Assembly: GCA_003216615.1 (NCBI GenBank)
Contig: QCIP01000004.1
Location: forward strand, 1-64,000
Direction: 5' to 3'
Source: Prochlorococcus sp. AG-402-M15
Lineage (GTDB): Bacteria; Cyanobacteriota; Cyanobacteriia; PCC-6307; Cyanobiaceae
DNA length: 64,000 bases
The notes below the pieces were generated by a model that was given only the letters and a program-made list of their open reading frames with translations, was not told the DNA's origin and searched no databases. Both the position numbers and the translations under genes were made by a program. The number at the start of each line of letters is the position of its first letter. Position 1 is the first letter of the stretch. Shown here one piece after another: positions 1 to 64,000 of the stretch.

Positions 1-1
1 A

Positions 2-2635
2 ATTACTGGAGATGAGATAAGAAATGCTTTTTTAAATTTTTACAGTGAAAAATTACATAAAATCATGCCAAGTGCATCTTTAGTTCCGGATGATCCTACT
101 GTTATGCTCACAATCGCTGGAATGCTACCTTTTAAACCAGTTTTTTTAGGTTTAAAAGAAAGACCCTCAAAAAGGGCTACATCTAGTCAAAAGTGCATTA
201 GAACAAACGATATAGAAAATGTAGGAGTTACAGCTAGACACCATACTTTTTTTGAAATGCTTGGTAATTTTTCTTTTGGAGATTATTTTAAAAGAGAGGC
301 AATTCAGTGGGCTTGGGAATTAGTTACTAATATTTATCAACTTTCTGCTGACAATATAATTGTGAGCGTTTTTCATGAAGACGAAGAGTCTGCAAAAATT
401 TGGAGAGATGAAATTGGTATTCATCCAGATAGAATAGTGAAACTAAGTGAGAAAGATAATTTTTGGTCTTCTGGAAAAACAGGTCCATGTGGACCTTGTT
501 CAGAACTTTATTATGATTTTTATCCTGAAAAAGGTCTGCAGAATATTGATTTAGAAAATGGAGATCGTTTTATTGAATTTTATAATCTTGTTTTTATGCA
601 ATATAATCGCGATCCTAATGGAAAATTGACAGATTTAAAATTTAAAAATATTGATACAGGAATGGGTCTTGAAAGAATGGCTCAAATATTGCAAAACAAG
701 CAAAATAATTATGAGACAGATTTAATTTTTCCTATTATTCAAAAAACTTGTGAGATTGCAAATATTGATTATTTTTCTTCAGATGATAAAAACAAAATTT
801 CTTTAAAAATTATTGGAGATCATACTAGAGCTGTTATTCATTTAATTTCTGATGGAGTAGCAGCAAGTAATCTCGGCAGGGGGTATATATTAAGAAGGCT
901 TATTAGAAGAATGGTCAGACATGGGAGATTATTAGGCATAACAAATGAATTTTTACAGCATATTGCTACTGTCGGGATCAATTTAATGCAAAATAATTAT
1001 CCTGATTTAAAAAATAATAATCAATTAATTTTGAATGAGATAAAAATTGAAGAAGTAAGGTTTAGAGAAACTCTTGAAAGGGGAGAGAAATTGCTAGATG
1101 AGTTAATTTCTTCAGGGCAGAAATTAATTTCTGGTTTTAAGGCTTTTGAACTTTATGATACTTATGGATTTCCTCTAGAACTTACTGTAGAAATTGCTGA
1201 AGAAAATAGTATCAGTGTAGATGTAAAGGGTTTTGAAGAAGAAATGAATGCACAAAAAGAGAGAGCTAAAGCTGCCTCAAGTGATATTGATTTGACATTA
1301 GAGGGATCATTAGAGCGAGAAATAGATCTTTTTAACAAAACTGTTTTTAATGGTTATAATTCACTTCTTTCGGAAGCTGAAATAAAGGGTATATTCTTGG
1401 ATTCAACATTAGTTAAGCAAGCAAGTGAAGGTCAGAAAGTTTTAATTGTTCTTGATCAGACAACTTTTTATGGAGAATCTGGTGGTCAAGTTGGTGATAT
1501 TGGAACGATATTTTCAAAAGATGTAGAGGTCTTAGTTGATAATGTTATTCGAAAGAAAAATGTTTTTTTACATTATGGAACGATCAAAAAAGGAATATTA
1601 ATTATTGGACAAAAAGTTAAGACTAATGTTAAATCCTCTTATAGAGCAAAGGCTGCTGCAAATCATACAGCTACCCATTTATTGCAATCTGCTCTCAAAT
1701 CAATTGTTAATGAAAGTGTTGGACAAAAAGGTTCATTAGTAGCCTTTAATAAATTAAGATTTGACTTTAATTCTTCTAATCCTATTTCTAAAGATCAAAT
1801 TTCCAAGATTGAGACTCTAGTTAACTCTTGGATTATGGAAAATCATATCCTAGAAATCAAAAATATGTCTAAGACTGAGGCTCTTGAAATGGGTGCAGTG
1901 GCCATGTTTGGAGAAAAATATGATGATGAAGTGCGCGTTGTTAATGTTCCAGGAGTTTCAATGGAACTTTGTGGTGGCACACATGTTAAAACTACATCTG
2001 AACTAGGTTCTTTCAAAATAATCAGCGAGGAAGGAATCTCAGCGGGAGTAAGAAGAATCGAAGCATTATCAGGCCAATCAGCATTCGACTATTTCAGTGA
2101 TAGAAATGCTTTAGTAAATCAACTTAGTGATTTGTTAAAAGCAAATCCTAATCAACTTTTTGAAAGGGTTAATAATTTGCAAGCAGAGCTTATTAATAAG
2201 AATAAAGAGATACAAAAAATGAAAGATGAAATTGCATATTTTAAATACTCTTCTATAAAATCATCCACAGAAATATTAAATTCTTTTTCAATTTTAGTAA
2301 ATCAGATTGATGGCTTAGATGGAAATTCTTTGCAATCTGCAGCACTTAATTTAACTTCTCATTTAGGAAATAAAGCAATAGTGATTCTTGGGGGAATACC
2401 AAATCCAGAAAACAGAAAGTTGTTATTTGTAGTTTCATTAGGTGATGATGCAGTAAAAATAGGATTGCATGCAGGTAAATTAATTAATGAGATTGCAAGA
2501 ATTTGTTCTGGAGGTGGAGGAGGAAAGCCTAACTTTGCTCAAGCAGGTGCTAAAGATATTGAAAAGTTAAGGGTTGCTTTAGATTATGCTAAAAATCATT
2601 TGCAAAAAACATTAGAAAGTTATTCTGATAAATAA
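2..2635 (+). CDS. alaS: Alanyl-tRNA synthetase, 5' end outside the window
   Basis: This enzyme charges tRNA-Ala with alanine in the cytoplasm and also edits mischarged tRNA. The reading frame is already open at base 2, before the first internal ATG at 65, so only the first few codons are missing; about 877 residues are visible, close to the family's usual length. The class II catalytic domain comes first. The editing domain follows, with its zinc-binding HTATH and CGGTHV motifs (around bases 1666 and 1968), then a coiled-coil stretch and a C-terminal DHHA1-type region with a GGGGGKP motif. Its 3' end overlaps the convergent speA by 16 bp. Confidence 0.97.
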
Positions 2636-4566
2636 CTACTTTTTCTTAGACTCATTTCGATTTGATCAATTAGTTTCCTTGCTTCTTCAATACTTAATTT
2701 TTTTTGATCAATTGCTGATTCAGTATTAATTCTTATAGATTCAACTAAAGAAGATGAACTGTAATCCAATAATTGCAAAATTTCAGATTTACTGTCCTCT
2801 TTAATAATATTTTTGATCTTATATGAATTATCTTGATTTATATCTATATAAACAACGTTTGTATTGCCAAATAAATTATGCAAGTTTCCTAATGCTTCTT
2901 GATAGGCTCCAGTCATAAAAATTCCAATTAGATAATCTTTATCTTGCTCTGGCTTATGTAAATTTAGTAATGATTTAATTTTTCCATCATCAATAAAATT
3001 ATTTAGTTTTCCATCCGAATCACAAGTTAAATCTGCAAAGTTGCCTTTGCAGAAAGGCTCTTCTAAATGCCTATGAATTGGTACTATTGGAAAAATCTGA
3101 TTGATTGCCCAGCTATCGGGAATAGATTTAAAGATAGATAAATTTGCATAATAAGTTGATGCAAGAGTTTCTGTAATTTCAGATAAATCAGGGTGATTGA
3201 TTTCATCATTATTCAGTTTATTAGAAATTTCTTTTGCGCAAGCCCAGGTTAGTTCTTCGGCATAAGCTCGTTCTGCTAAACTTAAGAATCCTAATCTAAA
3301 GGCAACTAAGCAATCTTCTTTAAACTTTTTTGCATCATTCCATAATTCAATTATTTGAGATAAATTTATTTTTTTATTTTTAATTTTTTTTAATTCATAG
3401 AAAGTTTCAAGTAAATTTGAAATAATTAATTGTTGATTTTTTTTATCAAAAATTTGTAGTTTGGAACTGACATGGCTTGTTCCTAAGACATTAAAAATTA
3501 AAACTGAACAATGACTAATTATTGCTCTTCCACTTTCTGAGATTATGGTTGGATGCTTGATATTATTTAATTCACATGAATCTTTAATAGTTGCAATTAC
3601 ATCGTTAGCATAATTTTGAAGAGAATAATTAGTTGAGGTGTTGGAGGAGGTTTTAGTTCCATCAAAATCTATGCCTAATCCTCCCCCAACGTCGATATAT
3701 TGCATTGGGGCTCCTAGTTTGCATAGTTCAACATATATTTGACTCGCTTCTTGTAATGCGTCTTTGATCACAGCAATATCACTTATTTGACTTCCTATAT
3801 GAAAATGGAGCAATTTCATTTCGTTTATAAGATTTGCTTCTTTAAGTTCTTTCATTGTCGACATAATTTCTGGGATTGATAATCCAAATTTGGAATTATC
3901 TCCAATAGATTTGCCCCACCTACCACTACTTTTACTTGATAACTTTGCTCTAATTCCTATCAATGGAGTCGAGTTAAGTTCTTGAACTACTTGAATAATT
4001 CTTTTTACCTCATCTCGTTGTTCAATAACTATTATCGGATTTTTGCCGAGCTTTCTGGCCAAGGTAGCCATCTCAATATATTTTTTATCTTTATATCCGT
4101 TGCATATCAATAATGAATTTTGGTTTTCAAGAAGTGCAAGGCCAATTAATAGTTCTGATTTACTTCCTACTTCTAAACCAAAATTCCATTGGCTACCAAA
4201 CTCTATTATCTTTTCTAGGACATTTTTCTGTTGATTACATTTGACAGGAAAAACGCCTTGATAAATGTTCTTATATTTATAAGTTTTTATTGCTTTAAAA
4301 AAAGAGTCATGTAATGCGTTTATTCGATCTTTCAAGATATCATTAAATCTAATAATTAATGGAGGATTTATTTCTCTACTTTTAAGTTCTTTAACAAGCT
4401 TAAAAAGATCAATCTTATTTTCAGATTTTATATCTTTAGTTACTGATATATTTCCTTTGGAATTTATAGAAAAATACTTATCTCCCCATTTGTCTATGTT
4501 GTAAGTTGAAATACTATCTTCAATAGTCCAAATATTCTTTAATTTTTTCGGCTCAAAATTGGTCAA
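2620..4566 (-). CDS. speA: Biosynthetic arginine decarboxylase
   Basis: This is a PLP-dependent decarboxylase converting arginine to agmatine, the first step of one route to putrescine and spermidine. It has 648 residues, typical of the long bacterial SpeA family of alanine-racemase-fold enzymes. The PLP lysine is likely K109 in the PVKCNQ motif. HFHIGSQ and the glycine-rich [12 protein letters not shown] segments, which bind substrate and phosphate in this family, are present, as is the CDSDGK motif near the C terminus that carries the catalytic cysteine. The start is a TTG (an in-frame stop lies just upstream). It is convergent with alaS and divergent from ndk. Confidence 0.95.
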
Positions 4567-4688
4567 TTTATGTCTTAGTAATTAATAAATGTTTTTGAAA
4601 ATAACTCAAAACAATATCTTTTATTTTAATGATTACTTGCCAAGTTACCACCCAAAAGTTGAATATACATAGAGTGATTATTAACTAA

Positions 4689-5147
4689 ATGACCAAAGAG
4701 AGAACTTTTATTGCAATTAAACCAGATGGAGTTCAAAGAGGATATGTTGCTGAGATTATTGGCAGATTTGAAAAAAAAGGATTTAAATTAGTTGGATTAA
4801 AGCAGTTAATCCCCTCAAAAGATCTTGCTCAAACTCATTATGGAGTACATAAAGAAAGACCCTTTTTTGGTGATTTAGTAGACTTTATTTCAAGTGGCCC
4901 TGTTGTAGCAATGGTTTGGGAAGGCGAAGGAGTTATTTTGAGTGCTAGAAAATTAATAGGTGCAACAAAACCTCTTGAAGCAGAGCCTGGAACTATTAGA
5001 GGTGATTTAGCTATTGATATTGGGAGGAATATTATTCATGGTTCTGATGGAGAAGATACAGCAAAATTTGAAATTGATCTATGGTTTAACGAAGAGGAAT
5101 TATGTGAGTGGGAAACTTCTGATTCGAAATGGCGATCTGAAAATTAA
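4689..5147 (+). CDS. ndk: Nucleoside diphosphate kinase
   Basis: Ndk transfers the terminal phosphate of ATP to other nucleoside diphosphates through a phosphohistidine, balancing NTP and dNTP pools. The protein has 152 residues, the usual length. The signature around the active site, NIIHGSD, is intact with catalytic H117, and the N-terminal [12 protein letters not shown] motif is present. It stands alone with its own upstream region (122 bp between it and the divergent speA) and stops 3 bp before the convergent ThiO-like gene. Confidence 0.97.
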
Positions 5148-5150
5148 AAT

Positions 5151-6260
5151 TTAAATCTCAAATCTATCTAAACTAAATTTTTCTAAAAAGCTTTTTTCTA
5201 TTTCTTTGAGACTTTTATTTTGAACTATTTTCAAAAGAAGATCACTTGTTATTGCAGAAAATAAAACTCCATTTCTGTAATGTCCTGTAGCTATAAAAAG
5301 GTTTTCAATTTTTGATTTTCCAATTATTGGTTTAAGATCTGGAGTGCAGGGTCTAAATCCCCACCAATGTTCCATTTGTGGCCAATTGATAGCTTCTGGT
5401 AATAAGGAGCGAATTCCTTCTTGCAGTTGTTTTATTCCATTAGGAGTATTACCCTTATTAAATTTTGAATCTTTTTCAACTGTCGCTCCAACGATAATAA
5501 GTCCATCATCACGAGGAACTAGATAAGTTTTTGGCCCAAAAATAACTCTTTTCAAAAAATTTGTTGGCCCTTGTATTGATAGCATTTGTCCTTTTACAGG
5601 AAAGACTGGAATCTTATTAAAAATTTTTTTACTCCAAGCACCACTGCATATAATTGCTTTTTCGCAGTTAATTTTTTTTAGTTCCCCAGTAGCACATAAA
5701 ACCGTTGCACCTGTAATTTTGTTTTTTTCTAATGTCAAATCCTCTACTTCTGATCCTTCTTGAAATTCGACTCCATGCAATGCGCATGCTCTCTCAAGAG
5801 CACGCATCAGTCTTCTTCGATTATCTATTTGACCATCTTGTTCAAAAAGTAAACCATGTTTCCAAATAGAATTCATTCCATTAATTTCTGTATGAAGATC
5901 TTTGTGATTTAAATATTTTCCATATTCATAAGTGGGAAACTTTTCAAGATCTTCTTTATCTTTAAAAGGAACTAGTATGCCACATTTTTTTAAACCGCAT
6001 CTAATATTACTATCTTGTTCAATACTTTTAATCCACTTTGGAATTAGACTTTGACTTTCTTGGCCAAATTTTAGTAATTCATCTACGAGCCCTTCGGCAT
6101 GAGTAGCTAACATTCCTGCAGCAACAAATCCAGCTGATTCATTTCTGTTTTTGCTTAAAACTAAAACTTTGAAGTTATTTCTAGAAAATTCATAAGCAAT
6201 AGATAAACCTAAAAGTCCACCGCCAATAATTAATATTGAATTTTTTGTTTCTTGTGTCAT
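5151..6260 (-). CDS. thiO: FAD-dependent glycine/D-amino acid oxidase, ThiO-like
   Basis: This is a DAO-family flavoprotein of 369 residues. Residues about 9-26 form the dinucleotide-binding Rossmann motif (IIGGGLLGLSIAYEF), and the C-terminal GHYRNGVLFS segment is the conserved DAO-family end that closes over FAD. In cyanobacteria proteins of this type are usually assigned to ThiO, which oxidises glycine to the imine used in thiazole formation for thiamine. The fold is clear; the substrate is inferred, because no other thiamine gene is adjacent. The start is ATG, 79 bp from the divergent gatB. Confidence 0.8.
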   Translation of the reverse strand: MTQETKNSILIIGGGLLGLSIAYEFSRNNFKVLVLSKNRNESAGFVAAGMLATHAEGLVDELLKFGQESQSLIPKWIKSIEQDSNIRCGLKKCGILVPFKDKEDLEKFPTYEYGKYLNHKDLHTEINGMNSIWKHGLLFEQDGQIDNRRRLMRALERACALHGVEFQEGSEVEDLTLEKNKITGATVLCATGELKKINCEKAIICSGAWSKKIFNKIPVFPVKGQMLSIQGPTNFLKRVIFGPKTYLVPRDDGLIIVGATVEKDSKFNKGNTPNGIKQLQEGIRSLLPEAINWPQMEHWWGFRPCTPDLKPIIGKSKIENLFIATGHYRNGVLFSAITSDLLLKIVQNKSLKEIEKSFLEKFSLDRFEI

Positions 6261-6339
6261 TTAATAATTAATATTTTTATTTGTGTTTTGGTCCTCTTTT
6301 CCTTTATATCCAATATTATTAATAAAGAGACTTTTGGTA

Positions 6340-7812
6340 ATGAACAATTTGGAATCTTGGGAAGCTGTGATTGGTTTGGAAACTCATGTACAGCTTAATA
6401 CGAAAAGTAAAATATTCACATCTGCGTCAACAGCTTTTGGTGATGCACCTAATACGCATATAGATCCTGTAGTTTGTGGGTTACCAGGAACTCTTCCAGT
6501 TTTGAATGAGACTGTTCTTGAGTATGCTGTAAAAACTTCTTTAGCATTAAATTTAAATGTTGCAGAACATTGTAAATTTGATAGAAAACAATATTTTTAT
6601 CCTGATTTGCCTAAAAATTATCAAATTTCACAATTTGATGAGCCACTAGCTGAAAATGGTTGGTTAGAGGTTGAAATAATTGAAAAGGACAAAGAACCTT
6701 ATATTAAAAAAATTGGTATAGAAAGGCTACATATGGAAGAAGATGCCGGAAAACTAGTCCATTCAGGTAGTGACAGATTAGCTGGCTCTAAGTATTCTTT
6801 AGTTGATTACAATCGTGCTGGAATAGCACTTTGTGAGATTGTGAGTAAACCAGATATTAGATCAGGTAAAGAGGCATCTGAATATGCTTCAGAGATTAGA
6901 AGAACAGTTAGATATCTAGGAGTATCAGACGGAAATATGCAAGAGGGTTCATTGCGCTGTGATGTCAATATTTCAGTTAGAAAAGGTCCTAATGCTCCTT
7001 TTGGTACCAAAGTGGAAATAAAGAATATGAATTCATTTTCTGCAATTCAAAAGGCTTGTGATTATGAAATAGCCAGACAAATAGAAGTTTATGAAAATGG
7101 AGGAAAAATTTTCCAAGAAACAAGGTTATGGGATGAAGCTAAGCAATTAACAAAAAGTATGAGAATGAAAGAAGGCAGCAGTGACTATAGATATTTTCCT
7201 GATCCTGATTTAGGCCCAATTGAAATAACAAAAGCCCAAAAAGAAATATGGTTAAAAGAACTTCCAGAATTACCTTCAAAGAAAAGAAATAAATACGTAA
7301 GTGAATTTGGGTTATCTGCATATGATGCAAGGGTAATTTCTGATGAAATTAACATGGCAAACTTTTTTGAAGAAACAGTAGTTAATGGTGCTGAGGCCAA
7401 ATTAGCTTCAAATTGGGTAACAAGTGATATTGTGGGTTATTTAAAAGCAAATAAACTTAGTTTTAATGACTTAAAACTTAGTCCTGCAAATCTTGCTGAA
7501 ATGATTAGCATGATTTCAAATAACACTATCAGTGGAAAAATTGCAAAAGAAATTTTACCTGAACTAATTCAAAAAAATACTTCTCCGAAAAAATTAGTTG
7601 AAGAAAAAGGGTTAGCTATGATATCTGATTCTTCAAGTATTTTACCAATAATTGATGAACTTATAACTGAACATCCAGATGAGGTTCAAGCATTTAGAAA
7701 TGGTAAAACTAAATTACTTGGTTTTTTTGTTGGTCAACTAATGAAAAGAACAAAAGGTAAGGCTGACCCTAAACTTGCAAATAAACTTCTTGCAGAAAAA
7801 TTAAATAGCTAA
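6340..7812 (+). CDS. gatB: Aspartyl/glutamyl-tRNA(Asn/Gln) amidotransferase subunit B
   Basis: GatB is the kinase/transferase subunit of GatCAB, which converts Glu-tRNA(Gln), and in some organisms Asp-tRNA(Asn), into the amidated form. I place the start at the ATG at 6340, giving 490 residues; an open frame extends upstream to 6283 but the added residues look unlike the family. The conserved block YPDLPKNYQISQ, the HMEEDAGK and NRAG segments, and the C-terminal GatB/YqeY tRNA-binding domain (roughly the last 150 residues) are all present. gatA and gatC are not in the window, as is common for scattered cyanobacterial gat genes. Confidence 0.96.
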   Translation: MNNLESWEAVIGLETHVQLNTKSKIFTSASTAFGDAPNTHIDPVVCGLPGTLPVLNETVLEYAVKTSLALNLNVAEHCKFDRKQYFYPDLPKNYQISQFDEPLAENGWLEVEIIEKDKEPYIKKIGIERLHMEEDAGKLVHSGSDRLAGSKYSLVDYNRAGIALCEIVSKPDIRSGKEASEYASEIRRTVRYLGVSDGNMQEGSLRCDVNISVRKGPNAPFGTKVEIKNMNSFSAIQKACDYEIARQIEVYENGGKIFQETRLWDEAKQLTKSMRMKEGSSDYRYFPDPDLGPIEITKAQKEIWLKELPELPSKKRNKYVSEFGLSAYDARVISDEINMANFFEETVVNGAEAKLASNWVTSDIVGYLKANKLSFNDLKLSPANLAEMISMISNNTISGKIAKEILPELIQKNTSPKKLVEEKGLAMISDSSSILPIIDELITEHPDEVQAFRNGKTKLLGFFVGQLMKRTKGKADPKLANKLLAEKLNS

Positions 7813-7816
7813 AGTT

Positions 7817-8434
7817 TTAAAGAAGCTCTCTTATTGTCTTAATCCATTTATTTTGATCATCTGAATTATCTAAAATAATGTCTGAAAATTTTCTTTTTTC
7901 TTCAAAACTTAATTGAAGATTTATTGAGTCATATGCTTGTTTTTCGCTAATTTTATCTCTTTTGATAAGTCTTTTTTGTTGAAGTTCTTTAGGACATTTA
8001 ACTAACCAGATTTCAGTGCAAATATCTTCAAATTTTGCTTCAAATAATAATGGAATAACCAATACTATAGTTTGATTATTTTTGTATTGACTGCATTCTT
8101 CTATCATTTTTTCTTTAATTAATGGGTGAAGTAGTTTTTCAATCCATTCTTTGCTTTCTGAATGTTTAAAAATAATGTTCCTTAAAAGTTTTCTGTTTAT
8201 TGCCCTTTCTGAATTGTTTTTATTATCAATAATTTTATTCCCAAAATAATCTAAAATTTTCTTATATCCATATGTGTTTGGTTTGATTAATTCTCTTGAT
8301 AAATTATCTGCATCTAATATTGGAATATTTTTATGTTTTCTGATGTAATTAGTTATGGTTGTCTTCCCACTGGCAATACCTCCTGTTAAACCAATTCTTC
8401 TTTGGTTGTTTTTTGATTTTTGAAGAATATCCAT
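7817..8434 (-). CDS. coaE: Dephospho-CoA kinase
   Basis: CoaE phosphorylates the 3'-hydroxyl of dephospho-CoA, the last step of coenzyme A synthesis. The 205-residue protein is of normal size. Residues 18-26 hold the P-loop (GGIASGKTT), followed by the family's DADNLSREL substrate-binding segment and the LLFEA motif of the lid region. A second CoA-pathway gene, coaX, occurs at 41.5-42.2 kb. The gene is convergent with gatB, with 4 bp between the stop codons, and its ATG faces argJ across 75 bp. Confidence 0.93.
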   Translation of the reverse strand: MDILQKSKNNQRRIGLTGGIASGKTTITNYIRKHKNIPILDADNLSRELIKPNTYGYKKILDYFGNKIIDNKNNSERAINRKLLRNIIFKHSESKEWIEKLLHPLIKEKMIEECSQYKNNQTIVLVIPLLFEAKFEDICTEIWLVKCPKELQQKRLIKRDKISEKQAYDSINLQLSFEEKRKFSDIILDNSDDQNKWIKTIRELL

Positions 8435-8509
8435 ATAATTAATAATAATCTAATTACCTGTTTCTTTAGTATTAAAGAGTAGTTAGTATGAATTAAAATA
8501 CCAAAAAGT

Positions 8510-9751
8510 TTGAGCCAGTTAGATTCCAATTGGTCGTTTGTTGATGACAGTAAGGTAACGACACCTAAGGGGTTTCTTTTTGCTGGGATATCTGCTGGAT
8601 TAAAAGCTTCTAATAAAAAAGATTTAGCACTAATACTAGCTCCAGAAGGAAGTATTTTTAGTGGAATGTTTACCCAATCAATAGTTCGCGCTTCTTGTGT
8701 GGATATTTGTGAGGAAAGGATTAAAACGACTTCAGGTTTTGTACGAGCAATACTAATTAATTCTGGTCAAGCAAATGCATGTACAGGAAATCTTGGAATT
8801 CAACATTTTCAAATTGCTACAGGAAAGATTGCGGAACTTTTAGGAATAAAAGAAGAAGAAGTTTTAATGTGCTCAACTGGTGTAATTGGTGTTCCAATAC
8901 AAATAAATGATTTAGTAAAAAATTTACCGAATTTAGTTAGTGATTTAAAGGGTAATAACTTTCAAAATGCAGCAGAAGCAATTTTAACTACTGATTTGAC
9001 TTTGAAAAAAGTTTTAATAGAGACGATTATTCAAGGTAGAAAAATAAAAATAGCAGGTTTTGCAAAAGGTTCAGGAATGATTTACCCCAACATGGCTACA
9101 ATGCTTGCTTTTCTAACCTGTGATGCGGGTATTCAAAAAGAAGAATGGGACAGAATGATTGCTATTGCGGTTAAAAAATCTTTTAATGCAATATCAGTTG
9201 ATGGAGAGACAAGCACAAATGATTCTTTTGTTGGAATAAATGCAGGAGAGAAAATTGAAAAAAGTTTTTTTCCAATTATCCAAAAAGGGATTGATATTGT
9301 ATGTCAAAACTTGGCAAAAAACATTGCAAGGGATGGAGAGGGAGCAAATTGTTTATTAGAAGTTTTGGTTCAAGGAGCAAAAAATACTGATGATGCAATT
9401 ATGCTCGCAAAATCTATTTGTAATTCTGCCTTGGTAAAAACTGCGATACATGGTTGTGATCCGAATTGGGGTCGAATCATTTCTGCTGCAGGCAATTCTG
9501 GAGTTAAATTTAATTTAAATTACGTTGATTTGTTTATAGGTAATGCTCAGATTTTGGAACACGGCAAGTTAAATAAATATGATCCACAAAAAGTCACAGA
9601 CTACATTAAGTCCAGAATGAAAGGTAGATATTTAGTTGATGATATTGTACAAATTATGATTAATCTAAATTCTGGCGAATCGAAAGGCACAGCTTGGGGG
9701 TGCGATCTTTCTAAAAAGTATGTTGAAATCAATAGCGAGTATACTACTTAG
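8510..9751 (+). CDS. argJ: Bifunctional ornithine acetyltransferase / N-acetylglutamate synthase
   Basis: ArgJ transfers the acetyl group from N-acetylornithine to glutamate, recycling acetyl in arginine biosynthesis. The protein has 413 residues with a TTG start. The self-cleavage site between the alpha and beta chains is visible in the KGSGMI...NMATML motif; T197 is the expected catalytic nucleophile. The GCDPNWGRI motif of the beta chain is also present. Its last ten codons have a degenerate in-frame copy 724 bp downstream (see findings), which is unusual for this genome type. Confidence 0.96.
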   Translation: MSQLDSNWSFVDDSKVTTPKGFLFAGISAGLKASNKKDLALILAPEGSIFSGMFTQSIVRASCVDICEERIKTTSGFVRAILINSGQANACTGNLGIQHFQIATGKIAELLGIKEEEVLMCSTGVIGVPIQINDLVKNLPNLVSDLKGNNFQNAAEAILTTDLTLKKVLIETIIQGRKIKIAGFAKGSGMIYPNMATMLAFLTCDAGIQKEEWDRMIAIAVKKSFNAISVDGETSTNDSFVGINAGEKIEKSFFPIIQKGIDIVCQNLAKNIARDGEGANCLLEVLVQGAKNTDDAIMLAKSICNSALVKTAIHGCDPNWGRIISAAGNSGVKFNLNYVDLFIGNAQILEHGKLNKYDPQKVTDYIKSRMKGRYLVDDIVQIMINLNSGESKGTAWGCDLSKKYVEINSEYTT

Positions 9752-9768
9752 CTCAAATCCATTGTGCT

Positions 9769-9817
9769 GCAGTCGATCTTGGCGAATATAATTTTTATTA
9801 AAACACTAATAAAACAG
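9769..9817 (+). repeat. About 49-bp degenerate repeat unit, copy 1
   Basis: This unit begins GCAGTCGATCTTGG and ends with the 19-nt core TAAAACACTAATAAAACAG (9799-9817). The core recurs identically at 10318-10336 and with one change at 10379-10397. The leading part of the unit recurs at 10350 with mostly transition differences. It lies between argJ and the DUF805 gene. I do not recognise it as a known element. Confidence 0.6.
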
Positions 9818-9918
9818 TAATAAAGTTATAGTATTTAATCTCACTCCAAAGTCTCTTTTTAGTATTGAATTTGTTCCTAAACATTTGCAATTTATAATGC
9901 TTTTAATAAGAGAAATTT

Positions 9919-10317
9919 ATGATTCAATCATTCTTATTAGCATGGAAAAATGCTTTTGTTTTCAAAGGGAAAACATCAAGAAAAGATTTCTGGTTTTTTC
10001 AATTAGCAAGTTTTATTTTATTTCTAATATTGAATATTGCTCAAAATTTGCTGGTGAATTTGCAGTATGTTTTTCTTACCAGTGATTACTCTCTTCTTAG
10101 CACAATATTTGCAGTTATTGGTCAAACAATCTCCCTTGTTTCTTTCTTTTATATTTTGGGTAATTTTATCGTGGGTTTATCAATTTCAGTTAGACGATTA
10201 AATGATATATCGAAAAAGTGGGCATGGATTTTTATTCAAATAATTCCAATTTTAGGATCGATATATTTTATTTACTTAATGTGCCAACCTTCTTTTGATG
10301 CAAATTCACAAGAATAA
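9919..10317 (+). CDS. DUF805 (YhaH-like) inner membrane protein
   Basis: This 132-residue protein is very hydrophobic, with about three to four membrane segments. It carries the DUF805 hallmarks: an N-terminal WKNAFVFKGKTSRKDFWFF segment (family pattern of a tryptophan/aromatic-rich start with RxxFW) and a central RRLNDISKKW motif. DUF805 proteins are small bacterial membrane proteins of unknown function. The ATG has an AGAGAAAT stretch upstream. It is flanked on both sides by copies of the same short repeat and lies between argJ and a degenerate copy of argJ's 3' end, so it may be a recent arrival. Confidence 0.8.
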   Translation: MIQSFLLAWKNAFVFKGKTSRKDFWFFQLASFILFLILNIAQNLLVNLQYVFLTSDYSLLSTIFAVIGQTISLVSFFYILGNFIVGLSISVRRLNDISKKWAWIFIQIIPILGSIYFIYLMCQPSFDANSQE

Positions 10318-10397
10318 TAAAACACTAATAAAACAGTGCTTTAGTGGTAGCAGTTAATCTTAGTGAGAAGAATAAAAATAAAACACTAATAAAACAC
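10318..10397 (+). repeat. Repeat copies 2 and 3 downstream of the DUF805 gene
   Basis: The 19-nt core seen at 9799 recurs exactly at 10318-10336, directly after the DUF805 stop codon. It recurs again at 10379-10397 with the last base changed. The second of these is preceded by a GCAGTTAATCTTAGTGAG block (from 10350) that matches the start of copy 1, so 10350-10397 is a full copy of the unit and 10318-10336 a half copy. Confidence 0.6.
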
Positions 10398-10441
10398 TAA
10401 CTCAATCCTTCAGAACCATTGGTATGACAAACTTTTATCCT

Positions 10442-10475
10442 GTATGTTTTTATCAATAGCGAATATATTACTTAA
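10442..10475 (+). pseudogene. Degenerate duplicate of the argJ 3' end
   Basis: These 34 bases match the last 34 bases of argJ (9718-9751) at 28 positions without gaps. Translated in the argJ frame they read YVFINSEYIT-stop against YVEINSEYTT-stop in ArgJ. The match fades upstream. It is too short to code for anything; I read it as a scar of duplication or of insertion into the end of argJ. The 10468-10710 gene on the other strand ends inside it. Confidence 0.55.
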
Positions 10476-10710
10476 GTTTTAGTAAATCTATTGGTAGATA
10501 TTCATTTATATAAAGAAACAGTATTGTTAAAGTGCCAATAACAGAACCTATCAAACCTCCAAAAAAATTAACTAATAATCCAGATTGTCTAATTTTTGCT
10601 TCTTCATTTTTTTCTTCTTCGAAATTAGGAGAATCAACTACTTTTAAGCGCTGATTGGTTGTTGGTTGTTTGATTTGTTGGTGTCGGATGAGGGCTTCGA
10701 AATCAGGCAT
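10468..10710 (-). CDS. Small single-span membrane protein overlapping the parA-like gene
   Basis: This reads as 80 residues from the ATG at 10710: a polar, charged N-terminal half (MPDFEALIRHQQ..., then an acidic EEEKNEEAK patch), followed by one hydrophobic, glycine-containing membrane segment (about residues 50-70) and a short tail. A longer start at 10734 is possible. It overlaps the 3' end of the parA-like gene by 67 bp in a different frame, so the two are probably co-transcribed and translationally coupled. I do not recognise a family; a role as membrane partner of the ParA-like ATPase is only a guess. Confidence 0.55.
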   Translation of the reverse strand: MPDFEALIRHQQIKQPTTNQRLKVVDSPNFEEEKNEEAKIRQSGLLVNFFGGLIGSVIGTLTILFLYINEYLPIDLLKLK

Positions 10711-11315
10711 GGAATTTGTGAGGCAATTGAACAATAAGCAGACCAGCCCGTCATTCGACGAGGATCTGATCTGCCTAAATCGTCTACAGCTTCAAATACT
10801 GCATTACCAGAGGCTTCTGCTTTATCAAATGCTGAAAGTAAGGGGATAAATGTATCAAAAACATATAAACCAAAATTTTCTAGAGCTGCTTTGGCTTGTT
10901 GCGCTGCTTTTTGCTGTCTAAAATCAACTTTTACTATTACTACTGCATGGTTAACTTTTAAGTTACTTAATAAATTAGCTAGTTCGACAGTTAATTCCAC
11001 TGATCTTGCTTTTGCAGTTGTAGGTAAGATAACTAAATCTGAACCATACGCTAAGTGTTTAAGTTCTTCTTGATCACTGCTAGCCTGGCCATCAGTTATT
11101 ACAATTTCTGATGATCTTGATGCTTTAGCAGCTGAACTAACGGGGAAAACTGGAAATGGAAGATTGCCTCTTGATGCGTATGCTAATGCAGATCTATTCT
11201 TGTCGGCATCGACTATGCAAACTTTTTTATTTTCAGAATGCCAAACACTTGCAAGGTGAATACTTGTGCAGGTCTTGGCCACCCCCCCTTTTTGTCCGCA
11301 AACGGTAATGAACAA
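10644..11315 (-). CDS. Orphan ParA/MinD-family ATPase
   Basis: This 223-residue P-loop protein begins with the deviant Walker A of the ParA family (CGQKGGVAKT, residues 6-15), followed by the VDADKNRSA (Walker A') and VITDGQAS regions. Family members position plasmids, chromosomes or protein cargo. There is no parB, no obvious parS and no replication gene nearby, so this is not an evident chromosome-partition locus. The start is TTG at 11315. The Walker A codons contain a run of seven G. The C-terminal 23 residues are encoded by DNA shared in another frame with the downstream membrane-protein gene. Confidence 0.8.
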   Translation of the reverse strand: MFITVCGQKGGVAKTCTSIHLASVWHSENKKVCIVDADKNRSALAYASRGNLPFPVFPVSSAAKASRSSEIVITDGQASSDQEELKHLAYGSDLVILPTTAKARSVELTVELANLLSNLKVNHAVVIVKVDFRQQKAAQQAKAALENFGLYVFDTFIPLLSAFDKAEASGNAVFEAVDDLGRSDPRRMTGWSAYCSIASQIPCLISKPSSDTNKSNNQQPISA

Positions 11316-11466
11316 TTTTTTATTTTTATTTCTCTTACTTTGGAGAATAATTTCTTAATGTCAAGAGAAATTGATTTTGAATGCATTAAAACTTATTTTT
11401 TGAAATATTTTAAAGAGGTTAATATTTTTAGATAACCTTATAAAGTTCCTTAATTTAAATAGGCTA

Positions 11467-12429
11467 GTGAAGAAAAGAATTGGATTAGGTACTTGGTCTT
11501 GGGGGAATAAGCTTTTTTGGAATTACAAAACTACAAATGACGATGATTTACGTGAGACATATAATGAAGCGTTAAGAAGAGGTTTTGATCTAATTGATAC
11601 TGCAGATTCTTACGGAACTGGGAATCTGCAGGGTAGAAGTGAATTATTGATAGGCAAATTTTTACTAAATACTTCTTCCGCAAAGAAAAACAGAATTCAA
11701 GTAGCAACCAAACTTGCACCTTATCCCTGGAGAATCGGTGAGAGAGGTTTTAATAAACCTTTTTTGAAAAGTTTAGAAAGACTTAATAACAAATTAGATA
11801 TAGTGCAATTACATTGGTCAACTGCAAAATACAATCCTTGGCAGGAATTAGGGCTGTTGAATAATCTTTGCGATTTAAAAGATCAAGGCTTTGATTTTCA
11901 AATCGGCTTATCAAATATAGGCCCTAAAAGATTGACGAAATTAATTAATTTCTTGGCAAAAAGACATCAGAGCCTAAACAGTGTTCAGATTCAGTTTTCT
12001 TTGCTTGCTCCCGATTTAGGAAAACAATATCAGGTAAAAAAAATTTGCGCAGAAAATAATATTGATTTCTTTGCTTATAGTCCTTTGTCCTTTGGAATAC
12101 TTTGTATTGATCCAGATAAAGAAGAAAATAAAGAAAAAAGTTTTATACGTAATGCTTTATTTGAAAACTATAAAAAACCAACATATGAATTGCGAAAGTG
12201 TCTTAAAAGTATTGCGAATCAAAGATCAGTTTCCCAAGCTCAAGTAGCAATTAATTGGTGTTGTTATCAAGGAACTATTCCACTTGTGGGAATGAGAAAA
12301 AGATCCCAAGTTATAGATATATCCAATGTATTCAGGTGGAATTTAAATAAAAATGAATTTAAATTACTTCAGGAGGTTTCAAAAAATTGTTTAAAAAAAA
12401 TCCCTAAAAATCTTTTTTCAAGTATTTAA
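11467..12429 (+). CDS. Aldo/keto reductase family oxidoreductase
   Basis: This is an NAD(P)H-dependent carbonyl-reductase-like protein of 320 residues with the (beta/alpha)8 aldo/keto reductase pattern. The expected catalytic tetrad can be read as D44 and Y49 (DTADSYG), K82 (ATKLAPY) and H116 (VQLHWS). A C-terminal segment with the family's VAINWCCYQGTIPLVGMR motif binds the cofactor. The start is GTG. The substrate cannot be told from sequence. It is divergent from the parA-like gene. Confidence 0.88.
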   Translation: MKKRIGLGTWSWGNKLFWNYKTTNDDDLRETYNEALRRGFDLIDTADSYGTGNLQGRSELLIGKFLLNTSSAKKNRIQVATKLAPYPWRIGERGFNKPFLKSLERLNNKLDIVQLHWSTAKYNPWQELGLLNNLCDLKDQGFDFQIGLSNIGPKRLTKLINFLAKRHQSLNSVQIQFSLLAPDLGKQYQVKKICAENNIDFFAYSPLSFGILCIDPDKEENKEKSFIRNALFENYKKPTYELRKCLKSIANQRSVSQAQVAINWCCYQGTIPLVGMRKRSQVIDISNVFRWNLNKNEFKLLQEVSKNCLKKIPKNLFSSI

Positions 12430-12437
12430 TTCAATTT

Positions 12438-12575
12438 TTAGGAAGATATCTTTTTATTTTTTTTTATTTGACAACTATTATTCCATAGTTCAGTAGGAAA
12501 TTTTTCACCTGTGAATCTAATAACTCTAGGTTGAAGATTTATTAAAAAGTCATTTATGTTTTTATTGGTTTTCAT
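12438..12575 (-). CDS. Possible 45-aa protein of unknown function
   Basis: An ATG-started frame of 45 codons runs between the aldo/keto reductase and ssrA. The product is basic and begins MKTNKNINDFLINLQPR, with a VIRFTGEKFPTELWNN core and a lysine-rich tail. It has no membrane segment. The amino acid composition looks protein-like rather than random, but I recognise no family. It could be a real small gene or chance. Confidence 0.4.
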   Translation of the reverse strand: MKTNKNINDFLINLQPRVIRFTGEKFPTELWNNSCQIKKNKKISS

Positions 12576-12729
12576 TTTGCAGGGTTGGAGTTTTTAATAA
12601 GATAAATTAATTTAAAACTAATCTTCTCAGTATTTATACCTATAAAGTTAAAAAAATTCTTTTTAATACAAGCAATTGCAGCAATATTTACAAAATAACA
12701 AATTATCTACTACAACTTCTAAGTTATTT

Positions 12730-12755
12730 AAAAAAGTGGAGTCCTTCCAGACTCC
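12730..12755 (-). terminator. Rho-independent terminator of ssrA
   Basis: On the minus strand GGAGTC (12755-12750) and GACTCC (12743-12738) form a 6-bp GC-rich stem with a 6-nt loop, followed two bases later by six T residues. It lies just past the tmRNA coding piece, where a terminator is expected; part of the stem may belong to the RNA's own 3' end. Confidence 0.7.
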
Positions 12756-12756
12756 G

Positions 12757-12993
12757 CGCATCATTTGGTTGATAAGGCTGATATGACCCCATCTCCTTAA
12801 GGATCAAGCAGCAACTGGTGCTGTTTGACGGGAGAAACTAACGATTTTGTTAGCGTTTGTGTTTTTGCTCTAACCGAGCCGGCTTCAGTCATCTTCCTTA
12901 TGCCCCGTCGAAACCATTACAACCCCAAAAAGTGGAGTTGAGCGGAATCGAACCGCTGTCCGAAACATTGGTTGAGATCACCTAGTCCAATTG
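12757..12993 (-). ncRNA. ssrA: Two-piece (circularly permuted) tmRNA
   Basis: tmRNA rescues stalled ribosomes and tags their products for proteolysis. On the minus strand the tRNA-like 3' half comes first: a T-arm (12956-12942, GCGGTTCGATTCCGC) and the acceptor strand CAACTCCA ending at 12933. Six bases later the 5' half starts at 12926 with GGGGTTGTAATGG, whose GGGGTTG pairs with CAACTCC. This permuted order is known for marine picocyanobacteria. The tag frame at 12854-12804 reads ANKIVSFSRQTAPVAA-stop, the Prochlorococcus tag. The outer ends are approximate. SmpB is not in the window. Confidence 0.95.
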
Positions 12994-13057
12994 GACATTT
13001 ATATTCTGACAGGCAAAATGAGTATTGAATAGTTTTTTTATTAAGTTTTTATCGTAT

Positions 13058-14182
13058 ATGAATGTAGTTGCATCAGCTCCAGAGGGACTTGAGAAATATT
13101 TAGCTGAAGAAATTTCAAATTTAGGTGGGTTTAATATTAATACTTATAAAAGATTTATTAATTTTGAATGTGATTTTGAAACTTTTTATAGAGTTCATTT
13201 CTATTCCAAATTAGCATTTCGTTTTTATAGAGAAATTGCGAGTTTTAATTGCTACGATAAACAATCTCTATATGAGGGCGTTAGAGATTCATTTGACTGG
13301 TTAGATTGGTTACACTATGAAAAAACGTTTAATGTCCAAGTAACTGGTAAAACATCTTATTTAAGTCATACACATTTTACTGCTCTTGAAGTTAAAAATT
13401 CTATAACTGATTTGCAAAAGGCAGTTTGGAATAAAAGATCAAATATTTCTTTAGATAACCCTGATTTTATAATTCATTTGCATTTAAATAATAATAAAGC
13501 AATTATCAGTCTTCAAAGTAGTGTGGAAAGTTTACACAAAAGAGGCTATAGACCAGCAGTTGGAAATGCTCCATTAAAAGAAAATTTAGCTTCTGGATTG
13601 ATAAAGATGACTCAATGGAATGGCAAAGTCCCTTTAATTGATATTATGTGCGGCTCAGCAACTTTTTTAATTGAAGCAGTGAACCAATTTCTTGAAGTTC
13701 CTACAAATACTGATAAAGTATATCTTTTTGAGAATTGGTTGGACTTTAGGAAAAATATTTACCTTAATGAAAAAAATAAGGCAAAAAATAAAATTATTAA
13801 TTATGAAAAATTACCAAAAATTATAGGCTGCGAAATTAATACAAAGGTTTTTGAGCATGCGACATTAAACTCATCATTGGCAGGACTCGAAAATTATATT
13901 GAACTTATAAATATTGATTTTTTAGAACTTCAATTAAAACTTACGCCTGGGCTTATTATATGTAATCCTCCATATGGCAAAAAATTGGGAGATGAAAATG
14001 AATTAATATGTTTATATGAGAGAATTGGGATCTTCCTAAAGAATAACTTTTCAGGTTGGGAATTTTGGCTGCTAAGCGGAAATCCAAAACTAACAAAATA
14101 TTTGAAAATGAAATCTTCATTGAAAATTCCTGTGAGCAATGGGGGGATTGATTGCAGATGGATAAAGTACTTAATAAGGTAA
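13058..14182 (+). CDS. THUMP-type RNA methyltransferase, RlmL-like
   Basis: This is a SAM-dependent methyltransferase of the COG0116 group (23S rRNA or tRNA guanine-N2 methyltransferases). I take the ATG at 13058 (374 residues, MNVVASAPEGLEKYLAEE...), because family members start right before this phrase; the frame is open to a TTG at 13025. An N-terminal THUMP-like RNA-binding region (about residues 1-150) is followed by a RGYRPAVGNAPLKENLA motif, a SAM-binding DIMCGSATFLIEA motif and the catalytic NPPYG motif. RlmK is not fused to it. The exact target base is not determined. Confidence 0.88.
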   Translation: MNVVASAPEGLEKYLAEEISNLGGFNINTYKRFINFECDFETFYRVHFYSKLAFRFYREIASFNCYDKQSLYEGVRDSFDWLDWLHYEKTFNVQVTGKTSYLSHTHFTALEVKNSITDLQKAVWNKRSNISLDNPDFIIHLHLNNNKAIISLQSSVESLHKRGYRPAVGNAPLKENLASGLIKMTQWNGKVPLIDIMCGSATFLIEAVNQFLEVPTNTDKVYLFENWLDFRKNIYLNEKNKAKNKIINYEKLPKIIGCEINTKVFEHATLNSSLAGLENYIELINIDFLELQLKLTPGLIICNPPYGKKLGDENELICLYERIGIFLKNNFSGWEFWLLSGNPKLTKYLKMKSSLKIPVSNGGIDCRWIKYLIR

Positions 14183-14183
14183 T

Positions 14184-14570
14184 TTATTTTTTGCCTAAAA
14201 CGGCTTTTGTTGTCTTGCCTAAACCCTCCAATGTTTGAGGAAGATAAGGTCCTTTGGCTAATTTGCCTCCAAGTTTCAAACTTAAGCCTGCAAGAAATAA
14301 ATCGATAAATATTATGAGTAATAAATTATATTCGATATTCCAGTTATTATATTTTGTTATAAAGAGATAAAAAATAATATGAATGCAAATTAAAACTAAT
14401 AATAGTAAAGTGCTTCCAATGGCCAAAAATATTCCACCACTAATTAATCTTCTTTTTTCTCTATCAACTTCTTGAAGAGCTATTTTTACATGCAAATCCA
14501 TCACTGAACTTGCAATAGCTGAAATTCTTGAAGCGGTATTAGCAAAGTTTTTATTTTTTGGTTTTTCCAT
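14184..14570 (-). CDS. Phage-holin-superfamily (PF07332-type) membrane protein
   Basis: From the ATG at 14570 the protein has 128 residues; a GTG at 14585 would add five. A basic N terminus and an amphipathic helix (SRISAIASSVMDLHVKIALQEVDREK) precede two strongly hydrophobic segments, and the C terminus is short and basic. This is the layout of the putative Actinobacteriota holin-X/holin superfamily III proteins, which in free-living bacteria are usually chromosomal membrane proteins unrelated to phage lysis. The ATG follows the upstream gene's stop almost immediately (TAATATG), indicating translational coupling. Confidence 0.65.
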   Translation of the reverse strand: MEKPKNKNFANTASRISAIASSVMDLHVKIALQEVDREKRRLISGGIFLAIGSTLLLLVLICIHIIFYLFITKYNNWNIEYNLLLIIFIDLFLAGLSLKLGGKLAKGPYLPQTLEGLGKTTKAVLGKK

Positions 14571-14571
14571 A

Positions 14572-15033
14572 TTATTTTCTGCCACTGTTGAGGAGAGTTC
14601 CTATTAGTAAACCAATACCAGCGGCAATAGCAATAGATAATATTGGTTTTTTTCTTATTGGATTTTCTATTTTTGGTCTAAGTGTATTGTTAAGTTCCTC
14701 TAGTAACTCTTCTAATTGACTTTCAATAGGTTCAATTTTTTCTGATATTTCCCAATTGTTTTCTCGGATTGAATCAATGATTTCAAATAGTTGGCGTTTA
14801 ATTCCAATTGCAGAGGTTCCACTATGGCTCGCTATTACTTTAACTAAATCATCGATACTCCCCTTTGTGGCTTCAAGGGTTTGTTGAGCAATGGTAGGCC
14901 ATTTTTCTTTTATTAAAGGTATTAAACTATCAATTTTTTCAAGTAACCATTTTTCCAAGATAACTTCTTGTTCAGGAAGTTCAGAGTTACCTTCTTTTTC
15001 TTCTACTTCTTTGGGAGGATGGTAAGTCTCCAT
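14572..15033 (-). CDS. YqjD/ElaB-like protein with C-terminal membrane anchor
   Basis: This 153-residue protein is acidic and helical through most of its length, with an amphipathic middle. It ends in one glycine-containing membrane segment (SIAIAAGIGLLIGTLL) and a short basic tail, as in the DUF883/YqjD group whose E. coli members bind ribosomes or the inner membrane. Homology is weak by eye, so the name reflects layout only. It is the first gene of a two-gene operon with the holin-like protein. Confidence 0.55.
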   Translation of the reverse strand: METYHPPKEVEEKEGNSELPEQEVILEKWLLEKIDSLIPLIKEKWPTIAQQTLEATKGSIDDLVKVIASHSGTSAIGIKRQLFEIIDSIRENNWEISEKIEPIESQLEELLEELNNTLRPKIENPIRKKPILSIAIAAGIGLLIGTLLNSGRK

Positions 15034-15203
15034 TATTTAATCTTATTTACTTTAAGATTAGACCCTATTTTCTTAATTTGGAACCCTTATCTAAAGATTT
15101 GTGCGATTTATATAGAATAAAAACATATAAAAGTTTATTTACATTTTCTTTATCTACTCTGTTCTGCAAGAAGGTTTTGTTAAGCTATTACTGAATTTAT
15201 TAA

Positions 15204-15359
15204 ATGAGTTTAAATTTCATCATGGATATCACATTTGCATCATTAATTTTTGCATCTCGCACAATCCCTACAGACTTTGGATTAGTAGCAGCAGCTATCG
15301 CTGGAGCTGGAAGTTTGCTATTCATTGCTTTAAGATTTGTCCCTGATGCAAGTAATTAA
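15204..15359 (+). CDS. Small single-span membrane protein, 51 or 45 aa
   Basis: The frame starts at ATG 15204, or more likely at ATG 15222 (MDITFASLIFASR...), and ends at TAA 15357-15359. Residues after a polar IPTDFG stretch form one alanine/glycine-rich membrane helix (LVAAAIAGAGSLLFIALRF) ending in VPDASN. Size and layout resemble small photosynthetic or NDH-1 subunits of cyanobacteria, but I cannot assign it to one. It has its own upstream region (170 bp). Confidence 0.6.
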   Translation: MSLNFIMDITFASLIFASRTIPTDFGLVAAAIAGAGSLLFIALRFVPDASN

Positions 15360-15441
15360 ATAAAAGGAACCATCTTAAATAAAATATATTTTTACCTCAA
15401 CTTTGTTTTGAAAGTAGATTTGATTTTTTATCAACTAGATA

Positions 15442-15804
15442 ATGAATAAATGGGTTTTGCTTGAACATAAAGTTTACTCTGCTAACTCTATAGAAATTCA
15501 TTATGATTTTCTTGTTGAAAATGGAATAGATTGTTTAACTTGGAAATTTTTAAAACTACCATTATTAAATCAAGATTCTGTAGAAATTGTTAAACAGGCA
15601 AATCATAGACTTGTATGGCTATCCAGGGTTGAACATGAACTTTCTGAAAATCGAGGTTTCGTAAAAAGAATTGATCATGGAATATTTAAAAACGTTTCTG
15701 ATAAATTTGACTCTGAATGTTTTCGATTAATTTTGGACGGTAATCTTCTTTATGGTTTAGTTGAAATTTCGGGTAATTCTTGTAGATTGAGTAAAAATAA
15801 TTAA
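15442..15804 (+). CDS. Conserved hypothetical protein, 120 aa
   Basis: This is a soluble protein of 120 residues with no membrane segment or cysteine cluster. The beginning (MNKWVLLEHKVY...IEIHYDFLVE) and the central RLVWLSRVEHELSENRG phrase look like a conserved single-domain fold of marine cyanobacteria. The HYDFLVE phrase is reminiscent of the DNA-ligase-D 3'-phosphoesterase domain family (which has HxDxR-type motifs), but the later motifs cannot be confirmed. Function unknown. It is followed by smc on the same strand after 76 bp. Confidence 0.75.
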   Translation: MNKWVLLEHKVYSANSIEIHYDFLVENGIDCLTWKFLKLPLLNQDSVEIVKQANHRLVWLSRVEHELSENRGFVKRIDHGIFKNVSDKFDSECFRLILDGNLLYGLVEISGNSCRLSKNN

Positions 15805-15880
15805 TATTCATTTATAAATAATCGTAATATTTCTATTGAGAATCTTTGCAAATTAGTTATTCTTATTTAGCTATTGAAAC

Positions 15881-18800
15881 TTGAGATTGGTACATATCAA
15901 TCAGGTCGAGTTTGAAAATTTTAAATCTTTTGGAGGAAGTGTAAAAATTCCTCTTGAAGAAGGTTTTACAGTGGTTACGGGGCCTAACGGTTCTGGGAAA
16001 AGTAATATTTTAGATGGAATTTTATTCTGTTTAGGTTTAACTAATAGTAGAGGTATGAGGGCAGAAAGATTACCAGATCTAATAAATAACTCCAAAGTTA
16101 AAGAGGGTAAGTCATCCGAAACATTTGTTTCGGTAAAATTTAATATTCAAGATTGGTCTCCCAGAGAAGAACTTCCGCCCTTGGAACTAGAAGATGAAGA
16201 AATTGTTCTTAATAAGAGTCAAAAAGAATGGGTAGTTTCTAGAAAATTAAGGCTTATGCCAGGCGGTTCTTATGCTTCGACTTATACTTCTGATGGAAAA
16301 CAATGTACCTTGCAACAAATTCAGAGAATATTAAGGGATATTAGTGTTGATCCTGAGGGTAGCAATGTTGTTATGCAGGGTGATGTAACAAGAATAGTAT
16401 CAATGAATAATAAGGAAAGGAGAAATCTTATTGATGAATTAGCAGGAGTTGCACTTTTTGATACAAGAATAGAACAAACTAATGCAAAATTAAATGATGT
16501 TTTCGAAAGACAAGAAAGATGTGAGATTTTAGAAAATGAATTGCAATCTAGTAAAAATAAGCTTGAAAAAGAATGTGAAAAAGCAAAGCGATATAAAGAG
16601 TTAAAGGCAAAACTGCTTCAAATAATGAAATTAGAGAAAGTTCTTATTTTTGATAAACAAGTTAAGCATGTTGAATCTATAGAGAAAAAAGAAACTGAAA
16701 TTGAAAAAAATAAAATATTATTTAATCAACAAAAAGAATCTATTAATAAAGAAATATCAGTTTTAGAAGGTGCTTTGAAAATTCTCGTTGCTGAGCTTAA
16801 GGAGAAAGGAGAGGATACTTTGATAAAAGTGAATTCTGAAATTGGAAGCATTAATTCTAGCTTGAGAGAACTTGATAGGATATCAAGTTTGAATAAAGAG
16901 GAGGGCATTAAATTACAAAAGCAGAGAGATGAAATTGCAATATCTAAGAGGAATATTGAGTTAGAAAAGATGAATAAAGTAAATTTCGATGATAATTTTT
17001 TAAAGAAATTGAACTTGCAAATTGACGATCTTACATCAAAACATAAATTATCCAGAAAAAAACTTTCTGATGCAGCGGGAGAATCTGGAGAATTCTCAAA
17101 ACAAAATATCACATTAAATGCTGAGCTTGAAAGTATAAAAAATAAAATTAACCCTTTGGAAACAAAAAAAAGGAAAGTTGAAGAAGAAATGATTCAAAAT
17201 AATATTCAAAAAGAGTCAATATCTTCTCAGATCAAAGCTTTAGTTTTAGAAAAGCAGAAATTTTTAGAGGGAAATCAAAGAAAAAAAGAGACATCTGATA
17301 TAAATAAAAATAACTTGACAAGTAATAGCTCGGAAATTGATTCATTAAAAAATGAAATTGATTTATTAAATAAAACTAAAATAAGGTTAAACTATGAGCA
17401 ATTAAGGCTTGAAAAGGATTTATCCAGATTTGAAAGTAGAAAGGAAGCATTAAATGAATCTAGAGGTTCATATGCTCTCAGAATTCTTTTAGAAGCAGGT
17501 TTAGAGGGTATACATGGTTATGTAGCTCAGCTTGGAGAGGTAAATGAGAAAAATAGATACGCATTAGAAATTGCCGCTGGAAATAGACTCGGACAAATTG
17601 TTGTTGACAATGATCAGATTGCAGCTCAAGCAATTGAAATTCTTAAAAAGAAAAAGGCGGGGAGATTAACTTTTTTACCTTTAAATAGAATTAGAAGTCA
17701 AAAGAAGAATTATGCAATTTTAAAATTTGAAAATAATAGAGAGCATGGATTTATTGATAAAGCCATTGATTTAATTACTTTTGATGAAGTTTATTCAGAT
17801 GTTTTTAGATATGTTTTTGGAGATACGTTGGTTTTTTCAGACTTAGCCTCAGCTAGGTTATCTAAACAAAAAAATAGGTTGGTGACTTTAAGTGGTGAAT
17901 TATTAGAAGCAAGTGGTGCAATTACAGGCGGTAGCATGTTAAAAAAAGATTTAGCTTATAGATTTGGAATAAATAATGAATTTGACGATTCTAGCCCTTT
18001 AAAAAAAAGATTAATGGTCATTGAAGAAGCTTTAAAAGAGTCAAATAATGATTTATTCATAAAAAATAATAGACTCAATCAATTAAATTCTAACCGCAGT
18101 CAAATAATTGAGGCTTGTGCTTCATTCAACAAAGAAATTGAAGTAAATAAAAAATCTTTTGAAGTTGTCATGAAAAGAATTGAGGATTTTAAATCGAGTT
18201 TAAATAAAATTGATAGTGCTAATAATTTATTAGTTGAGGATTTTGATCGTTTACAAAATGAATTGAAGCCTCATCATGATAAGTTTGATCAATTGCAAAT
18301 TATTCTTAAGAAGAATTACGAAAAAAATCAGAAATCAGCATTAATAGCTTTTAATAACGATTTTAATAATCTTGATAAGAAACTTGAATTACTTATTAAG
18401 GAGAGAGATACATTGCTAGAAAAGAAGAATGAATTTGCTTTAAATCAAGAGCGCATCAATAATTCATTTAAAATTACATTATTAAAAGAAAAAAACTTGC
18501 AGGAATCTATCAAAGAACTTGCAATTGCTCATAGTGAATGGATAGAAAAAAGAGATAAATTTAAAAAAGAACTTTTAGCGCTCGATAATCAAAAAAATTC
18601 CCTAGAGAAGGATTTAGGTTTATTGAGAAGGAAAAGAGATGAATTAAACTCTTCAATTTCAAATAAAAGGCAAGAATATAATAACTATCTTTTGAAGCTT
18701 GAATATCTTGAAAGGGATATGCATTCTCTTAAAGAAGAGATGAGGAGCGAGAAAATAAAATTAGAAAATTATAAAAAAGATCTACCTAATCCTTTACCGA

Positions 18801-19471
18801 ACTTTCGAGAATATGAAGGGAAGAGTCTTGAATTGTTGCAATCAGAAATCTCGATCATAAATGCAAAATTACAAAGCTTAGAGCCTGTTAATATGTTGGC
18901 TCTTGATGAATTAGAAGAATTAATTGAGAGATTAAATAGTTTAAGAGAAAAATTAGAAATTTTATCTAATGAAAGATCTGAATTATTGCTGAGAATAGAA
19001 ACTGTATCGACAATGCGTCAGGAGGCTTTTATGCAAGCATTTGTAGAAGTTGATAAACACTTTAGAGAAATTTTTGCAAATTTATCTGATGGAGATGGTT
19101 TCCTTCAACTTGAAAATCCTAATTCTCCCTTGGAAGGAGGATTAACTTTAGTAGCTCATCCTAAGGGGAAAAATGTCAGAAGATTAGCCTCTATGTCAGG
19201 TGGTGAAAAATCATTAACTGCTTTAAGTTTTTTATTTGCTTTGCAAAAGTATAAACCTTCCCCTTTTTATGCATTAGATGAGGTTGATAGTTTTTTAGAT
19301 GGTATAAATGTTGAAAGGTTGTCAAAATTAATATCTAATCAGTCATCAAATGCTCAATTTATAGTCGTAAGTCATAGAAGGCCTATGATTAGTGCGTCTG
19401 AAAGAACAATTGGTGTTGCGCAAGCAAGAGGTGCTAATACTCAAGTTGTTGGGTTACCAAATGCTGCATAA
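15881..19471 (+). CDS. smc: Chromosome segregation protein SMC
   Basis: SMC is the ATPase of bacterial condensin, forming a dimer that organises and segregates the chromosome. The 1196-residue protein has every part in order: an N-terminal head with Walker A GPNGSGKSN (K40), a long coiled coil, a hinge around residues 540-660 (GIHGYVAQLGEV...ALEIAAGNRLGQIVVD), a second coiled coil, and the C-terminal head with signature LASMSGGEKSLTAL and Walker B YALDEVDSFLDG. The start is TTG, directly before the conserved beginning. scpA and scpB are not in the window. Confidence 0.96.
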   Translation: MRLVHINQVEFENFKSFGGSVKIPLEEGFTVVTGPNGSGKSNILDGILFCLGLTNSRGMRAERLPDLINNSKVKEGKSSETFVSVKFNIQDWSPREELPPLELEDEEIVLNKSQKEWVVSRKLRLMPGGSYASTYTSDGKQCTLQQIQRILRDISVDPEGSNVVMQGDVTRIVSMNNKERRNLIDELAGVALFDTRIEQTNAKLNDVFERQERCEILENELQSSKNKLEKECEKAKRYKELKAKLLQIMKLEKVLIFDKQVKHVESIEKKETEIEKNKILFNQQKESINKEISVLEGALKILVAELKEKGEDTLIKVNSEIGSINSSLRELDRISSLNKEEGIKLQKQRDEIAISKRNIELEKMNKVNFDDNFLKKLNLQIDDLTSKHKLSRKKLSDAAGESGEFSKQNITLNAELESIKNKINPLETKKRKVEEEMIQNNIQKESISSQIKALVLEKQKFLEGNQRKKETSDINKNNLTSNSSEIDSLKNEIDLLNKTKIRLNYEQLRLEKDLSRFESRKEALNESRGSYALRILLEAGLEGIHGYVAQLGEVNEKNRYALEIAAGNRLGQIVVDNDQIAAQAIEILKKKKAGRLTFLPLNRIRSQKKNYAILKFENNREHGFIDKAIDLITFDEVYSDVFRYVFGDTLVFSDLASARLSKQKNRLVTLSGELLEASGAITGGSMLKKDLAYRFGINNEFDDSSPLKKRLMVIEEALKESNNDLFIKNNRLNQLNSNRSQIIEACASFNKEIEVNKKSFEVVMKRIEDFKSSLNKIDSANNLLVEDFDRLQNELKPHHDKFDQLQIILKKNYEKNQKSALIAFNNDFNNLDKKLELLIKERDTLLEKKNEFALNQERINNSFKITLLKEKNLQESIKELAIAHSEWIEKRDKFKKELLALDNQKNSLEKDLGLLRRKRDELNSSISNKRQEYNNYLLKLEYLERDMHSLKEEMRSEKIKLENYKKDLPNPLPNFREYEGKSLELLQSEISIINAKLQSLEPVNMLALDELEELIERLNSLREKLEILSNERSELLLRIETVSTMRQEAFMQAFVEVDKHFREIFANLSDGDGFLQLENPNSPLEGGLTLVAHPKGKNVRRLASMSGGEKSLTALSFLFALQKYKPSPFYALDEVDSFLDGINVERLSKLISNQSSNAQFIVVSHRRPMISASERTIGVAQARGANTQVVGLPNAA

Positions 19472-19516
19472 ACACACTTTTTTAAATTTATACGTCAGAA
19501 TGATGAAAAGGTATTT

Positions 19517-20560
19517 ATGAGTTTGTCTAACACATCTGCAAATAAGAATCGCGCTAATTCTGTTCCTAGCGAACGTTTATGGTTAAGGTCAGAATTAATG
19601 GGAACTCAAGTTATAACTACTGATACTGGGAGGCGTCTAGGCGTAGTTGGTGAAGTTGTTGTTGATATTGACAGAAGAGAGGTGGTCGCTTTGGGACTAC
19701 GAGATAATCCATTCACAAGATTTTTACCAGGTTTGCCAAAATGGATGCCCTTAGAAAGTATAAAGCAAGTTGGAGATGTCATATTAGTCGACTCTCTAGA
19801 TTCTTTGAGTGAAAGTTTTTCTCCGGAAAGATATGGAAAGGTAATTAATTGTCAGGTGATTACAGAATCTGGGCAGCTATTAGGTAGAGTTCTTGGGTTT
19901 TCGTTTGATATCGAGACTGGGAATTTAATTTCTCTTGTAATGGGTGCAGTTGGTGTTCCACTTTTAGGCGAAGGAGTTTTAAGTACTTGGGAAATTCCTG
20001 TTGAGGAAATTGTAAGTAGTGGCACGGATAGGATTATTGTTTATGAAGGTGCTGAAGAGAAATTGAACCAATTAAGTAGTGGACTTCTTGAGAAATTTGG
20101 AGTAGGAAGTTCTTCGTGGGATGAGAGGGAATCAAATAGATACTCAGCAAATCTTGTACCAGTTGAGAATCAGTTACTGTCAGGTTCAGAATCAGAACAG
20201 CAAAACAATTTGGTTGAGGAATATGAAGAAGTTGTCGACCAAGATGATTATGAAGATGATTATGAAGATGAACTTGAATATGTTGAAATCAAGGGCTCTT
20301 CAGAGGAAATAAAAAATAGAAAAAAGCTATATATGGATAATGATTATTCAGATCAGATCGATAATCAAAATAGTGTCAATCAAATAGATGAAGAAAGGAA
20401 TATTGATTTTAAGCAAAAGAAACAATCAACTTCTAATTTCGCTTCGAAAAGACCAATTCAAAATGCAACAGAAACTTTAGATATTGAACCCCTAGATGAA
20501 CAAAATTTAGTTAAAGACAATAAAAAATCAGAAAAGTTTGAAATTGATGATCCTTGGTAA
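19517..20560 (+). CDS. PRC-barrel domain protein with acidic tail
   Basis: This 347-residue protein has two PRC-barrel-like domains, about residues 25-100 (LRSELMGTQVITTDTGRR...) and 110-180 (VITESGQLLGRVLG...). PRC barrels are beta-barrel modules found in RimM, photosynthetic reaction-centre H subunits and other adaptor proteins. The second half is polar and acidic, with a DDYEDDYEDELEY run near residue 243, and probably disordered. Cyanobacterial proteins with paired PRC barrels are uncharacterised. It follows smc by 45 bp and may be co-transcribed. Confidence 0.8.
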   Translation: MSLSNTSANKNRANSVPSERLWLRSELMGTQVITTDTGRRLGVVGEVVVDIDRREVVALGLRDNPFTRFLPGLPKWMPLESIKQVGDVILVDSLDSLSESFSPERYGKVINCQVITESGQLLGRVLGFSFDIETGNLISLVMGAVGVPLLGEGVLSTWEIPVEEIVSSGTDRIIVYEGAEEKLNQLSSGLLEKFGVGSSSWDERESNRYSANLVPVENQLLSGSESEQQNNLVEEYEEVVDQDDYEDDYEDELEYVEIKGSSEEIKNRKKLYMDNDYSDQIDNQNSVNQIDEERNIDFKQKKQSTSNFASKRPIQNATETLDIEPLDEQNLVKDNKKSEKFEIDDPW

Positions 20561-20563
20561 TTG

Positions 20564-21829
20564 TTAAAGTTTCTTTATTGAATTAATAATTATAGAAGCA
20601 AGTTTTTCTGCAGCACCTTTGTCACCTCTCTCTTTTTTTAAATTATCACTAATACTTTTTAATTGATCCCTATTTTTAATAAGGAATAATACTTCTCTTG
20701 CAATTTTCTTAGGAGAAATATTTCCTATTTTTTCAGGTACAATCATTCTTTTAGCATTAATATTTGGCCAAGCAAAAAACTTCTTTTTTTTAAAATAGAA
20801 ATATTTAATTATAAAAGTTATGAATCTATTTATAAATGGAATTTTCCCAATTATTCCATAAATACCATCCCAGGCATTCATTTTATTTAAATGTTGAGTT
20901 GGTAGAACAACTAACATCGGAAGAGCAATTGCAGCTAATTCTGCAGTATTTGCTCCTACAGTTGTAATCGCAAGGTCACATTCTTTTAATATTTCATAGC
21001 AAGGATGTTTCTTAATTAGATAAATTTTTGTATTTTTTGATGTTTCAATTACATAATCAAAATAGAAGTCATTGATGTTTTTGATTGTTTTGATTTTTGA
21101 TGAATAATATTTTGTAATTGGATTTCTCTCGCTTTGAAAAAATAAATATTCACTTTTATTAGTAGTTGGGGCAATGGGAATTATGAAATTTATATTTTGA
21201 TTTTCTTTAGCTATATGATCTGCAATTTCTAAGAAGAAAGGAATTCCGACAGAGAGCTTGGCTTTTTTAGAACCAGGCAATAAAGCAATATAGTGTTTTT
21301 CTTTATTTTTTAATGATATTTGACTACTAAGTTTGATATCTGCCATCAAATCGCCAATGATTTGACATTTATATTTATATCTTTCAGGAATTAACTCTTT
21401 TACTTTTATATTCATAGCAGCTATTTGGTTAGTCCATTGAGGCCATCGCGCAATCCATTCGGCATATGTGATATTTAAATAACCTAATCTTTTAGCTATT
21501 AAAATGCTCCAAAATTGATCCCCCCCAAGGAAAATAACTACCCCTTTTTTTGGCCAATTGGCAAAAGAATGTGGCTTTATTAATAATTTCCAAAAACTTT
21601 TGGCTTTTGTAATTAATTCGAATTTATTCCATGAATCTGCAACAATAAATTCTTTACCAGTAGCATTTGGGCAAGGAACAAGGACTAACCTAAGAGTGAA
21701 ATAAAGTTTATCGTCATCACGTAGAGATTTATTTATTTTGTGAAGCTCATCCACTACAGGATTTACCCACGTAGCTAATTCCCCAGGACCATTAGAAACT
21801 ATAACTACTGCAACTGATTTTTTTTGCAT
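20564..21829 (-). CDS. LpxB-like lipid-A-disaccharide synthase-related protein (TIGR03492 type)
   Basis: This is a cytoplasmic or membrane-associated GT-B glycosyltransferase-like protein of about 421 residues. The start ATG at 21829 is chosen; ATG 21850 (7 residues longer) would leave only 4 bases after the tRNA. The N terminus VVIVSNGPGELATWVNPVV, the LLPGSKKAKLS segment and the CDLAITTVGANTAELAAIALPMLVVLPTQ segment match the LpxB fold. Marine picocyanobacteria lack a classical lipid A pathway in full, and this cyanobacterial group is distinct from true LpxB, so its acceptor is unknown. Confidence 0.75.
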   Translation of the reverse strand: MQKKSVAVVIVSNGPGELATWVNPVVDELHKINKSLRDDDKLYFTLRLVLVPCPNATGKEFIVADSWNKFELITKAKSFWKLLIKPHSFANWPKKGVVIFLGGDQFWSILIAKRLGYLNITYAEWIARWPQWTNQIAAMNIKVKELIPERYKYKCQIIGDLMADIKLSSQISLKNKEKHYIALLPGSKKAKLSVGIPFFLEIADHIAKENQNINFIIPIAPTTNKSEYLFFQSERNPITKYYSSKIKTIKNINDFYFDYVIETSKNTKIYLIKKHPCYEILKECDLAITTVGANTAELAAIALPMLVVLPTQHLNKMNAWDGIYGIIGKIPFINRFITFIIKYFYFKKKKFFAWPNINAKRMIVPEKIGNISPKKIAREVLFLIKNRDQLKSISDNLKKERGDKGAAEKLASIIINSIKKL

Positions 21830-21854
21830 TGCAGTTAAACCAGAATTCATTAAA

Positions 21855-21936
21855 TGCGGACGGCGAGACTTGAACTCGCAAGGCCTAAGCCACACGCTCC
21901 TTAGACGTGCGCGTCTACCAATTCCGCCACGTCCGC
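21855..21936 (-). tRNA. tRNA-Leu, anticodon AAG
   Basis: An 82-nt class II tRNA folds on the minus strand: acceptor GCGGACG/CGTCCGC, D arm with AATTGGTAGA loop, anticodon arm CACGT-CTAAGGA-GCGTG, a long variable arm, and T arm GCGAG-TTCAAGT-CTCGC. The discriminator is A (21855) and CCA is not encoded. The loop reads C32 T33 A34 A35 G36, so the anticodon is AAG (Leu, CUU), rather than the GAG common in bacteria. The sequence just 5' of it (21946-21961) is markedly GC-rich. Confidence 0.92.
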
Positions 21937-22196
21937 AAAGGGTTGTCGAGCACCGGCGGGTGACTAAACCTTAAAAATATCATACATTATTGACTGAAAT
22001 AAGAATGTAGTTCTAAAAGATAATTTTTGAATGTGATGTATTATTTTTCTATTGCATAAAACAAATATTTATACTTATTTAACGTTCTAGGTTGTATTGT
22101 AAAAAATGTCCTCTGATCACTAAAAAATTTTGTTAAATACTTTGGTAAAGAATATTTATTTTAAGTCATTTTCATTTCTTTAATTTAATTTTTATA

Positions 22197-23546
22197 ATGG
22201 TTGAAAAAGTTTTAATTGCTAATCGTGGAGAAATAGCTTTACGAATTGTCAGAAGTTGTAGAGAATTAGGTATTGCAACAGTTGCAGTTTTTAGCACTAT
22301 AGATAAAAAAGCATTGCATGTTCAGCTTGCTGATGAAGCGGTTTGCGTTGGAGACTCGTTAAGTAATAAGAGCTATTTAAACATTCCAAATATACTTGCT
22401 GCTGCTACATCGAGAGGAGTTGATGCTATTCATCCTGGTTATGGATTTCTTGCTGAAAATGATAAATTTGCTGAGATGTGTAATGATCATGGCATAGTTT
22501 TTATTGGTCCATCTCCTAAAGCTATTAGATCTATGGGAGATAAATCTACAGCTAAAGAAACTATGGAGGCAGTGGGAGTTCCAACAGTACCTGGTAGTAA
22601 AGGCTTGTTATCAAATGTTGATGAGGCTTATAAATTGGCAGATGATATTGGTTATCCGGTAATTATTAAAGCGACAGCTGGAGGAGGTGGAAGAGGCATG
22701 AGGTTGGTTGAAAACGCTGATAATCTTGAAAAAATGTTTAAAGCAGCTCAGGGTGAGGCAGAAGCAGCTTTTGGTAATGATGGTTTATATATGGAGAAAT
22801 TTATAAAGAAGCCAAGACATGTAGAAATTCAAATTTTGGCGGATAGGTCGGGTAACGTTGTTCATTTAGGAGAGCGAGATTGTTCAGTTCAAAGAAGACA
22901 TCAGAAGTTATTGGAAGAGTCTCCTAGCCCTGCAATTAACACTGAACTAAGAAAAAAAATGGGAAACGCAGCTATTGCTGCTGCAAAAAGTATCGGTTAC
23001 GAAGGAGCTGGTACGGTTGAATTTTTAGTTGATGATGATGAGAATTTTTATTTTATGGAGATGAATACTAGGATTCAAGTCGAACATCCTGTCACTGAAA
23101 TGGTTACAGGAGTTGATTTAATAGCTGAGCAAATTAAAATCGCAAGCGGAGTGAACTTGGAATTTAATCAGGATGATATTCATTTAAATGGTCATGCCAT
23201 TGAATGTAGGATTAACGCCGAAGATCCTTCTCATAATTTCCGACCATCACCTGGAAAAATAACTGGTTGGCTTCCTCCTGGCGGTCCTGGTGTAAGGGTT
23301 GATAGTCATGTTTATACCGGTTATGAAATACCTCCATTCTATGACTCATTAATTGGTAAATTAATAGTCTGGGGGAAAGACCGTAATACTGCAATTAAAC
23401 GTATGAATAGGGCTTTAAATGAATGTGCAGTAACTGGTATTCCTACAACAATTAACTTTCATCTAACTTTATTGAATAAATCTAAATTTAAGGAAGGTAA
23501 GATACATACTAAATATGTAGAAGAAGAATTATTGCCAAATTACTGA
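22197..23546 (+). CDS. accC: Acetyl-CoA carboxylase, biotin carboxylase subunit
   Basis: AccC carboxylates biotin on the BCCP subunit using ATP and bicarbonate, feeding fatty acid synthesis. The 449-residue protein is full length. The N-terminal pre-ATP-grasp domain starts [18 protein letters not shown]. The ATP-binding loop ([12 protein letters not shown]) and the catalytic [14 protein letters not shown] motif follow, and the C-terminal biotin carboxylase domain is intact. The 260 bp upstream holds no gene that I can support and probably contains its promoter and a long 5' leader. Confidence 0.97.
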
Positions 23547-23564
23547 GGAATAATTAAGTAATCT

Positions 23565-23879
23565 CTATGAAATATGTGTATTTAGTGCAAGTTTTATAAG
23601 TCCTTGTTGACCAACTAAAATCTCTCTTAAAAAACTTATAACTCCAATCCAAATTACGGGTCCCACATCAACTCCGCCTATAGGGGGAATTATTTTTCTT
23701 GTTAAATTCAGAATAGAGCTTGATGGTATTGAAATTAAAAACCATAAACCTTTACTTAAATCAATTTTAGGGTACCAAGTAAGAATTAATCTTATTAAAA
23801 AAACTATAGTTAGATAAGATAGAGAGATTCCTAAACTAACATCTAAAATTTGGAGAGAGTTTACAAGCAAGGAAATCAC
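23565..23879 (-). CDS. YggT-family membrane protein
   Basis: This 104-residue protein has two membrane-spanning regions, with the family pattern VFLIRLILTWYP in the first half and LNLTRKIIPPIGGVDVGPVIW between the helices. YggT proteins (CcmF/Ycf19 relatives) take part in membrane protein or thylakoid organisation in some bacteria and chloroplasts, but no biochemical role is fixed. The start is GTG. It is convergent with accC (18 bp) and divergent from psbX (81 bp). Confidence 0.85.
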   Translation of the reverse strand: MISLLVNSLQILDVSLGISLSYLTIVFLIRLILTWYPKIDLSKGLWFLISIPSSSILNLTRKIIPPIGGVDVGPVIWIGVISFLREILVGQQGLIKLALNTHIS

Positions 23880-23960
23880 AATTATTTAATTCATCTTAAT
23901 AAATAACCCATTGAAACGTATTTAATTCGTATTATAAATTGAGAATTTAATCTTTAAACA

Positions 23961-24146
23961 GTGTTTCAAATCTCAAATTTATTACTAGCTGCAGATATTT
24001 CTGCTGAAGTTGCAAATAATTCCGCAGTTGGAATGATAGGTAGTTTTATCGCAGCTGCTTTACTTATCGTTATTCCAGCGACTGCATTTTTGATTTTTGT
24101 TAGTCAGAAAGATTCTCTTGAACGTACTTCTACTGGAAGACGCTAG
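23961..24146 (+). CDS. psbX: Photosystem II protein PsbX
   Basis: PsbX is a single-span thylakoid protein of the photosystem II core near cytochrome b559 and the quinone channel. The 61-residue product has an N-terminal extension ([17 protein letters not shown]) before the family-like segment [33 protein letters not shown]; classical PsbX is about 40 residues. The longer form is typical of Prochlorococcus and marine Synechococcus. The start is GTG. It sits upstream of the ycf66-like gene on the same strand. Confidence 0.88.
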
Positions 24147-24180
24147 TTTTTGTAGAAGTTTTAAGTACACTATATATATA

Positions 24181-24200
24181 GGGTTATTTAAGACCCTTTT
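24181..24200 (+). terminator. Weak terminator or attenuator after psbX
   Basis: GGGT (24181-24184) can pair with ACCC, followed by TTTT and an A-rich stretch. The stem is only four base pairs with an 8-nt loop, so it would separate psbX from the ycf66-like gene only partially. Confidence 0.3.
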
Positions 24201-24224
24201 AAAAATAAATTTTGGAGAAAGAAT

Positions 24225-25151
24225 GTGGTCAATGCTAGTCTCAATTGGGCCAGTATTGTTGGAATAGTTCTCGCGGTATGTGGAGGCGGCCTTTACTTTT
24301 TAAGGTCTTTTAAACCTGCATTAGCAAGAGATTATGATGTTTTCTTTGCAGCTATAGGCCTTTTGTGCGGAGGAATATTATTTTTTCAAGGCTGGAGATT
24401 AGATCCTATCCTTCAGTTTGGTCAATTTTTGTTAGCTGGAACTACAGTTTTTTTCGGATATGAAAGTGTGCGATTAAGGGGAGTTGCTACTGATCAAGCT
24501 AGAAGGTCATCTTATTTTGATGATGATCCCATTTCTGACGTGCCCAGAAATTCTAGAGGTCGATTTAATGAAGATTACGATCGGTTTGAAGAAACTGAAA
24601 GATTATCAAGAAGATTTAAACCTCAAGAAGATGAGTTTGAAGAAGATGATATGCAGGTGAGATCTCGTAGGAGGAATGTTTCAAGAGCTATACCTGCTTC
24701 TGCTGAAAGTAGAAGCAGGACATCTTCAAGATTGGTTAATCAGTTTGACAATGACGAACCTACGAGAAGAAGAAAGACTTCTGAAGATAGAAGTATTAAT
24801 GAATCAGTAAAAAATAACTTCGGTGAGAGGAGAAACTTATCTCGGAATGAAGTGAAAACAGGATCAAGACCTAGAATGAATAGGACAGTATCTAGACAAG
24901 AAAATATTGCTGCTACTGATAATTCTTCTCCATTAAGAAAGAAATCCAACAGATCTTCTATTAGGCAGCAAACTTCAAAAGAGCAAGTTGAAGATGCTTC
25001 ATTTAAAGATGCTAGTTCAGCAAAAAAACCTCGTCAGACTAGAAGAGCTAGCTCTCCAAGAAGTTCCACTTCCAAAAATCAATCTGGTAGATATACAGTT
25101 GGGACCAATAAAAATAAACCTAGAGATAATAGTTCTAGATTTGATGATTAA
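24225..25151 (+). CDS. Ycf66-family membrane protein with long basic tail
   Basis: The first 90 residues contain about three hydrophobic helices (WASIVGIVLAVCGGGLYFLRSF, DVFFAAIGLLCGGILFFQGW, ILQFGQFLLAGTTVFFGYES), the pattern of the Ycf66 family of plastids and cyanobacteria, whose function is unknown. The remaining 210 or so residues are rich in Arg, Ser, Asp and Lys without hydrophobic segments, likely disordered and on the cytoplasmic side. The start is GTG with a GGAGAAAG ribosome-binding site. The position directly behind psbX suggests a thylakoid role. Confidence 0.85.
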   Translation: MVNASLNWASIVGIVLAVCGGGLYFLRSFKPALARDYDVFFAAIGLLCGGILFFQGWRLDPILQFGQFLLAGTTVFFGYESVRLRGVATDQARRSSYFDDDPISDVPRNSRGRFNEDYDRFEETERLSRRFKPQEDEFEEDDMQVRSRRRNVSRAIPASAESRSRTSSRLVNQFDNDEPTRRRKTSEDRSINESVKNNFGERRNLSRNEVKTGSRPRMNRTVSRQENIAATDNSSPLRKKSNRSSIRQQTSKEQVEDASFKDASSAKKPRQTRRASSPRSSTSKNQSGRYTVGTNKNKPRDNSSRFDD

Positions 25152-25391
25152 TTATAAGATTCCGGCCCATTTTAGAAATGATTGTTGGCTCAATAGTTCA
25201 ATTAATATTATCGCTAGAAATCCAAGCATTGCGAATCTACCGTTAGTTATTTCTGAATAGTTACTCCATCCAAACTTGTACATATCTGTATCATCATCAA
25301 TATTTTCTTTAGCAACAATCTTGATATCTTCTTCTAAATCATTATCAATGGAAATGTTCTCTAACTCATCTCCTTCTTCACCAGTTTTCAT
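25152..25391 (-). CDS. hli: High-light-inducible protein (HLIP)
   Basis: HLIPs are one-helix relatives of light-harvesting antenna proteins that bind chlorophyll and carotenoid and protect photosystems under stress. From the ATG at 25391 the product has 79 residues. An acidic N-terminal extension is followed by the chlorophyll-binding motif EITNGRFAMLGFLAIILIEL, with the expected Glu, Asn/Arg and glycine spacing. It lies 10 bp behind the ABC transporter gene on the same strand, so it probably shares its transcript. Confidence 0.92.
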   Translation of the reverse strand: MKTGEEGDELENISIDNDLEEDIKIVAKENIDDDTDMYKFGWSNYSEITNGRFAMLGFLAIILIELLSQQSFLKWAGIL

Positions 25392-25401
25392 AAAAAATAA
25401 T

Positions 25402-27384
25402 TTAGTTATCAAAATTATAGTTTTTTGTAGGTAACAATTGCCAATTACCTTTACCATTTAGAGCTAAAACATTATTATGAAATTCTTTAAGAGTTGGACG
25501 ATGCCCAACGCTTATCAGAGAAAGTTCTCTTTTAATTAGCAAACTATATAGATATTTTTCTGTTTCAATATCTAATGCACTAGTAGCTTCATCAAGTACT
25601 GCAAATTGAGGGGAATTCAGTAAAAGCCTTGCAAAAGCGAGTCTTTGTTGTTCCCCTAGAGATAATATTCTTGGCCAATCTTGCTTGATATCAAGATCCG
25701 GATATCTAGTAAGAATAGAATTAAGATTAACTTCTTTAAGAACAGAGAATAAGTGATCGTCGCTAAATTTGTTGACTTCAGTTGGGTAACAAAGTTGCTC
25801 TCTCAGTGAACCTAAAATCATGTATGGCTTTTGGGGAATAAAAAGTAAATCTCCTGTTTTTGGCTTTTGTATTAACCCTTTATCAGGTTGCCACAAACCA
25901 CTAATCATTCTTAAAAGTGAGGTTTTACCACATCCTGAAGGACCAGTGATCAAAAGAGTATCTCTATTATTAATATTGATACTTAAATCCCTAATAATGG
26001 GATTATTAGAGCCAGGAGTGTACAAATCAGCATTTTTTATCAGTATTTCAGGTTTGTTAGTAATAGAGATATTATTTTTTGATGGTTTTTCTTTGCTTAT
26101 TAACTCAACTTCAGATTGAAAACCCTCTAGTCTGCTAATGCCTGCAGTAAACTTTGCTAGCTCATCTATCTGATTAACTATAAAAAATAGCGATCCTTCG
26201 ACCATATTAAATGCAAAATTTGCTTGTACAAATTTGCCGTAATCAATCGTTCCATTGAAATATGGAATAGCCATAATTAAATAGGGAAAAAATACTCCAG
26301 CGTAATTAGTCGATCTCTTCATAGTAAATATTATCGTTTTCCAGATAATGAGTAGATTGAAATTTTTTACTAAGACTCCAAGTCTTCTTTGATTTTCAAC
26401 ATTTTCTGGGTATTCTCCTGAATAAAACGCAATTGCTTCGGAGTTATTTCTTATGTGAACTAAGCCATATCTAAAATCAGCTTCATATCTTAATTGATCA
26501 AAATTAATTTTAACTAATCTTTTTCCTGCATATATTAGAAGGGAAGAGGCTATTGCAGCGAATGTAAATAGTGAAAAGGTTAATGTTCTACTTATAGTGT
26601 AAAGGATCAGAATATTCAGAGAAAAAGTCAAAATTGCGTCAAATATACCAATCGTGAAAGTTAAGCTTTGTTCAGTAAATGATTTTGTATCTTCAGAAAT
26701 TCGCTGGTCTGGGTTGTCAACATCGGTTGCTTGCTCATCATTTGGATTAAGCTTGAAGTAGGCTCTATTAGTTAGATACTGGCTGATCAGACTCTTTGAT
26801 AACCATTCTCTCCAAATAATGCTCAATTTTAGAGTAAAGAAAATTTGTAGAGCTCTTATTGGTAATGCAAAAATAAAGCATGAGGCGTATATTGCTAAGA
26901 TTCTATAGAAACCATCTTGTTCTTTTTGAACTAAGGCATTTGTTAAATCTCTAGCAATAAAACCAATACCTGCATTTATACCGTTGATTGCTAAAAGCAT
27001 TAGTACAATTACTCCTAGTAAAATCCAGTGAATCCATCTTTTTGCTTTTAATTGATGCCTAAAACTAAAGAAACTTGAAGAACCAATTACGAATAATGTT
27101 GAGAAGATTAACCCCCATTTGCCAGACCAAATTGTACTAAGAGTGCCAACAACACCCCCAAAATATTTTGCTAATAATTCTGGTTGAAAATTTTCTAATA
27201 AATTTATAAGACCTGTTAGTAATACAAGAACTATTCCTCCGACGCAGAATAAAAGAGAAATTAAAAGCCAAATGAATTGTATGCCATTATTTTGATCAAT
27301 TGGTAAGAAGAAAGGTTGAGATAATCGTCTTAACTTTTGTAATTGCAATATAATTTTTGATTTATTATTAACAGTTGTATTCAT
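25402..27384 (-). CDS. ABC transporter, fused permease-ATPase, SbmA/BacA (ABCD) type
   Basis: This is a 660-residue half-transporter. An N-terminal soluble stretch and six or so membrane helices cover about residues 30-420; this permease domain (ALTNGINAGIGFIARD..., WREWLSKSLISQYL, DNPDQRISED) is the ABC_membrane_2 type of peroxisomal ABCD proteins and bacterial SbmA/BacA-like exporters. The ATPase domain follows with Walker A GPSGCGKTSLL, signature LSLGEQQRLAFARLL (LSLGE, not LSGGQ) and Walker B FAVLDEATSALD. In this family substrates include peptides and fatty acyl or vitamin compounds; the substrate here is unknown. Confidence 0.9.
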   Translation of the reverse strand: MNTTVNNKSKIILQLQKLRRLSQPFFLPIDQNNGIQFIWLLISLLFCVGGIVLVLLTGLINLLENFQPELLAKYFGGVVGTLSTIWSGKWGLIFSTLFVIGSSSFFSFRHQLKAKRWIHWILLGVIVLMLLAINGINAGIGFIARDLTNALVQKEQDGFYRILAIYASCFIFALPIRALQIFFTLKLSIIWREWLSKSLISQYLTNRAYFKLNPNDEQATDVDNPDQRISEDTKSFTEQSLTFTIGIFDAILTFSLNILILYTISRTLTFSLFTFAAIASSLLIYAGKRLVKINFDQLRYEADFRYGLVHIRNNSEAIAFYSGEYPENVENQRRLGVLVKNFNLLIIWKTIIFTMKRSTNYAGVFFPYLIMAIPYFNGTIDYGKFVQANFAFNMVEGSLFFIVNQIDELAKFTAGISRLEGFQSEVELISKEKPSKNNISITNKPEILIKNADLYTPGSNNPIIRDLSININNRDTLLITGPSGCGKTSLLRMISGLWQPDKGLIQKPKTGDLLFIPQKPYMILGSLREQLCYPTEVNKFSDDHLFSVLKEVNLNSILTRYPDLDIKQDWPRILSLGEQQRLAFARLLLNSPQFAVLDEATSALDIETEKYLYSLLIKRELSLISVGHRPTLKEFHNNVLALNGKGNWQLLPTKNYNFDN

Positions 27385-27428
27385 TACTAATCTAATATTT
27401 ATAGAATCAATTATATCTATTATTAAGC

Positions 27429-27707
27429 CTATTTACCAAAGCCAATAAATGAAAGTGCCCAGTCTGGAAGATGCAGGTAACTCAAAATGTATACGTCAAA
27501 TTCATGAACTTTTGTTATGGATTTATCCAGCCCCCACCAAACTAAAAAAGGTAAATTAAATAAAATTTGTAATTGCCATTTATAAGTTAGAACTTTCCAA
27601 ATTTTCGTAAGTGTAGTTTTGTGAGTTTTATCTAAATTTTCCCAATTTCTGGAAATTAAATTAAATAAATTCTTTGAGTTTGAATTTAATGATTCAGGAG
27701 TATTCAT
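27429..27707 (-). CDS. Conserved hypothetical protein, 92 aa
   Basis: This small protein has a polar first half (MNTPESLNSNSKNLFNLIS...) and a tryptophan-rich second half with one or two hydrophobic stretches (ILFNLPFLVWWGLD, DWALSFIGFGK). It is probably membrane-associated. It lies in a minus-strand cluster between the HIT-protein gene and the ABC transporter. I do not recognise a family. Confidence 0.75.
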   Translation of the reverse strand: MNTPESLNSNSKNLFNLISRNWENLDKTHKTTLTKIWKVLTYKWQLQILFNLPFLVWWGLDKSITKVHEFDVYILSYLHLPDWALSFIGFGK

Positions 27708-27755
27708 TTTTTATTTTTTCTTACTTATAGCTTAGAAAAAGCTTTTTCGAGAGTT

Positions 27756-28097
27756 TTAGCCTGGAGGCCATTGCATTTTTCTTCCTGATAAAAAATGAAT
27801 ATGTAAATGAAAAACTGTTTGTCCAGATTCTTCACCAGTATTAATTACAGTTCTCCAATTATTTAAATTTTTTGATTTAGCTATTTTGCTGCCTACACAC
27901 AATAAATGCCCTAATAAGTCTGCATCACTTTCTAGGCATTCATATAAACTGACTATTGGTTTTTTGGGGATCACTAAATAATGAATTGGAGCCTGAGCCT
28001 GGATATCTTCAAATGCGATACAAAACTCATCTTCATAAAGCTTATTGCAGGGAATTTCTTCATTAATTATTTTTTGAAATATTGTAGTTTCAGTCAT
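27756..28097 (-). CDS. HIT-family (histidine triad) nucleotide hydrolase
   Basis: This 113-residue HINT-type protein has the FQKIINEEIPCNKLYEDE start and the HLHIH histidine triad with H97, H99 and H101 intact. Such proteins hydrolyse adenosine phosphoramidates and related AMP adducts; the physiological substrate is not known. It is 4 bp downstream of def on the same strand and is probably co-transcribed with it. Confidence 0.93.
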   Translation of the reverse strand: MTETTIFQKIINEEIPCNKLYEDEFCIAFEDIQAQAPIHYLVIPKKPIVSLYECLESDADLLGHLLCVGSKIAKSKNLNNWRTVINTGEESGQTVFHLHIHFLSGRKMQWPPG

Positions 28098-28101
28098 TAA
28101 A

Positions 28102-28707
28102 TTAATTAATAGAAATAACGTCTTTTTCGTTAAACCCTTCTTTTATAAGTTCTTTGTTTAAATCATCTTTTGATGTAACTCTGTCAACAAATAATATTCC
28201 ATTTAAGTGATCCATTTCGTGTTGAATACACCTTGCGAGAAGTCCATCTGCTTTAATTTTACGTGGTCTCCCCATTTCATCTCTAAATTTTAATTTAATA
28301 GTTGAAGGTCTCACTACATTTAAATAGACACCAGGTATACTCAAGCAGCCTTCTTCATATGAATTAAGGGTTGTTCCATAGTCTGTAATTTCTGGATTAA
28401 TTAATATTAAAGGTTCTGCTGCTGAATCTTCAAAATTTACATCTATTACAAGAAGCTCTTTATTAATTCCAATTTGCGGCGCAGCAAGTCCAATTCCTTT
28501 AGCTGCATACATGCTTTGAAGCATTTCTCTAGCAAGTTTTCTAATCGATTCATCAACCTTAGTTATTCTTTTGGAATTTTGTCTTAATACATCATCACCA
28601 AGTTTATAAATGTCTAGAGATGGCTTACCTGTTTGTTCTTTTGCAATTTTTTCCAAGTTCCCATTTGTTCTTGATTTTTTTGCAAGTTGTGAAAATTGGT
28701 TTGCCAC
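28102..28707 (-). CDS. def: Peptide deformylase
   Basis: Def removes the formyl group from the starting methionine of new proteins. The 201-residue protein carries the three metal-site motifs: GIGLAAPQIG (residues 71-80), EGCLSIPG (metal ligand C121) and QHEMDHLNG (H163 and H167, catalytic E164). The start is GTG. The N-terminal extension of about 25 residues is charged and not conserved in form. It is divergent from the S9 peptidase gene. Confidence 0.96.
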   Translation of the reverse strand: MANQFSQLAKKSRTNGNLEKIAKEQTGKPSLDIYKLGDDVLRQNSKRITKVDESIRKLAREMLQSMYAAKGIGLAAPQIGINKELLVIDVNFEDSAAEPLILINPEITDYGTTLNSYEEGCLSIPGVYLNVVRPSTIKLKFRDEMGRPRKIKADGLLARCIQHEMDHLNGILFVDRVTSKDDLNKELIKEGFNEKDVISIN

Positions 28708-28786
28708 GTTAAAAAAAAAGTTTTTATTAAAGAGTTTAGCTATAAAAATACTAGCACTTTAATTTACTTTCTTTATAGTTTCTTAA

Positions 28787-30712
28787 ATGAGTAATGAAGA
28801 TAAGCTAAAAGTTAGGCAAAATGCATCTAAAAAAAAACTTTTTAAGGAATTAACTATTATTGGGGATACTATTTTTTGGATTGATGTTGTTGGTGAAAGT
28901 AAAAATGAAAATGCCATTTTTGCAAGGCCATTTAATGATAAAGATGCATTTCCTCAAAAATTAACAAGTAAAAAATATAATATTAAAAATAATTTTCATG
29001 GATATGGTGGTAAATCTTATAAATGTATAGATTTTAAAAATAATTTTTATTTGATTTGGATAGATCAGTTAACAAAGGCAGTATGGTTTCAAATTTTTAG
29101 AGAGGTAGCATCAAATTATAGAAGTCAAAATAAATATCTTGATTCAATTCAAGAACCTAGACAACTATCTAAATCAATTGAGGCGAATTACGATTCTTCA
29201 TTTTTTATTTCTGAAAATTTTTTTTTGTATGGAATTTGCGAAATAAATAAAAGAGATTATTTATTTTCTTTAAACTTAAAAAAAACTAAACAAGATATTC
29301 ATCGAATAAAAAAATTTAGAAATTTCGCAGGAGATTTATCTTCTAATTCTTCTGCTAGTTTACTTTCTTGGATCGAGTGGGATTCTCCATATATGGCCTG
29401 GGAGAAAAATGATTTGTTTTTTGCTCAAATTAGCTTAGATGGAGAGATACAAAAAATAAAAAAATTTTCAAATAAGCTGATCAATGCCAAAAAAAATGTT
29501 TCTTTTTTTCAACCCTATTGGATAAGTGAAACACTTTTAGTATGTTCTGAAGATAGTTCTGGATGGTGGAACTTATTGTTTTTAGATGTGAGTGATATTG
29601 GGAATATTTTTATAAATAAAAGAGTAGAAAGAAATTTGATTGAATATGGAGCACCGCAATGGTTATCTGGAATAACATTTTTTTCAGGGACTATAAAAAA
29701 TTTATTTTGTTTAGCAAAAAAAGAAAATAGTTTAATAGTGGAACAATATAAAGATCTTGTATGCGTTAAAGAATTTTCTACTCCCTTTACCTCAATAAGT
29801 GATTTCAGTGTTTTTGGTAAGAAAGTTCTTTTAAAAGGTAATGGATCTGATTTTTATGGAATTGTTCTTGAAATTGATTTTGCAGAAAAAGTTTTATCAA
29901 ATTTAACTGAACAGATCTATGTTGATCATATAAAGGATTGTTCAAAACCTGAAACATTTTGGTTTAAAGGTTTTGAAAATCAATCTACTCATTCTTTTCT
30001 TTATAGGCCGCTTGTTGAAAATTCTAAAAAGCCACCTCTCCTTGTTAGAGCTCATAGCGGACCAACTTCATTTTTTGATGGATCATATAATTCAGAAGTT
30101 CAATATTGGACGTCGAAGGGATTTTTTGTTGCTGAAGTTAATTATGGAGGATCATCAGGATTTGGCAAAGCATATAGAGAGAGGTTGCATTATAAGTGGG
30201 GTATTGTTGATTCTTATGATTGCAGAGCACTAGCTCTTGAATTAATTAAATTAAACCTAGTTGATAGTAATAAAGTAGTAATTTTCGGAAATAGTGCTGG
30301 TGGGTTAACTGCTCTGAATTGTCTATTATATGGGTCTATTTTTAAAGCTGCAATTTGTAAATATCCTGTTATGGATTTGAAGGATATGTATTACAACACT
30401 CATAGGTTTGAAAAAGATTATTTAAATTCTTTGATAGGAAATTATGCAAAAAATCATGATGCTTATATAAATAGATCTCCAATAAATCAAATCAAAAAAA
30501 TAAAGAAACCTATCTTATTGTTTCATGGAAAAAAAGATACAGTTATTTCGTATAAACAAACTTTAAAAATTAAAGAAATTTTGATTCAGAATAATAAATA
30601 TTCAGAAGTTATTTTTTTTGAAAATGAAGGGCATGGGTTTAAAAATATTGAAAATAAGGAAGTAGTAATTCAAAAATCTAAGGAATTTTTAAAAAATGCT
30701 TTTAATATTTAA
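28787..30712 (+). CDS. S9-family prolyl oligopeptidase-like serine peptidase
   Basis: This is a 641-residue cytoplasmic protein. The first 370 or so residues form a beta-propeller-like region with repeated WxxxxW-type elements. The last 250 form an alpha/beta-hydrolase domain with the nucleophile motif GNSAGG, the acid in HGKKDTVI and the histidine in ENEGHGF. The order is that of dipeptidyl aminopeptidase/acylaminoacyl-peptidase enzymes, which cleave short peptides. There is no signal peptide. Its last 4 bp overlap the convergent sufS. Confidence 0.9.
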   Translation: MSNEDKLKVRQNASKKKLFKELTIIGDTIFWIDVVGESKNENAIFARPFNDKDAFPQKLTSKKYNIKNNFHGYGGKSYKCIDFKNNFYLIWIDQLTKAVWFQIFREVASNYRSQNKYLDSIQEPRQLSKSIEANYDSSFFISENFFLYGICEINKRDYLFSLNLKKTKQDIHRIKKFRNFAGDLSSNSSASLLSWIEWDSPYMAWEKNDLFFAQISLDGEIQKIKKFSNKLINAKKNVSFFQPYWISETLLVCSEDSSGWWNLLFLDVSDIGNIFINKRVERNLIEYGAPQWLSGITFFSGTIKNLFCLAKKENSLIVEQYKDLVCVKEFSTPFTSISDFSVFGKKVLLKGNGSDFYGIVLEIDFAEKVLSNLTEQIYVDHIKDCSKPETFWFKGFENQSTHSFLYRPLVENSKKPPLLVRAHSGPTSFFDGSYNSEVQYWTSKGFFVAEVNYGGSSGFGKAYRERLHYKWGIVDSYDCRALALELIKLNLVDSNKVVIFGNSAGGLTALNCLLYGSIFKAAICKYPVMDLKDMYYNTHRFEKDYLNSLIGNYAKNHDAYINRSPINQIKKIKKPILLFHGKKDTVISYKQTLKIKEILIQNNKYSEVIFFENEGHGFKNIENKEVVIQKSKEFLKNAFNI

Positions 30713-31962
30713 GAATTGATTTTTAGGAAATCAATAGTATCTTTTAATTTTTCTACAAATATATCAATTTCTTCCTTATTGGTAGTGAAATTCATGCTAA
30801 TTCTAGCCGTTGATTTAATTCCAATGTATCTGTGAAGAGGTTGACAGCAATGATGCCCACTTCTGATGCAAATTCCTTTTGAATCAAGAATTTCAGCAAT
30901 ATCGTTTGAATGTATATTTTTTATATAAAAGGTTGCAAGTGATGCTCTATCTGGATCTATCTCCGGTGATGGACCTATAATTTCAACATTTTCTATTTGA
31001 TTTAATTTTTCAAATAAATATTTAGTAATTGTCTTTTCATATTCATGAATTTCATTCAATCCAATATTGTTTATATATTTAATTGCTTCCGCAAGACCTA
31101 TTGCTTCTGCTATAGCTGGAGTTCCAGCTTCAAATTTATGTGGGAGTTCTGCCCAAGTACTTGTCTCTTCAAAAACATCTTGAATCATTTCGCCACCTCC
31201 AAAGAGAGGAGGAATTTTTTCTAGGATTTCTTTTCTTGACCAGAGGAAACCAATCCCTGTAGGACCGCAAAGTTTATGACCTGATCCCGCTAAAAAATCT
31301 ATATCAAGATCAATTATATCCATTTTTTGATGCGCCAAACTTTGACATGCATCTATTAACACTAAAGAACCTTTTTGTTTAGCTAATTTAGTTATCTCTT
31401 TGATTGGATTGCAGCAACCTAGTGTATTACTAACATGTACGAGGCTAACAAGCTTTGTTCTAGATGTTAGTTTTGATTTGAAATCGTTTATATCTAATTT
31501 TCCATTTTTATCTATACCTATAAATTTTAATTTGCATTTATTTTTTGCTGCAACCATTTGCCAAGGAACAATATTGCTATGATGCTCCATTATTGATAAG
31601 AGAATTTCATCGTTTTCTTTTAATGAAGATTCACCCCAGGATCTAGCCGCGAGATTGATTGCTTCAGTAGCATTTCTTGTAAAAATTATTTCTTTTGTTG
31701 AATTCGCTTTTATATATTTACTAATTAAATATCTAGCATTTTCAAATTCTTCTGTTGCTTTAGCACTTAATTGATGCGCACCTCTATGTACATTGGCATT
31801 AAAATTTCTATAATATTCATCAATTTTTTTTAAGACTTGTATTGGTTTTTGAGTGGTTGCAGCATGGTCTAAATAAATGATTTGCTCATTACTTTCTAAT
31901 TTCTTATTAAAAAGAGGAAAGTCTTTCTTGGTTATTTCAGGAAAATTGTGAATCGTTTCCAT
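30709..31962 (-). CDS. sufS: Cysteine desulfurase SufS
   Basis: SufS takes sulfur from cysteine as an enzyme-bound persulfide for Fe-S assembly. The 417-residue group II desulfurase has the PLP lysine in SGHKLCGPTG and the persulfide cysteine within RSGHHCCQP. It is the last gene of the sufBCDS operon, and its ATG shares one base with the sufD stop codon (TAATG). SufE is not in the window. Confidence 0.95.
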   Translation of the reverse strand: METIHNFPEITKKDFPLFNKKLESNEQIIYLDHAATTQKPIQVLKKIDEYYRNFNANVHRGAHQLSAKATEEFENARYLISKYIKANSTKEIIFTRNATEAINLAARSWGESSLKENDEILLSIMEHHSNIVPWQMVAAKNKCKLKFIGIDKNGKLDINDFKSKLTSRTKLVSLVHVSNTLGCCNPIKEITKLAKQKGSLVLIDACQSLAHQKMDIIDLDIDFLAGSGHKLCGPTGIGFLWSRKEILEKIPPLFGGGEMIQDVFEETSTWAELPHKFEAGTPAIAEAIGLAEAIKYINNIGLNEIHEYEKTITKYLFEKLNQIENVEIIGPSPEIDPDRASLATFYIKNIHSNDIAEILDSKGICIRSGHHCCQPLHRYIGIKSTARISMNFTTNKEEIDIFVEKLKDTIDFLKINS

Positions 31963-33179
31963 TAATTCTCATTTAAAAGTTTATCAAGCAAATCCCATCT
32001 ATCTTTTGAAACAGGAATAAATGAAATTATTTCTTGAAAGTAAGAACTTAATTGTAGTTTACTTGCTTCTTGCAACGTGATTCCCCTTGTTCGCATATAA
32101 AAAAGTTCTTCTTCATTTAATTGCGAAATTGTAGCTCCATGTTTGCATTTGACATCATCAGCAATTATTTTTAATTGAGGTTTGGTATCTATCTGAGCGA
32201 GATTTGATAAAAGTAAATTTCTGCTTAATTGAGAAGCATCAGTTTTCTGGGCAATTTTTGGAACTATTATTGAACCTTCAAATATTGCATGCGATTTATC
32301 GTCTGCAAGTGATTTGTTGATTTGATCTAGAAATCCATTTGGCCCATTAAAGTCTATTTTTGTATAAGTAGAAATTTGTTCATCTTTTTTTGTTATTTGC
32401 ATACCTTTGATATTGGTTTTAGCTTTTCCGGCAGATTGTTTAATACGAATTTCAAATCTTGCATAATTGAATTTGAAATGCAAAGATCCTAAGTTGTATT
32501 CGCTATTTTTTTGTTGAATTACATTCAGAGAATTTACTAGATTTGATCTTTTTTCACCGTAAGAAACAACACCATGATTTAGGGAACTATTTTCTTCTAA
32601 ACAAAAGAACGTTGATTGAGATAATGAAGAGTTTTCTTTACCAAGATTTACTTGTAATAATTCAATATCACAATTCTTTTCTAAAAATATTACTAGGGTT
32701 TTGGCGTTTAAAGAATTACTTGATGCATGACTAAAGATTTCAATAGGAGGGATTTTTGAGCCATTTATTTTTAATCCCAAGATATTTTTTGTACAACTTA
32801 AAGACAGATTTAGTAGTTCACTCCAATTTTCGTTTTGATCAAAACAAGATATCTGATCCTTTATATATTTATTTAATTCACCATCACTTAATTGCTGTAT
32901 TGAATAATTTTCATCTATTAATTTAATTTGGCAATTCTCACCAATTATTAATCTAATAGCATTTTGAGAATTTTTCGGATAGGGGATATCAAGTTTTGGA
33001 TTTTCTTCATTAACTGAGTAGTCTAAAAAGTTTGAAAATTTTGATTTATTTGAAAGTCTCCATAATTCACTTTTAGGATTAGGGAGGGGACTTGATTGTA
33101 ATTTATGAAGACAGATTTTTTGTATTTCTGTTTGATTGTCAATTAATTTATTAGTTTTTATTTTTTCAATAATTTCCAT
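31962..33179 (-). CDS. sufD: Fe-S cluster assembly protein SufD
   Basis: SufD pairs with SufB in the SufBC2D scaffold complex. The 405-residue protein is weakly conserved at its N terminus. It has the typical C-terminal beta-helix pattern (TDASQLSRNLLLSNLAQIDTKPQL, CKHGATISQLNEEELFYMRTRG) with the conserved KCxHGATIG-like histidine region. It follows sufC by 4 bp. Confidence 0.94.
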   Translation of the reverse strand: MEIIEKIKTNKLIDNQTEIQKICLHKLQSSPLPNPKSELWRLSNKSKFSNFLDYSVNEENPKLDIPYPKNSQNAIRLIIGENCQIKLIDENYSIQQLSDGELNKYIKDQISCFDQNENWSELLNLSLSCTKNILGLKINGSKIPPIEIFSHASSNSLNAKTLVIFLEKNCDIELLQVNLGKENSSLSQSTFFCLEENSSLNHGVVSYGEKRSNLVNSLNVIQQKNSEYNLGSLHFKFNYARFEIRIKQSAGKAKTNIKGMQITKKDEQISTYTKIDFNGPNGFLDQINKSLADDKSHAIFEGSIIVPKIAQKTDASQLSRNLLLSNLAQIDTKPQLKIIADDVKCKHGATISQLNEEELFYMRTRGITLQEASKLQLSSYFQEIISFIPVSKDRWDLLDKLLNEN

Positions 33180-33183
33180 TTGT

Positions 33184-33969
33184 TTAAGTCTCTTTTACAA
33201 AGTTATCAGTCCATTCATAACCTTTTTTTTCAAGTTCTAATGCAAGATCACTTCCTCCAGTTCTTATTATTTGTCCGTCTGACATAACATGAACATAATT
33301 TGGTTCAATTTCATCTAGTAATCTTTGGTAGTGAGTAATTAATATAATTCCAGTCTGTGCATTAGATATTTTTTTGATTCCTGTAGCTACTATTCTAAGA
33401 GCATCAATATCTAGACCAGAATCGGTCTCATCTAATATTGCTATCTTGGGCTCAAGTAAAGCCATTTGTAGAATTTCATTTCTTTTCTTTTCACCTCCGG
33501 AAAATCCTTGATTTACACTTCTTGATAGGAATGCATGATCCATTTTCACAAGTTCTAACTTTTCTTTAACTAATTCTTCAAAATCAAAAGTATCTAATTC
33601 TTCTTTGTTAAGGAATTTTCTTCTAGAATTAGTTGAAACTCTAAGAAACTCAAGATTACTAACGCCTGGAATTTCTATTGGATATTGGAAACCAAGAAAA
33701 ATTCCTGATTGTGCTCTTTCTTCAGGTTCTAGAGAGTTGATATTTTCACCTGAAAATATTATGTTGCCATTTGTAATATTATACGAGGGATGCCCTGCAA
33801 TGATTTTCGAAAGAGTACTTTTGCCACATCCATTTCTTCCCATAATGGCATGGATTTCTCCAGGATAGACAGTAAGTGAAACTCCCTTCAATATTGGAAG
33901 ATTATCAGTAGATGCAAAGAGATTTTCAACTTCTAATATTGGATCTGATTCTTTCATTTTACTTTGCAT
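33184..33969 (-). CDS. sufC: Fe-S cluster assembly ATPase SufC
   Basis: SufC is the cytosolic ABC-type ATPase that drives conformational change of SufBD. The 261-residue protein has Walker [13 protein letters not shown], signature [13 protein letters not shown] and Walker [13 protein letters not shown]. An ATG four codons in (33957) is an alternative start. It lies 19 bp after sufB. Confidence 0.95.
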
Positions 33970-33988
33970 TTCAGTTGAAATTGATTAA

Positions 33989-35431
33989 TTAACCTACTGA
34001 CCCCTCGAGTTTAAGTGCCAGTAACTTATCTGCTTCAGCAGCAAACTCCATAGGTAATTGATTAAATACATCTCTGCAGAAACCACTGACCATCATAGAT
34101 ATTGCCTCTTCAAATTCTATACCTCTGCTTTGGAGATAAAAAAGTTGATCTTCGGAGATTCTACATGTGCTTGCTTCATGCTCAATTTCAGAATTGGGTT
34201 GTTGAGATTTGATATAAGGGAATGTATTTGCAGAAGCTTGATCCCCTATTAACATTGAATCACATTGACTGTAATTTCTGGATCCTTTAGCTTTTGTCCC
34301 GATTTTGACAAGGCCTCTATAGCTATTTTTTGAATTACCTGCGCTTATACCTTTGCTAACAATAGTTGATTTGGTTTTGGGACCAATATGGATCATTTTT
34401 GTTCCGGTATCTGCTTGCTGAAGATTATTTGTGAGTGCTACTGAATAAAATTCTCCTACAGATTCTTCCCCTAAAAGGAGACAGCTAGGATACTTCCATG
34501 TAATTGCTGACCCGGTTTCAACTTGAGACCAGCTAATTTTACTTCTCTTACCTAAACATTTTCCTCTTTTGGTGACAAAATTAAAAATTCCGCCAACACC
34601 TTCTTCATCACCTGCATACCAATTTTGTACTGTAGAATATTTTATTGAGGCATCGTCTAAGGCTATGAGTTCCACAACTGCAGCATGTAGTGTATTTGTA
34701 TCAAACATAGGAGCTGTACAACCTTCTAGATAACTTACAGAACTTGATTCTTCAGCAATGATTAGTGTTCTCTCAAATTGTCCAGAATCTCCACTATTAA
34801 TTCTGAAGTAAGAAGATAAGTCCATAGGACAAGTAACACCTTTTGGAATATAAACAAAAGAACCATCACTAAAAACAGCAGAATTTAGTGCTGCAAAATA
34901 ATTATCACTAGCTGGAACTACTGTACCTAAATATTTTTCAATCAATTCCGAGTGATTTTTTACTGCTTCACTGATTGAGCAAAATATAACTCCATGTTCA
35001 GCCAGTTCCTCTCTAAATGTTGTAGCTATAGAAACACTATCAAAGACTGCATCTACTGCTACATTTGTGAGTTTTTTTTGCTCAGTAAGAGGTATTCCCA
35101 ATTTGTCAAAAGTCTCAAGAAGTTTGGGATCAACTTCATCTAAACTAGAAATTTTCTCTTTTTGTTTGGGAGCAGAGTAATAAATTATATCTTGATAATC
35201 GATTTGTTTGTATCCCAATCCGGCCCAATCAGGTTCATTCATTTTTTGCCATTTTTTAAAAGCTTTTAATCTAAAATCAAGGAGATATTTTGGTTCTTCT
35301 TTTTTTTGTGAAATAAGCCTAATTATCTCTTCATTTAATCCCTTTGCAATTTTTTCAGTTTCAATATCTGTAACGAAACCATACTTATAAGGCTCCTTTA
35401 CTACTTCTTTAACTAAATTTTCGTTAACCAT
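33989..35431 (-). CDS. sufB: Fe-S cluster assembly scaffold SufB
   Basis: SufB is the scaffold on which the SUF system builds Fe-S clusters, a central need of a phototroph. I use the ATG at 35431 (480 residues, the family's normal length, [12 protein letters not shown]...); the open frame continues upstream to 35491. The conserved [28 protein letters not shown] region, the [12 protein letters not shown] segment and the C-terminal [18 protein letters not shown] motif are present. It is the first gene of sufBCDS; the usual cyanobacterial regulator sufR is not seen beside it. Confidence 0.96.
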
Positions 35432-35527
35432 GTTATCTAAAAATAACCAATTACAATTAGCTTTATATACTCTAACGAAAGATACCCCCAATATTGAGTT
35501 TTTTCCCTTTATTAAAACTAAAAATTA

Positions 35528-35881
35528 ATGTCTAATAATCTTGATCCTTTTTCAAACCCTTTAAACATCTTAACTATTAAAGAGATTGACAATCTAGATT
35601 TACCAATAATGCAGAAACATCATGTAAGAATACTTGCTCATTGCCTCCAGATTTTAAAAATCATAAACGCGGATGAGTATTCTGAATTTTACGATAAAAA
35701 TGCTCTTAGAAAATGGTGTGATAATCAGTCCAGAAAATTTGAAGATAAAAAATTTAGTGACCTTTTTTATGCCCAATTAGATTCTACTGCAAAAAAGTTA
35801 AATACTTTTTCACAAAGAATAGGTAAAAATATTGAGGATTTAGAGATTGAGGATTTAGTACTTTTAGTTGAAAAAAGTTAG
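35528..35881 (+). CDS. Hypothetical protein divergent from sufB, 117 aa
   Basis: This is an acidic, mostly helical protein of 117 residues (IMQKHHVRILAHCLQILKII..., NALRKWCDNQSRKF, C-terminal IEDLEIEDLVLLVEKS). It has no helix-turn-helix or cysteine ligand cluster resembling SufR. The gene shares a 96-bp divergent intergenic region with sufB, so it may be regulated with it. Family and function are unknown to me. Confidence 0.75.
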   Translation: MSNNLDPFSNPLNILTIKEIDNLDLPIMQKHHVRILAHCLQILKIINADEYSEFYDKNALRKWCDNQSRKFEDKKFSDLFYAQLDSTAKKLNTFSQRIGKNIEDLEIEDLVLLVEKS

Positions 35882-36068
35882 AAATCTCACCAAATTGATC
35901 CCGAAGAAAAAATATATTTTTGTTGAGTCGTTAACAAATTTGGGTAATAAAATTTAAAAAAAAAGAAAATCAATTTACATTTAAACAAACTCTGCAAATT
36001 AACTAATTCCTTTATTACCAACTGTTTTGACCAGAAATACAAAATTTGTAAATTATTGAGTAGTCAGA

Positions 36069-36087
36069 GGATCCTGACGACAGGTCC
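36069..36087 (+). other. Stem-loop in the leader of the DUF4912 gene
   Basis: GGA(T)CCTG-ACGA-CAGGTCC can fold into a seven-pair stem with one bulged T and a four-base loop. It is a GC-rich spot in an otherwise very AT-rich 269-bp gene-free interval (35882-36150). No T run follows, so it is not a terminator; it could be a 5'-UTR element or part of a small RNA. Confidence 0.4.
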
Positions 36088-36150
36088 AAAAGGCACACAA
36101 ATTCTAAAAAAAAAGAACATACTGATCCCAAACAAAAACGGAGATTTAAA

Positions 36151-37251
36151 GTGGCTGAAGTGATCATGAATAAAGATCAATTACTCTCACTAACCCTCAG
36201 ACAATTACGTCAAGAAGCCAGTAAATTATCAGTACCTTTATACAGTCGTAAAACAAAGGCTGTTTTAGTTGACCTAATACTTAAATACCATGAAAAATCT
36301 TCTAATAAAACTAATATCACTTCACCTAAGACAAACCCTGAAGTTACTTTTGAGACCAATACCTTCAATAGCAGTGAAGAAGTTAAAACAAGTGTAGTCT
36401 TCTTACCTAGAGATCCAGATTGGGCTTATGTTTTCTGGCAAATTTCTGATGCTGATCGAGAAAAAGCACAATCTTTGGGAGCAAATAAATTATGTTTACG
36501 TTTATTTGATGCATCTGGTTCTGATGGAAGTAATTTGAATCAAGGAACACTAAGGGAGATAGCAGTTGATAGTTATAGTACTGAGTGGTACTTACCAATC
36601 CCACTTGCAGATAAAGATTATAAGGTTGAGTTAGGTTACAAATATGGTTTTAACTGGATGTCCTTGGCTTTTTCTTCTATAAGTCATGTGCCTGCATCTC
36701 ATCCATCTGAGCAAATTCTTGATAAATTCGTACCTTTTAATTTGGATTCAACTTCTGAGTCAATCCCAGATATTTCAAACCCTGTTGCTTCAGAACAAAA
36801 TGGTATGCATGAAAGGTTATATCAAGCTGCAACAAACATTCCTCTTAGAAGGAAAGTTGGTTCAGAAGAATTTATGGAAAATGTAAATTCAACAAACCTC
36901 AATGATAATCTTACAGATTCAGGGGTTGGTAAATGGTCATCTGGTTTAAATGACTCTGGAAGTGGAATTGTTAAAAATAGATCTTTTTGGCTCGTTGCTG
37001 ATGCTGAATTAATCGTTTATGGAGCTACAGAGCCTTCTGCAAAATTGACAATAGGTGGAGAAGAGGTACCCCTTGCTGCAGATGGTACCTTTAGAATTCA
37101 AGTTCCATTTAGAGACGGGACTCAAAAATATGATGTTAAAGCTGTTGATGTATCTGGTGAGCAAGAAAAAAACATATCAATGAAATTTGATAGAACAACA
37201 CCACTTGACGATACTAATGAAAAAGATAAAGCTGAGACAGAATGGTTTTAA
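36151..37251 (+). CDS. DUF4912 protein with N-terminal Rho-N/SAP-like domain
   Basis: This is a 366-residue protein with a GTG start 8 bp behind a GGAG ribosome-binding site. Residues 5-50 (LLSLTLRQLRQEASKLSVPLYSRKTKAVLVDLIL) look like a small SAP/Rho-N-type helical domain. Residues about 80-180 are the DUF4912 domain (FLPRDPDWAYVFWQIS...LRLFD...WYLPIPLADKDYKVELGY). The C-terminal 90 residues hold a beta-rich bacterial-Ig-like segment (ELIVYGATEPSAKLTIGGE...DGTFRIQVPF). The family is found in cyanobacteria and has no assigned function. Confidence 0.85.
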   Translation: MAEVIMNKDQLLSLTLRQLRQEASKLSVPLYSRKTKAVLVDLILKYHEKSSNKTNITSPKTNPEVTFETNTFNSSEEVKTSVVFLPRDPDWAYVFWQISDADREKAQSLGANKLCLRLFDASGSDGSNLNQGTLREIAVDSYSTEWYLPIPLADKDYKVELGYKYGFNWMSLAFSSISHVPASHPSEQILDKFVPFNLDSTSESIPDISNPVASEQNGMHERLYQAATNIPLRRKVGSEEFMENVNSTNLNDNLTDSGVGKWSSGLNDSGSGIVKNRSFWLVADAELIVYGATEPSAKLTIGGEEVPLAADGTFRIQVPFRDGTQKYDVKAVDVSGEQEKNISMKFDRTTPLDDTNEKDKAETEWF

Positions 37252-37263
37252 TTAATTAAATTA

Positions 37264-37434
37264 ATGCTGAAAAAAATTGTAGCTTTTACTCCTTTGTTTG
37301 GAGCATTAACATTTCCACTAGTAGTTCCAATTACAATTTCTAAATTTGGGGTTAATTATGGAATTCTGAGTGCATTATTAATTTCTTCATTATGGTTTAT
37401 CGCTATGTTAAGAACTTCCGAAATGCCTCATTAA
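37264..37434 (+). CDS. Small two-span membrane protein, 56 aa
   Basis: An ATG-started 57-codon frame begins 12 bp after the DUF4912 gene and ends 32 bp before pgm. The product has two hydrophobic helices (IVAFTPLFGALTFPLVVPITI and LSALLISSLWFIAMLR) joined by a short SKFGVNYG turn. The tight spacing, start codon and clear membrane pattern support a real gene. I do not recognise the family. Confidence 0.65.
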   Translation: MLKKIVAFTPLFGALTFPLVVPITISKFGVNYGILSALLISSLWFIAMLRTSEMPH

Positions 37435-37466
37435 TTTAGTTAGATTTTTGGAAGTTTCTTAAAAAT

Positions 37467-39104
37467 ATGTCTCAAGTTAAAGTAATTAATATAAATTCTC
37501 CTTTTTTAGATCAAAAACCAGGAACTTCTGGTTTAAGAAAAAGTACTTTAAAGTTTCAGGAAGAACATTATCTAGAAATTTTTATTGAAGCAATCTTACA
37601 ATCATTGGAAGATTTACAAGGCTCAACATTAGTAGTTGGTGGTGATGGCAGATATGGCAATATTGAAGCAATAGAAAAAATTGTTCAAATTTGCATTGCT
37701 CATAAAGTTCAAAAGGTTATTGTTCCAAAATTCGGTTTATTATCTACTCCTGCAACATCACATTTAATTAGAAAAGAAAACGCTATTGGTGGAATTATTC
37801 TTTCTGCAAGCCATAATCCTGGTGGGATTGATGGCGACTTTGGAGTGAAATTGAATATCTCTAATGGTGGCCCAGCTCCTGAGATAATTACTAATAAGAT
37901 TTTTAAGGCTTCACAATTACTAACTAATTATAAAATTTGTAAAATTCAATTACCTGATTTTAGTGAATATGGAACTTATTCTTACGAGGAAACTACCTTA
38001 GAAATTATTGATGGATTGAAAGATTATTCTAATTTGATGGAGAAAATTTTTGATTTTGATCAAATTAGTGATTTTCTAAAAAAAGATTTCTCGTTAATCT
38101 TTGATGCAATGAATGCGGTTACCGGACCATATGCAAAAAATATTTTTGTTGAAAAAATGGGTCTTGCACATGATTGTGTTATGAATAGTAATCCGTTAAA
38201 AGATTTTGGAGGTTTACATCCTGATCCTAATCTTACTTACGCATCCCACTTAGCTGATTTGTTATTAAATAAAAAATCTTATAGTTTTGGTGCTGCTTGC
38301 GATGGAGATGGAGATAGGAATATGATTTTAGGAAGAGGATGTTTTGTAAATCCTAGTGATAGTCTTGCAGTTATAACTGCTAACACCAAATGTGTCCCTG
38401 GGTATAAAGATGGTATTACAGGTGTAGCACGATCCATGCCAACCAGCTCAGCGGTTGATAACGTTGCGCATGCATTAAAAATACCTTGTTTCGAGACACC
38501 TACAGGTTGGAAATTTTTTGGAAATCTTTTAGATTCTGATTTAATTACTTTATGTGGAGAAGAAAGTTTTGGAACAGGTAGTAACCACGTAAGGGAAAAA
38601 GATGGATTATGGGCAGTTTTGTATTGGTTACAAGTTTTAGCTGAAAAAAATTGCTCGGTAGGAGATTTGATGCAGAATCATTGGAGACAATTTGGTAGGA
38701 ATTATTATTCAAGACATGATTATGAGGCAATTCCCTCTAATATTGCTGATCAAATCTTTAGCAATCTAACTTCTATGCTCAAAAATTTAAAAGGGAATAA
38801 TTTTGCTGGCCATTTAGTTCAAGTTGCAGATAACTTTTCATATTTAGACCCTGTTGATGATTCTATAAGTAAAAATCAAGGCTTAAGATTGATTCTGGAT
38901 GACAATTCTCGAGTAATTATGCGTCTTTCTGGAACTGGAACTAAGGGTGCAACATTAAGACTTTACTTTGAGAAATTTTTCAATCCTGAACAGAATCTTT
39001 CGTTAAATCCTCAAGTCGCTTTGAAACCTTTAATAGATGATTTAGATGATTTGTTAAACATTTCGAAACTTACTCAAATGGAAACCCCTACAGTAATTAC
39101 ATAG
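37467..39104 (+). CDS. pgm: Phosphoglucomutase (alpha-D-glucose phosphate-specific)
   Basis: Pgm interconverts glucose-1-phosphate and glucose-6-phosphate, linking glycogen and nucleotide sugars to central metabolism. The 545-residue protein is of the long PGM1-like family. The phosphoserine is S115 in LSASHNPGG, the metal-binding loop reads CDGDGDRN, the sugar-binding loop GEESFGTGSNHVREKDG, and the phosphate-binding region RLSGTGTKGATLR is near the C terminus. Confidence 0.95.
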   Translation: MSQVKVININSPFLDQKPGTSGLRKSTLKFQEEHYLEIFIEAILQSLEDLQGSTLVVGGDGRYGNIEAIEKIVQICIAHKVQKVIVPKFGLLSTPATSHLIRKENAIGGIILSASHNPGGIDGDFGVKLNISNGGPAPEIITNKIFKASQLLTNYKICKIQLPDFSEYGTYSYEETTLEIIDGLKDYSNLMEKIFDFDQISDFLKKDFSLIFDAMNAVTGPYAKNIFVEKMGLAHDCVMNSNPLKDFGGLHPDPNLTYASHLADLLLNKKSYSFGAACDGDGDRNMILGRGCFVNPSDSLAVITANTKCVPGYKDGITGVARSMPTSSAVDNVAHALKIPCFETPTGWKFFGNLLDSDLITLCGEESFGTGSNHVREKDGLWAVLYWLQVLAEKNCSVGDLMQNHWRQFGRNYYSRHDYEAIPSNIADQIFSNLTSMLKNLKGNNFAGHLVQVADNFSYLDPVDDSISKNQGLRLILDDNSRVIMRLSGTGTKGATLRLYFEKFFNPEQNLSLNPQVALKPLIDDLDDLLNISKLTQMETPTVIT

Positions 39105-39137
39105 ACTTTAAAGTAATTATTTTTTGATTTAATTTAC

Positions 39138-40427
39138 ATGCATTCAGAAAATTTATTTACTAATTATTCTCAAGTAGAAAATAATGCTCCTTTGGCAGAT
39201 AAATTAAGACCAAAGAATTTGCAAGATTTTTTTGGTCAACAAACAATCTTGAATGAGAATTCCCTTTTAAGAAGTGCGATATTAAACGATAAGATTAGTA
39301 ATTTTATTTTTTCTGGCCCTCCTGGGGTAGGAAAAACTACCTTAATTGAAATTATCTCTTTTAATACGCGTTCAAAATTAATTAAGTTAAATGCAGTATT
39401 ATCAAGTGTTAAAGAATTAAGAAATGAAATCGCTAATGCAAAAGATAGATTAATAAATTCAAAAAGAAAAACAATTTTATTTATCGATGAGGTTCATAGA
39501 TTTACATCAGTTCAGCAAGATGCTCTATTACCTTCAATAGAAAATGGAACTATAACTTTTATTGGTGCTACAACTGAAAACCCTTTCTTTGCTGTTAATA
39601 AAGCGCTTGTTAGTAGGTCTCGTATTTTTACATTACTTCCTTTGGCTCAAAATGATTTGCAGAAAATAATACAAAAAGTCATAACTTACTATTCAAAACA
39701 AAAAGATTCAAAAAAGGTTTATTTAACCCAGGATGCAATAAGTCATTTAATTAAATTTTCTGGCGGTGATGCAAGAACATTAATCAATGCCTTAGAGATG
39801 GCCATAGAAACAACTGCTAAAAATGATGCTAAAGAAATCAATATTAATCTCTCAATAGCAGAGGATGCAATTCAAAAGAAAAATATTGTTTACGATAAAA
39901 ATGGTCAAAATCATTACGATGTAATAAGTGCCTTTATCAAATCCATAAGAGGTTCTGATCCAGATGCAACTTTATTATGGCTTGCTAATATGCTGGAGGC
40001 TGGTGAAGATCCTAATTTTATTTTTCGAAGACTACTTATATCTGCCAGTGAAGATATTGGAATGGCTGATCCTAATGCCATAGTAGTTGTAAAATCCTGC
40101 TGTGATGCTTTTGATAGAGTTGGTTTTCCAGAAGGATTATATTTTTTAACTCAGGCTTCTTTATATTTAGCTATGTCTCCAAAAAGTAATAGTACGAAAA
40201 GTATTTTTAAAGCAATTGAAACAATCAAATTTACCAATGCTTTTGATGTTCCACTTCATTTAAAAAATAATTCTAATAGTTATGTCAATCCTCATAATTA
40301 TCCAGGCAATTGGGTCGCACAAGAATATCTCCCTAAATCTTTAAGAGATTTAAAAATATGGGAACCAAATAATAATGGATGGGAGAAAACTAAATATGAA
40401 GAACTACTTAGAAGAAAAGAAAACTAA
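39138..40427 (+). CDS. rarA: Replication-associated recombination ATPase RarA/MgsA
   Basis: This AAA+ ATPase acts at stalled replication forks and resembles the clamp-loader family. The 429-residue protein has Walker A GPPGVGKT (residues 60-67), Walker B LFIDEVHRF, the sensor 1 GATTENPFF and a C-terminal MgsA domain (HYDVISAFIKSIRGSDPDATLLWLANML...SEDIGMADP). It follows pgm by 33 bp. The longer cyanobacterial version fused to a methyltransferase is not present here. Its stop overlaps the convergent PPTase gene by 4 bp. Confidence 0.93.
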   Translation: MHSENLFTNYSQVENNAPLADKLRPKNLQDFFGQQTILNENSLLRSAILNDKISNFIFSGPPGVGKTTLIEIISFNTRSKLIKLNAVLSSVKELRNEIANAKDRLINSKRKTILFIDEVHRFTSVQQDALLPSIENGTITFIGATTENPFFAVNKALVSRSRIFTLLPLAQNDLQKIIQKVITYYSKQKDSKKVYLTQDAISHLIKFSGGDARTLINALEMAIETTAKNDAKEININLSIAEDAIQKKNIVYDKNGQNHYDVISAFIKSIRGSDPDATLLWLANMLEAGEDPNFIFRRLLISASEDIGMADPNAIVVVKSCCDAFDRVGFPEGLYFLTQASLYLAMSPKSNSTKSIFKAIETIKFTNAFDVPLHLKNNSNSYVNPHNYPGNWVAQEYLPKSLRDLKIWEPNNNGWEKTKYEELLRRKEN

Positions 40428-41080
40428 AAATTTTTCGAACAACAAATAATCTCAGGATTAAAAGAAGTTTTTTCTTCGTAGGCTAAAGCAATAGTCCAAT
40501 TATAAAAGTTAATATGTGAATAATTTAAATGTATGTTTTTCTTCTTATGAATTAACTCTTTTGGCTTTTCAAAATATTGCCAATGGTTTATGTCTTTAGC
40601 TAATTTTCCATGATTCCATTTTATAGCCGCTTCAACAGCGCACCATTGATTTAATATCATATTTTTTGTCAAATAATTATTATGGATTGATTTATTGGTA
40701 TGAAAAAAATATTTTTCTGCAAATTTTATATGGTTAAAATCTCTATCTGTTCTCTCAATATCAATCCCTATTTTGCTTTTATGCCAGACTATAGTAATTG
40801 CATCTTTACAATGACTTAAACTTATATTTCCCATGCCAGAGGGTAAACTTGGAGGTTGTCCAGGATGAGCATTAATCGAAATTTCAAGGGGATCTAAATC
40901 AAAAAGTGTTGAAAGTGATTGTCGTAAATAAGCTCTTGTTTCTAAAAAAATCTTTGATCTTGAACTTGATAGATTTTTTGCAGTTTTAATTTCTTCTACC
41001 GTTGCGACATCTTGTACACCTTTAATCTCATAAAACCAAATTTTTGGTATTTTATGTTCATACTCATTTAAAAATTTCAA
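40424..41080 (-). CDS. Sfp/HetI-type 4'-phosphopantetheinyl transferase
   Basis: These enzymes attach phosphopantetheine from CoA to carrier proteins such as ACP. The 218-residue protein has the motif IGIDIERTDRDF with metal-binding Asp and Glu, the upstream ISLSHCKDAITIVW segment, and the third motif as WCAVEAAIKWNHGKL. In most family members that third motif is WxxKEAxxK, so the first lysine is replaced by valine here while the Glu and second Lys stay. The only plausible start is a TTG at 41080, whose codon shares a base with the ATG of bcp on the other strand. Confidence 0.85.
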   Translation of the reverse strand: MKFLNEYEHKIPKIWFYEIKGVQDVATVEEIKTAKNLSSSRSKIFLETRAYLRQSLSTLFDLDPLEISINAHPGQPPSLPSGMGNISLSHCKDAITIVWHKSKIGIDIERTDRDFNHIKFAEKYFFHTNKSIHNNYLTKNMILNQWCAVEAAIKWNHGKLAKDINHWQYFEKPKELIHKKKNIHLNYSHINFYNWTIALAYEEKTSFNPEIICCSKNF

Positions 41081-41547
41081 TGGCTCTTAAGGTTGGCGAC
41101 AAAGCACCAGAATTTAAATTAAAAGATTCTTTTGAGAAAGAAGTTTCTCTTAGTGATTTTAAAGGTAAAAGAATAATACTATATTTTTATCCAAAAGATA
41201 ATACTCCAGGATGTACTAAAGAAGCCTGTAATTTTAAAGAGAATTGGGATTTACTCAAAAAAAATAATATTATTGTGCTTGGTATTAGTAAAGATAATGC
41301 CTCCTCTCATCAGAAGTTTATAGAAAAATTTAAATTACCTTTTATTCTTTTAACTGATCCTGAACCTTTTAAAGTTTCTTCAGATTACGAAAGCTATGGA
41401 CTTAAGAAATTCATGGGAAAAGAATATATGGGAATGATGAGAAATACTTTTTTGATTGATACTGATGGTAACATCGAAAAAATTTACTTAAAGATAAAAG
41501 CAGCAATAATGGCTGATCATATAATTGCAGACCTTGGGTTAAAGTAA
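41080..41547 (+). CDS. bcp: Thioredoxin-dependent thiol peroxidase (BCP/PrxQ)
   Basis: This is a peroxiredoxin reducing hydrogen and alkyl peroxides. From the ATG at 41080 it has 155 residues; the open frame extends upstream to 41044 but that part is not conserved in form. The PrxQ motif PKDNTPGCTKEACNF provides peroxidatic C45 and resolving C50. It overlaps the convergent coaX by 9 bp and starts head to head with the PPTase gene. Confidence 0.95.
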   Translation: MALKVGDKAPEFKLKDSFEKEVSLSDFKGKRIILYFYPKDNTPGCTKEACNFKENWDLLKKNNIIVLGISKDNASSHQKFIEKFKLPFILLTDPEPFKVSSDYESYGLKKFMGKEYMGMMRNTFLIDTDGNIEKIYLKIKAAIMADHIIADLGLK

Positions 41548-42234
41548 TTTTTTTACAGACAGGTAGTGAATAATCATCCCTTCCATAACTAAATTAGGAG
41601 CATTGATAATATTTTCTTTTGGAGTCTTTAGAGATTTTGTAAGGAATTCAGAATCTCCTCCACAGATTATTAAAATATCATTTGCGGGATTAAATAAACT
41701 ATTAATTACTCCAGTAAGCGAGTTGATTACTCCTTTTAAAATTGCTTCTTCTGTATTAATTAAAAAATCTTGGATCGGAATATTATATTTTTTGGGAACT
41801 TTAAGATTTTTTGTATTTTGTTCCATTGATTTTAATTGTGTCAGAAAACCTGGAATAAGTTGCCCTCCTATGATTGATCCATTTGAATTCAATTTTGTGA
41901 TTGATAATATTGTTCCAAAATCTGCAATTAGCAAATCTTTTTTTAAAGGGTTTTCAATAATTTTTAAAGCTGCAATACATGCAAGAGCTCTATCAACTCC
42001 AAAATAATAAGGAAGATTTGATAACTGAATATCTATAGTTTGTATTTCATTTTCTTTTTTCAGTAAAAAATTTGGTAGTTTTCCTACTGAAGCCCAAATT
42101 AATTGATCAAGATCTATATTTTCGGGAACTTTTTGCTCTTTTTTGGTATGGAAGAATTTAGATTGATTTTTAGAATATTTTGCCCAATGAAGCCTACTAT
42201 TGCCTACCAATAAAAAATTTATATCTGAGACCAT
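41539..42234 (-). CDS. coaX: Type III pantothenate kinase
   Basis: CoaX phosphorylates pantothenate, the first committed step to CoA. The 231-residue protein shows the ASKHA-fold phosphate motifs LLVGNSRLHWAKY near residue 10 (family: D-x-GNS/T) and IADFGTILSI around residue 100, and the GVDRALACIAAL segment. The first motif lacks its usual acidic residue in the linear pattern (VGNS rather than DxGNS), which lowers certainty about activity. It is 15 bp downstream of cysH. Confidence 0.83.
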   Translation of the reverse strand: MVSDINFLLVGNSRLHWAKYSKNQSKFFHTKKEQKVPENIDLDQLIWASVGKLPNFLLKKENEIQTIDIQLSNLPYYFGVDRALACIAALKIIENPLKKDLLIADFGTILSITKLNSNGSIIGGQLIPGFLTQLKSMEQNTKNLKVPKKYNIPIQDFLINTEEAILKGVINSLTGVINSLFNPANDILIICGGDSEFLTKSLKTPKENIINAPNLVMEGMIIHYLSVKKLL

Positions 42235-42249
42235 TGTTCTATGATCAAT

Positions 42250-42972
42250 TTAATTATTCGTGTGTATTCCACATTCTTGTTTTATGCCTCCAAATCTTGT
42301 ATCTCTGCCTTTTGTTTCGATACCATCGGGACCGCTTGAATGCCAATCGCCTACAGAAGAATATCCTTTAATAAATAGTGGATGGGCAGGTAAATTATTC
42401 TCTTCCATATAATAAAAAATATCTTTATTTGTCCAATTTAATAAAGGTCTCAGAGAAAGTCTTTGACGAATTACGTCTAGGAATTTCATTTTGTTTCTAT
42501 TTTCTGTTTGACTTGATCTAACACCGCTTGCCCAGCAGGAAATATTATGTTTTTCTAGACCATTTTCTAAAGGTTTTATCTTTCTTAAGTCATGATACTT
42601 ATCTAAATCACTCTCTTTATTTGTTTCCCAAAGTTTTCCGTATTTAGCCTCCATTCTTGCTGGAGATAATTCACTTTGTAGAACTTCTACTTCTAAGGAT
42701 AAATCTTCAATAAGATTTTCAGCGTAATAGTATGTTTCTGGAGGTAGGTAACCTGTATCTATCCAAAATATTTTGATTTTTTTTTGTAAACATAATTTAC
42801 TGACCATATTTAAAAGGACTGATGACTGTATCCCAAAACTTGTTGTAATGGCAAATTGATTATCAAACTTTTCATAACCCCATGTAAGCATTTCTTGAGG
42901 CTTAATATGTACAAGCTCTTGATTATATTTCCTTAAGTTAGTTTTAATATCTTTCTGGAGGTTTTCAATCAT
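42250..42972 (-). CDS. cysH: Phosphoadenosine phosphosulfate reductase
   Basis: CysH reduces activated sulfate to sulfite with thioredoxin electrons in cysteine synthesis. The 240-residue protein has the PP-loop-like TSFGIQSSVLLN segment and the C-terminal ECGIH motif with the catalytic cysteine C234. The paired cysteines that bind a 4Fe-4S cluster in APS reductases are absent (CW in SCWASGVR instead of CC), so PAPS is the likely substrate. It is divergent from ndh-2 across 95 bp that contain a 9-bp inverted repeat. Confidence 0.93.
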   Translation of the reverse strand: MIENLQKDIKTNLRKYNQELVHIKPQEMLTWGYEKFDNQFAITTSFGIQSSVLLNMVSKLCLQKKIKIFWIDTGYLPPETYYYAENLIEDLSLEVEVLQSELSPARMEAKYGKLWETNKESDLDKYHDLRKIKPLENGLEKHNISCWASGVRSSQTENRNKMKFLDVIRQRLSLRPLLNWTNKDIFYYMEENNLPAHPLFIKGYSSVGDWHSSGPDGIETKGRDTRFGGIKQECGIHTNN

Positions 42973-43019
42973 TCTTCAATTTGGTGATGAGTTCAATTTT
43001 ATTTCGCTCAATTTAAAAA

Positions 43020-43054
43020 TTATTCGTATAGTTTAATAATACATTTACGAATAA
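43020..43054. promoter_or_regulatory. Perfect 9-bp inverted repeat in the cysH/ndh-2 divergent promoter
   Basis: TTATTCGTA at 43020-43028 is the exact reverse complement of TACGAATAA at 43046-43054, with a 17-nt AT-rich spacer. It lies 13 bp before the ndh-2 ATG and 47 bp before cysH. The arrangement suggests an operator for a dimeric regulator or a structured 5' leader; no regulator can be named. Confidence 0.45.
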
Positions 43055-43067
43055 CAATATTTCTCAA

Positions 43068-44261
43068 ATGAAATCAATACAAAAACCAATAGTAATAGTT
43101 GGAGCAGGTTTTGCGGGTATGACATTTGCTTTAAATTTAAAGAGACTTAATCCTTCTTTACCGATTCTTATAGTTGATTCTGAAACCAACTTTATATTTA
43201 AACCTTTAATGTACGAAGTTTTAAGTAAAGAAATAAGAAGTTGGGAAGCCACCCCAAAATTTGCAAATATTTTTTCTGATGCGAGTATAACTTTTTTAAG
43301 AAATTGTTTAACCAATATTTACTTCAAAGAAAATATTCTTGAATTTAGTGACGATTTAAAATTAAGTTATCAGTATCTTGTTATCTGTACAGGATCTATT
43401 CCAAATAGTTTTTCAATAAAAGGTGTAGATGAAAATTGTTATTTTTTTAATGATTTTCACGATCTAAATAAATTAAACTCTTTTTTAAAAAAATCACAAG
43501 AAACTGTTTTAAATAAAAAGTTATTCATAATTGGGGGTGGTCCCTCCGGCATCGAGTTGGCATGCAAAATTAAAGATATATTTACAGACCAATTTGAAAT
43601 TAATGTAATAGAAAAATCAAATGAGATCCTTAATAAAAACAAAATTTTTAATAGAGAACAAGCAGAGAAGGCATTAGAAAAAAGAAAAATCAACGTTCTT
43701 TTGAATTCCACAGTTAAAGAAGTCTCAGAAACTAAAATTAGTATTTCTAGTGAGGTTGGAATAACTTCTTTAGATAAAGACATTGTTATTTATACTGCAG
43801 GTGTTAAAGCTAATTTGTCTTATTTACAAACTGATGAAATAACAAAAAAATTTGGAAGAATTTTAGTTAATAATAATTTGCAAATAGAAAACCATAAAAA
43901 CTGTTTTGCTATTGGCGATATTTCAGTTATTGAAGGGATGGAGGATTTACCCATCACTGCGCAGGTCGCTATGCAGGAAGGAAATCATCTAGCTAATACT
44001 TTAGAACTTTTAATTCAAGGAAAGGATACTTTACCCTTTGAATTTAAAGACAATGGTGAAATGATTAGCTTAGGAATAGGAGAAGCTTCAATTTCTGGGC
44101 TTGGGGTTACTTTATCTGGGAAATTGGCTTTTGAGGCAAGAAGACTTATATATGCTTCCAAGTTACCTGATATTACTGAAAGCTTAAAATCTGCATCTTC
44201 ATGGATATTCCAAAAAAAATCCATTTTTAAAAAGTTTCTTAAAAAAGATAAATCCAATTAA
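43068..44261 (+). CDS. ndh: Type II NAD(P)H dehydrogenase (NDH-2)
   Basis: NDH-2 is a non-pumping flavoprotein that passes electrons from NAD(P)H to quinones at the membrane surface. The 397-residue protein has two Rossmann motifs: VGAGFAGMTFALNL for FAD at residues 11-24 and IIGGGPSGIELACKI for NAD(P)H near residue 155. The C-terminal FAD site FAIGDIS and the LPITAQVAMQEGNHLA segment are typical. No membrane helix is evident. It starts a four-gene + strand run with the ion transport genes. Confidence 0.92.
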   Translation: MKSIQKPIVIVGAGFAGMTFALNLKRLNPSLPILIVDSETNFIFKPLMYEVLSKEIRSWEATPKFANIFSDASITFLRNCLTNIYFKENILEFSDDLKLSYQYLVICTGSIPNSFSIKGVDENCYFFNDFHDLNKLNSFLKKSQETVLNKKLFIIGGGPSGIELACKIKDIFTDQFEINVIEKSNEILNKNKIFNREQAEKALEKRKINVLLNSTVKEVSETKISISSEVGITSLDKDIVIYTAGVKANLSYLQTDEITKKFGRILVNNNLQIENHKNCFAIGDISVIEGMEDLPITAQVAMQEGNHLANTLELLIQGKDTLPFEFKDNGEMISLGIGEASISGLGVTLSGKLAFEARRLIYASKLPDITESLKSASSWIFQKKSIFKKFLKKDKSN

Positions 44262-44310
44262 ACTTTTTTGAAATATTGTTTTTGGGTATATTGAGTTAAA
44301 TAAGTTTAGT

Positions 44311-46119
44311 ATGAATTTAATTGCAGTAGTTAGTAATAATTTTGATTCGTTTATAACGGTAGTTGTTTTAATAATGTCAATAATTTTGTTTATTAAAAAT
44401 ACTATTGCGCCAGAATTGACTGGTTTGTTATGTGTTGGAATATTTATAGCTACAGGGGTTCTTTCTCCTGAAAAAGCTTTAGCTGGATTTGGTAGCCCAT
44501 CCTTAATTACCCTTATGGGGTTATTTGCAGTTTCTTCGGCATTATTTAAAAGTGGTGCTTTAGACAGAGTAAGAGAATTGATTTCTTCAGAAAGTATTAG
44601 AACGCCAAGGAAATTAATTTCTTTAATAGCTTTTTTGATTGCTCCAATATCTGGAATTGTACCTAATACTCCAGTAGTGGCATCTTTGTTACCTTTAATT
44701 GAAGGTTGGTGCGAGCGGAGAAATATATCTCCATCAAAAGTTTTATTACCTCTTTCTTTTGCTACTTTACTAGGTGGAACTCTAACATTATTAGGTAGCT
44801 CAGTAAATCTTCTCGTAAGTGATATTAGTCAACAATTAGGTTATGGAGCTTTGGAATTATTTAGTTTGACTTCAATCGGAATCCCTGTATGGCTTATAGG
44901 TACAACCTATATGATTCTAGTTTCTGACATGCTTTTGCCAGATAGAGGGAGAGATAAGGAATTTATTAAAATTGGTGATATGAATATATACTTTACTGAA
45001 GTTACTATTCCTCCTAATTCAGAATTGGTTGGACAATCTGTCAGAAATAGTAGATTGCAAAGACGATTTGACGTTGATGTTCTGGAATTGCAACGAAATG
45101 GAAAAGTTATTCTTCCTCCTTTGGCTGATAGAAAGATTGAACCGGATGATAGATTAATAATCCGCGTTACAAGGGCAGACTTATTTAGGCTGCAACAGGA
45201 ACATACCATTCTATTAGGCGAAAATAAAACATCTTTCGATGGAGCTAATGTTTTCTCAGATGATGAAGGCACTAAAACCTTTGAAGCCTTATTGCCAGCA
45301 GGCTCAACTCTAGCTGGTGCAAGTTTGAGAGAATTAAGATTCAGGCAACGTCACAATGCAACAGTTTTGGCACTGAGAAGAGGTCAGCAAACTGTTCAGG
45401 AGAGATTAGGCCAAGCTGTTTTAAGAGCTGGTGATGTTTTATTGTTGCAAGCGCCGTTAGATTCAATAAGGGGTTTGCAGGCCAGTAATGATTTGCTTAT
45501 TTTAGATCAATTCGAAGATGATTTACCTGTTTTGATAAAAAAACCTATATCGATTGCAATCGCAATAGGAATGGTGGTTTTACCTTCTGTTACTAATATT
45601 CCATTAGTAGGTTCAGTCCTTTTAGCAGTCATTGCCATGGTTGCTTGTGGATGTTTAAGACCTGCAGAGATACAAAAATCAATTAGGTTAGACGTCATTT
45701 TATTGTTGGGATCCCTATCATGTTTTAGTGTTGCTATGCAAGTAACAGGATTAGCAGATTTAATAGCGGTAAATCTCAATTTTGCTCTTAATGGAATGCC
45801 TCTGTATTTTGCACTAGTCGTAATTTTTGTATCGACAGTTATTCTTACACAATTTATAAGTAATGCTGCTTCGGTTGCTTTGATTTTGCCTGTTGCTATT
45901 GAATTTTCAAATGTTTTAGGCATTTCACCAAGCGCTTTAATAATGCTCGTTTTATTTGGTGCAAGTCAATCTTTCTTGACTCCAATGGGTTATCAAACAA
46001 ATTTAATGGTTTACGGTCCTGGAAGGTATAGATTTTTTGATATCGCAAAATACGGAGCTGGATTAACACTTATAATGTCATTTACGGTGCCAGCATTGAT
46101 AATTTTAAATTACGGGTAA
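44311..46119 (+). CDS. DASS/SLC13-family transporter with two RCK_C (TrkA-C) domains
   Basis: This is a 602-residue membrane protein. Two blocks of membrane helices (about residues 12-210 and 410-600) flank a soluble insert with two TrkA-C domains, about residues 228-300 (EVTIPPNSELVGQSVRNSRL...) and 325-400 (LLPAGSTLAGASLRELRF...). This architecture belongs to the divalent anion/sodium symporter family, which carries sulfate, phosphate or dicarboxylates. In cyanobacteria members are often named sodium/sulfate symporters, but the substrate is not proven here. Four bp separate it from ktrB. Confidence 0.88.
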   Translation: MNLIAVVSNNFDSFITVVVLIMSIILFIKNTIAPELTGLLCVGIFIATGVLSPEKALAGFGSPSLITLMGLFAVSSALFKSGALDRVRELISSESIRTPRKLISLIAFLIAPISGIVPNTPVVASLLPLIEGWCERRNISPSKVLLPLSFATLLGGTLTLLGSSVNLLVSDISQQLGYGALELFSLTSIGIPVWLIGTTYMILVSDMLLPDRGRDKEFIKIGDMNIYFTEVTIPPNSELVGQSVRNSRLQRRFDVDVLELQRNGKVILPPLADRKIEPDDRLIIRVTRADLFRLQQEHTILLGENKTSFDGANVFSDDEGTKTFEALLPAGSTLAGASLRELRFRQRHNATVLALRRGQQTVQERLGQAVLRAGDVLLLQAPLDSIRGLQASNDLLILDQFEDDLPVLIKKPISIAIAIGMVVLPSVTNIPLVGSVLLAVIAMVACGCLRPAEIQKSIRLDVILLLGSLSCFSVAMQVTGLADLIAVNLNFALNGMPLYFALVVIFVSTVILTQFISNAASVALILPVAIEFSNVLGISPSALIMLVLFGASQSFLTPMGYQTNLMVYGPGRYRFFDIAKYGAGLTLIMSFTVPALIILNYG

Positions 46120-46123
46120 TATC

Positions 46124-47527
46124 GTGAAATTCACAAGTAAGGTTTATAAGTTAAAAGATGCTTACAAAAAGCTATCTGTACCTCAATTTACAATTGTAAC
46201 AGGATTGTTTATTATTTTCTTTGGAACTTTAATGTTGAGCTCCCCATTATGTTCATCTTCGAAGGTTGGTTTGTGGGAAGCATTTTTTACATCTACTTCT
46301 GCTATAACAGTTACTGGCTTGACAATAATAGATATTGGTGTTGATTTAAATTTCTTTGGCCAAGTTTTCTTGGCTTTTATGCTTTTATCAGGTGGCCTAG
46401 GATTAATGGCTATTACGACATTCTTACAAGGTTTCGTTGTAAAGGGTACAAAGCTAAGAACTAGATTAGACAAAGGAAAGACTCTTGATGAATTTGGAGT
46501 TGGAGGTATTGGTAGAACTTTTCAAAGTATTGCTATTACCGCAACTTGTATCATATCTTTTGGCGCAATTATTTTATATTCTTTTGGATTTGTAGATATT
46601 CAAAATAAATGGGAAAGACTTTGGTCATCAATTTTTCATAGCATATCTGCATATAACAATGCAGGTTTTTCTTTATGGTCAAATAGTCTCCAAGACTATA
46701 GGACCAATATTTTGGTTAATATTGTATTTGTTTTTCTAATTTTCATGGGTGGCTTGGGATGGAGGGTTATTGATGATATTTGGAGTAATAAAAAAAATCT
46801 TTCATATAAAAAACTGAGCCTTCATTCCAGATTAGTTATTAGGACAAGTTTGTCACTAATACTATTCGGATCAATTGGATTATTTATCACTGAATCATTG
46901 CTAAATAGCCAATTTTTTAAAGATTTGAATTTGTTTGAACGGTTATTATCATCAATCTTTGAAACAGTTAGTGCAAGAACTGCAGGCTTTACAAACTACC
47001 CGATCTCATTGAACTCTGTTTCAGATACAGGTCTCTTGTTATTAATGACATTGATGTTTATTGGAGCAAGTACTGGAGGGACTGGTGGAGGTATAAAAAC
47101 AACTACATTTATTGCTTTAATGGCTGCAACTAGATCAACTTTAAGAGGTCAGAAAGATGTAATTATTAGCAATAGATTAATTTCGGATAAAGTTATTCTA
47201 AAAGCAGTTGGAATTACAGTTGGCTCATTGCTCTTCGTTATCTTAATGGCAATGTTGCTAAGTACATCTAATACGTTTATTAAAAAAGAATCTTTCACAT
47301 TTCTTGAAATTCTTTTCACTTGTATATCTGCATTTGCAACAGTTGGTTTTGATATTGGTTTAACTGTAAAATTAAATCATTTTGGCCAATTTATTCTTAT
47401 TGTCGGTATGTTTGTGGGCAGACTTGGTATTCTTTTGTTATTAAGTGCACTTTGGCAGGCTCTTTACAAGAGTAAAATAGATAGACAAAAGAGAATTGGC
47501 TATCCTAGGGCTGATCTTTATGTTTAG
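46124..47527 (+). CDS. ktrB: Potassium uptake channel subunit KtrB (TrkH/KtrB family)
   Basis: KtrB forms the membrane pore of a sodium-dependent potassium uptake system. The 467-residue protein has the four-repeat M1-P-M2 layout; the pore loops TVTGLTI, NNAGFS, RTAGFT and TVGFD each contain the selectivity glycine. The STGGTGGGIKTTT segment is the intramembrane loop region of the third repeat. The start is GTG. It is placed between the DASS-type gene and ktrA. Confidence 0.94.
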   Translation: MKFTSKVYKLKDAYKKLSVPQFTIVTGLFIIFFGTLMLSSPLCSSSKVGLWEAFFTSTSAITVTGLTIIDIGVDLNFFGQVFLAFMLLSGGLGLMAITTFLQGFVVKGTKLRTRLDKGKTLDEFGVGGIGRTFQSIAITATCIISFGAIILYSFGFVDIQNKWERLWSSIFHSISAYNNAGFSLWSNSLQDYRTNILVNIVFVFLIFMGGLGWRVIDDIWSNKKNLSYKKLSLHSRLVIRTSLSLILFGSIGLFITESLLNSQFFKDLNLFERLLSSIFETVSARTAGFTNYPISLNSVSDTGLLLLMTLMFIGASTGGTGGGIKTTTFIALMAATRSTLRGQKDVIISNRLISDKVILKAVGITVGSLLFVILMAMLLSTSNTFIKKESFTFLEILFTCISAFATVGFDIGLTVKLNHFGQFILIVGMFVGRLGILLLLSALWQALYKSKIDRQKRIGYPRADLYV

Positions 47528-47544
47528 AATTAACTGATTTTATT

Positions 47545-48249
47545 ATGGCTGATTGGTGGCAATGGTCTCAAAAAAGAGAAAAAGAAGCTCTCAATTTCGC
47601 AGTTGTCGGTGTTGGAAGATTTGGAACCGCTGTTTGTAGAGAGCTTATAAGTAATGGTGCAGATGTTCTGGCTGCAGATTATTCAGAAAAAGCTATTGAT
47701 GATTTGAGACAATTAGAACCTTCGATAGAAGCTAGAGTTGTAGATTGTACTGATGAAGAGTCTATGAAGGAATCTGGAATACTTGAAATGAATACTGTCG
47801 TAGTAGGTATAAGTGAACCGATTGAAGCAAGTATAACCACAACACTTATTGCTAAGGATAGTGAAGGTAGCAAAGTAAAAAGGGTAATAGCCAGAGCTAC
47901 CAGTGACTTACACGAGAAAATGTTAAAAAGGGTAGGTGCAGATAAAGTTGTCTTCCCTTCTAGAATGCAAGGAGAAAGATTAGGTTTAGAGTTAGTTAGA
48001 CCAAATCTAATCGAACGATTGGAACTAGATAACCAAACTGGTATAGATGAAATTACTGTTCCAGAGGAATTTATTGGAAGATCTTTGAGAGATTTAAATT
48101 TGAGGAAAAATTATTTAGTAAATGTTCTTGCAGCAGGACCTGCGGAAGAGTTAACAGTTAATCCGCCTGCAAAATATATTTTGGAAAGAGGAAATATTTT
48201 GGTAGTTATGGGAAAAACTATTGATCTACAGAAATTACCTCAAAATTAA
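47545..48249 (+). CDS. ktrA: KtrA/TrkA-type regulatory subunit
   Basis: KtrA is the cytosolic RCK-ring subunit that gates KtrB in response to ATP/ADP or NAD(H). The 234-residue protein has one RCK_N domain with the nucleotide-binding motif FAVVGVGRFGTAVCREL (residues 14-30) followed by acidic D42 and a C-terminal RCK_C domain (EITVPEEFIGRSLRDLNLRKNY). Single-copy domains make it KtrA rather than the doubled TrkA. It follows ktrB by 17 bp and is convergent with the ribbon-helix-helix gene. Confidence 0.93.
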   Translation: MADWWQWSQKREKEALNFAVVGVGRFGTAVCRELISNGADVLAADYSEKAIDDLRQLEPSIEARVVDCTDEESMKESGILEMNTVVVGISEPIEASITTTLIAKDSEGSKVKRVIARATSDLHEKMLKRVGADKVVFPSRMQGERLGLELVRPNLIERLELDNQTGIDEITVPEEFIGRSLRDLNLRKNYLVNVLAAGPAEELTVNPPAKYILERGNILVVMGKTIDLQKLPQN

Positions 48250-48254
48250 TTATT

Positions 48255-48557
48255 TTAATCAGATTTTTTATAGTATCTAATTCTTTGAGGAGCTCTTTTT
48301 AATTTTCTGACGCTTTGCTTTTCAAGTTCATCTCTAAATTTATCTGTATTAAAATTATTTTCTGAGACAAGTGATTCGCTCTCTTTCTCAAAGAATTTTT
48401 TTATACCTTGTTGTATTAATACTTTTGCCATATTACTTACTGTCCTAGACTCATTGTTAGCTAAAATAGTCAGTTGCTCACAAATTAATTCCGGAAGAAC
48501 CACTTGAATTCTAGGGGATTTAGGCTTCCCATTTGTTGAATTTTGACGGGTAGCCAT
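48255..48557 (-). CDS. Ribbon-helix-helix (CopG-like) putative DNA-binding protein
   Basis: This is a basic 100-residue protein. Residues 14-57 read as a ribbon-helix-helix: a strand (SPRIQVVLP), a first helix (ELICEQLTILANNES), the turn RTVSN and a second helix (MAKVLIQQGIKKFFEKE). The C terminus is rich in Lys and Arg (SVRKLKRAPQRIRYYKKSD). Cyanobacterial small RHH proteins regulate their own transcription or plasmid/toxin genes; no toxin gene is adjacent. An inverted repeat lies just upstream of its start. Confidence 0.75.
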   Translation of the reverse strand: MATRQNSTNGKPKSPRIQVVLPELICEQLTILANNESRTVSNMAKVLIQQGIKKFFEKESESLVSENNFNTDKFRDELEKQSVRKLKRAPQRIRYYKKSD

Positions 48558-48580
48558 GAGGCAATGTGGATAACTGTTAC

Positions 48581-48634
48581 TTATTAGTATACACAGTTAG
48601 TCAAGGATACTATCTTTGTGTATATTATTAGTAA
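48581..48634. promoter_or_regulatory. Inverted plus direct repeats upstream of the RHH gene
   Basis: TATACACA (48588-48595) and TGTGTATA (48617-48624) are perfect inverted repeats with a 21-nt spacer. The same block also holds a direct repeat TTATTAGTA at 48581-48589 and 48625-48633. It lies in the 118-bp divergent interval between the RHH gene and the next + strand gene, a fitting operator position for autoregulation by an RHH protein. Confidence 0.45.
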
Positions 48635-48675
48635 GGAAATATATACCCTTATCAATTAATTGTGTTTATTGCCCC

Positions 48676-49014
48676 ATGAAAAATTCAAGAAAACTTGATT
48701 CGTCTAAAAGGTCGATAATTGATAAAAAGAAAAAAAGATTAGTTAATTCTGATTCTTGCGATACTGAAAACAGTGATGTTTTGGTATCAGCTGTAATAAG
48801 CCCTTATTTATTAACTCACCTTCACCATATTCTTCAACAGTCAGAGTATTACGCGCAAAAGGATGGTAGAAAATCTCATGCAGCTAACTTTGCTAAATTG
48901 AGAAAGGTTTTATGTTTAGATGCAAGAAGTATGGCAGATGCATCAGCAAAAGAAATAAAAGATGCTGATAATGATTTAACTATTGATAAATATAATGAAC
49001 AAAAAGTAGCTTGA
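48676..49014 (+). CDS. Conserved hypothetical protein, 112 aa
   Basis: I use the ATG at 48676 (MKNSRKLDSSKRS...). The N-terminal 35 residues are basic and polar. The remainder (AVISPYLLTHLHHILQQSEYYAQKDGRKSHAANFAKLRKVLCLDARSMADASAKEIKDA) looks like a compact helical domain. No membrane segment or catalytic motif is visible. It may form an operon with the Nif11-like gene 36 bp downstream. Confidence 0.7.
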   Translation: MKNSRKLDSSKRSIIDKKKKRLVNSDSCDTENSDVLVSAVISPYLLTHLHHILQQSEYYAQKDGRKSHAANFAKLRKVLCLDARSMADASAKEIKDADNDLTIDKYNEQKVA

Positions 49015-49050
49015 AGTAATAATCTATATAATAAATAGATTTTTAGAAAC

Positions 49051-49281
49051 ATGTCTAATAATGCTGAAAAGCTTTATAAGTTAATAGCAAAAGACTCCAA
49101 AAAGAAACAAAGTTTGTTTTTGATAGCTTTAACTAATCCCAAAAAAGCCTTAGATAAAATATGCGATATTGGCAACGAGCTAAATATTTCTGTTACTAAA
49201 GAAGAGGTTATTGAATATTTGAGTACCATTGATGATGAAGCAACTAAAATGTGGTTGGTTAAGGCTCGAGGAGGTCTCTAG
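49051..49281 (+). CDS. Nif11-like small protein, 76 aa
   Basis: The 76-residue protein fits the Nif11/leader-peptide-like pattern: an N-terminal helix (EKLYKLIAKDSKKKQSLFLIAL), then NPKKALDKICDIGNELNISVTKEEVIEYLS, the characteristic helix-turn with an 'x.i.e.g..it.ee' shape. In Prochlorococcus the related leaders of prochlorosins end in a Gly-Gly cleavage site; here the protein stops at ARGGL with no core peptide. No lantibiotic synthetase (LanM) gene is in the window. The last 23 bp overlap a small gene on the opposite strand. Confidence 0.6.
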   Translation: MSNNAEKLYKLIAKDSKKKQSLFLIALTNPKKALDKICDIGNELNISVTKEEVIEYLSTIDDEATKMWLVKARGGL

Positions 49282-49435
49282 GAGCAGGTTTCAAATAATT
49301 ATTGTTTTGATTAGTCATCGGTTTTATTCTTTTGTTGTAACCACCTCCACCAGCTAAAGTCCAAAAAAACCAATAACTTGGAATTGCTAGAGCTGCAGCT
49401 ATGAAAATTACTATAATTTGTTCTAGTCTTTTCAT
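49259..49435 (-). CDS. Small single-span membrane protein, 58 aa
   Basis: An ATG-started 59-codon frame encodes a short N terminus, one clear membrane helix (QIIVIFIAAALAIPSYWFFW), a TLAGGGGYNKR glycine-rich linker and a polar tail ending in APRDLLEP. It has the charge bias expected of an inner-membrane or thylakoid protein (basic residues before the helix are few). It ends inside the Nif11-like gene, head to tail on the other strand. No family recognised. Confidence 0.6.
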   Translation of the reverse strand: MKRLEQIIVIFIAAALAIPSYWFFWTLAGGGGYNKRIKPMTNQNNNYLKPAPRDLLEP

Positions 49436-49506
49436 AATTCAATTTTATTCCACAAAATATTTTTTAGTAAGTATGTCTAAGATTTTGTAAATTCTATTTT
49501 AAAAAA

Positions 49507-51117
49507 GTGATTAGATTTGAAGGTGTAAGCAAAATTTATCTGACAGATTTTGTTTTAAAAAATATTAATTGGGAAATTAAGAATGGAGAGAAAGTCGGAT
49601 TAGTTGGTTCTAATGGTGCTGGTAAATCAACCCAATTTAAGATTTTAATTGGAGATGAAGATCAAACAAGTGGAACCATCATTAAAGAGGGAAATCCTAA
49701 AATTGCCCATTTAAAACAAGAGTTAGACTGTAACTTAAATCGATCAGTCAGAGAGGAACTAGAAAGTTCTTTCGAAGATATACAAATTGTTGATAATAAA
49801 CTTTTAGAAATTGAGAATAAAATGAAATCATTAGATATAAAAAAATATTCTGATGAATTTGAAACATTAGTAAATCAACTTGCAAAATATCAAGCAAAAT
49901 TTGAAGCTTTAGGTGGTTATAAAATGCGAGCCGATGTAGACAAAATACTACCAAAACTAGGCTTTTCTATAGAAGATGCTGATAGATTAGTTGGAAATTT
50001 TTCAGGTGGCTGGCAAATGAAAGTAGCACTTGGAAAAATAATCTTACAAAAACCTGATTTACTTTTACTAGATGAACCTACCAATCATTTAGATCTGGAC
50101 ACTATTTTTTGGTTGGAAGAATATCTATCTTCTCTTAAAATTGCAATTATCATTATTAGTCATGATAGATATTTTTTGGATAAATTATGTAAAAAAATAA
50201 TTTTTATAGATAGAGGAATATCTGAAACATATAATGGTAACTACTCTTTTTTTCTGGAGCAGAAATCTATAATTGAGCAATCAAAAAATAAAGCATATGA
50301 ATTACAAGAAAAAGAAATTGCTATTCAGAAGAAGTACATAGATAGATTTAGAGCTAGTGCAACAAGAAGTACACAAGCAAAAAGTCGAGAAAAACAATTA
50401 AAAAAGATTTCTAAAATAGAAGCTCCTGCAACAAAATCAAAAAGTCCTGCTTTTCATTTTCCAGAGTGTCCTCGCTCTGGTAAATCAGTTCTAACTATCA
50501 AAAATTTATCCCATAGTTATGAGGATAAAATTCTTTTTTTAGATGTCAATTTGAAGATTTCTTCGGGGGATAAAATAGCAATATTAGGACCTAATGGCAG
50601 TGGTAAATCTTCATTACTTAAGATTATAATGAAAAGAATATCTCCTGAAATAGGAGAAGTTAAGTTTGGTAAACATAATATATTTACAAGCTATTACGAA
50701 CAGAATCAAGCTGAAGCACTTCCTCCTGAAGAAAAGGTTATTGATTTAATCTATAATAAATGTCCAGAATGGCAACAAAAAAAAGTAAGAACATTTTTAG
50801 GAAGTTTTGGTTTTCAAAAGGAAACTGTTTTTAAATTTATTAAACAACTAAGTGGGGGAGAAAAGGCAAGATTAGCATTGGCTCTTATAATTATGAATCC
50901 AAGTAATTTTCTTTTGTTAGACGAGCCAACCAATCATTTGGATATAGAATCTAAAGAAAATTTAGAATTAGCAATTAAGAATTATAAAGGTACATTATTA
51001 ATCATTTCTCATGATCGATATTTTATCTCAAAAGTTGCAAATAGAATTGTAGAAATTAAAGATTCAAAGTTACTTTCTTATAATGGTAATTACGAATATT
51101 TTTTAGAAAAGAAATAA
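49507..51117 (+). CDS. ABC-F family ATPase
   Basis: ABC-F proteins are cytosolic twin-ATPases without membrane domains; known members act on the ribosome as translation factors or antibiotic-resistance proteins. The 536-residue protein has two ATPase cassettes with Walker A GSNGAGKST and GPNGSGKSS, signatures FSGGWQMKVALGK and LSGGEKARLAL, and LLLDEPTNHLD in both Walker B regions. A charged linker (KKYIDRFRASATRSTQAKSREKQL) lies between them. The start is GTG. I cannot tell which ABC-F subgroup (Uup, EttA, YheS-like) it belongs to. Confidence 0.92.
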   Translation: MIRFEGVSKIYLTDFVLKNINWEIKNGEKVGLVGSNGAGKSTQFKILIGDEDQTSGTIIKEGNPKIAHLKQELDCNLNRSVREELESSFEDIQIVDNKLLEIENKMKSLDIKKYSDEFETLVNQLAKYQAKFEALGGYKMRADVDKILPKLGFSIEDADRLVGNFSGGWQMKVALGKIILQKPDLLLLDEPTNHLDLDTIFWLEEYLSSLKIAIIIISHDRYFLDKLCKKIIFIDRGISETYNGNYSFFLEQKSIIEQSKNKAYELQEKEIAIQKKYIDRFRASATRSTQAKSREKQLKKISKIEAPATKSKSPAFHFPECPRSGKSVLTIKNLSHSYEDKILFLDVNLKISSGDKIAILGPNGSGKSSLLKIIMKRISPEIGEVKFGKHNIFTSYYEQNQAEALPPEEKVIDLIYNKCPEWQQKKVRTFLGSFGFQKETVFKFIKQLSGGEKARLALALIIMNPSNFLLLDEPTNHLDIESKENLELAIKNYKGTLLIISHDRYFISKVANRIVEIKDSKLLSYNGNYEYFLEKK

Positions 51118-51280
51118 AATGAAAAAATTAATCAAATGCAAAATTATCCTTTTTTGATGGCTTTATTTTTGCTTTTAAATAAATTTACATTGAGCTAGGC
51201 ATGATCACTCATTTACCTTTACATATTTTACACTTTTTGTTTAGTGTTAAAAATACAAGAAAAAATTTTCAATACTACTC

Positions 51281-51424
51281 ATGAAAAATTACTATTTCAT
51301 AGAAAAAAAGTTTCAAATTTCTGATCCTATTGATAATTATTTTGAATGCATTTCTAGCTGTGATACAAATGATGGTACTTGCATTTCTAGGTGTGTAGAA
51401 ATACTAAAACAAAATGATAATTGA
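51281..51424 (+). CDS. 47-aa four-cysteine miniprotein
   Basis: The ATG at 51281 opens 48 codons (MKNYYFIEKKFQISDPIDNY... to KQNDN). Four cysteines at residues 23, 27, 34 and 38 form a symmetric CxxxC-x6-CxxxC pattern, preceded by an aromatic-rich N-terminal stretch. This could bind zinc or an iron-sulfur cluster or form disulfides. It sits between the ABC-F gene and degP and has no overlapping frame with better claims. I know no family name. Confidence 0.6.
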   Translation: MKNYYFIEKKFQISDPIDNYFECISSCDTNDGTCISRCVEILKQNDN

Positions 51425-51428
51425 AAAT

Positions 51429-52550
51429 TTAATTATTTTGTAAATTAGTAATATCAGTTGGTGTTACTTTTAATCTGATTAACCTATTTCTCCGCTTTAA
51501 CAATATACTTATTTGCTTTTTAGTACCATTTTTATTTATTTCCCTTATGACGTCTGAGGTTGTTTTAATATCTTCCCCCCCTACTTTGATGATTATGTCA
51601 TTTACTTTAATTCCACTTTGTTCAGCTGGACTATTCGGAACTACATAACCAACTTTTACGGGATTATTATTTGTCCCAAAATTACTTTCATCTATTAGTC
51701 TTATCCCAATCATAGGATGTATTACTTTCCCGTTATTTATTAGTTGATAAGTAATTTTCTTGGCTTTATTTATTGGAATTGCGAAACTTAAACCCGCTCC
51801 AGGACCAGATCTAATTAATGTGTTAATACCAATTACTTCTCCATCACTATTTAGCAATGGACCACCAGAATTTCCAGGATTAATAGCTGCGTCTGTTTGA
51901 ATAAGTTCAAGTTTTTTATCGTATATTCCTAATTCCGTGACGTTTCTTTTTAGATTACTAATTATACCAAGCGTAACTGTATTTTCTAGTCCGAATGGAT
52001 TTCCAACTGCTATTGCCCAATCGCCAACTTTAATTTTTGATGAATCGCCCAATTGTGCCTTTGGCCAAGGTCCTTTCCCTTCAATCTTAAGCACAGCTAT
52101 ATCGGTAAAAAAGTCTTGACCAATTAGTTTTGCTTTTAATTTTTTGCCATTGGTTAACCCAACAATTACCTTATCTGATCCATTTACAACATGAGCATTA
52201 GTCATTATAAGTCCGTCTGCAAATATAAATCCACTTCCTTGGTTTTGTTCTATTCTTGGCTGATTTTCGTTAGGTAAATCTAATCCAAAAAATTTTTCAA
52301 AATATGGGTCAAAAAACAGTTGAGAATTTCTTGGAAATTTTCTTTTTTTAATATATCTTTGAGTTTCAATTGTTACTACAGAAGAACCAGTTTTCTCTAC
52401 AGCTTTAGTTATAAAAGATTTTTTTGTATATAAATCAATTTCATTAAAATTTGGTTTAGCTAATGGTTGCGACATTACATTTGATGGATATAAAACGATC
52501 GCTGTAATTGCTGATGAGAGTAATATTTGCTTGTGGTTGTATCTTTTCAA
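51429..52550 (-). CDS. DegP/HtrA-type serine protease (HhoA/HtrA-like)
   Basis: This is a secreted or lumenal S1C protease of protein quality control. The 373-residue protein has a signal-like N terminus (LLSSAITAIVLYPSNVMSQP), a trypsin-like domain with the triad H120 (TNAHVV), D150 (TDIAVLKI) and S228 (GNSGGP), and one C-terminal PDZ domain. A single PDZ is usual for the cyanobacterial HhoA/HhoB/HtrA group. The start is TTG. A short palindrome lies 26 bp upstream. Confidence 0.93.
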   Translation of the reverse strand: MKRYNHKQILLSSAITAIVLYPSNVMSQPLAKPNFNEIDLYTKKSFITKAVEKTGSSVVTIETQRYIKKRKFPRNSQLFFDPYFEKFFGLDLPNENQPRIEQNQGSGFIFADGLIMTNAHVVNGSDKVIVGLTNGKKLKAKLIGQDFFTDIAVLKIEGKGPWPKAQLGDSSKIKVGDWAIAVGNPFGLENTVTLGIISNLKRNVTELGIYDKKLELIQTDAAINPGNSGGPLLNSDGEVIGINTLIRSGPGAGLSFAIPINKAKKITYQLINNGKVIHPMIGIRLIDESNFGTNNNPVKVGYVVPNSPAEQSGIKVNDIIIKVGGEDIKTTSDVIREINKNGTKKQISILLKRRNRLIRLKVTPTDITNLQNN

Positions 52551-52575
52551 TTGTAATTTGCTTATGATTTACGTA

Positions 52576-52601
52576 TACATTAAATACAAAGTATTAATGT
52601 A
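52576..52601. promoter_or_regulatory. Imperfect palindrome upstream of degP-like gene
   Basis: TACATTAAATAC (52576-52587) and GTATTAATGTA (52591-52601) are complementary apart from a single extra A, with a three-base loop. It could be an operator or a hairpin in the degP leader. It is AT-rich and without a T run, so not a terminator. Confidence 0.3.
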
Positions 52602-52723
52602 CTTTAAATATAACTACTAATAAATTTTTTTTTGTTAAGAGAATTACTTATTAATTAAATTAGCAAATTTACTTTTTTTCGGGCTATGATGGTAATCATA
52701 AATATAATTAATTAATAGCTTTG

Positions 52724-52987
52724 ATGACTATTTTATTCCCAATAATATATTCTGCAGCTTTAACCTATCTTGTTTGGAAAGCTTTTAAAGTTATGTCAAA
52801 TGGTTGGGGTTTATCTGGAACAGAAAAAAAACGTTTTAATAACTCTAATTTCCAACAAAAAAAATATACAATACATCCAGAACTTTTAGATAAATCAGGA
52901 AACATAACTGAAGAGGAATTGTTAACTGTAAGATTTTCAAATGATAATGATTCAAGCTTAGAAGAAAAGGGTTCAAAAACTGATTAA
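52724..52987 (+). CDS. Small membrane-anchored protein, DUF2973-like
   Basis: From ATG 52724 (a TTG precedes it in frame) the 87-residue product has an N-terminal helix (ILFPIIYSAALTYLVWKAFKVM), a short amphipathic region, and a polar domain with YTIHPELLDKSGNITEEELLTVRFSND. The pattern matches the cyanobacterial DUF2973 proteins in layout, though I identify it with only moderate certainty. Function unknown. It is probably co-transcribed with the next gene, 27 bp downstream. Confidence 0.65.
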   Translation: MTILFPIIYSAALTYLVWKAFKVMSNGWGLSGTEKKRFNNSNFQQKKYTIHPELLDKSGNITEEELLTVRFSNDNDSSLEEKGSKTD

Positions 52988-53014
52988 TAGAATTTAAAAT
53001 TACAGGTCAAAAAG

Positions 53015-53398
53015 TTGGAATTAAGAACAAAAATTGTATCAGCAGTCATAAGATCACTCAAGCTGCCGCCAAGGTTTAGATTAAAAATGGTTAAAGAAGA
53101 TCCTATTAGGTTAGAACTTAGTCTAACTCCTTCTTATGGTAAAACCCCAATTATTGTTGGTTTAGTTGAGTCTTTAGACTTAGTTGCTCGTAGAGATAGA
53201 GAAGGTAGATTACCTAGAGATTTGCAAGGAACTTGGGATTGGACCGTAAGGCATGGAAAAGTCAGTACTGGAGGATGGAATCCTATGCTAAAGGAAGCTT
53301 TGCAAACAATGTTTGATACGGGATTGCCAGCAATTGTTTACGAGGAATTAACTGGAGATGAGTATCGACCTGTTGACGGTGTAAGACACGTTAAATAA
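53015..53398 (+). CDS. Conserved hypothetical protein, 127 aa
   Basis: This is a basic, soluble 127-residue protein beginning with a TTG start (MELRTKIVSAVIRSLKLPPRFRLKM). Motifs visible are VGLVESLDLVARRDREGRLPRDLQGTWDW and GGWNPMLKEALQTMFDTGLPAIVYEE; the string of conserved-looking Trp, Gly and Arg residues suggests a defined fold. It looks cyanobacterial-specific. No function can be assigned. It is followed on the same strand by a small HLIP gene 65 bp later. Confidence 0.75.
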   Translation: MELRTKIVSAVIRSLKLPPRFRLKMVKEDPIRLELSLTPSYGKTPIIVGLVESLDLVARRDREGRLPRDLQGTWDWTVRHGKVSTGGWNPMLKEALQTMFDTGLPAIVYEELTGDEYRPVDGVRHVK

Positions 53399-53463
53399 TT
53401 TGTTTAAATACCATAAATCCTTCCTCCAAACGTTAAAATAATATATGTATAAACTTGTTAATT

Positions 53464-53610
53464 ATGAATGATGAAAATCAACCAAGATTTGGATTCGTTA
53501 ATTTTGCTGAAACCTGGAATGGCCGAATGGCAATGATGGGTATTTTGATTGGTCTTGGGACTGAATTGATTACTGGACAAAGTATACTTCGCCAAATAGG
53601 AATTGGTTAG
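53464..53610 (+). CDS. hli: Short high-light-inducible protein, 48 aa
   Basis: An ATG-started 49-codon frame encodes the HLIP core with very little else: FGFVNFAETWNGRMAMMGILIGLGTELITG. The chlorophyll-binding ExxNGRxAMxG motif is complete. Short HLIPs are typical of Prochlorococcus multi-copy families that respond to light stress and phage infection. It ends 3 bp before the convergent zinc-ribbon gene. A second HLIP is at 25.2 kb. Confidence 0.93.
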   Translation: MNDENQPRFGFVNFAETWNGRMAMMGILIGLGTELITGQSILRQIGIG

Positions 53611-53613
53611 ATT

Positions 53614-53952
53614 TTATTTTATTTCTTCTGCTTTAACTTCAATGGTACTTTCGCTAGGGTTTTTATTTATTTGATTTCTTTTGTTAATATCTTCGAAAGC
53701 TTCACCACAATTCATACAGTTACCATTTAAACCTAAGTTTATTGAGCCACAATTGCTACACATATTTATTCTTGATTTGTAAGTGTTAATACCTATAAAC
53801 GCTAAGAGTAATAATAAAATAGGAATTAGAATTATAAGTAATATAATGTTACCGAGAAGGCTTATGAAAAATTTAATTCCAAAAATAGGAATAACTATAA
53901 GAATAATTAATGTATAAAGCAAACTTTTATTAGCTTTAAGAAAGGTATTCAT
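53614..53952 (-). CDS. Two-span membrane protein with zinc ribbon
   Basis: This 112-residue protein has a short N terminus, two hydrophobic helices (about residues 10-34 and 35-56) and a CSNCGSINLGLNGNCMNCG module with two CxxC pairs 10 residues apart, as in zinc-ribbon domains. The C-terminal tail is polar. It lies 11 bp downstream of the YihY gene on the same strand. Function unknown. Confidence 0.75.
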   Translation of the reverse strand: MNTFLKANKSLLYTLIILIVIPIFGIKFFISLLGNIILLIILIPILLLLLAFIGINTYKSRINMCSNCGSINLGLNGNCMNCGEAFEDINKRNQINKNPSESTIEVKAEEIK

Positions 53953-53963
53953 GATATTTATTT

Positions 53964-54878
53964 TTATCTCTTATGTCTTTTTTTATTTATCAAGGACATA
54001 CTAGCAATAACAACACTCCAGCACTGTCCAAAATATAAAATCACTCCTAAAAGCCAGACCCATAAAGTAAGTACAAGAAAACCTCCAATAAAACCATATG
54101 CTTGAAATCTCACTCCAAGTGAAAGAATACTTTTACTTACTGCCAGATTCAAAGTAGTTAAGCCAATGCCAATAAGAATAGAACCAGGTAAAAGTGGCTT
54201 TAAGGGAACTTTTCTACTAGGCAATAGGGCTTGTAATAAAAGTGCCATTAAAGAAAAGCCAATTAGTGGAATTGCAAATTGACCAACTTGTAAAAGAGGT
54301 AATTTTTGCAAGAAACCAGAAATTAGATTATTAGATTTTGATAGATTTTCTAAAACATAACTTGGTATCATTCTAAGATTCGCACTAATCTGATCTATTA
54401 CCATTAAAAATCCTATAAAGAATACTATTAGAAAAGCTTCAACTCTATTACGGAGAAACCTCGAAGCTTGCTCTCTCCACGCAGAATTTGCTTTTTTAGA
54501 TGGAAGTTCGTCCTCCCAAAGCCTATCCGCGCCTCTTTGGAGAGATAAATATGCATTTCCTGCTGTAAAAAGCAAAAACATGGCTCCTAATATACCTGCC
54601 CCAAAACCTTGATCAATTAATTTAAATAATGTTGTTTCTACTAATTCAACTACTGAAGGAGGTAAAATCTGAGCTGCAATAGAGATTATTTCTTGATCTA
54701 AGCCTTCTTGTTTTCCTAGGAACCATGATGCTACAGAAAGAGAAATTAAAAGAATTGGAAAAAATGATTGTAAGGTGTAGTAAGCAAATGCGGCACTTAA
54801 ATCTATGCAATCAGATTTGTTCCATCTCTCACAAGCTCCCCATAAACTTTTAAGTAGCCAAGTTGAACTTCGCTGCAT
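53964..54878 (-). CDS. YihY/BrkB-family membrane protein
   Basis: From the ATG at 54878 (a TTG lies five codons upstream) the protein has 304 residues and about six membrane helices. The family signatures SAAFAYYTLQSFFPILLISLS near the N terminus, and the RLWEDELPSKKANSAWR and YFGQCWSVVIA segments are present. BrkB/YihY proteins were once thought to be RNase BN but are integral membrane proteins of unknown function, possibly transporters. It is followed by the zinc-ribbon protein. Confidence 0.88.
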   Translation of the reverse strand: MQRSSTWLLKSLWGACERWNKSDCIDLSAAFAYYTLQSFFPILLISLSVASWFLGKQEGLDQEIISIAAQILPPSVVELVETTLFKLIDQGFGAGILGAMFLLFTAGNAYLSLQRGADRLWEDELPSKKANSAWREQASRFLRNRVEAFLIVFFIGFLMVIDQISANLRMIPSYVLENLSKSNNLISGFLQKLPLLQVGQFAIPLIGFSLMALLLQALLPSRKVPLKPLLPGSILIGIGLTTLNLAVSKSILSLGVRFQAYGFIGGFLVLTLWVWLLGVILYFGQCWSVVIASMSLINKKRHKR

Positions 54879-54963
54879 ATTAATTTTCTTCAAATATTTA
54901 TCTTAATTGTTTTATTGTATCTAATTGAGAAATTTTTCAAGAAGTTATTTATTTATAATGCAA

Positions 54964-55764
54964 CTATTTTTCTAATAATAAATTACCCCATGGCTTTAAG
55001 ATTTCAATTTTTTCTAATGATCTAGAGGCAATTAATGGAAAATTAACATCGCTCAAGTTTTCTCCTGCAACTAAATTCAATGGATCTTTTTCTAACCACT
55101 CTATAGAACAATTAAGTTCTTCTAATAATAGCCAGGCTGCTGCAATATCCCATATCTTGGGGGTTGATTCTATTGCTCCGAAAGTTTGTCCCATAGCTAC
55201 ACTTGTTAGATTTAAACTTGATACACCTAAGAGTCTAATTTTGCCAGGAAATACTGAGTTCGGTTTTTTTTGTAAAATTTTTATAGATCTACTACACAAA
55301 GAAATGCATTCACTTTGACGATTATTTTGGCTGGGATCTATTTTCTGGTTATTTAACCAAACCCCTTTACCTTTAATGGATACAAACTTTTTTTTCAATG
55401 TAGGAATTATTAGAAAAGAAGATTGTGGTTTACCATCAACAAACCTTGCCACTGATATAGACCAGTAAGGAATGCCCGCGGCAAAATTTGTTGTCCCATC
55501 TAGTGGATCTACCACCCAATAAGCTTTTGAGTTTGGAATTAACTTTTTGCCTTCTTCACTAAGGACCCCCTCACCTGGAGCTATTGAAGCTAAGCCATTT
55601 ACGATTGTTTTGTCACTCCACAAATCACAACTTGTTAATAATGATCCGTCTGCTTTATTGCTGGCGCTAATATTTCCAAAATCTTTTTTCTGACGTTGAC
55701 TAACTAATTCAAATAAAGAATCTAATTCACTTAGTTGCTTATTAGTTAAATTTGGTGGATTCAT
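54964..55764 (-). CDS. Inositol monophosphatase-family phosphatase
   Basis: These magnesium-dependent phosphatases act on inositol phosphate, fructose-1,6-bisphosphate, histidinol phosphate or PAP. The 266-residue protein has the metal-site motifs SEEGKK, DPLDGTTNFAAG and WDIAAAWLLLEE in the expected order. The group cannot be told from sequence alone. Its ATG overlaps the tolC stop codon by 4 bp, and it is the last gene of a three-gene run. Confidence 0.9.
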   Translation of the reverse strand: MNPPNLTNKQLSELDSLFELVSQRQKKDFGNISASNKADGSLLTSCDLWSDKTIVNGLASIAPGEGVLSEEGKKLIPNSKAYWVVDPLDGTTNFAAGIPYWSISVARFVDGKPQSSFLIIPTLKKKFVSIKGKGVWLNNQKIDPSQNNRQSECISLCSRSIKILQKKPNSVFPGKIRLLGVSSLNLTSVAMGQTFGAIESTPKIWDIAAAWLLLEELNCSIEWLEKDPLNLVAGENLSDVNFPLIASRSLEKIEILKPWGNLLLEK

Positions 55765-57194
55765 CTTTTTATATTACAAATAGACTCTTTATCTTTAAGT
55801 TTAGTATTATTAATAACCAAACAATTTTTACTTATATCAATAAAAGTTAATCTTTCTAATTCATCTAAATTCAAATTGTAATTATATATTGCATTAATAT
55901 TTTTTGATTTCGCATTACTTAATTCACTTTGCCTAATAAGAACATCTTTTAGAGTTGATATCCCAACATCATATCTAAGTCTGGAAAGCCTTACAGACTC
56001 TTTACTAGATTCAATTTCTTTAAGAGAAGCAATTATTTTCTCTTCATTTAATTTAAGATTTAAGTAGGCTTTACTAATATTTGTGGTCAAAACATTTTTT
56101 AGATTCTCATAAGCATATTTTTCAGCTTCAGCATCTGCTATTTTTGATTTGTAAGAGTTCTTATTTTGTCCGCCATCAAAAATACTCCATGCAAAATTTA
56201 GACTTATGGTATTTGTATAATTAGATCCAGATTCTTCAGAGTCAATAACCTCGGATAGTGAGTCACCCTTGCTAAATGTACTAGATAATGTATTGCTAAT
56301 GTAAATGTTTGGCTTATTTTGATCTAAAAAACTATTTGCTTGGCTTTTTTTGATTGATTTTTGAAGAAGAAGGTTTTTTAAAGAAAGATTTTTATCTAAA
56401 CCTTCATCTATATTTTTATTTAATCTATGATTCCAGAACCCTATTAAATTTTGCTCTTTATTACTTCCTAAATCTCCCTTAATATTTAGAATCTCTTTTA
56501 GGGAAATTTTATTAATTTCATGTTCTATTTTCTTTTCGTTAAGAGATTGTTTATCTCGAGATAATTGAGCTTCTGCTTCAAGAACTTCAAATTTTGTGCC
56601 AACTCCAGCATCTAACTTTGCTTTAGCATTGTCTAAACTTGTCATTGATAAATCAAGTGCAAATTTTTTATTTTGAATATCTTGATATGATTTTTGGTAT
56701 TTGTGATACCTCATTCTTGCTTCTTGAATTAAATCTTTTTTCTTAATCTCATAATTATTTTTTGCAATTTTGTAATTTGCTTTAGCAATTTCAATTTCGG
56801 ATCCTCTAAGGGGGGCAATTAAATCCCATTTAATGTTTAAAGAAGGATTAGCCGTAAATTGTGATGTTTTTAGAGTCGGTGATTTGCTACTGTACTTTTT
56901 ACCTGAGACATATTTTGGTAAACCATTTGCTTGAAAATCTAAGGATGGATATCTTTGAGCAATTCGACTGGCAAGATTTAAGCTTGCAGAGGTTACTAAT
57001 TTGTTTAATGATTTTAATTCTTGATTGTTTAATATAATTTTTTCTATTTCTTGATAATCAACAAAAGTGATATTTGATTTTTCTTCTAAAACGTTATCTA
57101 TAATGCTTTTTGTTTCGCTCGATAGTACATTAATAGAGTTAATACTTAGAGCAAGGGGTAAGAATAAGATAGGATTTATTACTCTTCTAAGCAT
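55761..57194 (-). CDS. tolC: TolC-family outer membrane efflux protein
   Basis: TolC-type trimers make the outer-membrane channel of type I secretion and multidrug efflux. The 477-residue protein begins with a signal-peptide-like segment (INPILFLPLALSINSINVLS), then shows the duplicated helical-barrel pattern (YHKYQKSYQDIQNKKFALDLSMTSLDNAKAKLDAGVGTKFEV and a later RLSRLRYDVGISTLKDVLIRQSEL). The only partners nearby are cytoplasmic genes, so its inner-membrane pump must be elsewhere. Confidence 0.9.
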   Translation of the reverse strand: MLRRVINPILFLPLALSINSINVLSSETKSIIDNVLEEKSNITFVDYQEIEKIILNNQELKSLNKLVTSASLNLASRIAQRYPSLDFQANGLPKYVSGKKYSSKSPTLKTSQFTANPSLNIKWDLIAPLRGSEIEIAKANYKIAKNNYEIKKKDLIQEARMRYHKYQKSYQDIQNKKFALDLSMTSLDNAKAKLDAGVGTKFEVLEAEAQLSRDKQSLNEKKIEHEINKISLKEILNIKGDLGSNKEQNLIGFWNHRLNKNIDEGLDKNLSLKNLLLQKSIKKSQANSFLDQNKPNIYISNTLSSTFSKGDSLSEVIDSEESGSNYTNTISLNFAWSIFDGGQNKNSYKSKIADAEAEKYAYENLKNVLTTNISKAYLNLKLNEEKIIASLKEIESSKESVRLSRLRYDVGISTLKDVLIRQSELSNAKSKNINAIYNYNLNLDELERLTFIDISKNCLVINNTKLKDKESICNIKR

Positions 57195-57219
57195 GTTTTA
57201 TAGTATCGAAGATATTCGA

Positions 57220-58599
57220 TTAACCAATCAAAGTACTTATAATATCATTTGAATCATCAAGAACGTGAATTTTGGTCTTTAATTGATTTTCAACTTCTTT
57301 AATATTTTTATCATCTAAAAATAAATCAGTATTAAGTTTTAACATAATAGATGGTAGGTAAATAGCTTCTCCTAAATCCTTATTTTTCAGCCCGTAAATT
57401 AGATCTTCTCCAGTAAGAAGACCTGTAACAACTTGATCTTGACCCCAATAAATACTTGGTAAACCATATAAGTTAATTTTCAAACCATCAATTAAGTTTA
57501 ATTTCATAACTGTAGGAACTAGGGCTTCATAAACTAATTTACCAACAATCCAACTGACTTTTTTTGGCTTTTTTATTTTCTTTGGTAGGTTGATAGACTT
57601 CTCACTTAATACCTTTAGAAAGTTTCTAATTGATCCTACTCCATTAGATTCTTGTGGCATATTTTCGTAGGTTTTATAACTAGGTAAATTCATACCAGCT
57701 ATTAAATACCATTCGTCTGCTAGCCAACAAAAACGTGTTCCAAGAGTAATTTGTAGAGAGGCTTGAATTCTCTCTATCTGTTTAATCGTTTTTATTGCAT
57801 ATTCTGGGCTTATTGATTGCAATCCATCATTTTCAGGCCTAAATTTTGTAAGTCCTACAGGAACTATTGCAACTGAGAGAACTGTCTGAGAAGTTTTTGT
57901 ATAGAATTCAGCAAGTTCCAAAATTGATTTCTCAAGAATATCTCCATCATTTATATCTGGACAAACAACAATTTGAGCATGTATTTGTACAGAGTTTTTT
58001 TTAAACCAAGAAATTTGATCAAGGATCACTCCTGCTTTTTTATTTTTTAATAATTTTTCTCTTGTTGCTGGATCAGTTGCATGAACTGAAATAAAAAGTG
58101 GGGAAAGTTTTTGCATAGCAATTCTTTCCCAGTCTTCTTCTTTTAAATTCGTAAGAGTTAGATAAGAGCCATAAAGGAAACTTAATCTATAATCATCATC
58201 TTTTATGTAAAGACTTTTTCTTTTACCACTTGGCTGTTGATCTATAAAACAAAATGAACATCTATTATTGCATTGCTTGATTGAATCAAATAATGCATCT
58301 TTAAAATTAATACCTAAATTAACGTCTTGATCTTTTTCAATACTTATATTGTGAATTTCATGATTTTTATCTAAAACTGATATTTCTAAAATTTCTTCAC
58401 TAATGAGAATTTGATAATCAATTAAATCTCTTGGTTTTTTCCCATTAATACTAATAATTGAATCACCTGATTCAAATCCTATTTCTTGAGCAATGGAATT
58501 AGCTTCAATACTTTCAATTTCTGCAGGTTTTATTTTATAAGTAATATTAGGAACCAAAAGATCATTGGGATCTTCTTTGTAATTAATTTCTTGCCACAC
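57220..58599 (-). CDS. Cyanobacterial PDZ/DUF512 radical-SAM-like Fe-S protein (TIGR03279)
   Basis: This 459-residue protein starts at GTG with a PDZ-like segment (VEANSIAQEIGFESGDSIISINGKKP). The Cys triplet CNNRCSFC (C110, C114, C117) follows; CX3CX2C is the 4Fe-4S motif of radical SAM enzymes. The rest is a TIM-barrel-like and DUF512 region (WLADEWYLIAGMNLPSYKTYEN, VTGLLTGEDLIYGLK). It is known as a conserved FeS oxidoreductase of cyanobacteria, with function unknown. It is upstream of tolC by 25 bp. Confidence 0.88.
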   Translation of the reverse strand: MWQEINYKEDPNDLLVPNITYKIKPAEIESIEANSIAQEIGFESGDSIISINGKKPRDLIDYQILISEEILEISVLDKNHEIHNISIEKDQDVNLGINFKDALFDSIKQCNNRCSFCFIDQQPSGKRKSLYIKDDDYRLSFLYGSYLTLTNLKEEDWERIAMQKLSPLFISVHATDPATREKLLKNKKAGVILDQISWFKKNSVQIHAQIVVCPDINDGDILEKSILELAEFYTKTSQTVLSVAIVPVGLTKFRPENDGLQSISPEYAIKTIKQIERIQASLQITLGTRFCWLADEWYLIAGMNLPSYKTYENMPQESNGVGSIRNFLKVLSEKSINLPKKIKKPKKVSWIVGKLVYEALVPTVMKLNLIDGLKINLYGLPSIYWGQDQVVTGLLTGEDLIYGLKNKDLGEAIYLPSIMLKLNTDLFLDDKNIKEVENQLKTKIHVLDDSNDIISTLIG

Positions 58600-58785
58600 A
58601 ATTTAAGGCCAAATATTCTTCTTTGTATTTATTCTAAACTTATATTTGATTCAAAGTATATTAAATACTTTTAAAATGCTAAATTTAGGTGTGCAATTAA
58701 GTGCCTTTAATTTATTAAAATATGGCATTCGCAGTTTTCTAAAACACGATTTAAATTAATTAAAATAACTAATAGACTTTATTCA

Positions 58786-59553
58786 TTGAAAGAATTAATC
58801 AAAAAAAATTTAGAAGTGAAAGATAAATTGAACTATGAATTCCATAAGACAGTTGATTCATACGAAAATAGTTTTTTATCAAATCATATATCTTTAAGAT
58901 TTTGGTCTTCTTTTCTTGTAATTTTACCTATTTTTGTTCAAGCCCCCTGGGTTAGATTAGAACCAATTAGTGCTCTTTGTTTTACTTTTGTTATTATCTT
59001 AGTGGCATTTGTTTTGAATCAGAAAGAATCAAATAAGTGGTTTATTATCAGTTCATTATTGCTTGGTGTATCAGGCAGTTGGCTTGGTGGATGTTTGTTC
59101 TGGGGGTGGTTAAGCCCATACCCTATTCTACATATACCTGTTGAAGCTGTAGTTCTCCCATTAGCTTTAATTGGACTTGGTACTAATTGGAAAATAGGTT
59201 CAAGTTTTTATATCTCTTCTTTATTTGGAACTGCAGTTACTGACATTACAATATTTTTAATCGGAATTATGGATCAATGGAAGCAGGTAATTACAGCAGA
59301 TTCTGAAACTGCAGCCAAAATTCTTCAAAAAACTTCAGAAAACCTTATCCAAATAAAATCATTATCTATTATTGTTTTTGTTGCTCTTATAATTTGGTTT
59401 ATTTCAAAAGAAATTTTTGATTCTGCGACGATCAATACGACTAATGGTAAAGCACTCTTAGTTTCTAGTTATGTGATTCAAACGACATTAATTGTTGATG
59501 GTATTTTTGTTGTTTTAGCAATTCTGCAACCAACTTTTAGTGGATTGGTTTAA
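58786..59553 (+). CDS. DUF3120 membrane protein
   Basis: This 255-residue protein has an N-terminal soluble segment and six or so hydrophobic helices (SFLVILPIFVQAPWVRLEP, SSLLLGVSGSWLGGCLFWGWL, LSIIVFVALIIWFIS and others). The pattern matches a cyanobacteria-specific family of unknown function (DUF3120) that often neighbours nadB. The start is TTG. Its stop overlaps the nadB start (TAATG), so they are translationally coupled. The 186 bp upstream holds no supported gene. Confidence 0.83.
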   Translation: MKELIKKNLEVKDKLNYEFHKTVDSYENSFLSNHISLRFWSSFLVILPIFVQAPWVRLEPISALCFTFVIILVAFVLNQKESNKWFIISSLLLGVSGSWLGGCLFWGWLSPYPILHIPVEAVVLPLALIGLGTNWKIGSSFYISSLFGTAVTDITIFLIGIMDQWKQVITADSETAAKILQKTSENLIQIKSLSIIVFVALIIWFISKEIFDSATINTTNGKALLVSSYVIQTTLIVDGIFVVLAILQPTFSGLV

Positions 59554-61220
59554 TGTTAAGGCCTCCATTTTCACAAGAACCGATACCAATAAATACTTGG
59601 GATGTAATCGTTGTAGGTGCTGGTGCTGCTGGCCTTATGACTTGTCTTGAATTACCCGCCAATTTAAAAGTACTTCTTTTAAATAGAAATACTAGTAAGG
59701 TATCTTCCAGTAGATGGGCTCAAGGAGGAATTGCATCTGTTGTTAGACAAGATGATTCATTTGATCTTCATGCTGAAGATACTTTAAAAGCAGGAGATGG
59801 ACTATGTGATTTTCAAGCTGTAGAAATGCTGGTTAAAGAAGCTCCAGGTTGTGTAGACAGGTTGCAGAATTTAGGGATGACTTTTGATCAAAGTTCGGAT
59901 CAATTAGCTACTACTTTAGAAGCAGCTCATTCACGGAGAAGGGTCTTACATGTTAAAGATCGTACTGGAAGAGCATTAGTTGAAGTTCTAGAAGATCATA
60001 TTGAGAATCAAAAAAATATTCTTCACTGCAGGGGTGTAAGAGTAACAGAACTTCTCATTGAAAATAAAGAATGTAGAGGAGTTCAGGTTCTTGATGGAGC
60101 AAATTTATATTGGATTCAATCTAGAGCTGTTGTTTTGGCTACAGGTGGGGGTGGTCATTTATTTACTAATACAACAAATCCTGCTCAATCCTCTGGTGAA
60201 GGGATTGCTCTTGCATGGAAAGCAGGCGCTGCTATCGAAGATTTAGAGTTCGTTCAATTTCATCCAACCGCTTTAAAATTTTATGGTGCACCTTGCTTTT
60301 TAATATCTGAGGCACTTAGAGGAGAAGGAGCTATTTTAGTTGATAAAAATGGTGATAGTCCAGTTAAAAATCTTGAAAATCGTGATTTAGCATCTAGAGA
60401 TCAGGTAAGTAGAGCAATTATGAAAAATATGCACGTTAATAATGTAGATCATGTTGGCTTAGATCTTCGTTATATTGACCCAGAAAAAATTGTAGAGCGC
60501 TTCCCCACGATCTTAAGTCGATGTCAGGATTATGGAGTTAACCCTTTAAATGAAGTTATACCTGTAGCTCCTGCAGCTCACTATTGGATGGGAGGTGTCA
60601 AAACTGATCTAAATGCATCTTCTACGAGAAAAGGATTATATGCTGTTGGAGAAGTTGCTTCCACCGGAGTTCATGGTGCTAATAGACTGGCAAGTAATTC
60701 ACTAATGGAGTGTCTTGTTTTTGCAAGAAAAATGTCTTCAATTGTTTTGAACGATCTTCCTAAATTTGCAAAATTTGATAGATCATTGCAAGAGTTTGAT
60801 ATTGAAGATCCTAAAGAGGATCAGATTTCTAGAATTGCTGAAAAAATCGATGAACTAAGAAAACTATGTTGGTTAAATTTAGGTGTATCTCGAAATAAGG
60901 TAAATATGATTAAATTTCTTAATTTTATTCAAGATGATATCGAAAAATTACATAAAAATGCTTTACTAACTAGTCTTGAAAAAATTAAATTTGATCAAAA
61001 AATCAAACTTACTGAACGCAATAGGAGAGCATTAAATCTTTTACTTGATTTAAAGAATAGACAAATAACAACTATAACTTTACTTAAAGCTTGTCTATTT
61101 AGAGAAGAGAGTAGAGGAGGGCATTATAGAGATGATTTTCCAGATAAAGATAAAAATTGGGAATGCCATACTAGACAACAGGTAGATCAAAAAATACAAA
61201 AAAGATTTATTAAAAATTAG
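59553..61220 (+). CDS. nadB: L-aspartate oxidase
   Basis: NadB oxidises L-aspartate to iminoaspartate, the first step of NAD synthesis. The 555-residue flavoprotein has the FAD motif VVGAGAAGLMTCLEL at its N terminus, SSRWAQGGIASV, the family's substrate region ATGGGGHLFTNTTNP and the GEVASTGVHGANRLASNSL motif, and a C-terminal helical domain. nadA is not in the window. The 3' end overlaps the convergent VKOR gene by 11 bp. Confidence 0.96.
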   Translation: MLRPPFSQEPIPINTWDVIVVGAGAAGLMTCLELPANLKVLLLNRNTSKVSSSRWAQGGIASVVRQDDSFDLHAEDTLKAGDGLCDFQAVEMLVKEAPGCVDRLQNLGMTFDQSSDQLATTLEAAHSRRRVLHVKDRTGRALVEVLEDHIENQKNILHCRGVRVTELLIENKECRGVQVLDGANLYWIQSRAVVLATGGGGHLFTNTTNPAQSSGEGIALAWKAGAAIEDLEFVQFHPTALKFYGAPCFLISEALRGEGAILVDKNGDSPVKNLENRDLASRDQVSRAIMKNMHVNNVDHVGLDLRYIDPEKIVERFPTILSRCQDYGVNPLNEVIPVAPAAHYWMGGVKTDLNASSTRKGLYAVGEVASTGVHGANRLASNSLMECLVFARKMSSIVLNDLPKFAKFDRSLQEFDIEDPKEDQISRIAEKIDELRKLCWLNLGVSRNKVNMIKFLNFIQDDIEKLHKNALLTSLEKIKFDQKIKLTERNRRALNLLLDLKNRQITTITLLKACLFREESRGGHYRDDFPDKDKNWECHTRQQVDQKIQKRFIKN

Positions 61221-62145
61221 AATCTCCTTGATAGCCTGTCTTTATGGCTAATTCATTCAAGTCACGAGTACCACTAATGATTTCTCCATTTATTTCCCAA
61301 GAAGGAAATCCACTAATTCCTTTCGTTTGGCATAACTCATGCTGATTATCTTTACCATCTTTAGCACATTCAACTACTTTTAATTCTTTAACTGCTTCTC
61401 TACCAAATAATTGTTTCTGATCGTGGCAATGCGGGCACCAGTATGCACTATACATAACAATATTGTTTTCACTTAAAAATTTTGCAAATTTTACCTTCTC
61501 GGGAGAGCTTGAAGTGGTAATTATTGGCGATACATTTTCAGTGTTGCTTGTAACATCAATAGCATTAGAGGGGTCAACGTTAGTTGACCAAATTAGCCCC
61601 CCCAGCAGAACACTAATTGCTACTATGAAACCTCTAAAAATCATAGGTTCTCTACTTTCAAACTTTGCTCCAATCATAGAAATTATAAAGATAGAAAACG
61701 ATAAAATTGCTGAAAGTATACAAAAAAAGCAATATGCTTGAATCTTAAAAAACATTATATTGATCAATAAAAAGCTAAATGTTGATGAGGCACAAGATAT
61801 TAGAAATATTAGCCACCATAAAAACTTATTTAGTTTTTCTTTCGGGGAAATTAAATTAAGTGAAAGTATTAGTGAGATAACTAATATTGATAAATACGTT
61901 ATAAAACCAGCTAATGAGAGAGGTATATTAAATTGATTATTTTCAAATAAAGTACCCCAAGGACTATTTAAAACTGTTTTACAACCATTTTGTATGCCTG
62001 GGCATGAAAGAGAAGTAAATAATCCCCAGTTTTTTAAAGTAATCGAACCTGTGTCAACTATGCCTATAGTGCTAAGAATTGCGATTATGATTTTCGGCCA
62101 TTTCAAGTCTTTTTTATTTCTACTGCTTAAAGTTTTAAGGGCCAT
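61210..62145 (-). CDS. Vitamin K epoxide reductase-thioredoxin fusion
   Basis: This is a disulfide-forming membrane enzyme (VKOR homologue) in which the quinone-coupled VKOR domain feeds a lumenal thioredoxin-like domain. The 311-residue protein has four or five membrane helices. The loop cysteines are C48 and C55 (LSCPGIQNGCKT), the active-site CxxC is C139/C142 (YCFFC), and the C-terminal thioredoxin-like WCPHC has C237/C240. In cyanobacteria (LTO1-like) it folds photosystem and lumenal proteins. Confidence 0.93.
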   Translation of the reverse strand: MALKTLSSRNKKDLKWPKIIIAILSTIGIVDTGSITLKNWGLFTSLSCPGIQNGCKTVLNSPWGTLFENNQFNIPLSLAGFITYLSILVISLILSLNLISPKEKLNKFLWWLIFLISCASSTFSFLLINIMFFKIQAYCFFCILSAILSFSIFIISMIGAKFESREPMIFRGFIVAISVLLGGLIWSTNVDPSNAIDVTSNTENVSPIITTSSSPEKVKFAKFLSENNIVMYSAYWCPHCHDQKQLFGREAVKELKVVECAKDGKDNQHELCQTKGISGFPSWEINGEIISGTRDLNELAIKTGYQGDSNF

Positions 62146-62253
62146 ACAAATTGAAAGTTTGTTATTTGCATTTTCTATCTTAATATTATCTTGGCATGAT
62201 AGTTGTGTACGAAATGCTGTTTAAATCTTTAAATTCTTAATTTTTTCAAGTTT

Positions 62254-63618
62254 GTGAAACAAAATAGTCTCAAAGTTAAAGATAAAAAAATATCTAAGAT
62301 TGCATTCAGTCATGTTGGTTGTGAGAAAAATCTTGTTGATACTGAACATATGCAAGGCTTATTAGATAAAGAGGGTTATGAAGTTGACAGCGATATAAAT
62401 GATGCAAATATTGTCGTTGTAAATACTTGCAGTTTTATTGAAACTGCTAGAGAAGAATCTATTAGAAAAATTCTAGAATATATAAATCAAGGAAAGGAAG
62501 TAATTGTTGCAGGCTGTATGGCTCAGCATTTTAAAGATGAACTTTTAAAAGAAATACCTGAAATAAAAGCTTTGGTTGGAACAGGAGATTATCAAAAGAT
62601 AGCCAAGGTTTTGAATAGAGTAGAAAAAGGACAAATTGTTAATGAAGTTTCAAAAATTCCTGAATTTATTGCTGATGAGGTAATACCTCGTTATTTAGAT
62701 AAAAAAAAATTTGTTGCTTATCTTCGGATTGCTGAAGGTTGTGATTATAAATGTGCTTTTTGTATTATTCCAAAGTTGAGAGGTCCTCAAAGAAGTAGAA
62801 CAATAGAATCTATAGTTTTGGAAGCTAAAAGTCTTGCAAAACAGGGTATTCAAGAAATCATACTAATTAGTCAAATAACAACTAATTATGGACAAGATAT
62901 TTATGGAAAACCCTCATTAGCCAAACTTTTGAATGAGCTTTCAAAAGTTTCAATTCCTTGGATAAGGATACATTATGCTTATCCAACTGGTTTAAATGAT
63001 GAAGTTATTAGAGCTTTTAAAGATTCAAAAAATATAGTACCTTATTTTGATTTACCACTTCAGCATAGTCATCCAGATGTTTTGAAGAGCATGAATAGAC
63101 CTTGGCAGGCTTCTTTGAATGAATCCATTTTGGGCAAAATTAGAGAAGAAATTCCATCTGCTGTATTAAGAACCAGTCTCATTGTTGGTTTCCCAGGAGA
63201 AAAAAAAGAACATTTTGAACACCTTCTTAAATTTTTGAATAGGCACAAGTTTGATCATGTAGGTGTTTTTATTTTTTCTCCTGAGGAAGGAACTTCAGCT
63301 TTTGATTTACCAAATAGAGTAATCCCAGAGGTGGCAGAGGCAAGAAAAGATAACGTTATTTCAGTTCAACAAAATATCTCTAAAAATAAAAATCAGTCAT
63401 ATGTTGGTTCAAAAATGAAGATTTTGGTAGAAAAAATATCAGATAATAACGAATTAATAGGTCGGTCCTACAATTTCGCGCCCGAAATTGACGGGAATGT
63501 GATTTTATCTATTAATGCTAATAATGATTTGAAAAATTTTATTGGTAAATTTGTTGAAGCAAATATTTCTTTTGCGGATGAATATGATTTGTATGGAGAG
63601 ACTATAAAAATTTTGTAG
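62254..63618 (+). CDS. rimO: Ribosomal protein S12 methylthiotransferase RimO
   Basis: RimO adds a methylthio group to an aspartate of ribosomal protein S12, using two 4Fe-4S clusters and SAM. The 454-residue protein has the N-terminal MTTase domain with conserved cysteines C23 ([11 protein letters not shown]), C59 and C88, the radical SAM motif at C163, C167 and C170 ([10 protein letters not shown]), and a C-terminal TRAM domain. The start is GTG. Confidence 0.95.
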
Positions 63619-63623
63619 TGTTT

Positions 63624-63716
63624 TTAAATTAATTTAACTGCTCTTAATAGCTTATCCAATGCGAAAGCAGCTCCAAAACCAAAACCAATAAATGCAAAAA
63701 AGAAAATGATGTTCAT
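63624..63716 (-). CDS. petL: Likely cytochrome b6f small subunit PetL
   Basis: This 30-residue product is MNIIFFFAFIGFGF followed by GAAFALDKLLRAVKLI: one membrane helix starting right at the N terminus and a short basic end. Length and the LRAVKLI-type ending match PetL (Ycf7), the peripheral single-helix subunit that stabilises the cytochrome b6f dimer. The identification rests on size and pattern. It is convergent with rimO, 5 bp beyond its stop codon. Confidence 0.6.
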   Translation of the reverse strand: MNIIFFFAFIGFGFGAAFALDKLLRAVKLI

Positions 63717-63780
63717 TAATTTTTTTATTTTTATTTAATTTAACATCAGATGAAAAGATTAGATTTTTTCGTTTAATTTC

Positions 63781-64000
63781 TTAATCTTGGATATATGGTA
63801 ATTTTTTGTATAAACATTCTTCTGCTTTTTGTAGTTCCCGGCCTAAATATAGAGCATGATCGAATCTGGTTATTAAGTCATTTCTTTCTTCAGTTATCAA
63901 TATTCCAAGTTGTTTTGCACTAATACCTTCAAAAACTTCATTACTAACTCTTTTATTTTGAGAGTCGCATTTAATTGGTTCATTTGTTTCTGGGTCAAGC
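63781..64000 (-). CDS. DUF4346 protein, 3' end only
   Basis: The last 72 residues are visible (frame open to the window edge). They end with GISAKQLGILITEERNDLITR, then FDHALYLGRELQKAEECLYKKLPYIQD and a stop. The HALYLGRELQKAE stretch matches the ending of the cyanobacterial DUF4346 proteins, which carry an upstream pterin-binding-like (dihydropteroate synthase-like) domain that lies beyond this window. The function is not established. Confidence 0.65.
   Translation of the reverse strand, partial: LDPETNEPIKCDSQNKRVSNEVFEGISAKQLGILITEERNDLITRFDHALYLGRELQKAEECLYKKLPYIQD

Follow-up and report, generated by a model that had tools for sequence, protein, structure and literature searches.

The genome of Prochlorococcus is among the smallest known for free-living phototrophs, yet strains differ in many genes. 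The argJ locus described here raises the question of how cassettes of a few hundred bases, without a recombinase of their own, move between ocean cells. Such cassettes, often carrying a single gene and placed at one exact spot, look like a compact way of swapping genes in Prochlorococcus. We examined this locus in a 64,000-nucleotide stretch of the Prochlorococcus sp. AG-402-M15 genome (the window) and compared it with argJ loci across the genus.

A second argJ end in the window

The last 34 bases of argJ (window positions 9718-9751) align without gaps to a copy at 10442, with 28 of 34 matches and a start-to-start spacing of 724. The runner-up match to the argJ end within the 64-kb window reaches 21, and simulated sequences reached at most 21 (100 sequences of 1 kb) or 24 (20 sequences of 64 kb). 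Chance similarity was thus ruled out by simulation (28/34 versus ≤24). An earlier note, made from the sequence alone, had claimed this recurrence, and the claim held on recount and simulation. The note had also read the second copy in the same frame, as YVFINSEYIT-stop. The peptide is literally present, but we read it differently, as an att core on the right end of an element and not as a gene end. Two further claims held, namely that only a DUF805 gene and short repeats lie between the copies (the short repeats are tandem 11-bp repeats) and that no integrase is present, the latter for the window insert, in which the profile search shows no tyrosine recombinase. DUF805 is the sole gene of this insert, which consists of a single unit. 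On comparative evidence, a 724-bp cassette is likely integrated here, with the second argJ end as its right-hand attachment copy (Table 1).

Table 1. Parts of the cassette and its flanks, in window coordinates.
Feature	Position	Strand	Evidence or reading
argJ	8510..9751	+	Pfam ArgJ, 2.8e-128; 3' end is the attachment site (attB/attL)
attL core AATAGCGAGTATAC	9731..9744	+	Inside the ArgJ Asn-Ser-Glu-Tyr-Thr codons; common to other junctions
Element left end	9745..9830	+	ArgJ Thr-Thr-stop plus one 11-bp repeat pair; end alignment and period-11 test
Left tandem 11-bp repeat pair	9799-9820		Putative arm-type integrase sites
DUF805 cargo, 132 aa	9919..10317	+	PF05656, E 4.6e-18
Element right end, family RF2	10313..10454	+	Two 11-bp repeat pairs, then a core-proximal segment
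Right tandem 11-bp repeat pairs	about 10313-10334 and 10377-10398		
attR core AATAGCGAATATAT	10455..10468	+	Chromosomal half site comes next; matches the argJ end at 28/34
Small ORF convergent with argJ	10468..10734	-	No Pfam family

The stop codon of the convergent small ORF lies beside the crossover, and the ORF therefore abuts or overlaps the argJ end in strains with an empty site; in empty loci its match starts -1 to 32 nt from that end. The core pattern AATAGYGARTATA occurs at three places in the window's own genome, two of them at the argJ insert and the third (L192) resembling the end of an unrelated ORF. The only tRNA-type genes of the window are a tRNA-Leu at 21854 and a tmRNA at 12713; the insert borders the argJ end instead. 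No known RNA was matched in Rfam between window positions 9600 and 10600 up to E 0.1.

Empty and filled argJ loci across Prochlorococcus

The loci compared include the best 80 of 451 matches and 30 loci from 55 genomes with a match. For all of them the match had to reach residue 412, and merging those that share the last 600 nt of argJ reduced 149 loci to 107. Because best-match subsets were taken, the 107 lean towards close relatives of the window's ArgJ. Forty-eight of these distinct loci are empty, 53 are filled and complete, and 6 are filled but cut by a contig end; an earlier count under another rule gave 54 filled and 45 empty.

Where the site is empty, argJ is followed immediately by the convergent small ORF known from the flank of the window's insert. 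We joined the window's flanks at the core and compared the product with 47 empty loci. The best six are 94-95% identical over 306 nt and match 47-48 of the 50 nt at the junction, and the worst, from a diverged strain, still matches 220/306 and 40/50, respectively. The comparison that the earlier note had proposed, of clean argJ junctions in some strains and differing cargo in others, is thus positive, with 48/107 loci empty and 59 carrying varied cargo. The outcome that would have refuted an insertion site, the same DUF805 gene and second copy in all relatives, did not occur.

The junctions share a core of ~14 bp, AATAGCGAATATAC or a near variant, called with up to 3 mismatches where the following bases fitted. 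The right-hand core is clear in 44 of the 53 complete inserts and missing or degraded in 9 at the cut-off used. The chromosomal right side usually keeps TACTTAAG, and the sequence upstream of the right core is element-specific. Our reading of the core, which rests on no test, is of inverted half-sites TAAATAG and CTACTTA around CGAATATA. After the left core, every one of the 59 filled loci recreates Thr-Thr-stop, and 22 distinct 9-nt codings are used for this. The single coding ACTACTTAA is shared by 46 of the 48 empty loci, which have three codings overall. Since the ArgJ end is rebuilt by 22 codings that depend on the insert, the crossover lies inside the core and the element supplies the ArgJ end. 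This supports the earlier note's suggestion that an element integrates into the gene end and restores it.

The note's alternative was a decayed local duplication of the argJ end, with unrelated sequence between the copies. Two similar copies in the same orientation would fit this, but the empty alleles (48/107), the varied cargo elsewhere, the conserved element ends and the restored ArgJ end all but exclude it.

In 20 of the 59 filled loci the core also recurs inside the insert, and such an insert is therefore a row of units. One example is L060, from the cultured strain MIT 9314. Measured from core to core, 69 units range from 144 to 9043 bp, and 58 of them are under 2.5 kb. The comparison shows a site with empty and filled alleles, conserved ends, varied cargo, a restored ArgJ end and arrays.

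On a tree of argJ alone (105 of the 107 loci), the filled or empty state changes 36 times, against a mean of 34.7 (range 26-41) for shuffled labels, of which 141/200 sets gave 36 changes or fewer. Occupancy of the site thus carries no phylogenetic signal. A docking site that is filled in 59/107 loci and does not track the argJ tree offers a concrete route for the exchange of small genes, including those for adhesins, nucleases and defence-like helicases.

Ends and cargo of the units

Comparison of unit ends reveals that left and right ends pair by family. LF1/RF1 comprises 14 units. Within the left cluster LF0, which is a chained single-linkage cluster and not one clean family, 18 units pair with RF0, 9 with the window's RF2 and 9 with RF3. 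LF2/RF5 and LF3/RF4 are minor families of 3 units each, and there are a few mixed pairs and singletons.

Many ends carry tandem repeats with a period of 11 bp. At a threshold of at least 9/11, these are found in 30 left and 28 right ends of the 60 units of at least 700 bp, compared with 2% of 240 internal windows; the same ends scanned at periods 8-10 and 12-14 give 0-3 of 60. About half of the unit ends fall below the threshold. The positions of the right repeat pairs relative to the core are nearly fixed within a family: near -78 and -141 in RF0 and RF2, -85 and -148 in RF3 (in part), and -96 and -197 in RF1. The RF2 layout is found in 6 of the 8 RF2 units of at least 400 bp. For the RF2 repeats, a regular expression matched only 3/8 left and 6/8 right ends; the period-11 test took its place.

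Tyrosine integrases have arm-type sites with a layout like that of these end repeats. By this analogy, we read the family-specific 11-bp repeats as putative arm-type binding sites of a cognate integrase. The two smallest units (L117 unit 1, 144 bp, and L131 unit 1, 185 bp) are free of cargo, their left and right ends being fused via one shared repeat pair, as if cargo had been lost by recombination between the arms.

The ends are also tied to the site. A 20-nt motif of the RF1 right end, with one mismatch allowed, occurs at 31 places in 29 of 265 genomes, and its reversed control nowhere. All 30 of the loci read lie at an argJ-type junction, and in 28 of them the core follows at +39 (≤2 mismatches). 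Beyond these cores lies the argJ-side flank or, judged by eye, the left end of another cassette. Two loci with this motif (L235 and L238) have degraded cores, yet are joined to the argJ-side flank. Among the loci compared at that stage, the off-site matches of end profiles that were inspected were duplicates, either of the window's own argJ locus (L193, L194) or of the L179 element described below (L163, L164, L173, L176). A phage satellite (PICI/VEIME) would be expected in virus particles; four cassette-end motifs had no exact match in IMG/VR viral contigs, where the core pattern had one match, in unrelated sequence.

Cargo is varied. In 54 inserts, of which 10 are truncated, 152 ORFs of at least 45 aa were read; they form 65 groups, including 47 with a single member. 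An adhesin group with a YadA anchor has 25 copies in 21 inserts and is found with several different end families. Among the proteins tested with Pfam and PADLOC, nuclease and helicase cargo includes PD-(D/E)XK and HNH nucleases, a Z1 helicase, a restriction-like Mrr-helicase protein and a DnaB-like helicase. Other cargo includes PEBP, cobalamin adenosyltransferase, methyltransferase, glycosyltransferase, carbamoyltransferase and an outer-membrane barrel protein; several further cargo proteins tested had no match in either resource. Compared by eye, like ends occur with unlike cargo and like cargo with unlike ends.

The first 111 loci, of which some are short, contain the window's DUF805 gene only in the window's own two. 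Close relatives occur in 3 of 265 genomes of the genus and are 76-79% identical in one comparison and 74-75% by tblastn. In the first (L267), the related cassette is the only unit, bordered on one side by an argJ that shares 83.5% identity with that of the window and on the other by the usual flank. In the second (L265), it forms an internal unit, next to ends of other cassettes on either side. In the third (L266), a 3.4-kb stretch that includes neither argJ nor the flank, another cassette end and a core lie upstream of the DUF805 relative, and no RF2 right end is recognisable. Two more DUF805 paralogues, 34-36% identical to that of the cassette, are encoded on the same contig outside the window (G000:C4:79354 and 80384).

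Recombinases at argJ and comparison with known systems

Among the 329 open frames of at least 60 aa in the inserts, a profile built from eight integrases identified a tyrosine recombinase in exactly 3 of the 59 inserts. The profile includes the three integrases it recovers, and 6 of the 59 inserts are partial. Some loci were collected because they carry an integrase; this raises the 3/59 and may also bias the sample towards filled sites.

The first of the three, L177, is a 6.5-kb unit in which the gene for a 468-aa integrase (PHROG integrase, 2.4e-20; both of two Pfam matches fell below cut-off) lies immediately downstream of argJ. The unit also encodes a ParB-methylase and a serine recombinase of 238 aa, and is followed by a 274-bp unit. 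The second, L178 (4.7 kb), encodes an integrase 57% identical to that of L177 and a 179-aa serine recombinase, followed by an adhesin cassette. In its assembly (G091:C5), argJ is split into two frames, reflecting either an assembly error or a broken gene. The third, L179 (9 kb), has a 527-aa integrase near its right end (PF00589, 1.4e-6). R268, K331, R394-H395 and Y426 are kept in four aligned integrases, two from the argJ site, one from flv1 and one from guaA, and a profile of these four matches integrases of known structure (best 1.4e-7).

Two of the three inserts share one or both ends with cassettes that lack a recombinase. For the right end of L177, the score was 182 with the recombinase-less unit L188_u1 and 72-80 with RF5 cassettes, above a null maximum of 45. 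The two ends of L179 scored 71 and 69 with RF3-type cassettes, above null maxima of 45 and 47, respectively. No cassette match above the null was obtained for the left end of L177 or for either end of L178. No integrase-bearing element was found for RF0 and RF1, the commonest end families, or for the window's RF2. That a recombinase acts on most families, that of the window included, is thus an inference.

Relatives of the L177 integrase occur in 10 of 266 genomes of the genus and those of the L179 integrase in 5 of 265, distant ones counted. At E 1e-3, none of the argJ integrases has a relative in the window's own genome. A PF00589 search of that genome found two genes, one for a 457-aa integrase that follows guaA and the other of ~389 aa. 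The former (L154, G000:C13:20929) encodes a tyrosine integrase and lies immediately downstream of a guaA-like 3' end, which may be a third site of the protein-gene type; we take the upstream gene to be guaA. The latter (G000:C5:63501-63920, E 3.1e-8) is a candidate host recombinase of unknown role, and open frames of ~386-404 aa with a modest PF00589 match are present in about 75 of 101 genomes of the genus, counted by eye. The L090 integrase had no match in viral contigs or phage records.

A second protein-gene end that resembles an insertion site is the flv1 3' end, ~10 kb upstream of argJ. The distance from flv1 to the next flv gene is usually ~17 bp, and inserts are present, by eye, in 7 of 28 readable loci (L196-L225), with 2 more cut by contig ends. 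Their left ends rebuild Tyr-stop. Tyrosine integrases of ~500 aa are encoded at the flv1 site in L184, L185, L186 and L188.

We consider it likely that integrase-less, cis-mobilizable cassettes accrete at the argJ att site and are moved in trans by rare tyrosine integrases, with mobility itself inferred. In this view, the attachment site is formed by the final ~20 bp of argJ, at the point where this gene and the convergent small ORF meet end to end, and a tyrosine recombinase would join a circular cassette to it inside the shared core AATAGCGAATATAC. The left end of the integrated cassette gives ArgJ its Thr-Thr-stop and the right end carries a second core, so that a further cassette could insert and tandem arrays could grow. 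Most cassettes lack a cognate integrase and would be moved in trans by the rare integrase-encoding elements at the argJ site. The earlier note's suggestion of a site used by a mobile element supplied elsewhere is the best fit, given 56/59 inserts without a tyrosine recombinase and three with one. That these enzymes recombine the cassettes in trans, and still do so, is inferred from comparison only; no excision, circle or transfer was observed. Homologous recombination via argJ and its flanks could spread integrated cassettes as well, and would also erase phylogenetic signal.

A possible alternative is that the inserts are old remnants of site-specific elements, spread only by homologous recombination with no recombinase still acting. 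In favour of this are the 56/59 inserts without a tyrosine recombinase and the 9/53 complete inserts without a clear right core; free recombination would equally give no phylogenetic signal. Against it, relatives of the DUF805 cassette occur singly and within different arrays, with boundaries at the core. Exchange of whole alleles moves no unit into another array, and this therefore counts against the remnant reading, as do the two end families with integrase-bearing relatives at the argJ site.

A second alternative, which we regard as unlikely, is that a tyrosine recombinase encoded by the host, such as the widespread ~389-aa one, moves the cassettes in trans like an integron integrase. The presence of such frames in about three quarters of the genomes surveyed, the window's own included, would fit. 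However, integrase-bearing elements do exist at argJ, and, as a general argument, family-specific arm repeats suggest several enzymes and would be needless for a single host one.

A bolder form of the preferred, accretion reading, which we find more doubtful than probable, is a genus-wide, tRNA-independent cassette bank in which small cassettes are stacked and swapped behind argJ. It would include several families of ends that share one core but differ from each other in arm-site code and cognate integrase, and a parallel form behind flv1, and would amount to a phage-arm equivalent of the integron in a streamlined genome.

Among known systems, cis-mobilizable elements (CIMEs) lack an integrase, keep attL and attR, and stack in tandem at a target gene (PMC5704250). 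The argJ units resemble the accretion of CIMEs and of ICE/IME elements in being att-bounded, integrase-less and in tandem in 20/59 filled loci, and in that integrase elements adjoin other units in L177 and L178. Unlike CIMEs, they measure 0.14-9 kb, with 58/69 under 2.5 kb, and several end families share one site. No conjugation genes were noticed among the argJ-insert ORFs read, although no dedicated search was made. Origin from, and mobilisation with, an integrase element, which is one criterion for a CIME, is only hinted at, by shared ends for two families but not for that of the window.

Tandem islands at ssrA in Dehalococcoides are likewise bounded by a direct repeat of a gene 3' end; 16 of them have an integration module and 15 do not, and the description of that module names a parB homologue and a smaller serine recombinase (PMC3146451). 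There, the enzyme is a serine recombinase of ~540 residues and the target a tmRNA, whereas the argJ system has tyrosine integrases and a protein gene.

Within Prochlorococcus, tycheposons are described as elements of 4-200 kb with a tRNA border (Hackl et al. 2023, via PMC10872708). The argJ elements share with them the genus, the carriage of cargo by integrative elements and the tyrosine recombinases. They differ in lying at a protein-gene end, in being mostly <2.5 kb and in mostly lacking a recombinase, as does the 724-bp cassette of the window. A picocyanobacterial element with a divergent tyrosine integrase, often near a small serine recombinase, is reported beside tRNA-Phe or tRNA-Cys (PMC10187409). 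L177 and L178 similarly pair tyrosine and small serine recombinases, but are sited at argJ. The relevant sections of PMC10187409 and PMC2784084 do not mention argJ. Titles and abstract beginnings in the literature searched do not name argJ as an integration site, although a mention by Hackl et al. 2023 is not excluded, and no paper there combined argJ, genomic islands and cyanobacteria.

Gene-cassette arrays of integrons are rows of small, similarly oriented cassettes. The argJ rows, with one orientation and small, varied cargo, would fit a true integron, in which folded single-stranded attC cassettes are inserted by IntI beside attI. We consider this very unlikely, given a tyrosine recombinase in only 3/59 inserts (inserts were profiled, not flanking DNA), 11-bp end repeats at fixed distances from the core, and rows placed in the 3' end of a core gene. 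Unlike integron arrays, the argJ inserts lack a recombinase gene in 56/59 cases, have phage-like arms and target a core-gene end. Thus, by the features tested, the argJ array is a CIME-type array and not a tycheposon, and in its outcome it is integron-like.
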